40,437 bases of DNA from the NCBI GenBank assembly GCA_021798195.1, contig JAJZYH010000015.1, positions 1 to 40,437 of the forward strand, written 5' to 3'. Within the stretch, counting starts at the first letter, position 1. Each line of letters begins with the position of its first letter. Below the pieces are notes generated by a model. It saw only the letters and a list, made by a program, of their open reading frames with translations, did not search any database and was not told where the DNA came from. Positions 1-40,437 of this stretch are shown one piece after another. The stretch comes from Thermoplasmata archaeon. GTDB taxonomy: Archaea > Thermoplasmatota > Thermoplasmata > Lutacidiplasmatales > UBA184. Both the position numbers and the translations under genes were made by a program.

Positions 1-127
1 TGGGGTGGATGATGCGGGCGTCCACCCCCGCGTCGAGGAGCGCCGCCTCGATCTTCCGCATGCCGTAGGGCGCCTGCGCGGGATGGCCTTCCTCGTCGCA
101 GGAGATGCGGGGGAAGAATAGCCGTTG
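1..127. repeat. Terminal inverted repeat, left arm (127 bp)
   Basis: Bases 1-127 are an exact reverse complement of 40311-40437. The match stops at base 128 (G here, A in the reverse complement of the other end). Both window ends stop at the same base of the same gene. The length equals a common maximum k-mer of short-read assemblers, so the ends look like assembly-graph breaks in a repeated gene rather than a mobile-element terminus. Confidence 0.95.
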
Positions 128-241
128 GTACACGCTCTCGGGAAGGACATAGGGAGGCGTCGTGGTCCCGAAGCCCAGGAACTCCTTCCCGTGGTGGTTG
201 CTCATCATGGTCCAGTCGCAAGTGATCACCACTTCCGGCAT
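1..241 (-). CDS. Probable B12-binding/radical SAM protein, 5' part (left copy)
   Basis: The minus strand reads 80 codons from ATG at 239-241 and runs off the window, so only the N-terminal part is present. The protein begins MPEVVITCDWTMMSNHHGKE and continues with an LGFGTTTP motif and APYGMRKIEAALLDAG. From memory this resembles the N-terminal cobalamin-binding-like part of archaeal B12-binding radical SAM proteins; the CxxxCxxC radical SAM motif would lie outside the window, so the assignment is an inference. A purine-rich GAGGAAG lies just upstream of the ATG, and a TATA-like box lies at 278-287. A second copy faces outward at the other end of the window (40197-40437). The two share 84% of bases in the first 38 codons and are identical afterwards. 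Confidence 0.6.
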   Translation of the reverse strand, partial: MPEVVITCDWTMMSNHHGKEFLGFGTTTPPYVLPESVYQRLFFPRISCDEEGHPAQAPYGMRKIEAALLDAGVDARIIHP

Positions 242-277
242 GGCTTCCTCAATGACGGGGGGCACGGAGGAAGGAGA

Positions 278-287
278 TTTATATATG
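278..287 (-). promoter_or_regulatory. TATA-like box of the left radical SAM copy
   Basis: TTTATATATG on the plus strand is the clearest AT-rich block in the first kilobase. Its centre is about 26 bases from position 257 on the minus strand, which would give a leader of about 16 bases that contains the GAGGAAG ribosome-binding motif before the ATG at 241. Confidence 0.6.
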
Positions 288-394
288 TCTCCTTCGAAAG
301 GCGGCCTCTCGGGAAGGGTCCTCAGGCCGTATCCCGCAGCGCGATACGGGTCGCATTCCGGAGCGGGGAAAGCCCTCCGCCCTCAGGCTCCCCG

Positions 395-661
395 TCATCC
401 TTCCTCGTCATCCTCCCGGCCTTCCGCCATCTCCTCGTCGGCCGGATCGGAGCCATCGGGCGGTGTCGCGGGGTCGGCTTGCCAATCCCGGAAGGCGGGG
501 TCCCGCTGGAGGAGGTGGATCCGCACGCAATCCCGGTGGGCCGGTTCCCCGTTCCACGAGCTTATCTGGGCGGGGACGGTCAAGGGGCTGCGGCACAGCA
601 CGCAAAGCTGGGGCGGAGGGACGATCCACGAAGTCTTCCGGGCGGAGCGGGACGTGTCCAC
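395..661 (-). CDS. Small predicted zinc-binding protein
   Basis: An 88-residue protein if it starts at GTG 659-661, which has GAGGTC just upstream. An in-frame ATG at 695-697 would add 12 residues, but it overlaps the start codon of the divergent gene at 696. The N-terminal half has Cys20-x2-Cys23 and His42-x2-Cys45, a spacing that suggests one zinc site, and a Trp-Asn-Gly-Glu-Pro stretch before the His. The C-terminus is very acidic (runs of Glu and Asp), probably disordered. It recalls small archaeal CxxC/HxxC proteins such as DUF2175, but the match is from memory and weak. No function can be given. It is divergent to the eIF2B-like gene. Confidence 0.55.
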   Translation of the reverse strand: MDTSRSARKTSWIVPPPQLCVLCRSPLTVPAQISSWNGEPAHRDCVRIHLLQRDPAFRDWQADPATPPDGSDPADEEMAEGREDDEEG

Positions 662-695
662 GGCAGGACCTCGGGTTCTGTAGGGGTGACCACCC

Positions 696-1553
696 ATGAA
701 GCTATCGAAGGTGGGGCGGGGGGAACAGGATCCGCGAGACTTCCTGGCCCGGATTTCCCGGGACCGCACGTCGAGTGCGAGCCAACTCTTGCTTCAACTC
801 ATCCGTTCCCTGCGAGGGATCGCAGCGGGGCTCGGGACCCTTCCGGTCGACCGGCGCCAAGAGGAGGTCCGGCGCATCGCCCAGAATGTCCGTCGGGCAC
901 AACCGGCCATGGGGGCGTTCCAGAATCTGGGATGGGACCTCTCCCGACTCGCCGACGACGTCTCCCTCCCGCGGAAGTGGGTCCCACGGTTCCGTGCGTG
1001 CCTTGCGCGCTGGGAGCGTGAGATCGCCCGCGAGCGCACGGCGTTGGTCCGGGCCGCAGCCCGCGGATTCCCGGCGGGTCAGACCCTCCTCTGCATGAGC
1101 CGGAGCCAAACCCTGGTGGAGTTCCTCGGAGCACTCCCTCCGGCACGGCGCCCGCGTGCCATCCACGTGCTGGAGAGCCGACCCGGTGGGGAGGGCCGGG
1201 ACTTCGCCCGGGACCTCAAGAAGCTCGGGATGCGCGTCCGGGTCTTCCGGGACGACGACCTAGGGGCAGCCTTTGAAGGCGTGACCCTGGTCCTGCTCGG
1301 GGCCGACGCGGTCCTTCCGGACGGCTCCCTTGTCCACAAGGTTGGAACCCGCCGGGTGGCCGGGGCAGCATACCGGCGCGCGGTCCCCACATGGGTGGTC
1401 ACGGGATCCAGCAAGTGTCTCCGTCCCGGAGTGCGCCTCCCCTCGCCCCTCCCTCCGCTCTTCGACCGGACACCCGCCAAATGGGTGACGCTGGTCTGGA
1501 GGGAACGGGGACGCGCGAAGCCAATGATCCCGGTACCTCACGATGGAGAGTGA
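696..1553 (+). CDS. eIF2B-like protein (ribose-1,5-bisphosphate isomerase-like family)
   Basis: A 285-residue protein with an N-terminal helical region (about 1-120) and a C-terminal Rossmann-like eIF2B domain. Family signatures are LESRPGGEG (159-167), LLGADAVLPDG (200-210), HKVGT (214-218) and a late SSK. Cys133 and Asp204 fall where archaeal ribose-1,5-bisphosphate isomerases have their catalytic Cys and Asp, so an isomerase role in nucleoside/AMP salvage is as likely as an eIF2B-type regulatory role. GGGGTGA at 683-689 is a good ribosome-binding site for ATG 696. No RuBisCO or AMP phosphorylase gene is in the window to settle the choice. The stop is TGA. Confidence 0.8.
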   Translation: MKLSKVGRGEQDPRDFLARISRDRTSSASQLLLQLIRSLRGIAAGLGTLPVDRRQEEVRRIAQNVRRAQPAMGAFQNLGWDLSRLADDVSLPRKWVPRFRACLARWEREIARERTALVRAAARGFPAGQTLLCMSRSQTLVEFLGALPPARRPRAIHVLESRPGGEGRDFARDLKKLGMRVRVFRDDDLGAAFEGVTLVLLGADAVLPDGSLVHKVGTRRVAGAAYRRAVPTWVVTGSSKCLRPGVRLPSPLPPLFDRTPAKWVTLVWRERGRAKPMIPVPHDGE

Positions 1554-1614
1554 GGGAAGGCGACCGGCCGAAGTGGGAGACGGACCATACTGCCATCCCC
1601 TGCACCTCGATCCA

Positions 1615-2478
1615 TCACAGACAGGCACGGCCGCTCCCGGCGACCGCGCTCGCGTCCGTCGTGACGTTCGATTCGGCCCCTTCCAGGTAGGCCGTGGAAG
1701 TGCTCTCCAGAACGAAGGAGTCTCCCGGAACGATGTCCACGTTCGGGTAGAACCATCCCCCGGTCGCATTCACTTCCGAACCTTCCGAGGAAACGTTCCG
1801 CCATTGGCCATCGGGAGAAGTGCGAGCCAGACGCCAACCTCTCCCGTGGGGCTGGCATGTCAGGTTCTCCCAGGGGGAAGAACGGCACGACAAGGGTGTG
1901 AGAGGTTCGCCGCCCCCGGCGGTTCCCTTGTCACGTGTGGGCAACACCATCCAGGTCACGAGTCCCGAGGAATTATGGAAAATCGGAACCGGAGTCGACC
2001 AGTTCCCACTGGTGGTCCGGGGTCGGACCCGTAGACGGCAGGACGGGAGAAAGCAGACTCCTGTCGTGGATCCCAGCGAATACTCGATGTACCCGTCCGT
2101 CGCGTTGGACGATCGGCATACGCTCCTGTACCCCAGCGATGAACTGGACCCCGGTGCCATCCCACATGGAGTGATCAGAACGGGCCGATTCCGCCCGTGC
2201 GGAACAGATCCCCGGAAGGGGAGATCTCCGATATCTCCGCGCGTGTACACGGCCCTGAGGGGACCTGTATAATGTGCACAGAACTTCTGCCGGATGAGGT
2301 TCCAAGCCAACGGAGCGAACTGACCCGTGGTCAAGGAGAGATCCCGGTTGGGACCTGTCCAATGCAACCGGTCTCCTATGGGGTAGGGGTTGCCGGGACT
2401 TCCGTATGGAAAGAGGCCTTCCCCATGGGCCGTGTTGTTGAATATGGTCACGATGAGACTGGTGTTGGGCCGATCCAT
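1615..2478 (-). CDS. Exported-type protein of unknown function, lacking its own signal
   Basis: 287 codons from ATG 2476-2478, preceded by GGGAGGGG six bases upstream. The protein has about nine Asn-x-Ser/Thr sites (NTS, NNT, NAT, NWS, NSS, NLT, NVS, NAT, NVT), several Cys and many Gly/Ser/Pro, a composition typical of archaeal cell-surface domains, yet it has no signal peptide or membrane segment. It lies in the same frame as the membrane-anchored ORF 2584-2913 just upstream, separated only by two TGA codons (2584-2586 and 2509-2511). It may be the extracellular part of one interrupted gene, or a separate coupled gene. It ends with TGA 62 bases from the end of the convergent eIF2B-like gene. 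Function unknown. Confidence 0.5.
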   Translation of the reverse strand: MDRPNTSLIVTIFNNTAHGEGLFPYGSPGNPYPIGDRLHWTGPNRDLSLTTGQFAPLAWNLIRQKFCAHYTGPLRAVYTRGDIGDLPFRGSVPHGRNRPVLITPCGMAPGSSSSLGYRSVCRSSNATDGYIEYSLGSTTGVCFLPSCRLRVRPRTTSGNWSTPVPIFHNSSGLVTWMVLPTRDKGTAGGGEPLTPLSCRSSPWENLTCQPHGRGWRLARTSPDGQWRNVSSEGSEVNATGGWFYPNVDIVPGDSFVLESTSTAYLEGAESNVTTDASAVAGSGRACL

Positions 2479-2583
2479 GGAGATCCCCTCCCATAGGATC
2501 GAGGCCCTTCAGGTCCAAGGGGATGGCATTTCAGTCAGTGGAACCCCTCCTCCCAGATCGTCGAAGTTCGGACCCGGGGTCTG

Positions 2584-2913
2584 TCACAGGGAAGGCAGGA
2601 TGTCGGGTAGAAACGCCGGCTCCGGGTTTGCGACGCCCGTGACCGTGACCAAGATCCAGGGCCCTCCGGGTTGAGCCTCCGCGGTCTGATTCACCAGCTC
2701 CACGGCGAGCCCGGAGTCCAACCATGTGTGGTACGACGGGGGAGGCGGAGAGGCAGGGGGTTGCGTAGGAGGGGGCGGAGAGGACATTGGCGTGAGAAAC
2801 GCCCAGCTGGCCAAGAGGACGATGAACGCGATGGCAATGGTCGCCAGGAATAGCCATAATGTTGGAACCTCGGACGGACGGCGAAGGGCTTCCGTGCGCC
2901 GTAAGACGGTCAT
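2584..2913 (-). CDS. Short membrane-anchored exported protein
   Basis: 109 residues from ATG 2911-2913. An arginine-rich start (RRTEALRR) is followed by one strong hydrophobic segment at about 18-41, then a Pro-rich linker with PPPPTQPP and PPPPS blocks at about 45-60, then a short domain with an NQT glycosylation site. The layout (positive N-terminus, one helix, proline stalk, extracellular domain) indicates a type II or pilin-like anchored protein facing outside. AGGA lies five bases before the ATG. A weak AT-rich element (TAATCTAT, 2973-2980) could be the promoter. The reading frame continues after its TGA into 1615-2478, interrupted by one more TGA. Confidence 0.6.
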   Translation of the reverse strand: MTVLRRTEALRRPSEVPTLWLFLATIAIAFIVLLASWAFLTPMSSPPPPTQPPASPPPPSYHTWLDSGLAVELVNQTAEAQPGGPWILVTVTGVANPEPAFLPDILPSL

Positions 2914-3424
2914 TTGTCCTGCCCCATCCCTGGCAGCGGCATGATCCCCTGCCGAAGGGATTGGGAGCCCGCTAATCTATCCTGCGGTCTCCCTGGGCGG
3001 CGGACAGGGGCCCCCGACCCCAGGCGCTGCGCATTCCATGGCGTCTGCCTGCGACGTGGCCCGGATCGATTCTCGCGAAAAGTTTGCGAACCTGAGGGCT
3101 CGGCCTTGAGGACGGGAGAGAGCCCGTGGTCACGTCCTCCCCAGGTTCTCTTCGCCCCGTCCCAGAGTCTGCCGCCGGGGGACCCACGGACACGGAAACC
3201 CATCATGTGTGCATCGTAAGGAAGGTCGAAGGAGGGATGGCACCCGTCCCTTGAGGAATATGGATGCGATCCTGGACGGATTGGAATAGGCTCCGATCCC
3301 GCATTCGCTTCGGCGGCCCCCGTCCTCACACGGGAACGACGGCCGACGGGCGACCCAGCCAGATACGGTGGAAGCCTCCAGCCTACGATAGCTTGAAACT
3401 CCCCCAGGCTCCTCTCTCGAGCGG
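2914..3424. other. 510-base non-coding gap
   Basis: No convincing gene was seen on either strand: the open frames here have no family motif and no ribosome-binding site. The only elements noted are TAATCTAT at 2973-2980, a weak TATA candidate for the minus-strand gene at 2913, and AT-rich steps around 3385-3400 that may serve the HTH-CBS gene at 3425. No strong hairpin, repeat or tRNA was seen. Confidence 0.5.
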
Positions 3425-4006
3425 ATGGATTCCCTCGAGGAGATCCGACGGCGGCGGCAAGCGCTGGGGATACCGGTCCGCCAGGTGGCCCGTGCCGTGG
3501 GTCGCTCAGTGGCGACCATCTCGCGGATCGAGAGGGGGCGGATCCGCCCCTCCTACGATCTGGCCCAGTCGATCTTCCGGTTCCTTGAGGAGCAGGAGGG
3601 GAGCGCCGCACCCCTCCTCGTCGCCAAGGACGTCATGAATCCCCAGCCGGTCACGGTCATGGCGGACTCCCCCTTGAGTGCCGCCATCACGGTGATGGAA
3701 CGACATGGCTTCTCTCAGCTTCCGGTCTCGGACGGGGTACGGGTGGTGGGAGCCCTCTCGGAGGCCACGGTTCTCCGCGCGCTGGCCGACCCCAGGAACC
3801 GGAAGAGGAAGGTGCGGGAACTCAAGGAGCCCTCCTATCCACAGGTGGGGGAGGAGTTTCCGGCCGACCTGCTCGCGACCCTCCTCACACGCTACCCCGC
3901 GGTGCTGGTGACCCACGAAGGGGAACTCTCCGGTATCGTGACCAAGATCGACCTGATCCGGGGGCTGCGTCACGCCTCGCTTCGGCGACCCCCGGAAACC
4001 ACCTGA
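3425..4006 (+). CDS. HTH-CBS transcriptional regulator
   Basis: 193 residues. Residues 3-55 form an XRE/Cro-type helix-turn-helix (LGIPVRQVARAVGRSVATIS then IERGRIRPS). Two CBS motifs follow, at about 67-120 (DVMNPQPVTVMADSPLS) and 125-185 (ending SGIVTKIDLIRGL). This HTH-plus-CBS arrangement is a known archaeal regulator type; CBS pairs usually bind adenine nucleotides or SAM, so a DNA-binding factor that senses cell energy or a nucleotide is likely. The ligand and target are unknown. Its last 37 bases overlap the convergent P1 peptidase gene. No clear Shine-Dalgarno precedes ATG 3425, so it may be leaderless. Confidence 0.85.
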   Translation: MDSLEEIRRRRQALGIPVRQVARAVGRSVATISRIERGRIRPSYDLAQSIFRFLEEQEGSAAPLLVAKDVMNPQPVTVMADSPLSAAITVMERHGFSQLPVSDGVRVVGALSEATVLRALADPRNRKRKVRELKEPSYPQVGEEFPADLLATLLTRYPAVLVTHEGELSGIVTKIDLIRGLRHASLRRPPETT

Positions 4007-5073
4007 GCAGGGCTTTTCCCGCGGGAGTCCGACTCGCGTCCGGGATCCGGCGATGGGGGAGCCCCCTGGACCGCCCGCAAGAGGCTCACGCGGATCAGCT
4101 CGAGGCAGGGCACCGCCAGCGCGTCAACTGTCCGAAAGGACCTTGCGTCCCGAGTTTCGTCCCTCGGCGTCGGATCTCGCCTCCCGATCCCTCCCGTGGA
4201 GGCCACGAACACGGTGTCCCCATCCGTGGAGGTATGGGCGGGAACCACCACGCGGGCAATGCCATCGTGGGCATACGCCGCCAGCCGGAAGAGGCTCAGG
4301 CGGGGGAGGGCAAGATCGGTCACCACGATGGCAAGCGTCGTTCCCCGCTCCGTGGAGCCGACGAACGGCCTGCGGGAGCATTCCTTCCACACGCCCTCCC
4401 AGGTCAGGGCCCCGCCCCGGGAGGCTCGGGGAGAGGCTATCAAGGAACCCGAAAGCGGGTCCTGGAGGAACCCCACGGAGTTCGCGACCACGAGGACCCC
4501 CAGATGCCCGTGGCCCCCGATCGACAGGGAGGCGCTTCCCAGTCCTCCCCGGGAACTTCGCCCGGGCCCCAGCAGCTTGGCCACCTTCGCCCCCGCGCCC
4601 GCCCCCACGCTCCCCTGGATGACCGGCCGGCGAGAGGCCGTCCTCGTGGCACGATACCCCAGAGCGTCGTAATCCACGGTGCCCGGGTCCTGCCTTCCCA
4701 GGTCGAACAGGATGGCCCCGGAGATCCCGATGACCTTGGGCGCCCTCCCGAAGATGGGGCTCCCCTCCCCGCGCTCCCAGAGCGCCCTTCGGATGCCCCG
4801 ACTCGCATCCAGTCCATAGCTGCTCCCACCGGAAAGGAAGAGCGCCGAGAGCCACCCAAACCGCCCCAGCGGCCCCAGGGCATCCGTGTGATAGGTCCCG
4901 GGAGCACCTCCCCGCACCTCCGCCGCGGCTTGAACGGGCCGGTCAAAGGTCACCACGGTGACGCCGGTGCTCCCGGAGGCATCCTCCGCACTTCCCACCC
5001 GGACCCCTCGAACGTCCGTGAGCGAGTCCAGAGTTCCGCGTCTCATGTCCGGACCCATGCTCGCCGGTCGCAT
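3970..5073 (-). CDS. P1 family (DmpA/NylC-like) peptidase
   Basis: 367 residues. Family motifs are seen in order: LTDVRGVRVG (18-27), GGAPGT (55-60), LSGGSSYGLDA (80-90), ISGAILFDLG (117-126), GSVGAGAGA (154-162) and AHDGIARVVVPAHTSTDGD (268-286). RGTT at 243-246 lies where DmpA/NylC enzymes cut themselves to free an N-terminal Ser/Thr nucleophile, so autoprocessing before Thr245 is likely. Known relatives are aminopeptidases or amide hydrolases acting on N-terminal D-amino acids, beta-peptides or nylon oligomers; the substrate here cannot be told. ATG 5073 lies about 30 bases from the shared TATA box at 5100-5106, so the first Met may be leaderless; Met6 and Met10 are alternatives. It is divergent to the surface-protein gene. 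Confidence 0.85.
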   Translation of the reverse strand: MRPASMGPDMRRGTLDSLTDVRGVRVGSAEDASGSTGVTVVTFDRPVQAAAEVRGGAPGTYHTDALGPLGRFGWLSALFLSGGSSYGLDASRGIRRALWERGEGSPIFGRAPKVIGISGAILFDLGRQDPGTVDYDALGYRATRTASRRPVIQGSVGAGAGAKVAKLLGPGRSSRGGLGSASLSIGGHGHLGVLVVANSVGFLQDPLSGSLIASPRASRGGALTWEGVWKECSRRPFVGSTERGTTLAIVVTDLALPRLSLFRLAAYAHDGIARVVVPAHTSTDGDTVFVASTGGIGRRDPTPRDETRDARSFRTVDALAVPCLELIRVSLLRAVQGAPPSPDPGRESDSRGKSPAQVVSGGRRSEA

Positions 5074-5099
5074 AGCGTCCTCGGGTCCTCCCGGGGAGG

Positions 5100-5106
5100 T
5101 ATTTAT
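5100..5106. promoter_or_regulatory. Shared TATA-like box between divergent genes
   Basis: TATTTAT is the only AT-rich block between the P1 peptidase and the surface protein. On the minus strand it sits 26-30 bases from the peptidase ATG at 5073. On the plus strand it would start transcription near 5129, before the Shine-Dalgarno of the surface-protein gene. Confidence 0.55.
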
Positions 5107-5169
5107 CGGACCCGAAACATGGAGCGCGGCGCCGGGCGTTCCACATCCGGCCAGATGGGAGGTTTGGGG

Positions 5170-7851
5170 ATGGGCCGACGAGCACGCCTCTCCATCTTCC
5201 TCCTGGCGATGGTGACCCTCCTCATCACCGGATCGACCTTGGGGGGAGAATTGGGCACGGACTATCCTCCTCGAGGCTTCGCTCCGCAGACCTCAGGAAA
5301 CCCGGAAGCCGTCGTTCCCGGCGCCCAGGGGAACCTTACGGTGGGCCCGGGCTCATGGCCCGCCTTCGAGGGAGGAGGAGGCCTCAACGGGACCAGTCCG
5401 GGTCCCGGTCCCTCCAACAATTCCACTTCGTGGAAGGTCTACGTGGGGGCGGGCGCGGCGTCTCCGCCCCAGGGCGCCGCCGATTCCGCGGTCATCTCCC
5501 GGGGCATCGTGTACGCCACCACTGGTGCGGGCCAGTCCCTCATCGCCCTGAACGAGAGTTCCGGGTCCCTCCTGTGGACCGTCTCCCTGCCCCTTCCATC
5601 CCAGGTGTCTCCCGTTCTCGTTGGAGGTAGGGTCGTGGTGGCCATGGGAAGCGCCAACGGATCCCTGGGGGCTCTCGCCGCATGGAATGCCTCCACGGGG
5701 TCGTTGGATTGGACCGCTACTCCTTCCCCCTCGGGGGCGCTCACCACGGCGCCCAACGTCGTGGATGGCCTGGTGGTGGTGGGCGGAGCCTCCGGGCACA
5801 TCTACGTGTACTCCGCCTCCACGGGACTTCTTGTGGAGCGAACCGATCTCTCCGGGACCCCGGTGCAGACCGTGGCCCTGGGTCCCCCGTCGCTCCCCCT
5901 GGCCCTCGTCAGTACCAACGAGGGGGGTCACGGGGTCCTCGACGGTTTCAACGTCACGTCCGGTGGCAATCTCTCGTGGACTCCCTTCCCCCTTTCCAAT
6001 CCCGTGGAGGCCGCACCGCTGGAGACCACATACTCCTGGCGACCCGGTCCCGGACCCGGAGGCGCCACGGTCGCCCTTCCCCTGGCACTGCTGGGAGACG
6101 ACGGCGGGAATGCCTCCCCCTTGAGCTATGTGTACGCATTCCTCACCACGCCGGAGAACGTCAATGGGGTCTCCCTTCCCCCGGGACTCCTCGTTCGGTG
6201 GAATGGGACCTCCGGCTCCGGAGGCTTCGCATCGGGAGCCGTACCCCTGGGCCAGGTGGGCACGAACCTCTCCTTCGGGCTTGTGGCCACCAATGGCTCG
6301 TTCGACATATTCCATCTGGATGTCAGTGGGAGCGGGACCCCCACCCTCAACCTGTACCAGAGCATCCGCGTGGGTCCGTCCTGGTCTCCCAACGATCCCA
6401 CCCCCGCCCCCGTGGTGGCCTCGGGCGCCATCGAGGTCCCCGCGGCCGATGGCATCGTCGTGTCCCTTTCCCGCTCCAACCTGACCGTCCTCTGGCGCGC
6501 CCAGCTGGGAGCCGCGGTCCTCGCCACGCCGTCGGTGGCCTCCGGCGCCCTCTTCGTCCTGGATGCAAAGGGGGTCTTGAGCGCCCTGGGCGGCCCCCTG
6601 GCGTTCCCCCCGGCCGTCCGGCTCCTCCTGAGCGTGAGTTCCGCGCAGTGGGTGGTCTCCGGGGGGACCCTTCCGTTCACCCTCTCGGCAGATGTGCTGG
6701 AACCCAACGGTCTCCTCGCCCCCGCGGCCAACGGGACAGCCTCGGTGTTCGCTTCCAAGGGGAACGTCTCCGGGTCCCCCGCCACCCTTTCCGCGCAGGG
6801 ACGTGCCTCCTTCAACCTCTCCGCCCCCACGGTCACGGGAAGCACCAACATCTCGGTCATCTCCACCGTGGTCTGGCAGGGAATGGCCAACTCCACCACG
6901 TTCGTGGTCGTGGCTCTGCCCGCCAACGAGACCCATTCGACCCCCCTCACCGTGGAGCCCCTGGGCTTCCTACCCACTTCGATGGCGCCCGACGAGTCCA
7001 TCCCGCTCTCCTTCCTGGTCGCGGCGGGGACCTCCGGCGGACCCGTCCCGGAGGTCGCGGTGACCTTCCAGGCCTTCGGGGGGACCGTCTCGCGGACGGC
7101 CACGGAGACGAACGCGTCGGGGATCGCCAACACCACGTTCACATCGGAGCGATCCAGCACCCTCGCCGCAGCGGGGGTCACCGTGTCCGCCGAAGCCCTG
7201 GGCTATCCCAGTGGAAGCTACACGTGGCGCGTGACCGTGGCCGCGGTTCCCCTCCTCGTCCCTGCGGTGTCGCCTCCGGCCCTCCTGCTCGTTGCCGGCT
7301 CCCAGGAAATCTTCCAGATCGAGGTGAACTCCTCGTCGGGCGGACCCGTCCCCTTTGCCGTGGTGAACCTGGAGGATCCCTCAGTGGGGGGATCCCTCTC
7401 CGTGCTGGGCGCCCTCACCAACTCCTCCGGGCGGGTCCTGTTGAGCTACCGGGCCCCCGGATCGGTCCCCGCGCCGGGCGTGGCAAGCGGCATCCCGGTC
7501 ACCATATCGGCCTCGGGATTCCTCAGCGATTCCTTCGAGATCCCCCTCACGGTGGTGCCCAACTCCTCCGGGTCCCCGAACGCCAACGGGTCGGGGGGCC
7601 TCTCCATGGGGCTCATCCCCGGGCTCCCCGGCTGGACCGATGGGGTGATCGTGGGGATCCTGACCATCGTGATCGGGGTGCTCCTCTTCCGTCTGTGGCG
7701 CCCCCGCCGGCCCCGGCCCCCGGTTCCGGTATGGGAGGAGGCCTCGACCTCCCCGGAGCCCGGAGGAGGATCCCCCCCCGGAGCGCCGGGAGGCGCGGAG
7801 GACCCTGCATTGATCCCGTGGAGGGGACCGCCGGACCCGCCCGACCCGTAG
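5170..7851 (+). CDS. Large surface-anchored beta-propeller/Ig-like protein
   Basis: 893 residues. A basic start (MGRRARLS) and a hydrophobic stretch to about residue 25 form a signal peptide. Residues about 85-480 carry PQQ/propeller-like repeats, seen as recurring phrases of the type LIALNESSGSLLWT, LAAWNASTGSLDWT and IYVYSAS. Residues about 490-810 look like two or three Ig-like (invasin/big-1 type) beta domains with VPEVAVTF and VPFAVVNL motifs. A single membrane helix lies at about 825-844, followed by a basic stop and a Pro-rich cytoplasmic tail. Many Asn-x-Ser/Thr sites suggest N-glycosylation. GGGAGGT at 5157-5163 supports ATG 5170 over the earlier in-frame Mets. It is probably a cell-envelope adhesin or structural protein. 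Confidence 0.8.
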   Translation: MGRRARLSIFLLAMVTLLITGSTLGGELGTDYPPRGFAPQTSGNPEAVVPGAQGNLTVGPGSWPAFEGGGGLNGTSPGPGPSNNSTSWKVYVGAGAASPPQGAADSAVISRGIVYATTGAGQSLIALNESSGSLLWTVSLPLPSQVSPVLVGGRVVVAMGSANGSLGALAAWNASTGSLDWTATPSPSGALTTAPNVVDGLVVVGGASGHIYVYSASTGLLVERTDLSGTPVQTVALGPPSLPLALVSTNEGGHGVLDGFNVTSGGNLSWTPFPLSNPVEAAPLETTYSWRPGPGPGGATVALPLALLGDDGGNASPLSYVYAFLTTPENVNGVSLPPGLLVRWNGTSGSGGFASGAVPLGQVGTNLSFGLVATNGSFDIFHLDVSGSGTPTLNLYQSIRVGPSWSPNDPTPAPVVASGAIEVPAADGIVVSLSRSNLTVLWRAQLGAAVLATPSVASGALFVLDAKGVLSALGGPLAFPPAVRLLLSVSSAQWVVSGGTLPFTLSADVLEPNGLLAPAANGTASVFASKGNVSGSPATLSAQGRASFNLSAPTVTGSTNISVISTVVWQGMANSTTFVVVALPANETHSTPLTVEPLGFLPTSMAPDESIPLSFLVAAGTSGGPVPEVAVTFQAFGGTVSRTATETNASGIANTTFTSERSSTLAAAGVTVSAEALGYPSGSYTWRVTVAAVPLLVPAVSPPALLLVAGSQEIFQIEVNSSSGGPVPFAVVNLEDPSVGGSLSVLGALTNSSGRVLLSYRAPGSVPAPGVASGIPVTISASGFLSDSFEIPLTVVPNSSGSPNANGSGGLSMGLIPGLPGWTDGVIVGILTIVIGVLLFRLWRPRRPRPPVPVWEEASTSPEPGGGSPPGAPGGAEDPALIPWRGPPDPPDP

Positions 7852-7852
7852 A

Positions 7853-7858
7853 CTTTAA
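7853..7858 (+). promoter_or_regulatory. TATA-like box for the HExxH gene
   Basis: CTTTAA directly follows the stop codon of the surface-protein gene. Its centre is 29 bases from ATG 7885, as expected for a leaderless archaeal transcript. Confidence 0.5.
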
Positions 7859-7884
7859 CCTTGAGGCTTCATCGCCCCAGGAAT

Positions 7885-8466
7885 ATGCCCACCGGCTCCT
7901 CCCCTCGCGAAGTCTCCCCCCCGCACGACTTCCGGATCCGCAGGGACCTGTCCCCGGGACGGTACCCCCTCCTGGTGGTCTTTCCGGGACTCGACCGCCT
8001 TCCCGGATTCCGGCGCCTGTTGACCCTCAAGGGCGCCCCCCCCGACATCGCCGAGGATGCCTGCGTGGAGGTGGTCAAGGACGACGTGTGGATGTACGTG
8101 GCACCGTGGGAACTCCCCCCCATGCGGCGTCGCAGAGGGTGGAAGCCCGTGGTGGCACCGAAGACGGACTGTATTGTCGTGGGCATGAACCACCTCTCCC
8201 AGAGCCCGCCCATGGTCCTCTACATGGACGTCCTGCACGAGTTCTGCCACATCCTGCAGCGCCGGGAGGGACGGGACCTGTGGGAGCCCGGGGTGGGATA
8301 CGTGGATCGGTCCACCGAGGTGGAGGCCTACCAGTTCGTGGTCGACGAGGCCCGGGAGCGAGGCGCCAGCGAGGAGTTCCTCCGCGAGTACCTCAAGGTG
8401 GATTGGGTGACCCCCGCCGAGCATCAACGCCTCCTCAAGAACCTCGGCGTTCCTCCGGGGTCGTGA
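7885..8466 (+). CDS. Predicted HExxH zinc-dependent protein of unknown function
   Basis: 193 residues, soluble. The sequence VLHEFCHILQRREG places an HExxH motif at His118-Glu119-x2-His122, and a downstream STEVEAYQF segment offers Glu146 or Glu148 as a third ligand or structural acid, as in gluzincin-like folds. The N-terminal half (about 14-100) has no recognised motif. The ATG at 7885 is preferred over an in-frame TTG at 7861 because of the TATA box 29 bases upstream. It is probably a metallopeptidase or a relative that has kept only the zinc site. The family name was not recognised. Confidence 0.65.
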   Translation: MPTGSSPREVSPPHDFRIRRDLSPGRYPLLVVFPGLDRLPGFRRLLTLKGAPPDIAEDACVEVVKDDVWMYVAPWELPPMRRRRGWKPVVAPKTDCIVVGMNHLSQSPPMVLYMDVLHEFCHILQRREGRDLWEPGVGYVDRSTEVEAYQFVVDEARERGASEEFLREYLKVDWVTPAEHQRLLKNLGVPPGS

Positions 8467-8568
8467 GCCCTGCCGGGGCGTTCCCATGGACCGCTGGGGC
8501 TTTGAGACCCTCGGACCCATGGAGACCCGGATTCCCGGGGACGGGAGGTCCGTGACGGGGGGAACGCG

Positions 8569-9972
8569 TTGAACTCGCGGAGGGATCTGGATTTCCACGT
8601 CCGGACACCGCCCGTGCGCCCGTCCTCGTCGGACGTGTGGTTCATCTCGTATCTTCCCCTCGCCCTCTCCGACGGGATCTCGGGGCCGCTCATCCCCCTC
8701 CTCGCCCTCGCCCTCTTCCGCCCCAGCGCCCTGGTGGTGGCCGCCGTCATCGCGGCGAGTTCCCTCAGCGAGGTCCCCTTCACCATCCTCTGGGGGAACC
8801 TTTCGGACCGGGTCCAGCACCGTCGCTACTTCCTCGTGGGTTCCTTCCTCGCCACCGGCGCCACGCTCCTCGCCATGCCCTTCGCCACCACCTTCGGGGA
8901 GTATTTCCTCATCAACGTGGTCAACGGCCTTGCCACGGCGGCGAGCGCCCCCATCGGCACGATGCTGCTCTTGGAGACCCGCGCCAAGAGGTGGTGGCCC
9001 CGGGACATCGGGCTCTTCGGGCTCATCTCTGGCGTGGGAACGGTGCTGGGCCTCCTCCTGGGGTTCGTCTGGCTGGGATTGTTCTCCTCCGCGGGGCCCC
9101 TTTCCCTGGGAGTCGTGGCCGCCATGCGCTACCTCCTCCTGGTGGCGGGAAGCCTCTCCATCCTGTCGGGGATCACGGCGTGGGCCTGGGTCGAGGAGCC
9201 CAGCCTCCGGCTGAACCGCCGGAGCATCTCCGAACTCCTCAACCTGGAGAAGGGGGTGGTGGAACGGGTCCGGGGGTTCCGCCGGCGCGTGCTCCACATC
9301 GTGGAGCTCGCCCGGGGTGCTCCCGACCCCCTCCCCCGGGTGGAGTGGGCCTTCCTGGCCGCGCTCTTCGTCATGAGCATCGGGTTCCAGGTGTTCTACG
9401 GACCCTTCGTGTTCTACCTCTCCTCCCCCGCGGCCGGAGGCCTCGACCAGACCCAGGTGACCTTCGTCTTCCTCACCTCGGCGGTGGCGTCCACGGCGCT
9501 CTTCTATCATTCCGGTCTTGCGGTGGAATACACCTCGCCCAAGTGGGTCTTCATCGGGAGCCTCCTCGCCCGGGTGGCCCTCATCCCCCTCTTCCTGGAC
9601 TCCGTGGGGCTCCTGCACGGGGACCCTTTCGCCCTCACCCTGGCCCTCGCGGGCCTCAACGGGGCCATGGGGGTCACGTGGGCGTTCCTCAGCACCGCCA
9701 GCACGCTCTTCCTGGTGCGCCTCGTGGGTGTCACCAACAAAGGAAAGGCCCTGGGGCTCTACAACGCCCTCGCGGGGTTCGGGGGGCTCGCCGGGACGCT
9801 CCTCGGGGGGTGGCTCTACATCGGGCTCGGGGCCACCTGGACCTACGAGGTCGCCGCGGGGGTCGTCCTCCTGGGCGCGCTCATGTTCCTCCCCATATCG
9901 TACCGGCGGACGCTCTTCCCGTCGGTCTCGTTGCCCGTCAAAGGGCGAGCTCGGAGACCAGGGTCCGGATGA
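8569..9972 (+). CDS. MFS transporter
   Basis: 467 residues from TTG 8569-8571, preceded by a run of G residues (GGGGGG). About 12 hydrophobic segments are visible, split by a long charged central loop (about 215-255). The loop after the second helix carries LWGNLSDRVQHRRYF, the conserved MFS DRxxRR-type motif A. The protein therefore belongs to the major facilitator superfamily in the cytoplasmic membrane; the substrate is unknown. The gene is 103 bases downstream of the HExxH gene. Its last 35 bases overlap the convergent gene 9938-10429. No ATG lies near the start, so the exact start is uncertain. Confidence 0.8.
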   Translation: MNSRRDLDFHVRTPPVRPSSSDVWFISYLPLALSDGISGPLIPLLALALFRPSALVVAAVIAASSLSEVPFTILWGNLSDRVQHRRYFLVGSFLATGATLLAMPFATTFGEYFLINVVNGLATAASAPIGTMLLLETRAKRWWPRDIGLFGLISGVGTVLGLLLGFVWLGLFSSAGPLSLGVVAAMRYLLLVAGSLSILSGITAWAWVEEPSLRLNRRSISELLNLEKGVVERVRGFRRRVLHIVELARGAPDPLPRVEWAFLAALFVMSIGFQVFYGPFVFYLSSPAAGGLDQTQVTFVFLTSAVASTALFYHSGLAVEYTSPKWVFIGSLLARVALIPLFLDSVGLLHGDPFALTLALAGLNGAMGVTWAFLSTASTLFLVRLVGVTNKGKALGLYNALAGFGGLAGTLLGGWLYIGLGATWTYEVAAGVVLLGALMFLPISYRRTLFPSVSLPVKGRARRPGSG

Positions 9973-10429
9973 GGATCCCCACCGACAGGTGCGCCAGGAA
10001 GGTCTCCATGGCGGGAGGATACTCGTTCATGGTCACCGAACGGAACCGGCACTGCCCTTGGGCCACCACCTTCTCCCCATGCAGGATGGCGAAACGGCCG
10101 GTGATCTTCTCGTAGATCGAATAGTTGGTCCCGTCGAACTCGAGGAACGTGGGCCCGAAGAGGCTGGAACGTGTCCTCCATTTCCGTTCCCCCACCTGGA
10201 TCAGGATCTCGTCGCGCTTGAACTCGTACGAGACCGTGGCGAGGGCCTCGGTGGATGCGCCGTCGCTGAAGATCTGGTACCGGGTGGAGAACAGCGCGGA
10301 GATCGCCCGGGAAACGCCCCCCTGGGCGCTGGTCATGGGGCGGGCCGTCCATTGCTGGCTCCCCACGTCCACCTGGATGTAGTTCTTGAGGACGCGGGCG
10401 GTGGCTGTGATCGTCGTGATGGACCCCAC
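9938..10429 (-). CDS. Beta-rich protein of unknown function
   Basis: 163 residues from GTG 10427-10429; an in-frame TGA lies just upstream, so no earlier start is possible. The sequence alternates polar and hydrophobic residues in short strands (YIQVDVGSQQWTARPM, KRDEILIQVGERKWRTR, FDGTNYSIYEKITGRFAI), which suggests a beta-barrel or tubby/LURP-like sheet, and ends in a hydrophobic helix (about 142-160). No catalytic motif, signal peptide or family was recognised. It converges on and overlaps the MFS gene by 35 bases. The AT-rich box at 10680-10688 is nearly palindromic and could also drive this gene, which would give a leader of more than 200 bases. Confidence 0.6.
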   Translation of the reverse strand: MGSITTITATARVLKNYIQVDVGSQQWTARPMTSAQGGVSRAISALFSTRYQIFSDGASTEALATVSYEFKRDEILIQVGERKWRTRSSLFGPTFLEFDGTNYSIYEKITGRFAILHGEKVVAQGQCRFRSVTMNEYPPAMETFLAHLSVGILIRTLVSELAL

Positions 10430-10679
10430 GACCCTTCACGCCCAAATCCTTTGTGCCTCCTTTCCCGCCGGGGCCGGAAGACGTGGTGAGCGCCCGGAGA
10501 GCGTGCGCGGGAGGGGCACCGCGGGGGGGCACCCGGGGAGGCCTCCTGGGTCCGGTGCCCGCACGGTCCGGGCGCCGGGGTCGGAACGGAAGGGCGCGGG
10601 GAAAGCAGCTCCCGGCACCCTTCTCCGGTCCGCATCTCATGGACCCTTCCCCGGCTCCACCTATGGGGCGGGAGCAAGG

Positions 10680-10688
10680 ATATTAAAT
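10680..10688 (+). promoter_or_regulatory. TATA-like box of the 10.7-20 kb gene run
   Basis: ATATTAAAT is set in GC-rich DNA with its centre 26 bases from GTG 10710. The sequence around it (GGATATTAAATCC) is almost palindromic, so it might also work toward the minus-strand gene at 10429. Confidence 0.65.
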
Positions 10689-10709
10689 CCAGTCCTCCCT
10701 GCGCCCGTT

Positions 10710-11144
10710 GTGGTCTTCACCGCGCGCCAGATCATGCACACCGAAGTCCTCACGCTGGACCCATCGGTAGATTGCCTGACGGCCTCCCGGAAGATGGTGG
10801 AAGCCCACCACGGCTACGTGGTGCTGGCCCGGGGGGAAGGACAACCGGTGGGGATCGTCACCGAATGGGACTACGTGGAGAAGATCGTGGCCCGCGGCAT
10901 CGACCCTTCCTCCAAGCGCCTCGAGGAGATCGCCACCCCCGACGTGATCACCTGTGATCTCGAGACCCCCACGGACCGCATGGTGGAGATGATGGCGACA
11001 CGCGGCATCCGCCGCATGCTGGTCACCGAGAACGGCAAGATCGTGGGGGTGGTGACCTCCAAGGATGTCATCCGCATCTTCCGGGAGTATGTGAACCGCC
11101 TCTCGGCGGACATCGCCCGCCTTCAGATCCCTCCCATGTGGTAG
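10710..11144 (+). CDS. CBS-pair protein
   Basis: 144 residues from GTG 10710, which the TATA box at 10680-10688 marks as a leaderless start. The whole protein is one Bateman module. The first CBS begins TARQIMHTEVLTLDPS (4-19) and ends with PVGIVTEWDYVEKIV; the second has PDVITCDLETPTDRM and ends IVGVVTSKDVIRIF. There is no attached enzyme or DNA-binding domain. Such free CBS pairs usually bind adenosine nucleotides or SAM and regulate a partner. It is the first gene of a run of eight plus-strand genes, with the next gene only 12 bases on, so it may sense a ligand for that transporter or operon, which is an inference. Confidence 0.85.
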   Translation: MVFTARQIMHTEVLTLDPSVDCLTASRKMVEAHHGYVVLARGEGQPVGIVTEWDYVEKIVARGIDPSSKRLEEIATPDVITCDLETPTDRMVEMMATRGIRRMLVTENGKIVGVVTSKDVIRIFREYVNRLSADIARLQIPPMW

Positions 11145-11156
11145 GTTCGGGCATCC

Positions 11157-12689
11157 GTGACCCAGAGAGCTCGGGAGGCCCTTTCCGCCCCCGCCGGCGG
11201 GGGAGACGACGCACGCAGGTCCCCGGCCCGTCGTCACGTGGCCTACAAGTGGATCGCCCTGTCCAATACCACGGTGGGGACGCTCATGGCGGCCCTGGAC
11301 ACCAATATCGTCCTCATCGCGCTCCCCACCATCGGCCGCCAACTGGCTGGGACCTCGGTCTTCGACCTCCTGTGGATCCTCATCGGCTACTCCCTGGTCA
11401 CCGCCGTGGTCATCCTCAACTTCGGACGGCTGGGGGACATGTTCGGCCGGGTGAAGCTCTACACGCTGGGCTTTGCCGTCTTCACGGTGGGGTCGGCCCT
11501 CTGCGGGCTCTCCCAGACGGGGCTCGAACTCGTGGGGTTCCGGATGGTCCAGGCCCTGGGGGCTGGCTTCCTCTTCGCCAACGCCGCGGCGATCCTCACC
11601 GACGCCTTCCCTCCCGGGGAGAGGGGGAAGGCGCTGGGCGTGAACCAGATCTCCATCGTGGTGGGATCGGTCTCCGGCCTCGTCCTGGGGGGCTATCTCA
11701 CCCAGTTCCTGGGGTGGAGGGCCATCTTCTACGTGAACGTCCCCATCGGGATCTTCGCCACGCTCTGGTCCCGCGCCCGGCTCCGGGAGCTCGCCGTGAG
11801 GGACCCGGGCCAGGGGATCGATTGGATGGGGAACCTCACGTTCGCTTCCGGCCTCACCCTGATCCTCCTCGCGGTCACCCTGGGCGCCCTCCAGGCCCAG
11901 CCGGGCGCGGACACGCTGGGGGAACTCTTCCTCGGCGTCGCCCTCCTGGGGCTCTTCGCCTACGTGGAGACCCGGGTGCCCAACCCCATGTTCGACTTCG
12001 GCCTCTTCCGGATCCGGATCTTCTCCGCCGCGAACCTCGCCATGTTCCTCAACGCCCTCGCCCGGGGCGCCTTCTCCTTCGTGATGGTCTTCTTCCTGCA
12101 GGGCCCTCCCCGGTTCCTGGACCCCCTCACCGCGGGGCTCTTCCTCATCCCGGTCTCCGCATCCCTCGCCGCCATGGGGCCGGTGAGCGGAGTGCTCTCG
12201 GATCGTTATGGCTCACGCCCCTTTGCGATCCTGGGGCTCCTCGTCTCCGCGGCGGGCTTCTTCCTGCTCCTCTCCATCGGGCCCGGGACGACCTTTTCCC
12301 AGCTGGTCCTGCCCCTGGTGCTCGTGGGGGCGGGGATGGGCCTCTTCGCCAGCCCCAATCGGGCCGCCGTGATGAACTCCGTCCCGCCCAACCGCCGCGG
12401 AGTGGGGGCAGGGATCGGGACGACGCTGGTGAACAGCGGGGCCACGTTGAGCCTGGGATTCGCCATCCTGGTGATGTCCGGGGTGATCCCCGTGAGCGAA
12501 CTGGGGGCGATCTTCCTGGGGACCACCGTCTCGGGGGTCGCGGTGAACATCTCCCGCTTCATGGACGCCATCCACCTCGTCTTCCTCATCTCGGGCCTGC
12601 TCCTCCTGGTGAGCGTCGTCCCCGCCGCCCTGCGGGGCCCGGAGGAACGGCGCCTCGGGCCTCCCCCCGCCCCCGCGGGAGGCGCCTAG
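11157..12689 (+). CDS. DHA2-type MFS drug exporter
   Basis: 510 residues from GTG 11157. About 14 membrane helices are visible. Motifs of the 14-helix DHA2/EmrB-like group are present: LDTNIVLIALPTIGRQL in helix 1, RLGDMFGRVKLY (motif A) and the motif C-like GLVLGGYL after helix 5. Such carriers export drugs or lipophilic compounds by proton antiport; the substrate cannot be named. AGGTTC just before the start is a weak ribosome-binding site. It lies 12 bases after the CBS gene and 63 bases before truD, so it is probably cotranscribed with both. Confidence 0.85.
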   Translation: MTQRAREALSAPAGGGDDARRSPARRHVAYKWIALSNTTVGTLMAALDTNIVLIALPTIGRQLAGTSVFDLLWILIGYSLVTAVVILNFGRLGDMFGRVKLYTLGFAVFTVGSALCGLSQTGLELVGFRMVQALGAGFLFANAAAILTDAFPPGERGKALGVNQISIVVGSVSGLVLGGYLTQFLGWRAIFYVNVPIGIFATLWSRARLRELAVRDPGQGIDWMGNLTFASGLTLILLAVTLGALQAQPGADTLGELFLGVALLGLFAYVETRVPNPMFDFGLFRIRIFSAANLAMFLNALARGAFSFVMVFFLQGPPRFLDPLTAGLFLIPVSASLAAMGPVSGVLSDRYGSRPFAILGLLVSAAGFFLLLSIGPGTTFSQLVLPLVLVGAGMGLFASPNRAAVMNSVPPNRRGVGAGIGTTLVNSGATLSLGFAILVMSGVIPVSELGAIFLGTTVSGVAVNISRFMDAIHLVFLISGLLLLVSVVPAALRGPEERRLGPPPAPAGGA

Positions 12690-12752
12690 GAGGCGGCGCC
12701 ATCGAATCCATGCAGGAGCACACGCTCACGTCGTTCCGGGGAGGGATGGGTC

Positions 12753-14087
12753 GTGTCCGATGACCCCGACGGGCCCGGACCGGTGGAACGGGCCATGGGC
12801 CTCGAGACCTATGCGTCCCGATCTCCCGGCATCGGGGGCCGCCTCAAACAAGAACCTTCGGATTTCCGTGTGGACGAGATCTCCCGATACCCGCTCCCGG
12901 ATCCCCAGGGTCATTGGACCATCCTCCGGGTGGAGTCGCACGACGTGGAGCAGAACGAGTTGTTGCGCCGGCTCCAAAGGGAATTTTCGCTTCCCCCCGG
13001 CAGCCTGGGCATCGCGGGGACCAAGGACCGGCGGGCGCTCACCACGCAGCTCGTGAGCCTCCCCGGAGCCCCGCGGGGGATCGGACCGGTGTACCTCAAC
13101 GGGATCCGGATCCTCGAGGCCTACCGCGCCTCCCATCCCCTCTCGCTGGGACAGCTCTACGGGAACCGGTTCCGGATCCGCGTCGTGGAGGTAGCCCTGG
13201 CCCCTGCGGAGATCGCAGCCCGCGTCGCGGCGGTGGAGAAAGAGCTCCGGACCTTCGGGGGATTCCCCAACTTCTTCGGGCCGCAACGGTTCGGAGAGGT
13301 TCGCCCCGTGACCCACCTCGTGGGCCGGGAACTCGTCCGGGGGAGCGTTTCCACGGCGGTGGAAACGTACCTCACGGAACAGGCGCTTGGGGAGTCCCCG
13401 GATGGTGCGGAGGCGAGGAAGCTCTACGCCGCGCACCACGACCCCCGGCGCGCCCTGGAGGAGTTCCCCCGCCACCTCGGCCCGGAAAGGATCCTTCTGG
13501 ACCGCTTGGCGAGGGGAGACCCCCCCGAGAGAGCCTTCCGGGCGCTCCCCCGCCACCTGCGCATCCTCTTCGTGCATGCCTATCAGAGCTTTCTCTTCAA
13601 CCGGGCCCTGAGCCGACGGATGCTCCGGGGGATTCCGGTGGGCGAACCCCTCCCCGGGGATCGGTTGGTGCGGCTCGCACCGGATGGGCTTGACGCATCC
13701 CTTCCTCCCATCCCGGTGGGATCCGGGAACCTGGGGGAGGCGAGGGAATTGGTGGCGGCCGGGCGGGCCCGCGTGGGCTTCCCCCTGGTGGGAACGGAGA
13801 GCGGATTGCCGGAAGGGATCCCGGGGGAGATCGTGAAGGGCGTGCTGGAGGAGGAGAGGGTGAGGCCCCGGGACTTCCACATCCCCGAGGCACCGGATCT
13901 GTCCAGCCGGGGGACCTACCGGGCCCTGCGGGCTCCCCTCCCGCTCAAGATCCTGGGAGAGCCCCCCGTGGAGCCCGCGGGACCCGAAGGGAACCGGGTG
14001 CTGTTCGCCTTCGCGCTGGAGAAGGGGCAGTATGCCACGGTGCTCCTCCGGGAGTTCCGGAAGGGTGGGCCCCGGGCCTTCCCGTGA
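12753..14087 (+). CDS. truD: tRNA pseudouridine(13) synthase TruD
   Basis: 444 residues. The TruD signature IAGTKDRRALTTQ (87-99) contains the catalytic Asp92, and FPNFFGPQRFGE and HAYQSFLFN are further family motifs. TruD isomerises U13 in tRNAs; archaeal and eukaryotic members (Pus7-like) can also act on other tRNA and RNA sites. The length is usual for archaeal TruD. GTG 12753 is preceded by GGGGAGGG, a strong ribosome-binding site, and is preferred over ATG 12795. It sits between a transporter and the KaiC-like pair in the plus-strand run. Confidence 0.95.
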   Translation: MSDDPDGPGPVERAMGLETYASRSPGIGGRLKQEPSDFRVDEISRYPLPDPQGHWTILRVESHDVEQNELLRRLQREFSLPPGSLGIAGTKDRRALTTQLVSLPGAPRGIGPVYLNGIRILEAYRASHPLSLGQLYGNRFRIRVVEVALAPAEIAARVAAVEKELRTFGGFPNFFGPQRFGEVRPVTHLVGRELVRGSVSTAVETYLTEQALGESPDGAEARKLYAAHHDPRRALEEFPRHLGPERILLDRLARGDPPERAFRALPRHLRILFVHAYQSFLFNRALSRRMLRGIPVGEPLPGDRLVRLAPDGLDASLPPIPVGSGNLGEARELVAAGRARVGFPLVGTESGLPEGIPGEIVKGVLEEERVRPRDFHIPEAPDLSSRGTYRALRAPLPLKILGEPPVEPAGPEGNRVLFAFALEKGQYATVLLREFRKGGPRAFP

Positions 14088-14151
14088 CGCAGGACCGGAA
14101 GGGCCCCTGGAGAGATACGCTCAAGAAGGCGGGCTCGATGGTTCCCTCGTG

Positions 14152-15009
14152 ATGGGTCGCACGGCTCCCTCCTCCGGATTGGCTCCCCGGATCCCTTCGG
14201 GGGTGAGCGACTTCGACGCCATCACGGGCGGTCTTCCCCCGGGAAGCGTCCTCCTCCTCCTGGGGGAGCCCGGGGCGGGTCATAGCGAGTTCGCCCTTTC
14301 CTCCGCGGCCCAGCTGATGCGCGCCTTCGACCATGGACGGGCGCCCCGTTTCCAGATGGGCGCTTCCCGCGCCCCTCTGATCCTCCCCCGGCAGGTCTCC
14401 TACCTCAGCTTCACCCGTTCCCGGGAGCAGCTCCTCAGCGAGGTGGCCGACGCGTTTCCCCGGGAGTACTACGAGACCCTCTCCTCCCACCTGGATTTCG
14501 CCGACCTCTCGGAGGCGTACTTTGCCGACAGCGTGGTCCCTTCGCACTGGACCGGAGGGCACCGGAGCCTTCTCGAGGATTCGCCACCTTCGCCGGATGG
14601 CGTGCTCCCCGTCCTGGCGAGCGCCCTCGAAGGCCGCTCCCAGCAATCCCTGGTGATCGTCGATTCGCTCTCCGACCTCCTGGTGCGTACCTCGCAGCGT
14701 CCCGATGAGATCCTCACCCTGGTGAAGGGCCTCCGGCGCACGGCGAAGAACTGGGGGGGCCTCATCTACCTCCTCCTGGCGCGGAACGTGACCGAGCCCC
14801 GCCTGGAGCAGGCTTTCATGGATTCCGTGGATGCCGTCCTGGGCTTCCTCTGGATCCACAGCGCCAACCGGAGCGCCCGCAGCCGCGCCATGATCATCGA
14901 GAAGTCCATGCCATTGCTCTCCCACGTGCCCTCCCAATTCCAGGGGAGATTCGTCCTGCGCGTGAACCAACTGGACGGGCTGGTGACCACCCAGTATGAG
15001 CGGATCTGA
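14152..15009 (+). CDS. KaiC/RAD55-like protein with degenerate ATP site
   Basis: 285 residues (GTG 14149 would add one). The fold signature is clear: IPSGVSDFDAITGGLPPGSV (14-33), a P-loop position and a Walker B strand SLVIVDSLSDLL ending at Asp171. The P-loop reads GEPGAGHS (38-45), so the invariant Lys is His44. In LSFTRSREQL, Thr88-Arg89 occupy the place of the catalytic Glu-Glu pair of KaiC proteins. It is therefore probably a pseudo-ATPase. It overlaps by 14 bases the next gene, a KaiC-like protein with both elements intact, which suggests a catalytic/regulatory pair. Related RAD55/FlaH-like proteins act in motility, gas-vesicle or signalling control; the role here is unknown. Confidence 0.75.
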   Translation: MGRTAPSSGLAPRIPSGVSDFDAITGGLPPGSVLLLLGEPGAGHSEFALSSAAQLMRAFDHGRAPRFQMGASRAPLILPRQVSYLSFTRSREQLLSEVADAFPREYYETLSSHLDFADLSEAYFADSVVPSHWTGGHRSLLEDSPPSPDGVLPVLASALEGRSQQSLVIVDSLSDLLVRTSQRPDEILTLVKGLRRTAKNWGGLIYLLLARNVTEPRLEQAFMDSVDAVLGFLWIHSANRSARSRAMIIEKSMPLLSHVPSQFQGRFVLRVNQLDGLVTTQYERI

Positions 15010-15721
15010 GACGGGACGGGACCGGGTCTCCACGGGTGTGCCGGGGCTCGACGAGATGCTCTCCGGAGGCTTTCCCCGAGGCCACGTGGTCCTGGTCATG
15101 GGCCCTCCGGGTGTGGGGAAGACCTGCCTCGCCCTCCAATACCTCATGGCCGGGGACGCCCGGGGGGAGAGGACGCTCTACCTCTCCCTGGAAGAGGACG
15201 GGGAGGCGCTCAAGGCCACGGCCCGCCAGTTCGGCTGGCCCCTCGACGAGGGGATCGCCGCGCAGAGGGTGAAGCTGGTCAAGGTGGACCCCCGGGAGAC
15301 CGACCGGGCACTCCGGCGGATCCAGAGCGAGCTCCCCAAGGAGCTCCAGGAATTCAAGCCGGGACGCATCGTGGTGGACTCGGTATCGCTCCTGAACATG
15401 CTCGCCCCGGACGAGGCCTCGCGCCGGAACGCGCTCTTCGACCTTGCGAAGGCCTGCCGGTCCTCGGGAGCCACCTCGCTCTTCACGGCGGAGGCGGACC
15501 CGCATCATCCCGAGGTGAGCCGGGACGGCCTGAGCGAGTACGTGGCCGACGGCGTCCTCATCCTGGGCTACTCCGAGGACCTGGAACGCCACCGCGTCCG
15601 TCTCCTGGTGCACATCCTCAAGATGCGCCGGACCGCCCACGTCCGGACGCGCCAACCCTACGCCATCGGCCCGCGGGGGATCGAGGTCGATGCCCGCGCC
15701 GTGGATTTCGGTGGTTCCTAG
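14996..15721 (+). CDS. KaiC/RAD55-like ATPase
   Basis: 241 residues, one KaiC domain. The N-terminal signature VSTGVPGLDEMLSGGFPRG (11-29) precedes an intact Walker A GPPGVGKT (36-43). The catalytic Glu66-Glu67 lie in YLSLEEDGEAL, and Walker B is GRIVVDSVSLL with Asp128. The C-terminal part ends with LKMRRTAHVRTRQPYAI, similar to the end of KaiC domains. It should bind and hydrolyse ATP and probably forms rings. ATG 14996 lies inside the end of the preceding pseudo-ATPase gene, so the two are translationally coupled. Partner and target are not known. Confidence 0.85.
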   Translation: MSGSETGRDRVSTGVPGLDEMLSGGFPRGHVVLVMGPPGVGKTCLALQYLMAGDARGERTLYLSLEEDGEALKATARQFGWPLDEGIAAQRVKLVKVDPRETDRALRRIQSELPKELQEFKPGRIVVDSVSLLNMLAPDEASRRNALFDLAKACRSSGATSLFTAEADPHHPEVSRDGLSEYVADGVLILGYSEDLERHRVRLLVHILKMRRTAHVRTRQPYAIGPRGIEVDARAVDFGGS

Positions 15722-15760
15722 GGCCCGCGAGGCCCCGAGCTATCCGGGAACGGAGCGGCC

Positions 15761-16885
15761 ATGAGGTGGGCCATCTACCTGGACATGGATGCCTTCTACC
15801 TGTCCTGCGAGGCTCGCCGTCGACCTGAGATCCGGGGACGGCCCGCGGTGGTCGCCCACGACCCCGCGGGGGGGAAGGGGCGCGGGGTGGTGCTCTCGGC
15901 CTCCTACGAGGCTCGCAAGCATGGCTTCCGATCGGCGATGCCGGTCCGGGAGGCCTGGCGGCTCGGGCAGGAGGTCCTCTGGATCCCCCCGGACTTTCCC
16001 TACTACGAGGCCACCTCCCGGGAGGTGATGGCCCTCCTTCGGCAGCGCTCCCCGGCCGCCCGCCAGTTCAGCATCGACGAGGCGGCACTTCCCTGGGACG
16101 GGGAGGACGCGTCGGGAGCGGAAGCGGAGGGGCGGGCCATCCAGGACGAGATCCGGAACCGGCTCGGGCTCCCCTGCTCCGTGGGCATCGGCCCCTCCAT
16201 CCTGCTCGCCAAGATGGCCTCGGACCGGGCGAAACCGGGCGGGCTCGTGGTCATATCCCCGGGGGATGTGGCGGAGTTCGTGGGATCCCTCCCCGTCCGG
16301 GCGGTGCCGGGGGTGGGAGCGGTCACCGAGAGGGACCTGGGGGCCGTGGGTGTCCGGCGGGTGGGAGACTGCCTTGCCGTGCCGGGCCCCGCCCTGCGCC
16401 GCGCCGTGGGCCCCCTGGCCGGCCTGCTCCGGGACCTGGCCCGGGGACGCTGGGAAGAGGAGCCCTGGCCCGAGGAGTCGGAGCCCAAGTCCCTCGGGGC
16501 CATGAGCACGTTCTCGGAGGACACTTCGGATCCGGAGGAGCTCACCCGGACGCTCCGACGGTTCCTCGACGACCTGGAGCGGACCCTTAAGCACCAGGGA
16601 TATGCGTATCGTACCGTCACGCTCCGCGTCCGCTTTGCCGACTTCCACGCCCTGCAGCGGAGCCGGAGCCTCCCTCACCACACCCACGAGACGAGGAGCG
16701 CGCTGGGCGTGGCCACTACGCTCCTGCGGGAGATCCTCCACCCGGATCCGGCCCATCCGAAGCGACCGGTCCGGACCGTGGGCCTCACCCTGGGGGACCT
16801 CAAGCCCTGGGCCGGGGGCCAGAAGGACCTCAGCTCCTTTGCTCGGGAGACCGACGGATCCCAGGCCCCGCTCCCGGACCCCTGA
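15761..16885 (+). CDS. dinB: DNA polymerase IV (DinB, Y family)
   Basis: 374 residues. The catalytic acids are Asp8 and Asp10 (YLDMDAFY) and Asp106-Glu107 (FSIDEA), matching the spacing in the archaeal enzyme Dpo4; Tyr13 is at the steric-gate position. VLSASYEARKHGFRSAMP is a typical finger-domain motif. A helix-hairpin-helix (about 180-200: PVRAVPGVGAV) and little-finger domain follow. The C-terminal QKDLSSFA resembles a PCNA-interacting box (Q-x2-L-x2-F-x) with one aromatic lost. The enzyme copies past damaged template bases. It follows the KaiC pair by 39 bases; ATG 15761 has a weak GGAG upstream. Confidence 0.93.
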   Translation: MRWAIYLDMDAFYLSCEARRRPEIRGRPAVVAHDPAGGKGRGVVLSASYEARKHGFRSAMPVREAWRLGQEVLWIPPDFPYYEATSREVMALLRQRSPAARQFSIDEAALPWDGEDASGAEAEGRAIQDEIRNRLGLPCSVGIGPSILLAKMASDRAKPGGLVVISPGDVAEFVGSLPVRAVPGVGAVTERDLGAVGVRRVGDCLAVPGPALRRAVGPLAGLLRDLARGRWEEEPWPEESEPKSLGAMSTFSEDTSDPEELTRTLRRFLDDLERTLKHQGYAYRTVTLRVRFADFHALQRSRSLPHHTHETRSALGVATTLLREILHPDPAHPKRPVRTVGLTLGDLKPWAGGQKDLSSFARETDGSQAPLPDP

Positions 16886-16942
16886 CGGTCGCGAGGCCCG
16901 GAACGTTCTTCCCTTGCCCGGCCTCGCCCCGGAGGAGAACGG

Positions 16943-18268
16943 ATGGGGAGGGAGAATGCGATGGAGGCCCGGCGCGCATGGTCACGGGAGGCGAGGGACC
17001 TCCGGGCCCCTGAGATCCGGGGGATCTACCCCATCCCCCGCTATGCGGGTCTTTCCCTCGCCAACCTTCCGGCCACCCTGTTGAGGCGCATGGGGACTGA
17101 GCCCCCCAGGGAGATCCTTCCGCCGCTCGACGCTGCCCGCGTACCGCCTGGGGACGCGCCCCGGACCAGCGTCGTGCTCCTCATGGATTCCCTGGGCTGG
17201 CGCCAGCTGGAAGAGTTCGCCGACCAGGCCCGGACCCCTCTCGAACGGTCCGTGGCCCAATGGATGGAGGCACGTGGCCATCCCATCACCACGGTCTTCC
17301 CGTCGACCACCTCCTCCGCCCTCCTCTCCCTGTCCACCGGCACACCTCCCGCCCGCCATGGCATCGTGGGGTACACCGAGTACTTCCCCCGCTGGGGCGC
17401 CATCTACAACACGCTCACCCTCTCCCCCGTGGGCGCTTCTGCCGGCAGCGTCCTGTGGGATCCGGACACGTTCGCAGCGTTGTGGAACCCCGTTCCCACC
17501 ATCTTCCAGCATCTGTCCCCCTCCGTGGTGCTGCTGCCGGAAGAGCTCGCGGGGTCCGGCTTCTCCCGCATCGCCTACCAGGGAGCCCGGCGGATCCCCT
17601 TCCGGTCCCTCTCGGACCTGGAGCATCTCCTCACCGCCCTCCTCTGCCAGGAGCCATCCCAGCGTCCCCGCCTCGTCTGGATCTACTGGGACGCGCTGGA
17701 CCGGGTCGCCCATGTCCGGGGCCCGCTCCCCGGGGTCGCGGGGCATGAGATCCTCCACATGGCCCTCACCCTGGCATCGGTGGCCCGAAACGTTCCGGCC
17801 GAGACTCTCGGGGAGGTAGAGCTCTTCGTGACCGGGGATCACGGGCATCTGGATCTGGATCCCCGGGCGGTCCGCAACGCGGACGGTGACGAGCCTCTGT
17901 TCCACCTCCTCGCAAGACCCCCCGCGGGAGAGCGCCGGGCGGTCTTCCTCCAGGCCGCCCGGGGGCGCCTCGAGGAACTGGGAGCTTACCTCGCCACATC
18001 GCTTCCCCCGGACTGGCTGGTCCTCCCTCGGGAGGAGGTGGCACGGGCCGATCTGTTGGGACCCGGGCCGAACCATCCGGAACTGTGGGAACGGTTGGGG
18101 GACTTCCTCGTGTTGCCTCCTCCGGGTGCGTCATGGGTCCGACAACCTCCCGGGACCTCCCGGAAGGAATCCGGTCCTCTTCTCGGGGCGCACGGGGGCC
18201 TCACGCCGGATGAACTCCTCGTCCCCCTTGTGGTGGCCCGAGGCAGGGAGCTCAGGGAGCTCCCGTGA
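16943..18268 (+). CDS. Type I phosphodiesterase/nucleotide pyrophosphatase-like protein
   Basis: 441 residues, alkaline-phosphatase superfamily. VLLMDSLGWRQLE (first metal-binding Asp82), VFPSTTSSALLSLSTG (nucleophile Ser/Thr among 121-123), then WIYWDALDRVAHVRG and FVTGDHGHLDLD (metal ligands) are in the expected order. The protein has no signal peptide and should act in the cytoplasm. Such enzymes split phosphodiester or pyrophosphate bonds, in nucleotides, nucleotide sugars or alkyl phosphates; the substrate is unknown. GGAGGAGA just upstream supports ATG 16943. It lies between dinB and the aIF5B gene in the same run. Confidence 0.8.
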   Translation: MGRENAMEARRAWSREARDLRAPEIRGIYPIPRYAGLSLANLPATLLRRMGTEPPREILPPLDAARVPPGDAPRTSVVLLMDSLGWRQLEEFADQARTPLERSVAQWMEARGHPITTVFPSTTSSALLSLSTGTPPARHGIVGYTEYFPRWGAIYNTLTLSPVGASAGSVLWDPDTFAALWNPVPTIFQHLSPSVVLLPEELAGSGFSRIAYQGARRIPFRSLSDLEHLLTALLCQEPSQRPRLVWIYWDALDRVAHVRGPLPGVAGHEILHMALTLASVARNVPAETLGEVELFVTGDHGHLDLDPRAVRNADGDEPLFHLLARPPAGERRAVFLQAARGRLEELGAYLATSLPPDWLVLPREEVARADLLGPGPNHPELWERLGDFLVLPPPGASWVRQPPGTSRKESGPLLGAHGGLTPDELLVPLVVARGRELRELP

Positions 18269-18318
18269 GGAAGGGGCATCCGCGAAACGTTTTGTGATGC
18301 TCGGGGTGGGAGGCCGGG

Positions 18319-20079
18319 ATGGCGCTGCGGCAACCCATCGTCTCCCTCATGGGCCACGTGGACCACGGGAAGACCACGCTCCTCGACCGGATCGCGGGTT
18401 CGGTGAAGGCCGAACGGGAGGCGGGGGGGATCACCCAGCACATCGGGGCCATCGAGGTCCCCCTGCGCACCGTCGTGAAGCTCTGCCAGGGGCTCATCCG
18501 CACGGATCAATTCACCATCCCCGGACTCCTGTTCATCGACACCCCCGGACACCGGTCCTTCGTGACCATGCGGCGCCGGGGCGGAGCCCTCGCCGACATT
18601 GCGGTGGTGGTCATCGACGTGAACGAGGGGATCATGCCCCAGACCCGGGAGGTCCTGCAGATCCTGCGCCACGAGAAGACCCCCTTTGTGGTCGCGGCCA
18701 ACAAGGTCGACGTGATCCAGGGGTTCCGTCCACCGGCACCCCGCACGGGGATGGCGGTCCACCTCTCCACGCTCCCCGAGAGCACCCAGCGGATGGTGAA
18801 CGAGAAGCTCTACGCCCTCTCCGCCTCGCTCGACGCCCTGGGATTCTCCGCGGAGCGCTACGACCGGATCCAGGACTACACCCGGAACGTCGCCCTGGTC
18901 CCGGTGAGCGCCAAGACGGGCGCAGGGATCCCGGATCTCCTGGCCATGCTGGTGGGACTCGCCCAGCGGTTCCTCGAGTCGGAGCTCGCCGCGGTCGGGA
19001 CCGCGGGCGAGGCCACCATCCTCGAGAGGGCCGAGGAGCGCGGGGTCGGTGCCGTGGCCAACATCGTGATCTACCGGGGGCGCCTCCGGGTGGGGGACCC
19101 CATCATGGTCACCGGGACGGATGCACCTTTCATGACTCGGGTCCGGGGCCTCTACCGACCCAACCCCGGGCGGGGCGGCTCGGCCCCGGGTTCTCGACGC
19201 ATGGAGCCCCTGTCCGAGGTAGAGGCCGCCGCGGGGGTCCAGCTCGCGGCGCCCGACATGGACCGGGCCCTCCCCGGTGGGATCCTCAAGGTGGTGTCCA
19301 CGCCGGAGGAGGAGGCCCGCGCCCGGGATGAGCTCTTCATGGAGTCCAACCCGGTGGCGGCGGTCCAGGAGAACGGCCTGTGGCTCAAGGCGGACACGCT
19401 GGGGGGCCTGGAGGCCCTCGCCTTCGAGTGCCAGGAGCTGGGACATCCCATCAAGGGAGCCAACGTGGGAGCCGTATCGAAGCACGACATCGCGGTGGTC
19501 CGGACGGTGAAGGATCCCCTGTACCGGGCCATCCTGGCCTTCAACGTGCCCGTCCTGCCCGAGGCCTCCCAGGCGCTCGCGGGAAGTGAGGTGCGCGTGT
19601 TCCAGGGAGACATCATCTTCCGGGTCCTCGAGGAATACGCCACCTGGCGGGAGAAGAAGGGGCAGGAGGTCCACGAGGAGAGGCGCAAGGCCATCCTGCA
19701 TCCCGCACGCTTCGAGATCCTCCCCGGGTTCGTCTTCCGCTCCTCGAAGCCGGCCATCGTGGGGATCAAGGTCCTTGCCGGGGACCTGCGCCCACCGGTG
19801 CGGGTCATGCGGGAGGATGGGACGGAGGTGGGCACCCTCAAGGGGCTCCAGGCGGCGGGGAAGTCCGTGAAGATCGCCCCCGAAGGGGAAGAGCTCGCCG
19901 CCGCCATCGAGGGGGCCACCGTGGGGCGTTCGTTCCGCGAGGGGGACATCCTCCTGGTCTCCCTCGGGGAGGAGGATGCTCGCCGCCTGCGCGGGGGGGC
20001 CCTGCGCCCATCGGAGCAGGCGACCCTGGACCAGGTGATCCGCATCCGCCGGGCCAAGGATCCCTTCTGGGGCGCCTAG
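18319..20079 (+). CDS. infB: Translation initiation factor aIF5B (IF-2 family)
   Basis: 586 residues, a normal length for archaeal aIF5B. GTPase motifs: GHVDHGKT (12-19), LFIDTPGH and AANKVDV. Two beta-barrel domains and a C-terminal domain with RRGRAL-type archaeal sequence follow; the end (IRIRRAKDPFWG) is typical of archaeal aIF5B. It promotes ribosomal subunit joining and stabilises initiator tRNA binding. GGGAGG eight bases upstream supports ATG 18319. The stop TAG shares the palindrome CTAG (20076-20079) with the stop of the convergent membrane-protein gene. It is the last gene of the plus-strand run. Confidence 0.95.
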   Translation: MALRQPIVSLMGHVDHGKTTLLDRIAGSVKAEREAGGITQHIGAIEVPLRTVVKLCQGLIRTDQFTIPGLLFIDTPGHRSFVTMRRRGGALADIAVVVIDVNEGIMPQTREVLQILRHEKTPFVVAANKVDVIQGFRPPAPRTGMAVHLSTLPESTQRMVNEKLYALSASLDALGFSAERYDRIQDYTRNVALVPVSAKTGAGIPDLLAMLVGLAQRFLESELAAVGTAGEATILERAEERGVGAVANIVIYRGRLRVGDPIMVTGTDAPFMTRVRGLYRPNPGRGGSAPGSRRMEPLSEVEAAAGVQLAAPDMDRALPGGILKVVSTPEEEARARDELFMESNPVAAVQENGLWLKADTLGGLEALAFECQELGHPIKGANVGAVSKHDIAVVRTVKDPLYRAILAFNVPVLPEASQALAGSEVRVFQGDIIFRVLEEYATWREKKGQEVHEERRKAILHPARFEILPGFVFRSSKPAIVGIKVLAGDLRPPVRVMREDGTEVGTLKGLQAAGKSVKIAPEGEELAAAIEGATVGRSFREGDILLVSLGEEDARRLRGGALRPSEQATLDQVIRIRRAKDPFWGA

Positions 20080-20816
20080 TCGCCCCGGGGAGGATCCTCC
20101 GGAGTCCCTACCTCCTCCGCGGAGGAACCGGGTGCCGAAGTGCCCGGGGTTCCGAATCGGCGGCGCGCACGCTCCGCCGCCTCGATCATGGCCTTCCGCG
20201 TGGCCTCCACTTCCTCGGCGGTGGGCGGGGTCCAGTTGGGATCCACCGGCATCTCGGGGATCTCCGCCCCTTTCCCGCTCATGGCGCCACGTTTCAGGAA
20301 CAACCCCACGTAGAACGAGATGATGCCTCCCACCAGGAGGACCGACCCGCCCGCTACGATGGTGGCTCCCTCCCACATGGGGAGCCCCGCCAGAGCGGTC
20401 TCGGGGAGTTGGACGTCCGCCTGGAACTCGGCGGGAGCGGACGTGTTGTTGTTGTAGATGGAGAGGTAATACGGGAAGAACAAGGTCCCGTTGACCTCGA
20501 GGGTCCCGTGGGTGGTGGGTCGCGCCACCGTGGTCACGATGCATTGCGAGGGGATCCCGGAGGCGGGAGGCGGACACCCTGTGAGCCACACCCGGACCGG
20601 AGAAGAGGAGCTGAAGTCGATCACCAGGGGAGGGGCCGCATTGGGGGGCGCCACCAGCGTGTAGTTGAAGGCTTTCCCGGGAAGGATCTGGATCTGCAGG
20701 GTGTGCTCCACGTAGCCGCTGCTCACAGTATGGGGAAGGTTGAGGGCACCCAGCGTGAGGATGAGCAGCCCCAGCACCACAAGGGCCGAACCCACCATCA
20801 CGAGGCCGGTCCTCAT
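20076..20816 (-). CDS. Two-helix membrane protein with extracellular domain
   Basis: 246 residues. A hydrophobic helix (about 5-27) is followed by an extracellular beta-rich domain (about 30-150) with Asn-x-Ser/Thr sites (NYT, NGT, NNT, NTS) and a Cys pair (CPPPASGIPSQC), then a second helix (about 153-177) and a charged cytoplasmic tail containing an Ala/Glu/Arg-rich helix. The architecture resembles archaeal envelope proteins of unknown role. Its stop codon shares CTAG with the stop of infB. The start ATG 20816 lies about 36 bases from the TATA-like palindrome at 20849-20856. Confidence 0.75.
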   Translation of the reverse strand: MRTGLVMVGSALVVLGLLILTLGALNLPHTVSSGYVEHTLQIQILPGKAFNYTLVAPPNAAPPLVIDFSSSSPVRVWLTGCPPPASGIPSQCIVTTVARPTTHGTLEVNGTLFFPYYLSIYNNNTSAPAEFQADVQLPETALAGLPMWEGATIVAGGSVLLVGGIISFYVGLFLKRGAMSGKGAEIPEMPVDPNWTPPTAEEVEATRKAMIEAAERARRRFGTPGTSAPGSSAEEVGTPEDPPRGD

Positions 20817-20848
20817 GCCGTTCCCCGGCTGTCACATCCTCGCATAGA

Positions 20849-20856
20849 CTTAAAAG
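20849..20856. promoter_or_regulatory. Palindromic TATA-like box, divergent promoter
   Basis: CTTAAAAG reads CTTTTAAG on the other strand. The centre is 26-27 bases from the TFB GTG at 20879 (leaderless). It could also serve the membrane-protein gene on the minus strand with a leader of about 10 bases. Confidence 0.65.
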
Positions 20857-20878
20857 GACTGGGAACCTCCGACCGGGC

Positions 20879-21817
20879 GTGCCGAAGCCAGTCGCGATGG
20901 ACCAGGGCGAGGCACCCGCCCCGGACCGGTGCCCCGGTTGTGGGTCTTCGCACCGCATCCGGGATGCCGCCCTGCAGGAGACCCACTGCGCCGACTGCGG
21001 GCTGGTCTTCGACCGGGCGTTCTCCGCGGACGACGTGCGGTTCGGCAGCCCCACCCGCACCGACGGGGGTCGAGGGGTGGGTCCCTTCGCCCCCGCCGGG
21101 TCCCCGCGGCGCCCCCTGGGGAGCACGCTGGGATCCCTGCGAGATGCCCGGGGGAACCTCCTGGATTCCTCGCAGAGGAACCACTATTTCCATCTCCGAT
21201 GGCTGATGAACCGGGAGGTGACCCGGCACAGCCAGGGGGTCCTCGAACGGTCTCCCGCCCGGGAGCACATCGCCCGGGCCGGGAACGACCTGGGCCTGCC
21301 CCCCGTGGTGGTGGCCGAGGCGGAACGGCTCTTCCGGGAGGGCACGCTCCGGGGCACGTTCCGTGGACGGGGCCTCGGCGCCAGCGTGGGGGCATCCCTC
21401 TATGGCGCCTGCCGGAGGTTCGGTCTGCCCCGGACGCTGGGCGAGATCAGTTCGGTGGTCAATACCCGACGGTCGGAGGTGGGACGCGCCTTCAAGGCCC
21501 TGTGCCGGGGTCTCGGCTCCCCTCTCCCGTCCGTGGCCCTCCGTTCGTACCTGCAAAGATATGCGCAGGACCTGGCCCTCTCCCCGAGGGTCCGGGCCAC
21601 CGTGGAGGACATGCTGCAATGCGTCGAAGGGAACCCGGAGCTCTCGGGCTTGTCCCCCCACGGCGTGGTCGCCGCGCTGATCTACCTCGCATCGGAACGC
21701 AGCGGAGAGCCCCGAACCCGGACGCAGGTGGCTCGCGTGGGCGCGGTAACGGAAGTGACGCTCCGCTCCACCACCCGCATCCTGTCCCGGATCTTCCCGG
21801 ATGGGCCTCCGGGCTGA
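20879..21817 (+). CDS. tfb: TFB-family transcription initiation factor, divergent
   Basis: 312 residues from leaderless GTG 20879. An N-terminal zinc ribbon uses Cys18, Cys21, Cys37 and Cys40. The following B-reader/B-linker lacks the usual PEWRxF sequence and is shortened, although PLGSTLG (about 80-86) resembles the linker. Two cyclin repeats follow (about 120-205 and 215-305): GRGLGASVGASLYGACRRFGLPRTLGEIS matches the first, VVAALIYLASER and the TQVARVGAVTEVTLRS end match the second. It should bind TBP-DNA and recruit RNA polymerase, but the altered reader suggests a specialised factor. Divergent to the membrane-protein gene. Confidence 0.88.
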   Translation: MPKPVAMDQGEAPAPDRCPGCGSSHRIRDAALQETHCADCGLVFDRAFSADDVRFGSPTRTDGGRGVGPFAPAGSPRRPLGSTLGSLRDARGNLLDSSQRNHYFHLRWLMNREVTRHSQGVLERSPAREHIARAGNDLGLPPVVVAEAERLFREGTLRGTFRGRGLGASVGASLYGACRRFGLPRTLGEISSVVNTRRSEVGRAFKALCRGLGSPLPSVALRSYLQRYAQDLALSPRVRATVEDMLQCVEGNPELSGLSPHGVVAALIYLASERSGEPRTRTQVARVGAVTEVTLRSTTRILSRIFPDGPPG

Positions 21818-21849
21818 CCCGGTGCCGGCCCGTGCGCCGGGGAGCTTCC

Positions 21850-22077
21850 TCAGCGCAGGAGATAGTAGCCCGCCGCCTTCTCCCGTACCTTTCTCCGGAC
21901 CCAACCCTTGTTCTGCAGGTCCTGGAGGGCGTTGAGCACCATGTTCTTGGGGAGCTTGGAGGCCTGGGTGATCCGCTCGGCAGTCCCCATCTTCTCCTCG
22001 CTCATCAGCGCGAGTTCCTTCATCACCTTGTAGACCTTCTGATTGTTCCCGGAAAGCTCTTCGGACGGAGTGGACAT
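21850..22077 (-). CDS. Small winged-helix DNA-binding protein
   Basis: 75 residues from ATG 22077, supported by GGGAGGG seven bases upstream; earlier in-frame Mets lie upstream of the TATA box. The protein is one winged helix-turn-helix: helices NQKVYKVMKELALM and TAERITQASKLPKNMVLNALQDLQNKG, then the wing VRRKVREKAAGYYLLR. Small archaeal MarR/Lrp-like regulators look like this. It may be a stand-alone repressor. Target unknown. It faces away from the 56-aa ORF at 22142 across the same TATA-like box. Confidence 0.75.
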   Translation of the reverse strand: MSTPSEELSGNNQKVYKVMKELALMSEEKMGTAERITQASKLPKNMVLNALQDLQNKGWVRRKVREKAAGYYLLR

Positions 22078-22112
22078 GGATGGACCCTCCCTTCGGCCGG
22101 AAGGGGGCCCAG

Positions 22113-22120
22113 ATTTAAAC
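22113..22120. promoter_or_regulatory. TATA-like box, divergent promoter
   Basis: ATTTAAAC is 26 bases from ATG 22142 on the plus strand. On the minus strand it would start transcription near 22090, just before the Shine-Dalgarno of the winged-helix gene. Confidence 0.55.
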
Positions 22121-22141
22121 CCCACCACAGCTCCACCGGGC

Positions 22142-22312
22142 ATGGGAGTGGAAGGGCGCCGACTCCTGGACGACCACCTCCATGACGGGGAGTTCGGGGT
22201 GCGGGTGGACCCCCCATGTGAGTCGGGATGGGTCCACCCGGGACTCCCCCCGCCCTACCGGAACCGGGAGCCGGGGGAAGCTTCCCCGCCCACCTCCGCG
22301 CGGGTGGCCTAG
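22142..22312 (+). CDS. Possible 56-residue leaderless protein
   Basis: A short frame from ATG 22142 to TAG 22310-22312. Support comes from position: the ATG lies 26 bases after a TATA-like box, and its TAG shares CTAG with the stop of the convergent sulfurtransferase gene, an arrangement also seen at infB. The product is acidic at first (LLDDHLHDGEF), Pro/Gly-rich later, with one Cys and no membrane segment. No family was recognised. In DNA this GC-rich an open frame of this size can occur by chance. Confidence 0.4.
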   Translation: MGVEGRRLLDDHLHDGEFGVRVDPPCESGWVHPGLPPPYRNREPGEASPPTSARVA

Positions 22313-23178
22313 GGCTGCGGCCGTTCGATGGGGCTGCGGATCTGGTTCCCCCACTCGGCCCACGAACCATCGTAGTTCCGGACCCGGGGGTACCCCAGGA
22401 GATACTTCAGCACGAACCACGTGTGGCTGGAGCGCTCCCCGATGCGACAGTAAACGACGACCTCCTTCTCGGGCGTGATCCCGTGGTCCCGGTAGAGCTT
22501 CTCCAGTTCGGTGCGGCTCTTGAAGGTCCCGTCCTCGTTCACCGTCAGGCCCCAGGGGATGTTCACGGCCTTCGGGATGTGGCCGCCCCGCTGGGCGTTC
22601 TCAGTGGAGTACTCCGGCGGCGCCAGCATCTCACCTGAGTACTCCTTCGGTCCCCGGACGTCGACGAAGGCCACGGTCCCGTTCTCCACGGCGGGGAGCA
22701 TCCCCCGCACCTCCTCGTAGTATGCGCGGAGCGATTCCCGGGGATGCGGGGCGGGGTAATGCGTGGCCGGAGGGTGCGGGACCTCCTTGGTGAGGGGCCG
22801 GTCCTCCTCGATCCACTTTCGTCGCCCCCCGTTCATCAGGCGGACATTGGGGATGCCATAGTAATCGAAGACCCACGCCGCGAACGCTGCGAACCAGTTG
22901 TTGAAATCGCCATAGAGGACAAGGGTGGTGTCGGGAGAGACCCCGGACCTCTCGAAGAGTTCCTTGAGCTGTCCCGCGGAGAGGACGTCCCTGTGGGCCG
23001 GGTCGTTGATGTCCCGTTTCCAATCGAACAGAACGCTCCCGGGGACGTGCCCCAACTGGTAGTTCGCCGCCGGGTCGTAGTCGACCTCGGCAACCCGGAC
23101 ACGAGGGTCGTCCAGGTGGCTTTCCACCCACTCGGCATCCACAAGCATCTCAGGATGGGCGTATTCCTTCTCCGTCAT
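22309..23178 (-). CDS. Thiosulfate/3-mercaptopyruvate sulfurtransferase (rhodanese)
   Basis: 289 residues with two rhodanese domains. The N-terminal inactive domain contains YQLGHVPGSVLFDW (40-53) and the C-terminal domain has CRIGERS with catalytic Cys244, which fits the CRxGxR[TS] loop of thiosulfate sulfurtransferases. It moves sulfane sulfur from thiosulfate to cyanide or thiols in the cytoplasm. ATG 23178 lies 26 bases from the TATA-like CTTAACTC (23201-23208), so the mRNA is probably leaderless. The C-terminal stop shares CTAG with the small ORF at 22142. Confidence 0.9.
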   Translation of the reverse strand: MTEKEYAHPEMLVDAEWVESHLDDPRVRVAEVDYDPAANYQLGHVPGSVLFDWKRDINDPAHRDVLSAGQLKELFERSGVSPDTTLVLYGDFNNWFAAFAAWVFDYYGIPNVRLMNGGRRKWIEEDRPLTKEVPHPPATHYPAPHPRESLRAYYEEVRGMLPAVENGTVAFVDVRGPKEYSGEMLAPPEYSTENAQRGGHIPKAVNIPWGLTVNEDGTFKSRTELEKLYRDHGITPEKEVVVYCRIGERSSHTWFVLKYLLGYPRVRNYDGSWAEWGNQIRSPIERPQP

Positions 23179-23200
23179 CTTCCGACTTCCTTCCCTGCAC

Positions 23201-23208
23201 CTTAACTC
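23201..23208 (-). promoter_or_regulatory. TATA-like box of the sulfurtransferase gene
   Basis: CTTAACTC on the plus strand (GAGTTAAG on the coding strand) is centred 26 bases from ATG 23178. Confidence 0.6.
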
Positions 23209-23299
23209 GCAAGGTCCCCTTCAGTGTTCCGTCCATATCCGGTGACAACGCACCCGCACCGCGTGGGACCCTGGGAGGGGCCCTGCGGGAACGGTCCCC

Positions 23300-24112
23300 T
23301 CACGTGAGGGTCTTGATCTCCAGGGGGGGCTGAGGGGATCGTTCGGTCAATCGCTGGAGCAGCGAAGGGAGCAGATCGTCCGTCGTGAGGACCGTGACGG
23401 GGACCCCCACCTGGGAGGCCTCCCGGGCCGCCATGGCCACGCCAAATCGCAGGATGGGTACACGGGTGGCCCGGGACGCGAGGTACCACGCTTCCAACCC
23501 GTCCGCAGCCAGGAGACCCAGGGGCTCCCGGGAGAGGGCCCTTCTGAGAAGCGGCACATCCCGGTCCGGATTCAACGAGGGGGAGGAGATGACCATGATG
23601 AGGATCTTGGCGCTGGTGATGGGGACGATCCCCTGGAGGTCCACCACCTCCACGAGGTCGCCCTTTCGTCCCCCCCGGGCCACACGACCCTGGGATGGAC
23701 CCCCTTCCCCGCGGGTCGCAGTGAGGGTCCCCTCGCGAAGTTCCAGTCGGACGCGGTCCCCCTTCTCCAGGTCGGCGGCCGCGATGGCCCGGCACTTGCG
23801 GATGATCCGGAGGCGGGCGAGGCGGTCCTCGAGGTCTCCCGTGAGGGTGCTCAACCCCGCGTGCAGGGCCTCGGTGCCCTGGATGGTGGGCCGGTAGACC
23901 CCGTCGGACTGCGTGATCCACTCGCGCTGGGCCAGTTCCCGGTAGAGGAGGGAGGTGGCCTGCACCGAGATGCCCAGCGCCTTGGCGATGGACCGCAGAC
24001 GGGAATGGGTGCCGGTGGCCACCTCGTACAGGAAGAGCAGTTCCGTGACCCGCCCGGAGCGGCGGAGCGCATCCAGGCCCCACCGCACCGACTCCGAGGG
24101 GTCCTCCGGCAT
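23300..24112 (-). CDS. HTH transcriptional regulator, large effector domain
   Basis: 270 residues. The N-terminal winged helix-turn-helix lies at about 20-85 (SIAKALGISVQATSLLYREL and the wing region), followed by a helical linker (about 85-115), a basic beta-rich segment (about 115-165) and a C-terminal alpha/beta domain (about 165-265, KILIMVISSPSLNPDRDVPL and VAMAAREASQVGVPVTVLTT). This arrangement occurs in uncharacterised archaeal regulators. ATG 24112 lies 26 bases from a TATA-like ACAAATAG at the end of cobA, so it can be transcribed alone as well as from the hem/cob cluster, which suggests a role in tetrapyrrole control. This is inference from position. Confidence 0.7.
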   Translation of the reverse strand: MPEDPSESVRWGLDALRRSGRVTELLFLYEVATGTHSRLRSIAKALGISVQATSLLYRELAQREWITQSDGVYRPTIQGTEALHAGLSTLTGDLEDRLARLRIIRKCRAIAAADLEKGDRVRLELREGTLTATRGEGGPSQGRVARGGRKGDLVEVVDLQGIVPITSAKILIMVISSPSLNPDRDVPLLRRALSREPLGLLAADGLEAWYLASRATRVPILRFGVAMAAREASQVGVPVTVLTTDDLLPSLLQRLTERSPQPPLEIKTLT

Positions 24113-24133
24113 GGGCCGGGAGAAGGAGAGGGA

Positions 24134-24141
24134 CTATTTGT
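24134..24141 (-). promoter_or_regulatory. TATA-like box of the HTH regulator, inside the cobA end
   Basis: CTATTTGT on the plus strand (ACAAATAG on the coding strand) overlaps the cobA stop codon and is centred 26 bases from ATG 24112. Confidence 0.5.
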
Positions 24142-24976
24142 CCGTCCTCCCGCGGGATCTTTCGCGCAGGCGGCGCGCCTCTCTTGCCACCTTCACCACG
24201 GGGCCCACCACGAGGATGGCCGGCGGCCTCACCTTCTTCTCCCGCGCCAGGCGGGAGAGCTTCCCCACCGTGGAGTAGAGGACACGCTGGCGCTTCGTGG
24301 TGGCGTCCACCACGAGGGCGGCGGGTTCGTGGGCGGGTCGGACCGTCCGGATCTCCTGGAGCAAGCGGCGAAGGTCCGCCACCACCATGAGCCCCACCAG
24401 GGTGTCGGAACTCTTGGCGAGGGCGGCCACGGAACCGCCTCCCTTGCGGGTCCCCGACGCGACCCGCCCGGGGAACACTCCCACGGTATCCCCGATTCCG
24501 TGATGGACCCACGGGATCCGGGCGCTGGTGAGGGCTCCCGTGACGCTGGAGATCCCCGGGACCACCGTGACGGGAATGCCCCGGTTCTCCAGGAACTCCA
24601 GCTCTTCGAACCCCCTTCCATACACGAAGGGATCGCCTCCCTTCCATCGCACCACCCGACGCCGTTCCCTCGCCTTCCGGAGGAGGAGACGCTGGATGTC
24701 CTCTTGACTCTCGGCTCCCGCGCGGGGACCCTTACCCACGTAGATGAGCTCGGCCTTGGGTGGAGCCCACCGGAGAACCCGTGGGTCGATGAGGCGGTCG
24801 TAGATCACTACCTCCGCCTGCGCCAGGTATGCGAGGGCCCGGAGGCTCACGAGGTCCGGGGCCCCGGGGCCTCCTCCCACCAGCGCCACCTCCCCCGGTC
24901 CGAACCGGACACGGGGAAGCTCCAGGACCACCTTGGAGGGTGCCTCGGTACCTCCCGCAGGCCGTGGGGTGCTCAT
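24134..24976 (-). CDS. cobA: Uroporphyrinogen-III C-methyltransferase (SUMT)
   Basis: 280 residues from ATG 24976. Motifs: VALVGGGPGAPDLVSLRA (SAM-binding loop), VVIYDRLID, VRWKGGDPFVYGRGFEELEFL and VVPGISSVTGAL, in the order of SUMT enzymes. It adds two methyl groups from SAM to uroporphyrinogen III to give precorrin-2, the branch point to siroheme, archaeal heme and cobalamin. There is no fused dehydrogenase or ferrochelatase domain (unlike CysG). Its ATG overlaps the hemC stop codon as ATGA at 24973-24976, so the two are coupled. Confidence 0.93.
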   Translation of the reverse strand: MSTPRPAGGTEAPSKVVLELPRVRFGPGEVALVGGGPGAPDLVSLRALAYLAQAEVVIYDRLIDPRVLRWAPPKAELIYVGKGPRAGAESQEDIQRLLLRKARERRRVVRWKGGDPFVYGRGFEELEFLENRGIPVTVVPGISSVTGALTSARIPWVHHGIGDTVGVFPGRVASGTRKGGGSVAALAKSSDTLVGLMVVADLRRLLQEIRTVRPAHEPAALVVDATTKRQRVLYSTVGKLSRLAREKKVRPPAILVVGPVVKVAREARRLRERSRGRTDK

Positions 24977-25896
24977 TCCGCACCCCTCCCCGAGCGGGGT
25001 TCCCACGGGGCCCGGGACAGTTCGTTCATGGCGGCCCTTGCCACGCTGGGATCATCCCCTGGTTCAAGAATGAGGTGGCTCCTTCTCCGGGCCGAGCCGT
25101 CGGGTCTCCACTCCGCCACGTAGAGGTGGATGCGGCCGTCCGGGGCCGTCTCCGCGAATGCCCCGGACGCCGTGGAGCAGCCGGATCCCATGCGGGCAAA
25201 CGCAGCACGCTCCACCTGGATCTCCCTCCAGGTGGTCGCCGCCCGCTGCCGCAATCTCTGGAGGGGCTCCTCCAGGGACCGGTCGCCCACCAGCGCGATG
25301 GTCCCTTGTCCGGGGGCGGGGACGGCGATATGGGGGTCAAGCGGCGTTCCCGCCGCGGGCAACCCCAGCCGCCGGATCCCCGCCTCGGCGAGGAGGAGCG
25401 CATCGAACTCTCCGCGCTGGAGCTTCTCCAGCCGGGTTCCCACGTTCCCGCGGACCGGCAGGATGGTGCATTGGGGCGCGTGGAACCGGACCAACGCCTG
25501 GCGCCGGACGCTGGTGGTCCCCACGCGCGTTCCCTGCGCGAGGCCATCCCAAACGGAAGGAACGGTGGGCCCCACCAGGAGATCTCCCGGGGGGCCTCGG
25601 GGGAGAACCGCCAGGATACAGAGGGGCTCCGGAAGCTCCATGGGGAGGTCCTTGAGGGAGTGCACCGCGAGGTCGGCCCTGCCCTCGAGGACCTCCCGGT
25701 TCACCTCCTTCTCGAAGATCCCCTGGATGCCCATGTCCCGGAAGGGGAGGTTCTGGTCCCGATCTCCGTGGGAAAGGACCTCGCGACGTTCCACTCCGCG
25801 TCCCGGGAAGGCCTCCCGGAGCGCCCCTTCGGCCTCTTCCGCCTGCCTCCGGCTGAGGGGACTCGGCCGGGCTACGACGCGCCACGGGCGGCTCAT
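24973..25896 (-). CDS. hemC: Porphobilinogen deaminase
   Basis: 307 residues. LAVHSLKDLP (77-86) holds the catalytic Asp83, RGNVGTRLEKLQRGEFDALL is the substrate/cofactor-binding segment, and Cys240 in RMGSGCSTASGAFAE carries the dipyrromethane cofactor (E. coli Cys242 in memory). It joins four porphobilinogen units to hydroxymethylbilane. ATG 25896 overlaps the hemD stop as ATGA at 25893-25896. The DNA-strand order places hemD immediately upstream of hemC. Confidence 0.93.
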   Translation of the reverse strand: MSRPWRVVARPSPLSRRQAEEAEGALREAFPGRGVERREVLSHGDRDQNLPFRDMGIQGIFEKEVNREVLEGRADLAVHSLKDLPMELPEPLCILAVLPRGPPGDLLVGPTVPSVWDGLAQGTRVGTTSVRRQALVRFHAPQCTILPVRGNVGTRLEKLQRGEFDALLLAEAGIRRLGLPAAGTPLDPHIAVPAPGQGTIALVGDRSLEEPLQRLRQRAATTWREIQVERAAFARMGSGCSTASGAFAETAPDGRIHLYVAEWRPDGSARRRSHLILEPGDDPSVARAAMNELSRAPWEPRSGRGAE

Positions 25897-26708
25897 GTGC
25901 CCCCGCCGATGGCCCGGGCCAGCGTGAGGACCATGGAGGAGACCCGGGTGGTCTCCGACATGGTGGAGGATAGTCCCGCCCGAGAGAGTTCCTCCCGGGT
26001 CACCGGGCCGAGAGCCCCCAGACGGATCCCCTCGAGGAGCGAACGGGGGTCGGTCCCGGCACGCCGGCATTCGGCGAGGAACGTCCGCACTTCCTGGGCG
26101 CTGGTGAAGCCCAGAGCCGCCACATCCCGCCTTCTCAGGTGCGCCATCGTTCTCGCGAGGGCCTCGGGATCCGGCCGGCTCTCGTAGATCGCCACGGACT
26201 CCACCTCGACGCCGCCCGAGCGAAGGATATTCTCCATCTCGGGAGTCGCCGCTCGGCTCCGGGGCAGGAGGACGCGCCGGGCGCCCCGGGCACGGAGTTC
26301 TTCCGCCAATCTCCGCGTGGTGGAGGGACTCGCTTCCACGCCCACCGGGATGCCCTCGCCAACCAATGCCTCCGTCGTGGCCGGCCCGATGGAACCCACA
26401 GGGACCCGGAGGAGCGCATCCCTCCAGGCGGTCCACCGACCTTTCTCGCTCCCCCGCCGCTTCAGGAACTCCACGGTATGCCGGCTGGTGAACGCGACCC
26501 AATCCGCCCCACCCTCTCCGGTGGACCATTCGGCAAGCCGGGCCCCGAACCGGTCCGCCTCCTCGGGGCAGAGGTCCAGGGAGAGGATGGGATCGGTCCA
26601 CACGGGGACCTCGAGCCCGGGGCGCACCACGACGTGTCCCGGAAGGGGGGGCGAACCTCCCGCCCGGAGGATCAGGATCCCCTGCCTTGCGTCCGGAGTT
26701 CCGGTCAT
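25893..26708 (-). CDS. hemD: Uroporphyrinogen-III synthase
   Basis: 271 residues, two alpha/beta domains as in HemD. Recognisable features are WVAFTSRHTVEFLKR, VPVGSIGPATTEAL, VESVAIYESRPDPE and DVAALGFTSAQEVRTFL; HemD sequences vary greatly and these are the usual conserved patches. It closes hydroxymethylbilane into uroporphyrinogen III. GGAGGGTAG directly precedes ATG 26708. A 240-base gap separates it from hemL, so it is either read through from the hemA promoter or has its own promoter in the gap. Confidence 0.88.
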   Translation of the reverse strand: MTGTPDARQGILILRAGGSPPLPGHVVVRPGLEVPVWTDPILSLDLCPEEADRFGARLAEWSTGEGGADWVAFTSRHTVEFLKRRGSEKGRWTAWRDALLRVPVGSIGPATTEALVGEGIPVGVEASPSTTRRLAEELRARGARRVLLPRSRAATPEMENILRSGGVEVESVAIYESRPDPEALARTMAHLRRRDVAALGFTSAQEVRTFLAECRRAGTDPRSLLEGIRLGALGPVTREELSRAGLSSTMSETTRVSSMVLTLARAIGGGT

Positions 26709-26948
26709 CTACCCTCCGATGGCAGCCCCCCGGTGAACTCGTGCTCCCATGGCCGGGGGGTCCCGCGGTTGCCCCTGTACATGGGGGCGTCACGCGGGGG
26801 GTTTCCAGTGGGAGAAAACTTTCGGAAGGCCATGATCGGGCTCGGGGTCGCATTCAGGGAGGTGCCCGCGAACCGCCGGTATCGCATCGCTCCCTCGCAT
26901 CCGGAGGGGCGCAAAAGCCTTGGGTTCATGCCGGCCCCGGCATCCCGT
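26709..26948 (-). other. 240-base gap between hemD and hemL
   Basis: The only support is a ribosome-binding motif (GGAGGGTAG) just before hemD and AT-richer patches near 26812-26822 and 26910-26918. The first is about 105 bases from the hemD start, too far for a standard leaderless promoter. No gene or clear RNA structure was seen. Confidence 0.4.
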
Positions 26949-28271
26949 TCAATGACCCTGAGGCAGGTGCCGGAGCGCGTCCCGGAACGCATCCACCACG
27001 AACTCACACTCCCTATGGCCGTGGGCCGTGGAGAGGAAGGAGGTCTCGAACGGGCTCTGCGCCAGGTAGACACCCCCCTCCAGCAACCTCCGGGACAGGA
27101 CCTGGAAAGGTTCCCGTGCCGCCCGTCGTGCACATTCCGCGTCTTGCACCGGGGTCGCGCTGAAGAACAGCGAGAACATGTTGGCAAGGTGGGAGACCTG
27201 CCCGGGAATGCCTCTCCGTTCCAGTTCCTCCCGCATCCCCTTCACGATGGCCGCGGTGGCGGAATCTGCCCGCGACGTGCCCTCCTTCTCCAGCACGCGG
27301 AGGGTGGCGCAGCCCGCCGCCAGGGACAGAGGATTCCCGCTGTAGGTTCCCGCCTGGTAGACGGGGCCTTCGGGGGCGACTCTCTGGAGGATCTCCTTCC
27401 GGCCCCCGTAGGCGGCGAGGGGAAGGCCACCCCCCAGGACCTTTCCCAGCGCAAGGAGGTCCGGGCGCACCCCGTAGAACTCCTCGGCGCCACCCAGACC
27501 CAGGCGATATCCGGTGATGATCTCGTCGAACGCGAGGAGGGCCCCGGCGGCACGGGTGAGCCGGGCCACCTCCCGGAGGTACCCCTTTCGGGGAAGGATG
27601 AGCCCCATGTTGCCCAGCACGGGCTCCAGGAGGACGAGGCCCACGTCGGGGTGCATCGACAAGCACTCCGAGAGGGCGTCCGGGTCGTTGTACGGGACCA
27701 CGTACGTGGGGGTGGCGGGGTTGGGGAGAACGCCGGCAGAGCTGGGTTGGGCCGCGGCTCCGCTCCCCGCCTGGACCAGAAGCTGGTCCAGGGAGCCATG
27801 GAACCCGCCGTCCATCTTCACGACCGCGGGCCTCCCCGTGTGCGCCCGGGCCAGCCGGAGGATCGACGATACCGCTTCCCCGCCGGTGGAAACGAACCGC
27901 ACCCGCTCCATGCTGGGGTGATGGCGGGTGAGCATCCGTGCCATGATGATCTCCTCCTCCACGGGGGTCCCGAAGAGAGTGCCCCGGGAGGCGCGGTCCC
28001 GGATGGCTTCCCGGACCGCCGGGTGGGCATGGCCTAAGAGGAGCGGACCGAAGGCGAGGCAGAGGTCCACGTAGCGATTCCCGTCCACATCCTCCAGGTA
28101 GGGCCCATGCCCCCGCGCCATGAAACGGGGGTAGGGCTCGTAGGCGCGCACCGGACTGGAGACGCCCCCGGGCAGGAGCCTCCGGGCTTCCCGGGAAAGG
28201 ACCGCGCTCTGCCGGGTGTCCCTCCCGGGACCCGCTCTCGGCCCAATGCGAGGAGGCTTCCGGACCCTCAC
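26949..28271 (-). CDS. hemL: Glutamate-1-semialdehyde 2,1-aminomutase
   Basis: 440 residues from GTG 28271 (GTG 28280 adds three). N-terminal LLPGGVSSPVRAYEP, VSTGGEAVSSILRLARAHT, LLAFDEIITGYRLG and LLALGKVLGGGLPLAAYGG are PLP-enzyme motifs, and the Lys in the last one forms the Schiff base with PLP. It converts glutamate-1-semialdehyde to 5-aminolevulinate. The hemB stop TGA at 28268-28270 overlaps GTG 28271 as GTGA, in line with the ATGA overlaps elsewhere in the cluster, so that GTG is preferred. Confidence 0.93.
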   Translation of the reverse strand: MRVRKPPRIGPRAGPGRDTRQSAVLSREARRLLPGGVSSPVRAYEPYPRFMARGHGPYLEDVDGNRYVDLCLAFGPLLLGHAHPAVREAIRDRASRGTLFGTPVEEEIIMARMLTRHHPSMERVRFVSTGGEAVSSILRLARAHTGRPAVVKMDGGFHGSLDQLLVQAGSGAAAQPSSAGVLPNPATPTYVVPYNDPDALSECLSMHPDVGLVLLEPVLGNMGLILPRKGYLREVARLTRAAGALLAFDEIITGYRLGLGGAEEFYGVRPDLLALGKVLGGGLPLAAYGGRKEILQRVAPEGPVYQAGTYSGNPLSLAAGCATLRVLEKEGTSRADSATAAIVKGMREELERRGIPGQVSHLANMFSLFFSATPVQDAECARRAAREPFQVLSRRLLEGGVYLAQSPFETSFLSTAHGHRECEFVVDAFRDALRHLPQGH

Positions 28272-29245
28272 GGGAGCCACTTCCGCTCCGCGGCCTCCAG
28301 TGCATGGTAGGTGATGATGAGATCGGCCCCGGCGCGGCGCAGCGCCGTCAGGATCTCCCGGACGGCAGCCGCCTCCTCAAGCCATCCCCGCTCCGCCGCG
28401 GCCTTCACCATGGCATGCTCGCCACTGGTGTGATAGACGGCGAGAGGGGCGTCGAACCGCGCACGTGCCCGGGAGAGGAGGTCCAGCTGCGGAAGGCCCG
28501 GCTTCACCATGACCACGTCGGCCCCCTCGTCGAGGTCCGCCTGGATCTCCCGCATGGCCTCCCGAGGGTTGGCAGGGTCCATCTGGTAGCCCTTCCGGTC
28601 TCCCGTGGCCGGTGCGGAACCCTCGGCGTCCCGGAACGGGCCGTAGAATGCGCTGGCGCTCTTGGCCGCATAGGCCAGGATGCCGGTCTCCGTGTGGCCC
28701 CCCCCGTCCAGCGCGGCCCGGATGGCCCCTACCTGGCCATCCACCATGGCGCTGGGGGCCACCCAGTCAGCTCCCGCCTCGGCGTACGCCACCGCCGTCC
28801 GCGCGAGCCCCGGAAGGGTGGCGTCGTTGTCCAGCCCCTCGGGGCCCCACACCCCGCAATGCCCCTCGGTCGTATACGCGCAGAGACAAACGTCGGCGAT
28901 GCGCAGGATGGAGGAATGGTCCCGGAGCGACCGGAGGCTCCGGGGGACCGCTCCCTGTGGGTCCCAGGCTCCCGACCCTCCTTGGTCCTTCCGGGAGGGT
29001 CGGCCGAACAGGAGGAGGCCCCCGAGGCCCGCGCTCTCCACCCTCTCGACCAGGGGTCCCAACCCCTCGGGGGGCCACCGGAAATGTCCCGGGATCGACG
29101 GGATGGGTGCGGGCCGGTCCAGCGCAGGATCCACGAAGACGGGGAGGATGAGCCGCGAAGGGGGGAGATCCGTCTCCCGCAGGGCGGCCCGGATTCCCGG
29201 CGTCCGCCGGAGGCGCCGGAGCCTCAGGACCGGGAAACCGGTCAT
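28268..29245 (-). CDS. hemB: Porphobilinogen synthase (ALA dehydratase)
   Basis: 325 residues. Zinc-type cysteine cluster IADVCLCAYTTEGHCGVW is present, and the two active-site lysines lie in AAKSASAFYGPFRDA and VVMVKPGLPQLD. It condenses two 5-aminolevulinate molecules to porphobilinogen. ATG 29245 overlaps the hemA stop as ATGA at 29242-29245, so hemA and hemB are translationally coupled. Confidence 0.95.
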   Translation of the reverse strand: MTGFPVLRLRRLRRTPGIRAALRETDLPPSRLILPVFVDPALDRPAPIPSIPGHFRWPPEGLGPLVERVESAGLGGLLLFGRPSRKDQGGSGAWDPQGAVPRSLRSLRDHSSILRIADVCLCAYTTEGHCGVWGPEGLDNDATLPGLARTAVAYAEAGADWVAPSAMVDGQVGAIRAALDGGGHTETGILAYAAKSASAFYGPFRDAEGSAPATGDRKGYQMDPANPREAMREIQADLDEGADVVMVKPGLPQLDLLSRARARFDAPLAVYHTSGEHAMVKAAAERGWLEEAAAVREILTALRRAGADLIITYHALEAAERKWLP

Positions 29246-30471
29246 GACCCGTGGGACACGAGGGGAAGGAGGCGCTCCGCGGCTGCGAGCAGGCGGGCCC
29301 GTTCGGCCCCCCTCGTTTCCTTCAGGCGCGTGATGGAAGGGGTGAGAAGCCTCCGGACGAGTGCATGCCCGAAATCCTCGAGCACACGTTCGGGGGGCGT
29401 GGGTCCGCGGAGCCGGGCCAGGGCTTCGCCCCGCATCTCGCGGGCCACGGTCTCCGCTCCCGTGAGGAGCTTCTGGGCGAACGCCGCGACCTCCCCCTGA
29501 TCTTCCTCCGCCTCGAACCGTTGGCACTCCCGCGCCACGAGGGCCGCGGCAGCGGGAACCAGGCCCGCCCTCTCCTGGGATGCCTTCAAGGCGGCCTCGC
29601 GGAGACCTTCCAGATCGATGATGCGGACTCCGTGGACCGGGCCCGTGGCTTCCACATTGCGGGGGTTCCCGAGGTCCACCACGGTAAGAGGGGCCTCCCC
29701 GATGGGACGCCCCCGCGTGATCCGGACGACGGGTTTCCCGCTGTTGGCGGCGCAGAAGAGGATGTCGAGGCCATCCAGGTGGCGGAGGAGGGTCGGAGGG
29801 CTCACGGCCCGGACCCCCCAACGGCGGGCCACCTCCAGACGCCGCTCCCGGTTGCGGACGCCGACGGTGACCATCCGCGTCCCTTCGGCGCGGAGCCGGC
29901 GGGTCACCTTTTCTCCCATCTTGCCGGCACCCAGGACCCCCACGCGGAGGCTGGAGAGCTCGGGGTGGACGCGACGGACCTCATCCACCGCGAGCCGGGC
30001 CAGGGAACGGCCCCCCTGGGAGAGCCCGGTCTCCTCCCGCACCTTCCGGCCCACGAAGATGGCCCGCTCGAAGAGACGGGAGAGGCGGGGGCCGGCCCAG
30101 CCGGCCTCCTTCGCGGTGAGATAGGCTTCCCGCACCTGCCCCAGGATCTCCTGCTCGCCGAGGAGCTGGGAGTCCAGCCCCGCGGCGACCCGGAACAGAT
30201 GCTCCACGGAATCCCGGCCCTGCTTCAGGAACTGCCCGGAGGCTAGCCTCCGCCGGCGGGCCCATGCAAGCACCCGGGCTCCCTCGGCCTCGGGGACGGA
30301 GATGTACGTTTCGAAGCGGTTACAGGTCCGCAGCGGGATCGCTTCCGCCCACGGGAATTCCGCGAGGAGATGTGCTGTGAAGCTCCGGGTGCGCGCCTCG
30401 GTGAGTGCCTCCAGGGCATCGAGAGGGGTGCCCCGGTGGGTCACGTGGATGCTGAGGTAGCCGTGGGCCAC
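29242..30471 (-). CDS. hemA: Glutamyl-tRNA reductase
   Basis: 409 residues from GTG 30471. The nucleophile Cys50 lies in LRTCNRFETYI, and the canonical E. coli nucleophile is also Cys50. GLDSQLLGEQEILGQVREAY and the NADPH-binding LGAGKMGEKV follow, then a C-terminal dimerisation helix. The enzyme reduces glutamyl-tRNA to glutamate-1-semialdehyde, the first step of tetrapyrrole synthesis. The start was chosen because a TATA-like box (30493-30500) lies 26 bases upstream and the protein then begins in the family-typical way (YLSIHVTHRG); in-frame codons farther upstream lie before this transcription start. Confidence 0.94.
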   Translation of the reverse strand: MAHGYLSIHVTHRGTPLDALEALTEARTRSFTAHLLAEFPWAEAIPLRTCNRFETYISVPEAEGARVLAWARRRRLASGQFLKQGRDSVEHLFRVAAGLDSQLLGEQEILGQVREAYLTAKEAGWAGPRLSRLFERAIFVGRKVREETGLSQGGRSLARLAVDEVRRVHPELSSLRVGVLGAGKMGEKVTRRLRAEGTRMVTVGVRNRERRLEVARRWGVRAVSPPTLLRHLDGLDILFCAANSGKPVVRITRGRPIGEAPLTVVDLGNPRNVEATGPVHGVRIIDLEGLREAALKASQERAGLVPAAAALVARECQRFEAEEDQGEVAAFAQKLLTGAETVAREMRGEALARLRGPTPPERVLEDFGHALVRRLLTPSITRLKETRGAERARLLAAAERLLPLVSHGS

Positions 30472-30492
30472 GGGCGGGGGGACCGCGGGACC

Positions 30493-30500
30493 ATTTAAGT
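30493..30500 (-). promoter_or_regulatory. TATA-like box of the hem/cob cluster
   Basis: ATTTAAGT on the plus strand (ACTTAAAT on the coding strand) is centred 25-26 bases from GTG 30471, giving a leaderless hemA message. It is the only strong AT-rich block between hemA and pyk. Confidence 0.65.
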
Positions 30501-30606
30501 GGGATGAGTTCGCACATGGGGGCATGGAAGTGCCCCCCTCCATGGACCCCTGGTACGGGCCGAATCGACCCGAGAGGTCATACCCTCCGCCGGGATGGCA
30601 GGCGCG

Positions 30607-32019
30607 ATGCCGCGCACCCGTATCCTGGTGACCCTGGGGCCCTCGAGCGGATCTCCCGAGATCATCCAGCGGCTCCTGGAGGCCGGCGTCGACGCCTTCC
30701 GGGTGAATTTCTCCCACGGGGACGACGCGGAGCATCGGGCGGTCCTGCGCCGGATCCGGGATGCCTGCCGGAACGCGCATCGGCCGGCCATCCGGATGGC
30801 CGACCTCCAGGGGCCCAAGATCCGTCTGGGGGAAGTCCCGGGAGGTCCGGTGATCCTCTCCCCCGGGGCGATGCTCCGATTGACTCCGGATCCCGTCCCG
30901 GGGGACGCCGGGCGGATGTCGGTCTCCCTCCCCGACCTGCTTCAGGTCTGCCACCCCGGGGAACGGATCCTCCTGGGTGATGGGGTGGTGGAACTCCGCG
31001 TGGAGGAGGTCCAGGGCGCGGAGGTCCGGACCCGGGTGATTCAGGGCGGAGCCGTGGGTTCCCACCAGGGGGTCTTCCTCCCTGACGCCAAGCTCCGGCC
31101 GGACATCCTGGGCGCCAAGGACCTCCATGACCTCGCGGTTGCCCTCGAGGAAGAGGTGGAGTGGGTCGCCCTTTCGTTCGTCCAGGGGGCGGCGGATCTC
31201 CGGCTCGCGCGTTCGCGCATCCGGGAGCTGGCATCCGACCGGTGGGTGGGCCTCGTCGCCAAGGTGGAGCGGAAGGAGGCCGTGGAGAACCGGGAGGAGA
31301 TCCTTGCGGAGGCGGACGCGCTCATGGTGGCGCGGGGAGACCTGGGGATCGAGACCCCCCTTCCGGACCTCCCCTGGACCCAGAAGATGCTCATCCGTGC
31401 GGCCAACCAGGCGGGGAAGCCGGTCATCGTGGCGACCCAGATGCTCTTGAGCATGGTGCATTCAGCCCGCCCCACGCGGGCGGAGGTCACGGACGTGGCC
31501 AACGCGGTCCTGGACGGCGCAGATTGCCTCATGCTCTCCGACGAGACCGCGGTGGGGGAGTTCCCCGTGGAGACCGTCCGCTACCTCACCGAGATCGCGG
31601 AACGGGCGGAGGCCATCCCTCCGCCACCGTACGGGGACCTGGGACCCCCCCGCATCCTGGACTCGGACGAAGCCGCGGTGGCCGAGGCGGCGATCCGCCT
31701 CGCGCAGGGGATCCAGGCCCGGGCCATCGTGGTTCCCACCCATTCGGGCCGCACCGCCCGGCTGGTGGCGCGGCTGCGGCCCCGCATTCCCATGCTGGTC
31801 CTCACCTCCCAGGCGGAGACCCCGGCGGCGCTGGGGTTCACCTGGGGCGCCCGGTGCGAGGAGGTGCCGTCGCACCTCCCCCTCGAGGCCCTCCGGGACA
31901 TGGCCCGCCGGACGGCGGCGGATGTCTTCGGCCTCAAGGCCGGGGACAAGATCGTCCTCACGGCGGGCTACCCGCTGGAGGGCCGCCCCACGAACCTCGT
32001 GACCGTGGCCGAGGTCTAG
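30607..32019 (+). CDS. pyk: Pyruvate kinase
   Basis: 470 residues from ATG 30607 (ATG 30595 would add four). Signature: MPRTRILVTLGPSS, RVNFSHG, VALSFVQGAADL, AKVERKEAVENREEI, ADALMVARGDLGIE, IVATQMLLSMV and LMLSDETAVGEFPVETV. It makes pyruvate and ATP from phosphoenolpyruvate in glycolysis, in the cytoplasm. A weak TATA-like TCATACC is centred 26 bases before ATG 30607, so that start is preferred and the message may be leaderless. The C-terminal allosteric domain is complete. Confidence 0.94.
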   Translation: MPRTRILVTLGPSSGSPEIIQRLLEAGVDAFRVNFSHGDDAEHRAVLRRIRDACRNAHRPAIRMADLQGPKIRLGEVPGGPVILSPGAMLRLTPDPVPGDAGRMSVSLPDLLQVCHPGERILLGDGVVELRVEEVQGAEVRTRVIQGGAVGSHQGVFLPDAKLRPDILGAKDLHDLAVALEEEVEWVALSFVQGAADLRLARSRIRELASDRWVGLVAKVERKEAVENREEILAEADALMVARGDLGIETPLPDLPWTQKMLIRAANQAGKPVIVATQMLLSMVHSARPTRAEVTDVANAVLDGADCLMLSDETAVGEFPVETVRYLTEIAERAEAIPPPPYGDLGPPRILDSDEAAVAEAAIRLAQGIQARAIVVPTHSGRTARLVARLRPRIPMLVLTSQAETPAALGFTWGARCEEVPSHLPLEALRDMARRTAADVFGLKAGDKIVLTAGYPLEGRPTNLVTVAEV

Positions 32020-32043
32020 GGAGGGGACCCGGGGTCCCCCCTC

Positions 32044-33507
32044 TCACGCATCGAGGTACATGGAGAACTCGAGGGGGGTGGGCCGGAGGGCCACCTCGAG
32101 CGCCTCCTTCCTCTTGAGGTCCACGTAGTGCTCCAGGAGGTCCTTGGGGAACGACGCCTCCAGGAACGACGCGTCGGATTCGAGGGCGTCGAGCGACTCG
32201 CTGAGGGATCCCGGAAGCTCCCGGATGCCCAGCTCCCGCCGGCGCTTGGGGGTGAGCTTGTAGATGTCCTCGTCCACGGGATCGCCCGGGTCCATCTTCT
32301 TCTTGATCCCATCGAGCCCCGCGGAGAGCATCGCCGCGAGGGCCAGGTAGATGTTGCAGGACGGATCGGGGGTCCGGAACTCGATGCGCTTCGCCTTCTC
32401 CACCGTCTTCTCGTAGACCGGGACGCGACAGTTGGCGGAGCGGTTCCCCCGTGCCCACGCGATGAAGACCGGGGCCTCGTAGCCCGGCACCAGGCGCCGG
32501 TAGGAGTTGGTGGTGGGGTTGGTGATGGCGGTGAGGGCGCGGGAGTGCGCCATGAGGCCCCCGATGTAGTAGCGGCAGGTCTGGGAGACCTCGGCGTAGG
32601 GCTCGTTGGGATCGTAGAAGGTGTTGTGCCCCCCCTTCCACAGGCTCTGGTGGGTGTGCATCCCCGAGCCGTTGTCCCCGTAGATGGGCTTGGGCATGAA
32701 CGTGGCCACCCGGTTGAACTGGAGGGCGGTCCTCTTGATCACCATCTTCATGGTCATGATCTGGTCGGCCATCTCCACCAGGGGGGCGTAGCGGATGTTC
32801 ACCTCGCACTGGCCTGCCGTGGCCACCTCGTGGTGGTGGGCCTCCACCGTCACGCCGAAGTACTCCTCGAGGATCATCCCGATCTCGTTCCGGAGGTCGG
32901 CGAGGGCGTCCCGGGGAGGGGCCGCGTAATACCCTCCCTTGAGGCTGAACGGCAGGAGGTTGAACTCCCCCCGGGTCCAGGGAGCTTCCGAGGACTGGAC
33001 CTCGTAGCCGCTCCCCGCCCCCGGGTACTGCGTCGCCAGCGGGGAGGGGTCGATCCGGACCTTGTCGAACACGAAGAACTCGAGCTCGGGTCCCCAGAAG
33101 GACTGGTCGAACCCCTGGGCCCGCGCAGCCTCCACCGCCCGCTCCGCCGCGTGGCGCGGATCGCGGGAGAAGCGCTCGCGCCGGTACCCCTCCCAGATGT
33201 TGCAGATCATCCGGTAGGTCTTGTGCGGCGGGGAATACCAGGGGAGGGTCCGCAGGGTCTCCACCACGGGGGCAAGCCGCATGTCCGACTCGTGGATCTC
33301 CGTGAAGCCCCGGATGGAGCTCCCGTCGAGCTTGGGGATGCCGTCCTCGAAGTGGCGGGGCTCCAGCATGTGGCTGGGCATGGTGACGTGCTGGAAGAGC
33401 CCGGTGAGGTCGACGAACTGGAGATCCAGCCATCGCACCTCCTCCTTCTTGAGCTGCTCGATGATCGACTCCGGAGTCTTCCTTCCCTCGGCCTTCTTCG
33501 ATGGCAC
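32044..33507 (-). CDS. glnA: Glutamine synthetase, type I
   Basis: 487 residues from GTG 33507, with GGGAGGGG upstream. Motifs: SIRGFTEIHESDM (N-terminal), FWGPELEFFVFDKV, VEAHHHEVATAGQCEVN, IYGDNGSGMHTHQSLW (glutamate/ammonia site), RSANCRVP and the R-loop IEFRTPDPSCNIYLALAAMLSAGLDG. It makes glutamine from glutamate and ammonia with ATP. The length and the lack of a Tyr in the adenylylation loop suggest an archaeal GS type I-alpha that is not regulated by adenylylation; this part is inference. A TATA-like GCATAAGG lies at 33543-33550. Confidence 0.95.
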   Translation of the reverse strand: MPSKKAEGRKTPESIIEQLKKEEVRWLDLQFVDLTGLFQHVTMPSHMLEPRHFEDGIPKLDGSSIRGFTEIHESDMRLAPVVETLRTLPWYSPPHKTYRMICNIWEGYRRERFSRDPRHAAERAVEAARAQGFDQSFWGPELEFFVFDKVRIDPSPLATQYPGAGSGYEVQSSEAPWTRGEFNLLPFSLKGGYYAAPPRDALADLRNEIGMILEEYFGVTVEAHHHEVATAGQCEVNIRYAPLVEMADQIMTMKMVIKRTALQFNRVATFMPKPIYGDNGSGMHTHQSLWKGGHNTFYDPNEPYAEVSQTCRYYIGGLMAHSRALTAITNPTTNSYRRLVPGYEAPVFIAWARGNRSANCRVPVYEKTVEKAKRIEFRTPDPSCNIYLALAAMLSAGLDGIKKKMDPGDPVDEDIYKLTPKRRRELGIRELPGSLSESLDALESDASFLEASFPKDLLEHYVDLKRKEALEVALRPTPLEFSMYLDA

Positions 33508-33542
33508 AGAACCCCTCCCGAAGCCCGGGGGAGGGCCCCGAA

Positions 33543-33550
33543 GCATAAGG
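33543..33550 (-). promoter_or_regulatory. TATA-like box of glnA
   Basis: GCATAAGG on the plus strand (CCTTATGC on the coding strand) would start transcription near 33521, giving a leader of about 14 bases that contains the GGGAGGGG ribosome-binding site. Confidence 0.5.
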
Positions 33551-33559
33551 ATTCCCGTG

Positions 33560-34807
33560 TTAAGCGGGCGAATCCGGTCCGGTCCCGGGGTCCCCCGTGG
33601 GCCCGCGGCGCCCGGCCGCGGCCGCCGGCCTCTCCGGCAGGGCCGAGCCCCACGCCAGAAGGGCCAGGGTGACGGCCGCCACGGCGCCCAGGTAGTACCA
33701 GCCGGCGACGTAGGCCCCCGCTCCGAAGAAGAAGTACGCTCCCACCAGGAGGAGGAGGGACCCCAGGAACACCTGGACCCCGTTCACGAGGCCGATGGCC
33801 AGGGCCAGCGATCCCCGCCGAAAGTGGGGCATGCGGGTCACGGCGACGTAAAGGACGGCAAAGACCACCCCGTTGAGGACCCCGAAGCCCACGGCGAGGG
33901 GCCACAGGAGGAGCGTGGGCGACAGGGAGATCGCCGCGGTGAGGGCCGCCACCACCAGGGTCGGGACCACGAGGAGCCACCGGGGATGGCGGGTGCGTTC
34001 CACCAGGACGCCTCCGATGGGTCCTCCCACGAAGGCGGTCATCACCATGACCAGGTCAAGAGCCCCCGCGGAGGGGGCGGCGAATCCGCGTGCCGATTCG
34101 AGGAACGGCACGAGGTACTGCGGGACGGCGAAGCTCACCGTCCAGAACCCCACGAGGCCCAGCGCCAGGGCCCAGAGGGCGCCGGAGGAGAGCACCTCCC
34201 GGGCGTCCCGGGCCATCTCCGAACTCGCATGGGAGGGCTCCGGGAGGGTCGGGAGGGTGAAGAGGTTCTCCGCCACCAACGCCAGGATGAGGATCCCACC
34301 GGCGATGAGGGTCCACTCCCAGCCGATGTATCCCACCAGGACTGCGGCGGCGAAGACCGCCACCCCCGCACCCATGTTGAAGGCGCCATTGAAGATCCCC
34401 ACGGCGAACCCCCTTCCCGTGTTCGGGTAGTACTGCGCGATGAGGGCGATGGCGGGCGAGAAGAACAGCGCGGCACCCACCCCCACGAGGAAGCGCATGG
34501 CGAGGAAGAGGGGGAACCAGGGGGACAGTGCGCCGCCCACCACGCTGAGGCCCATGAGCCCCAATCCCCACAGGCTCACGGTCCGGGGTCCCCAGCGGTG
34601 GGCCAAGAGCCCGGCCGGGATCTGGAAGAGTCCCACGCCCATGAGAAAGAGGACCAGGGCCCAGGACACCTCGGCGAGCCCGGTGTGGTACCCCTGAGCG
34701 ATCTGGACCTGCACGGGTCCCACGTCATACCAGTTGAACGCGTAGGCGAAGCGCGAGGCGATGAGGGACAGGATGGCGACGGACCGAGCCCGGGGCGAGA
34801 TCTCCAA
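33560..34807 (-). CDS. MFS transporter
   Basis: 415 residues from TTG 34807, preceded by GAGGTGG. About 12 membrane helices are visible; AGLLAHRWGPRTVSLWG after helix 2 is the MFS motif A-like loop. A pair of Pro-rich/basic residues ends the protein. It is the last gene of a minus-strand run (TPR, BtuF-like, site-2-type protease, metallo-beta-lactamase) with a 9-base gap after the previous gene. Substrate unknown; oligopeptide, sugar or antibiotic carriers of this family look alike. Confidence 0.82.
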   Translation of the reverse strand: MEISPRARSVAILSLIASRFAYAFNWYDVGPVQVQIAQGYHTGLAEVSWALVLFLMGVGLFQIPAGLLAHRWGPRTVSLWGLGLMGLSVVGGALSPWFPLFLAMRFLVGVGAALFFSPAIALIAQYYPNTGRGFAVGIFNGAFNMGAGVAVFAAAVLVGYIGWEWTLIAGGILILALVAENLFTLPTLPEPSHASSEMARDAREVLSSGALWALALGLVGFWTVSFAVPQYLVPFLESARGFAAPSAGALDLVMVMTAFVGGPIGGVLVERTRHPRWLLVVPTLVVAALTAAISLSPTLLLWPLAVGFGVLNGVVFAVLYVAVTRMPHFRRGSLALAIGLVNGVQVFLGSLLLLVGAYFFFGAGAYVAGWYYLGAVAAVTLALLAWGSALPERPAAAAGRRGPTGDPGTGPDSPA

Positions 34808-34816
34808 GCGCCCACC

Positions 34817-35761
34817 TCAAGGGGAGACGTGGCCCCGATCGGAGGGGCGGGAGAGGTATCTCAGGAGCCCGGCCGCGGCGAGTTCCAGGCTGGAGATGGT
34901 TCCCGACCGGACGAGGAATTCCGGTGGCTCCCCCTCCCGTCGCGCCCGGTCGCGCTCATACGCCTCCAGGGCGCCGGCCACCGAGGCCACCGTGGGTTCC
35001 CGGTGGGCGGCCTCCGTGGCGATGGCGACCCACGCCGAAAGGGTCTCGGCCACTTCGTGGAGCCTCTCCCGGGCGTGGTCGGCGGGACCATAGTGGCTGA
35101 AGAGGAGGCGGTCGGCGCCCGTGGCCTCCATGACCCGGAGGCTCGCGAGGAACTGGGGGATGTCCAGGTCCGGCGGGGGGACGGCAGGACGGATGTGGCG
35201 GGCCCCCGGCAGGAGCACCCCGGCACCGTCCCCCGTGAGGAGGCTCCCGGTGCCCTCGTCCAGGAACGATACGTGGTGACGGGCATGGCCGGGGGTCGCC
35301 AATACCCGCAACGCGGCGTTGCCCTTGAGGGGGATGGACTCCCCACCCTGGAGCGCCACCAGGCGGTCCGCGGGGACCGGGAGCACCGGGCCCCAGAGCT
35401 CATCGGAGGCGGGACCCCATGCCCGCCGCGCGCTGGCCACGAGCCGGGAGGGATCCACGAGATGGGGGATCCCCGAAGCGTGGGCATAGAACCGTGCCTT
35501 GGGAAGGTCCCCCGCGAGGGCGCCCAGCGCCCCCGCATGGTCCAGATGGATGTGGGTCACCAGCACGTCCCGGACCTCCCGTGGGCTCACCCCGGCGGCC
35601 GCGAGACCTTTGAGGAACCGGGCGCGGCAACTGGTGGGACCCACCTCCACGAGGGCCCAGCCCTCCTCCTCCGGAAGGAGGTAGCTTCCGATGACCCCGT
35701 CCAGGTCCCGGAACCCGAGGTCCACCAAGAGCCGTCCGCTCCCCAGCTCCTGGACCTCCAT
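34817..35761 (-). CDS. Metallo-beta-lactamase fold hydrolase
   Basis: 314 residues. The zinc-binding motif is THIHLDHAG (His70, His72, Asp74, His75), with a later PGHARHHVSF and DHARERLHEVAE carrying further ligands. It is a soluble, single MBL domain with a helical C-terminal extension (about 215-300). Members of this group split thioesters, phosphodiesters or lactones; glyoxalase II-like activity is possible but cannot be fixed. GGGAGG lies before ATG 35761. It sits 12 bases after the site-2-type protease and 9 bases before the MFS gene, so the three are probably cotranscribed. Confidence 0.85.
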   Translation of the reverse strand: MEVQELGSGRLLVDLGFRDLDGVIGSYLLPEEEGWALVEVGPTSCRARFLKGLAAAGVSPREVRDVLVTHIHLDHAGALGALAGDLPKARFYAHASGIPHLVDPSRLVASARRAWGPASDELWGPVLPVPADRLVALQGGESIPLKGNAALRVLATPGHARHHVSFLDEGTGSLLTGDGAGVLLPGARHIRPAVPPPDLDIPQFLASLRVMEATGADRLLFSHYGPADHARERLHEVAETLSAWVAIATEAAHREPTVASVAGALEAYERDRARREGEPPEFLVRSGTISSLELAAAGLLRYLSRPSDRGHVSP

Positions 35762-35773
35762 GGACGAGCCTCC

Positions 35774-36487
35774 CTATGCGAACGGGATCCCCAGACCGAA
35801 GTACACGAAGAGGAAGAAGAGCACGGTGACCCCGAAGCTCGCGGCCCAGATCCCCTTGTTCCACCGCCAGACCTTGGCGCCGTCCAGGACCCAGAACGGG
35901 AGCAGGTTGAATCCGGCGAGGTAGATGTTGAAGATCGCCACCGTGGCGGGGATGAAGGAATAGATGGAGGCCCGGAAGGGCCAGTAGACCAGGAGGAAGA
36001 TCGCGGCCATGGCGAGATTCACCCCCGGCCCGGCAAGGCTCGTCACCCCCGCCTCTTCCCGGGTCCCCGTTCCGCCGATGTAGGTCGCCCCGGGAGCCGC
36101 GAAGAGGAATCCGATGAAGGCGAAGATCACCGAGAACACGAGACCCTGGATGGACATCCGGAATTCGGCCCAGAGGCCCCGTGCCTGAGCGGCGAACTTG
36201 TGCGCCATCTCATGGGCGGCGAAGCCCAGGACCGCCGTGAGCCCCGCGATGGCGAGATCGCCCAGGATCAGGAGATAGGACCCGGACAGGAGCAGCTGCC
36301 TCCCGTACCCTCCGTACAGGAGGCCCTGCCCGGTGAGGATGAGCCACAGGTCCAGGGTGAGGACCAGGGAGGCTATGACGAGGTCCCGGATCTCCGTCCG
36401 GGAGAAGCGATGGCTGGGCTGAGGGACGACCCGGTACATCGGCGAGTATGGCGTATAGGAATAGGTGGAACCCGAACTCCCCCACAT
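35774..36487 (-). CDS. Site-2 protease family intramembrane metalloprotease
   Basis: 237 residues with about six hydrophobic helices. HEMAHK (His92, Glu93, His96) is the zinc-binding HExxH in a membrane segment, and FNLLPFWVLDG (with Asp202) is the second conserved NxxPxxxxDG motif of S2P enzymes, so the active site is complete. It cuts proteins within the membrane, typically to release membrane-tethered regulators. GGAGGG precedes ATG 36487. The gene is in the operon with the BtuF-like and MBL genes. A substrate is not known. Confidence 0.85.
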   Translation of the reverse strand: MWGSSGSTYSYTPYSPMYRVVPQPSHRFSRTEIRDLVIASLVLTLDLWLILTGQGLLYGGYGRQLLLSGSYLLILGDLAIAGLTAVLGFAAHEMAHKFAAQARGLWAEFRMSIQGLVFSVIFAFIGFLFAAPGATYIGGTGTREEAGVTSLAGPGVNLAMAAIFLLVYWPFRASIYSFIPATVAIFNIYLAGFNLLPFWVLDGAKVWRWNKGIWAASFGVTVLFFLFVYFGLGIPFA

Positions 36488-36523
36488 GATCGACCCTCCC
36501 CGAGCGACCGGGGTACTTCAGGG

Positions 36524-37468
36524 TCACCTTCGGACGGGCCGCCCCAGGAGGGGGACCCCTCTCCGGAAGAGCGGGACGGCCCGGCTCTCGAAGGACCTCC
36601 GGGGACGTCCTGTGCCGTGGAGGAGGTCCGACAGGAGTTCCGTCCCTTCCACCAGGCGGGGGCCGGGGCGGCTGAAGAATGCCTCGTCCACCGCCCAGAC
36701 CCCCCGAGGGGGATGCAGGTCGCCCAATGGCGTCGCGGGGCCGTTCGCCTCCCGCAGGGTCCGTTCCAGTGGGAAACCACAGGGAGAGACCAGGATGAGG
36801 TCCGCCGACGTGCCCCGTATCTCCTCCCAGGAATGAGCGGCGCCCGGAACCCCTGGGGCGGAGAGGAGGGGGCTCCCACCGGCCATGCGGACCATCTCGG
36901 GAACCCATAGACCCGCCACGATGGGTGGGTCCAGCCATTCCAGGACAAGGACCCTGGTCCGGGCCTTCCCGGGAGACCCGGGACGGCAGGCCTCCAGCCG
37001 GCGCTGAAGGGATGCCCGGAGGCTGGCTCCCCGATCCCCGCGCTCCAACGCCTCCGCAATGGTGACCGCCTGTTCCACCACCTGGTCCAGCCGGGTGGGG
37101 GAAAGGCTCACCAGCCGGGGCCGAAAGGGGACCCGGGCGAGGACCGCCTGGAGGCTCGAAGGCGTTACCGAGCAGACGGTGCAGAGGTCCTGGGTGAAGA
37201 TGAGGTCCGGGTGGAGTCGGGTGAGGACCTCTTCGTCCACCACGTAGAGGTCCTCCCCCCGACCCCGGGACTCCCGTACCTTCTGGTCGATCTCCGCGGA
37301 CGGGGCGCGGGAGAAGTCCCACCGGCTTCGCATGACCACCGGCAGGCGCCGTGCCTCAATGGGGTGGTCGCACTCGGCGCTTCGGCCCACCTGCTGGTCC
37401 CCCAGACCCAGGGCGTGGATGAACTCCGTGGCGCTGGGGAGCAGAGAAACCGCCCGGACCGTGGTCAT
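36524..37468 (-). CDS. BtuF-like substrate-binding protein without signal peptide
   Basis: 314 residues. Strands VRAVSLLPSATEFIHALG (4-21), DLIFTQDLCTVCSV (about 93-106) and the C-terminal PGVPGAAHSWEEIRGTSADLILVSPCGF are the BtuF/FecB-like type III binding-protein pattern. There is no signal peptide or lipobox: the protein starts at MTTVRAVSLL, so it is cytoplasmic. This signal-less form is known in other prokaryotes and its ligand (cobalamin or a corrinoid-like compound) is inferred. ATG 37468 overlaps the TPR stop as ATGA (37465-37468), so the two are coupled. Confidence 0.75.
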   Translation of the reverse strand: MTTVRAVSLLPSATEFIHALGLGDQQVGRSAECDHPIEARRLPVVMRSRWDFSRAPSAEIDQKVRESRGRGEDLYVVDEEVLTRLHPDLIFTQDLCTVCSVTPSSLQAVLARVPFRPRLVSLSPTRLDQVVEQAVTIAEALERGDRGASLRASLQRRLEACRPGSPGKARTRVLVLEWLDPPIVAGLWVPEMVRMAGGSPLLSAPGVPGAAHSWEEIRGTSADLILVSPCGFPLERTLREANGPATPLGDLHPPRGVWAVDEAFFSRPGPRLVEGTELLSDLLHGTGRPRRSFESRAVPLFRRGVPLLGRPVRR

Positions 37469-38436
37469 GGGCCCCCACCCGTACTCCTGCCTGCTTCCGG
37501 CGGGCGGGGGTGGTACCGCTGGAGCTCCTCGGGGGTCATTCCGCGCTCCTCCGCCGCCTGCGCTTCCCGTCGGGCTCCCTCCGCGTCCCCCACATGCTCC
37601 AGGACCCGGGAGAGGAGCGCATGGAGCAGCGGATCCTCGGGGGCGAGGGCGCAGAGCGCCTCGAGGTGGGGGCGGGCTTCGGCCCACCGGCCTGCGTCGA
37701 TGAGCGCGGCCACAAGGTGGGCACGGATCATGACGACCTCCGGGGCTTCCCGATGGAGCTCCCGGAGCATCCGGATCTCGCGGGCGTGGTCCCCCCGGAG
37801 CCCGTGCACCCGGGCCCGGCCCACCTTCGCTTCCCAGTCCCCCGGGTGTAGGGCGAGCACCTGCTGGAATGCCTGCTCCGCGTCCTCCGGGAAACCCAGG
37901 GCGAGGTAGGCATGTGCGATGCCTCTCAGGGCCGGCAGGTATTCGGGTTTCAACTGGGCCGCCCTCCGGAAGAATCGGAGCGCGATGGCGGGGACCCCCC
38001 ATTCCATCCACACGCGGGCGCGGTCCATCGTCGAATCGAGGAGGTCCGCCGTGGGGAGGGCCCTGCGCTGCGCGCCGGATGGCGCGGAGGAAGAAGAGGG
38101 AGGACCCCCCGTAGCAAGGTCGAGGCTCTCCAGGAGGCGCTGAAAGCGCTCCCCCGCCACCAGGGTGACCCCCGCCGACTCGAGCGCCTTCACCGCCTCC
38201 GCGGGGAGGGCGAGAGAGCTCAGGACGACCAGGTGCCGGAGAGCCGGAGAGGGGTGGGAGAGTCCCTCCGCTTCCACGATGCTCCCGGCCCGCTCCGGGT
38301 CCTCGAGGAAGATGTAGAGGAAGCCGTCCGGAGTGGCGAGGTACGTCGCCCCCGATTCTTGCTTCACCTCGCGGACCGATTGGCCGAAGCTCTCGGCGAT
38401 GGCCCCCACCAAGGACGCGAGGCCGCGCGTGGACAT
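37465..38436 (-). CDS. TPR protein with N-terminal restriction-fold-like domain
   Basis: 323 residues. Residues about 1-105 alternate helix and strand and end with HLVVLSSLALPAEAVKALES then AGVTLVAGERFQRLLESL, which looks like the end of a Mrr/PD-(D/E)xK-type fold, though no catalytic Asp-Glu-x-Lys is visible. Residues about 145-290 are TPR repeats (AIALRFFRRAAQLKPEYLPAL, DAEQAFQQVLALHPGDWEA). The protein has no membrane segment and probably forms complexes. ATG 38436 is 28 bases from TTATTATG (38461-38468), so it is the leaderless first gene of a five-gene operon. Confidence 0.65.
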   Translation of the reverse strand: MSTRGLASLVGAIAESFGQSVREVKQESGATYLATPDGFLYIFLEDPERAGSIVEAEGLSHPSPALRHLVVLSSLALPAEAVKALESAGVTLVAGERFQRLLESLDLATGGPPSSSSAPSGAQRRALPTADLLDSTMDRARVWMEWGVPAIALRFFRRAAQLKPEYLPALRGIAHAYLALGFPEDAEQAFQQVLALHPGDWEAKVGRARVHGLRGDHAREIRMLRELHREAPEVVMIRAHLVAALIDAGRWAEARPHLEALCALAPEDPLLHALLSRVLEHVGDAEGARREAQAAEERGMTPEELQRYHPRPPEAGRSTGGGP

Positions 38437-38441
38437 GCGGG

Positions 38442-38468
38442 AAAGATATGGAGGGGTGCCTTATTATG
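38442..38468. promoter_or_regulatory. Two TATA-like boxes, divergent promoter
   Basis: TTATTATG (38461-38468) lies 28 bases from the TPR ATG at 38436 on the minus strand. AAAGATATG (38442-38450) would start plus-strand transcription near 38473, upstream of the AGGAAGGGG ribosome-binding site of the prenyl synthase gene. Confidence 0.5.
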
Positions 38469-38496
38469 CCCCGCCCTTTCGCAGGAAGGGGACACC

Positions 38497-39570
38497 ATGG
38501 ACCTCACGGAGCTCATGCGATGGCGCCCTCGGGTGGAGAAGGCCCTGGACGCTCGCCTCGCGATGGCCGTCCGGGAGGCCCGGGGCCTGAATCCCCTTCT
38601 TGCCCCGTCCCTTTCCGGAGTGCGGGACTTCAATCTGCGGGGGGGAAAACGCTTCCGGGCCCTCCTGCTCCTTGCGGGGTACCATCTGGCGCGGGGGAGG
38701 GATCCCGCCAAGGTCCTCTCCGCAGCGGCTGCCCTCGAAACCTTTCAGGGTTGGATGCTGGCCCATGACGACGTCATCGACCATGGCGAGACCCGGCGTG
38801 GGGGTCCCTCCCTCCATGTCGCCATGGCGGGGCTTCACTCCGGCCGTGGTTGGTTGGGTTCCAGTGCGGAATTCGGGGAGGCGGCGGCCATCACGCTGGG
38901 AGACCTCCTGGAGCCGCTCACCGTGGAAGGGTTCCTGGAAGTGCCCGTTTCCCCCTCGCGGGTGACCGCCGCCCTCGGGGAGTACCACCGGATGGCCCGG
39001 ATGACCGCCCTGGGGGAGCTCCTGGACGTGATCCTATCGGTCCAGCCCGTGGCGCGGGTCTCCCCGAAGGACGTCCTCACGGTCCACCGGCTCAAGTCCG
39101 CGATCTACACCGTCTCGGCGCCCCTGCGCATGGGAGCGATCCTCGCGGGGGGGCGCCCCGCGCTCCTGGAACTCCTTTCCTCGGTGGGGGACGACCTGGG
39201 CGTGGCGTTCCAGCTCCGGGATGACGTCCTGGGACTCGGCATCAGCTCGGAGCACGTCGTCGGGAAGTCCACCAACGACCTCATGGAGGGGAAGAGGACC
39301 CTTCTCGTTGTGGATGCCTGGCGGGAAGGGGGCCGGGACCAGCGGATGGCCCTGGAGGCGGTCCTGGGGAACCCCCTCGCCTCCCCGGAGCAGTTCGACC
39401 AGGCCATCACGGTGCTTCAGGAGACCGGCAGCCTCGACCGCTCGGAGGAGATGATCGGATGGCTGAAGCGGAGGGCCTACCGGAAGCTGGACGCCTCAAC
39501 GGCCCTCGACGCATCCCGTCGGCAACTCCTCCACGAGATCGGGGAGATGCTGACGGATCGCAAGGTCTGA
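38497..39570 (+). CDS. Geranylgeranyl/farnesyl diphosphate synthase
   Basis: 357 residues from ATG 38497, with AGGAAGGGG upstream. GGKRFRALLLL (49-59) and the first Asp-rich motif DDVIDHGETRRG (91-102) are those of trans-prenyl synthases. The second motif reads QLRDDVLGLG, so the last Asp of DDxxD is Gly, a change seen in archaeal members. It joins isopentenyl diphosphate to allylic diphosphates to make C15 or C20 chains for archaeal membrane lipids. The chain length cannot be told reliably. It is divergent to the TPR operon. Confidence 0.9.
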   Translation: MDLTELMRWRPRVEKALDARLAMAVREARGLNPLLAPSLSGVRDFNLRGGKRFRALLLLAGYHLARGRDPAKVLSAAAALETFQGWMLAHDDVIDHGETRRGGPSLHVAMAGLHSGRGWLGSSAEFGEAAAITLGDLLEPLTVEGFLEVPVSPSRVTAALGEYHRMARMTALGELLDVILSVQPVARVSPKDVLTVHRLKSAIYTVSAPLRMGAILAGGRPALLELLSSVGDDLGVAFQLRDDVLGLGISSEHVVGKSTNDLMEGKRTLLVVDAWREGGRDQRMALEAVLGNPLASPEQFDQAITVLQETGSLDRSEEMIGWLKRRAYRKLDASTALDASRRQLLHEIGEMLTDRKV

Positions 39571-39610
39571 ACGCGTTTCCGCGAGCGCGACGGGAGGACG
39601 GGCCGCGCCG

Positions 39611-39991
39611 TCAGGGGGATCCTTCGCTCCCCTCTTCCACGCCTATCCCCGCGCTCCGGAGCTGCTCCGAGAGGTCCTTCTGCATCGCCTCGTAGCGCTC
39701 CTTGAGGTGGCCCACCTGCCGTTCCAGCGCCTTGAACCGCACCTCGAGGGTCTCCTTCTCCTCCGAAAGCAGGTCCTCCACCTCCTTCTTGCCCTTGGCC
39801 TTCACCAGGAGGCTGCCGACCGGCCGGTAGACCGGGGCCTCTTCGGGCACGTTCTTGAGTTCCTCCAGCGTGTGGGTGGTTTCCCGTAGCTTCATCTCGA
39901 GCTGGAGCCGCTGTTGATCCACCAGGGCGAGTTCCTGCTGGAGCCTCTGGAATTGCTTGATGTCGTTCTGGAGCTTTGCGGGGATGGCCAT
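39611..39991 (-). CDS. pfdB: Prefoldin beta subunit
   Basis: 126 residues from ATG 39991. Two long coiled coils (about 5-45 and 80-115, such as DIKQFQRLQQELALVDQQR and VRFKALERQVGHLKER) flank a beta hairpin (about 52-72, APVYRPVGSLLVKAKG), which is the prefoldin beta topology. It works with prefoldin alpha as a hexamer that delivers unfolded proteins to the thermosome. The acidic end (EEGSEGSP) is usual. A TATA-like CATTTAGACC at 40016-40025 is about 26 bases before ATG 39991, so the ATG at 40018, which is nearer to the box, is not preferred. Confidence 0.9.
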   Translation of the reverse strand: MAIPAKLQNDIKQFQRLQQELALVDQQRLQLEMKLRETTHTLEELKNVPEEAPVYRPVGSLLVKAKGKKEVEDLLSEEKETLEVRFKALERQVGHLKERYEAMQKDLSEQLRSAGIGVEEGSEGSP

Positions 39992-40015
39992 GGCGCTTCC
40001 GGCACCTGGTTCCCC

Positions 40016-40025
40016 CATTTAGACC
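40016..40025 (-). promoter_or_regulatory. TATA-like box of prefoldin beta
   Basis: CATTTAGACC is centred near 40020, about 26 bases from position 39994, so a nearly leaderless message from ATG 39991 is expected. Confidence 0.45.
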
Positions 40026-40196
40026 TTGGCTACCGGGGTCCCCGGGGGTGGGGGGCCCTCTGGTCATTCTTTTGTAGGAAACTCCCCATCCCGGTCCCGC
40101 CGGCCCGCCGTGCCGGGGGATCCTACGCCGACCGTGGGTCTCCCGCGGGTTGAGGGTCCCCCCACGAGCACGAAACCGACCAAGGAGGTGGCCGCC

Positions 40197-40437
40197 GTGC
40201 CAGAAGTGGTCATTACCTGCGATTGGACCATGATGAGCAATCACAACGGGAAGGAGTTCCTGGGCTTCGGGACCACGACTCCCGCCTATGCCCTCCCCGA
40301 GATGATCTATCAACGGCTATTCTTCCCCCGCATCTCCTGCGACGAGGAAGGCCATCCCGCGCAGGCGCCCTACGGCATGCGGAAGATCGAGGCGGCGCTC
40401 CTCGACGCGGGGGTGGACGCCCGCATCATCCACCCCA
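40197..40437 (+). CDS. Probable B12-binding/radical SAM protein, 5' part (right copy)
   Basis: 80 codons from GTG 40197, preceded by AAGGAGGTG at 40182-40190, a strong ribosome-binding site; the frame is open to the end of the window. Compared with the left copy (1-241) the protein differs at five residues, all in the first 40 (Asn17 for His, two Ala for Pro/Val, Met-Ile for Ser-Val). The last 127 bases are identical. The region upstream of the two copies is not alike, so only the gene is duplicated. The promoter is unclear: a T-rich patch near 40069-40076 is far from the GTG. Confidence 0.6.
   Translation, partial: MPEVVITCDWTMMSNHNGKEFLGFGTTTPAYALPEMIYQRLFFPRISCDEEGHPAQAPYGMRKIEAALLDAGVDARIIHP
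40311..40437. repeat. Terminal inverted repeat, right arm (127 bp)
   Basis: Exact reverse complement of 1-127, inside codons 39-80 of the right copy of the radical SAM-type gene. The match ends at 40310 (T here, C in the other copy). Confidence 0.95.

Follow-up and report, generated by a model that had tools for sequence, protein, structure and literature searches.

Two in-frame TGA codons in a Thermoplasmata gene most probably mark a recently inactivated duplicate of a membrane-anchored protein gene

Do two in-frame TGA codons in an archaeal reading frame point to readthrough, to two coupled genes or to a pseudogene? The window (the whole stretch of DNA analysed, 40,437 nucleotides, contig C73 of its genome) raises this question on its minus strand, where two ORFs lie in one frame and are split solely by TGA-1 (2586-2584) and TGA-2 (2511-2509). 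The 5′ part, ORF1 (2584-2913), encodes 109 aa comprising a TM-like anchor and the start of an outer domain, and the 3′ part, ORF2 (1615-2478), encodes 287 aa. Both ORFs and both stops are where a preliminary description of the locus had placed them. The same description spoke of a 24-codon spacer: 24 codons do separate the TGAs (2583-2512), but the stretch that it delimited (2479-2583) is 35 codons long and includes TGA-2. Given the base composition, approximately 11.7 stops are expected in 433 random codons, against the two present, and the chance of finding no stop in 287 random codons is 0.0004. This shortage of stops implies that the window gene is or was coding sequence. Of the three explanations offered in the preliminary description, the pseudogene is the best supported, while the ribosome-binding site behind its lean toward two genes is weak evidence.

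The genome (G000; 1.75 Mb in 73 contigs, 95.69% complete) contains an intact paralogue, C60:2079-3371, encoding 431 aa in a single frame. Its alignment to the window gene runs from the anchor to the C-terminus, across ORF1, the inter-stop segment and ORF2, with the net frame unchanged, so that the one-frame layout is not a product of chance. ORF1 is 53% identical to the paralogue over residues 15-101; the inter-stop segment opens directly after TGA-1 with Gln-Thr-Pro-Gly-Pro, matching the paralogue, and is homologous coding sequence; and the ATG at 2478, where ORF2 starts, aligns to an internal Met of the paralogue and is thus inherited. At the DNA level, the alignment of both copies revealed no net shift and no uncompensated frameshift, although it is too noisy to reveal single compensated cases. 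The paralogue begins 25 bp behind a 443-aa ORF (C60:722-2053) with a weak fn3 match, below cut-off, and an ISL3-type transposase ORF lies nearby at C60:143-637 (DDE_Tnp_ISL3, 5.4e-21).

To place the stops within the protein we used an alignment of ten outgroups, the paralogue and the window copy, in which the protein starts of the outgroups were chosen by us. Both TGAs fall within conserved coding sequence: TGA-1 takes the place of a Cys found in the paralogue and 9/10 outgroups, and TGA-2 that of a Ser found in the paralogue and, again, 9/10 outgroups. Trp or Arg, which the preliminary description had proposed to look for in homologues at these sites, can be rejected, since the homologues carry Cys and Ser. 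The surroundings of TGA-2 are altered too (Gly to Arg, Pro to Ile), the Arg codon directly after the stop (2508-2506) standing at a position that is Gly in the paralogue and in all ten outgroups. Further downstream, a Gly codon (2394-2392) replaces a second conserved Cys, present in the paralogue and 8/10 outgroups.

A profile built from both copies, and hence including the window gene, recovers the latter as a single match (1618-2913) with two TGAs inside, and has matches in 18 of the 103 genomes of the taxonomic family, its own included. We then searched 400 genomes of the class with a second profile made from ten full-length relatives and the paralogue, scoring at most four candidates per genome, and found matches in 57 of them at an E-value of 1e-6 or better. 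Defining as full-length those matches that start at model position 24 or earlier and reach 420 or later, 15 are found among those listed: the paralogue and 13 further ones are free of stops, and only the window copy is interrupted, by its two stops. This indicates that the ancestral state was one gene and not two. Six shorter homologues were considered as parallel cases of interruption and rejected: they have a single stop at the end of the N domain (model position ~276-282) and not at the window TGA sites, a placement which suggests that it is their natural end. The window copy had no close orthologue in our searches. A single-sequence search for ORF2 in 101 genomes, its own included, returned only its own genome and one weak match, and a two-sequence alignment scanned against collections of genome contigs and viral contigs gave no matches. 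Eleven loci of relatives belong to assemblies labelled Thermoplasmata archaeon. Among these assemblies is UBA184, whose family gene is identical to that of a genome (G058) from the window's own taxonomic family; PMC9287336 places UBA184 in one order and family with Lutacidiplasmatales genomes, making this group the most likely origin of the window.

In family members, an N-terminal anchor precedes a Cys-bearing N domain and, after it, ~115 residues that form a C domain. The N domain is also found alone, in the six shorter homologues ending near model position 280, and the C domain occurs alone behind an anchor, as in five short anchored proteins (L162, L163, L164, L165 and L043; open frames of 210-288 aa). 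By eye, this C domain looks like the body of a type IV archaeal pilin that the genome of the window encodes at C60:11493-12116 (Pilin_N 8.9e-07), and the profile link between them is weak (E 0.084). At cut-off, neither copy matches a model in Pfam or NCBIfam. The structure of a relative, modelled with 12 sequences, was predicted with middling confidence (mean pLDDT 62.3, pTM 0.59) and had no match in the PDB at an E-value of 0.001 or better, and for this reason we draw no function from it. We regard the family as single-gene, membrane-anchored and probably exported proteins of Thermoplasmata.

If the window copy has lost its function, a relaxation of constraint compared to the paralogue is to be expected. 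In the maximum-likelihood protein tree both copies are sisters (support: 100), with a branch of 0.33 for the paralogue and 1.03 for the window copy. Scored with a profile made solely from the ten outgroups, the paralogue reaches 166.8 bits vs 71.6 bits for the window copy. Of 98 columns conserved in at least 7/10 outgroups, 55 still show the conserved residue in the paralogue vs 44 in the window copy (19 in the paralogue only and 8 in the window copy only), and at the 90% level of conservation the paralogue and the window copy agree at 28/40 and 23/40 columns, respectively. In relative-rate comparisons, 10/10 outgroups have more residues in common with the paralogue than with the window copy. 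The longer branch, the lower profile score and the larger loss of conserved residues all speak for relaxed constraint on the window copy. Two observations speak against it: the one-sided relative-rate tests give p<0.05 for 5/10 outgroups, the other 5/10 not falling below 0.05, and both copies retain 14 of the 22 residues that are invariant across the ten outgroups. Given this equality, we consider the loss of conserved residues moderate.

The pairwise dN/dS between the window copy and the paralogue is 0.36 (bootstrap 0.26-0.46) and is similar in ORF1 (0.39), the inter-stop segment (0.36) and ORF2 (0.34), so that selection must have acted on the frame during most of its past. A low dN/dS is equally expected if the frame is still translated, and this value does not decide between a pseudogene and a translated gene. 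In the window gene, a neutral expectation is ~30 stops per substitution per site, and two stops fit ~0.07 substitutions per site, which is small compared to the dS of 1.26 to the paralogue. From these sequence-based estimates, inactivation looks recent. At such an age, the probability that ORF2 would be free of stops is near 0.25. We have therefore rejected the idea that an open ORF2 proves a gene, as such openness is expected about one time in four; ORF2 would still be open because little time has elapsed, and its being a gene is not needed to explain it.

We sought to elucidate if the genomic neighbourhood tells how the window copy came to its present site. The broken gene lies together with an IF-2B family gene (696-1553, plus strand; PF01008, 9.3e-24) in a segment (696-3424) flanked on the right by an HTH-CBS gene (3425-4006, plus strand; PF00571, PF13560, PF01381) and on the left by a small conserved ORF (395-769, minus strand) without a Pfam match, which overlaps the called start of the IF-2B gene. 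The HTH-CBS gene is found in 77/103 genomes, its own included, and in 29 relatives its locus had 1.5-kb flanks that allowed a comparison. In 21 of these 29, the HTH-CBS gene and the small-ORF homologue are divergently oriented neighbours with a gap of 57-352 bp, while in the window they are ~2.7 kb apart and enclose both the IF-2B gene and the broken gene, suggesting an insertion. In the other eight relatives the small ORF was not found near the HTH-CBS gene. These eight include the seven whose HTH-CBS gene is most similar (66-73% identity), in which the small ORF was not found within 7-10 kb around it either. The argument for an insertion is weakened accordingly, since it holds in 21/29 relatives but not in these seven. 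Besides, in 4/7 (one genus) the 3 kb upstream of the HTH-CBS gene encode a short C-domain protein in the same orientation, so that a family gene could be old at this place. An insertion of the segment at its present site is thus partly supported by the gene order. It is a side argument, and its weakening leaves the odds of a pseudogene the same. Further along the window, a gene for a large protein with PQQ beta-propeller repeats (5170-7851; PQQ_2 2.5e-17), with an Ig-like match below cut-off, adjoins a Peptidase_S58 gene (3970-5073).

Taken together, the intact paralogue, the uninterrupted full-length relatives, the position of the stops and the faster evolution of this copy lead us to conclude that the window copy is most probably a recently inactivated duplicate, i.e.: a pseudogene, of a gene from this membrane-anchored family. 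The duplicate copy would have lost its usefulness and drifted, and would then have acquired two nonsense mutations and, so far, no frameshift; it may have reached its present site by insertion. Any translation would stop after a 109-aa anchored stub. In prokaryotes, duplicated pseudogenes that carry premature stops are a familiar kind, and the window copy is like them in being a second copy with an intact paralogue, nonsense mutations at conserved positions, faster evolution and a frame that is mostly kept. Nothing essential sets it apart from them: it is a young case without frameshifts. Among the observations that count against this reading are the dN/dS of 0.36 to the paralogue and the absence of an uncompensated frameshift. 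For bacterial genes, Belinky et al., 2021 (PMC7918605) argue that many of the in-frame stops do not denote pseudogenes.

That the locus arose as two separate genes with an unrelated spacer is refuted by the homology of the inter-stop segment and by the 14 other listed full-length matches that are uninterrupted. A secondary functional split is a different matter: an anchored stub could be made together with a second protein started at the ATG at 2478, by translational coupling or from its own Shine-Dalgarno (SD) sequence. The preliminary description took a strong ribosome-binding site before this ATG as favouring two genes. A GGAGG (2491-2487) is indeed present 8 nt ahead of it, but the argument is weak. 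Across both strands of the window, 94 of 966 ATGs have a complementary match to the anti-SD of at least 5 nt at -15 to -4, i.e. as long or longer, and four of the five bases of the GGAGG belong to conserved Trp-Glu codons (TGG GAG, followed by GGG). The paralogue has TGGGAG 9 nt ahead of its equivalent internal ATG and does not reach a 5-nt match there, a difference that speaks in favour of the split, as do the 287 open codons of ORF2 and its dN/dS of 0.34. Against it, the ATG is an inherited internal Met and the frame that it opens starts without an anchor; no homologue with the same split is present among the listed matches; and the break lies within the N domain, found on its own in the six shorter homologues, at a low-confidence stretch of the structure model between two predicted strands. 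Conserved residues have been lost in the ORF2 portion as well (12 kept by the paralogue only vs 6 by the window copy only, at the 70% level). We consider a functional split unlikely.

An error of sequencing or assembly, with a true gene that is intact, might be suspected in a genome fragmented into 73 contigs. It would require that two separate substitutions are both wrong, and would leave unexplained the wider divergence of the window copy from the family, making this explanation very unlikely.

Readthrough of UGA would yield a full-length exported protein, either with selenocysteine at TGA-1 or through near-cognate or suppressor decoding at both stops. Selenoproteins have an in-frame UGA that aligns with Cys in homologues, and selenocysteine decoding exists in archaea. 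The window gene is like them at TGA-1, aligned to a conserved Cys, and differs from them in that TGA-2 aligns to Ser amid changed neighbours, and in that another conserved Cys is lost. Nor was the machinery found above cut-off in a search that covered tRNA-Sec and SelD in this 95.69% complete genome. No tRNA-Sec scored above the Rfam cut-off (the control did so in 5/14 genomes), and three weaker matches are one tRNA-Cys and two tRNA-Ser. No SelD was above cut-off (control: 2/14), the two weaker matches scoring 61.7 and 41.9 bits vs 125. As for a suppressor, 30 of 31 tRNA loci were typed with an intron search and none of them carries a UCA anticodon; the set is incomplete, without tRNAs for Trp, Tyr, His and Asn. 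In agreement with the preliminary description, TGA is a normal stop in the neighbourhood, ending the IF-2B gene (1551-1553) and the HTH-CBS gene (4004-4006), and the paralogue ends in TGA too; its view that genome-wide recoding is unlikely agrees with these genes, in which we found no sign of it.

What remains in favour of readthrough is that the frame and a low dN/dS persist between and beyond the stops. In-frame stops under purifying selection have been proposed as readthrough (PMC7918605), and those stops resemble the window gene in their dN/dS below 1. The focus of that study is on stops common to orthologues, while we found no homologue with the stop of the window gene: none of the listed full-length homologues, none of them a close orthologue, has one at the same site. 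Readthrough would be unusual for archaea if true, and we regard it as highly improbable. The least probable proposal of all is its regulatory version, in which reading through two UGAs, 25 codons apart, would tune how much of an exported surface protein is made, the truncated anchored stub being the main product.

An apparent candidate for recoding is hence better accounted for by the intact paralogue elsewhere in its genome. Beyond this locus, the analysis reveals, through two copies unmatched in Pfam and NCBIfam at cut-off, a Thermoplasmata family of anchored, probably exported proteins.
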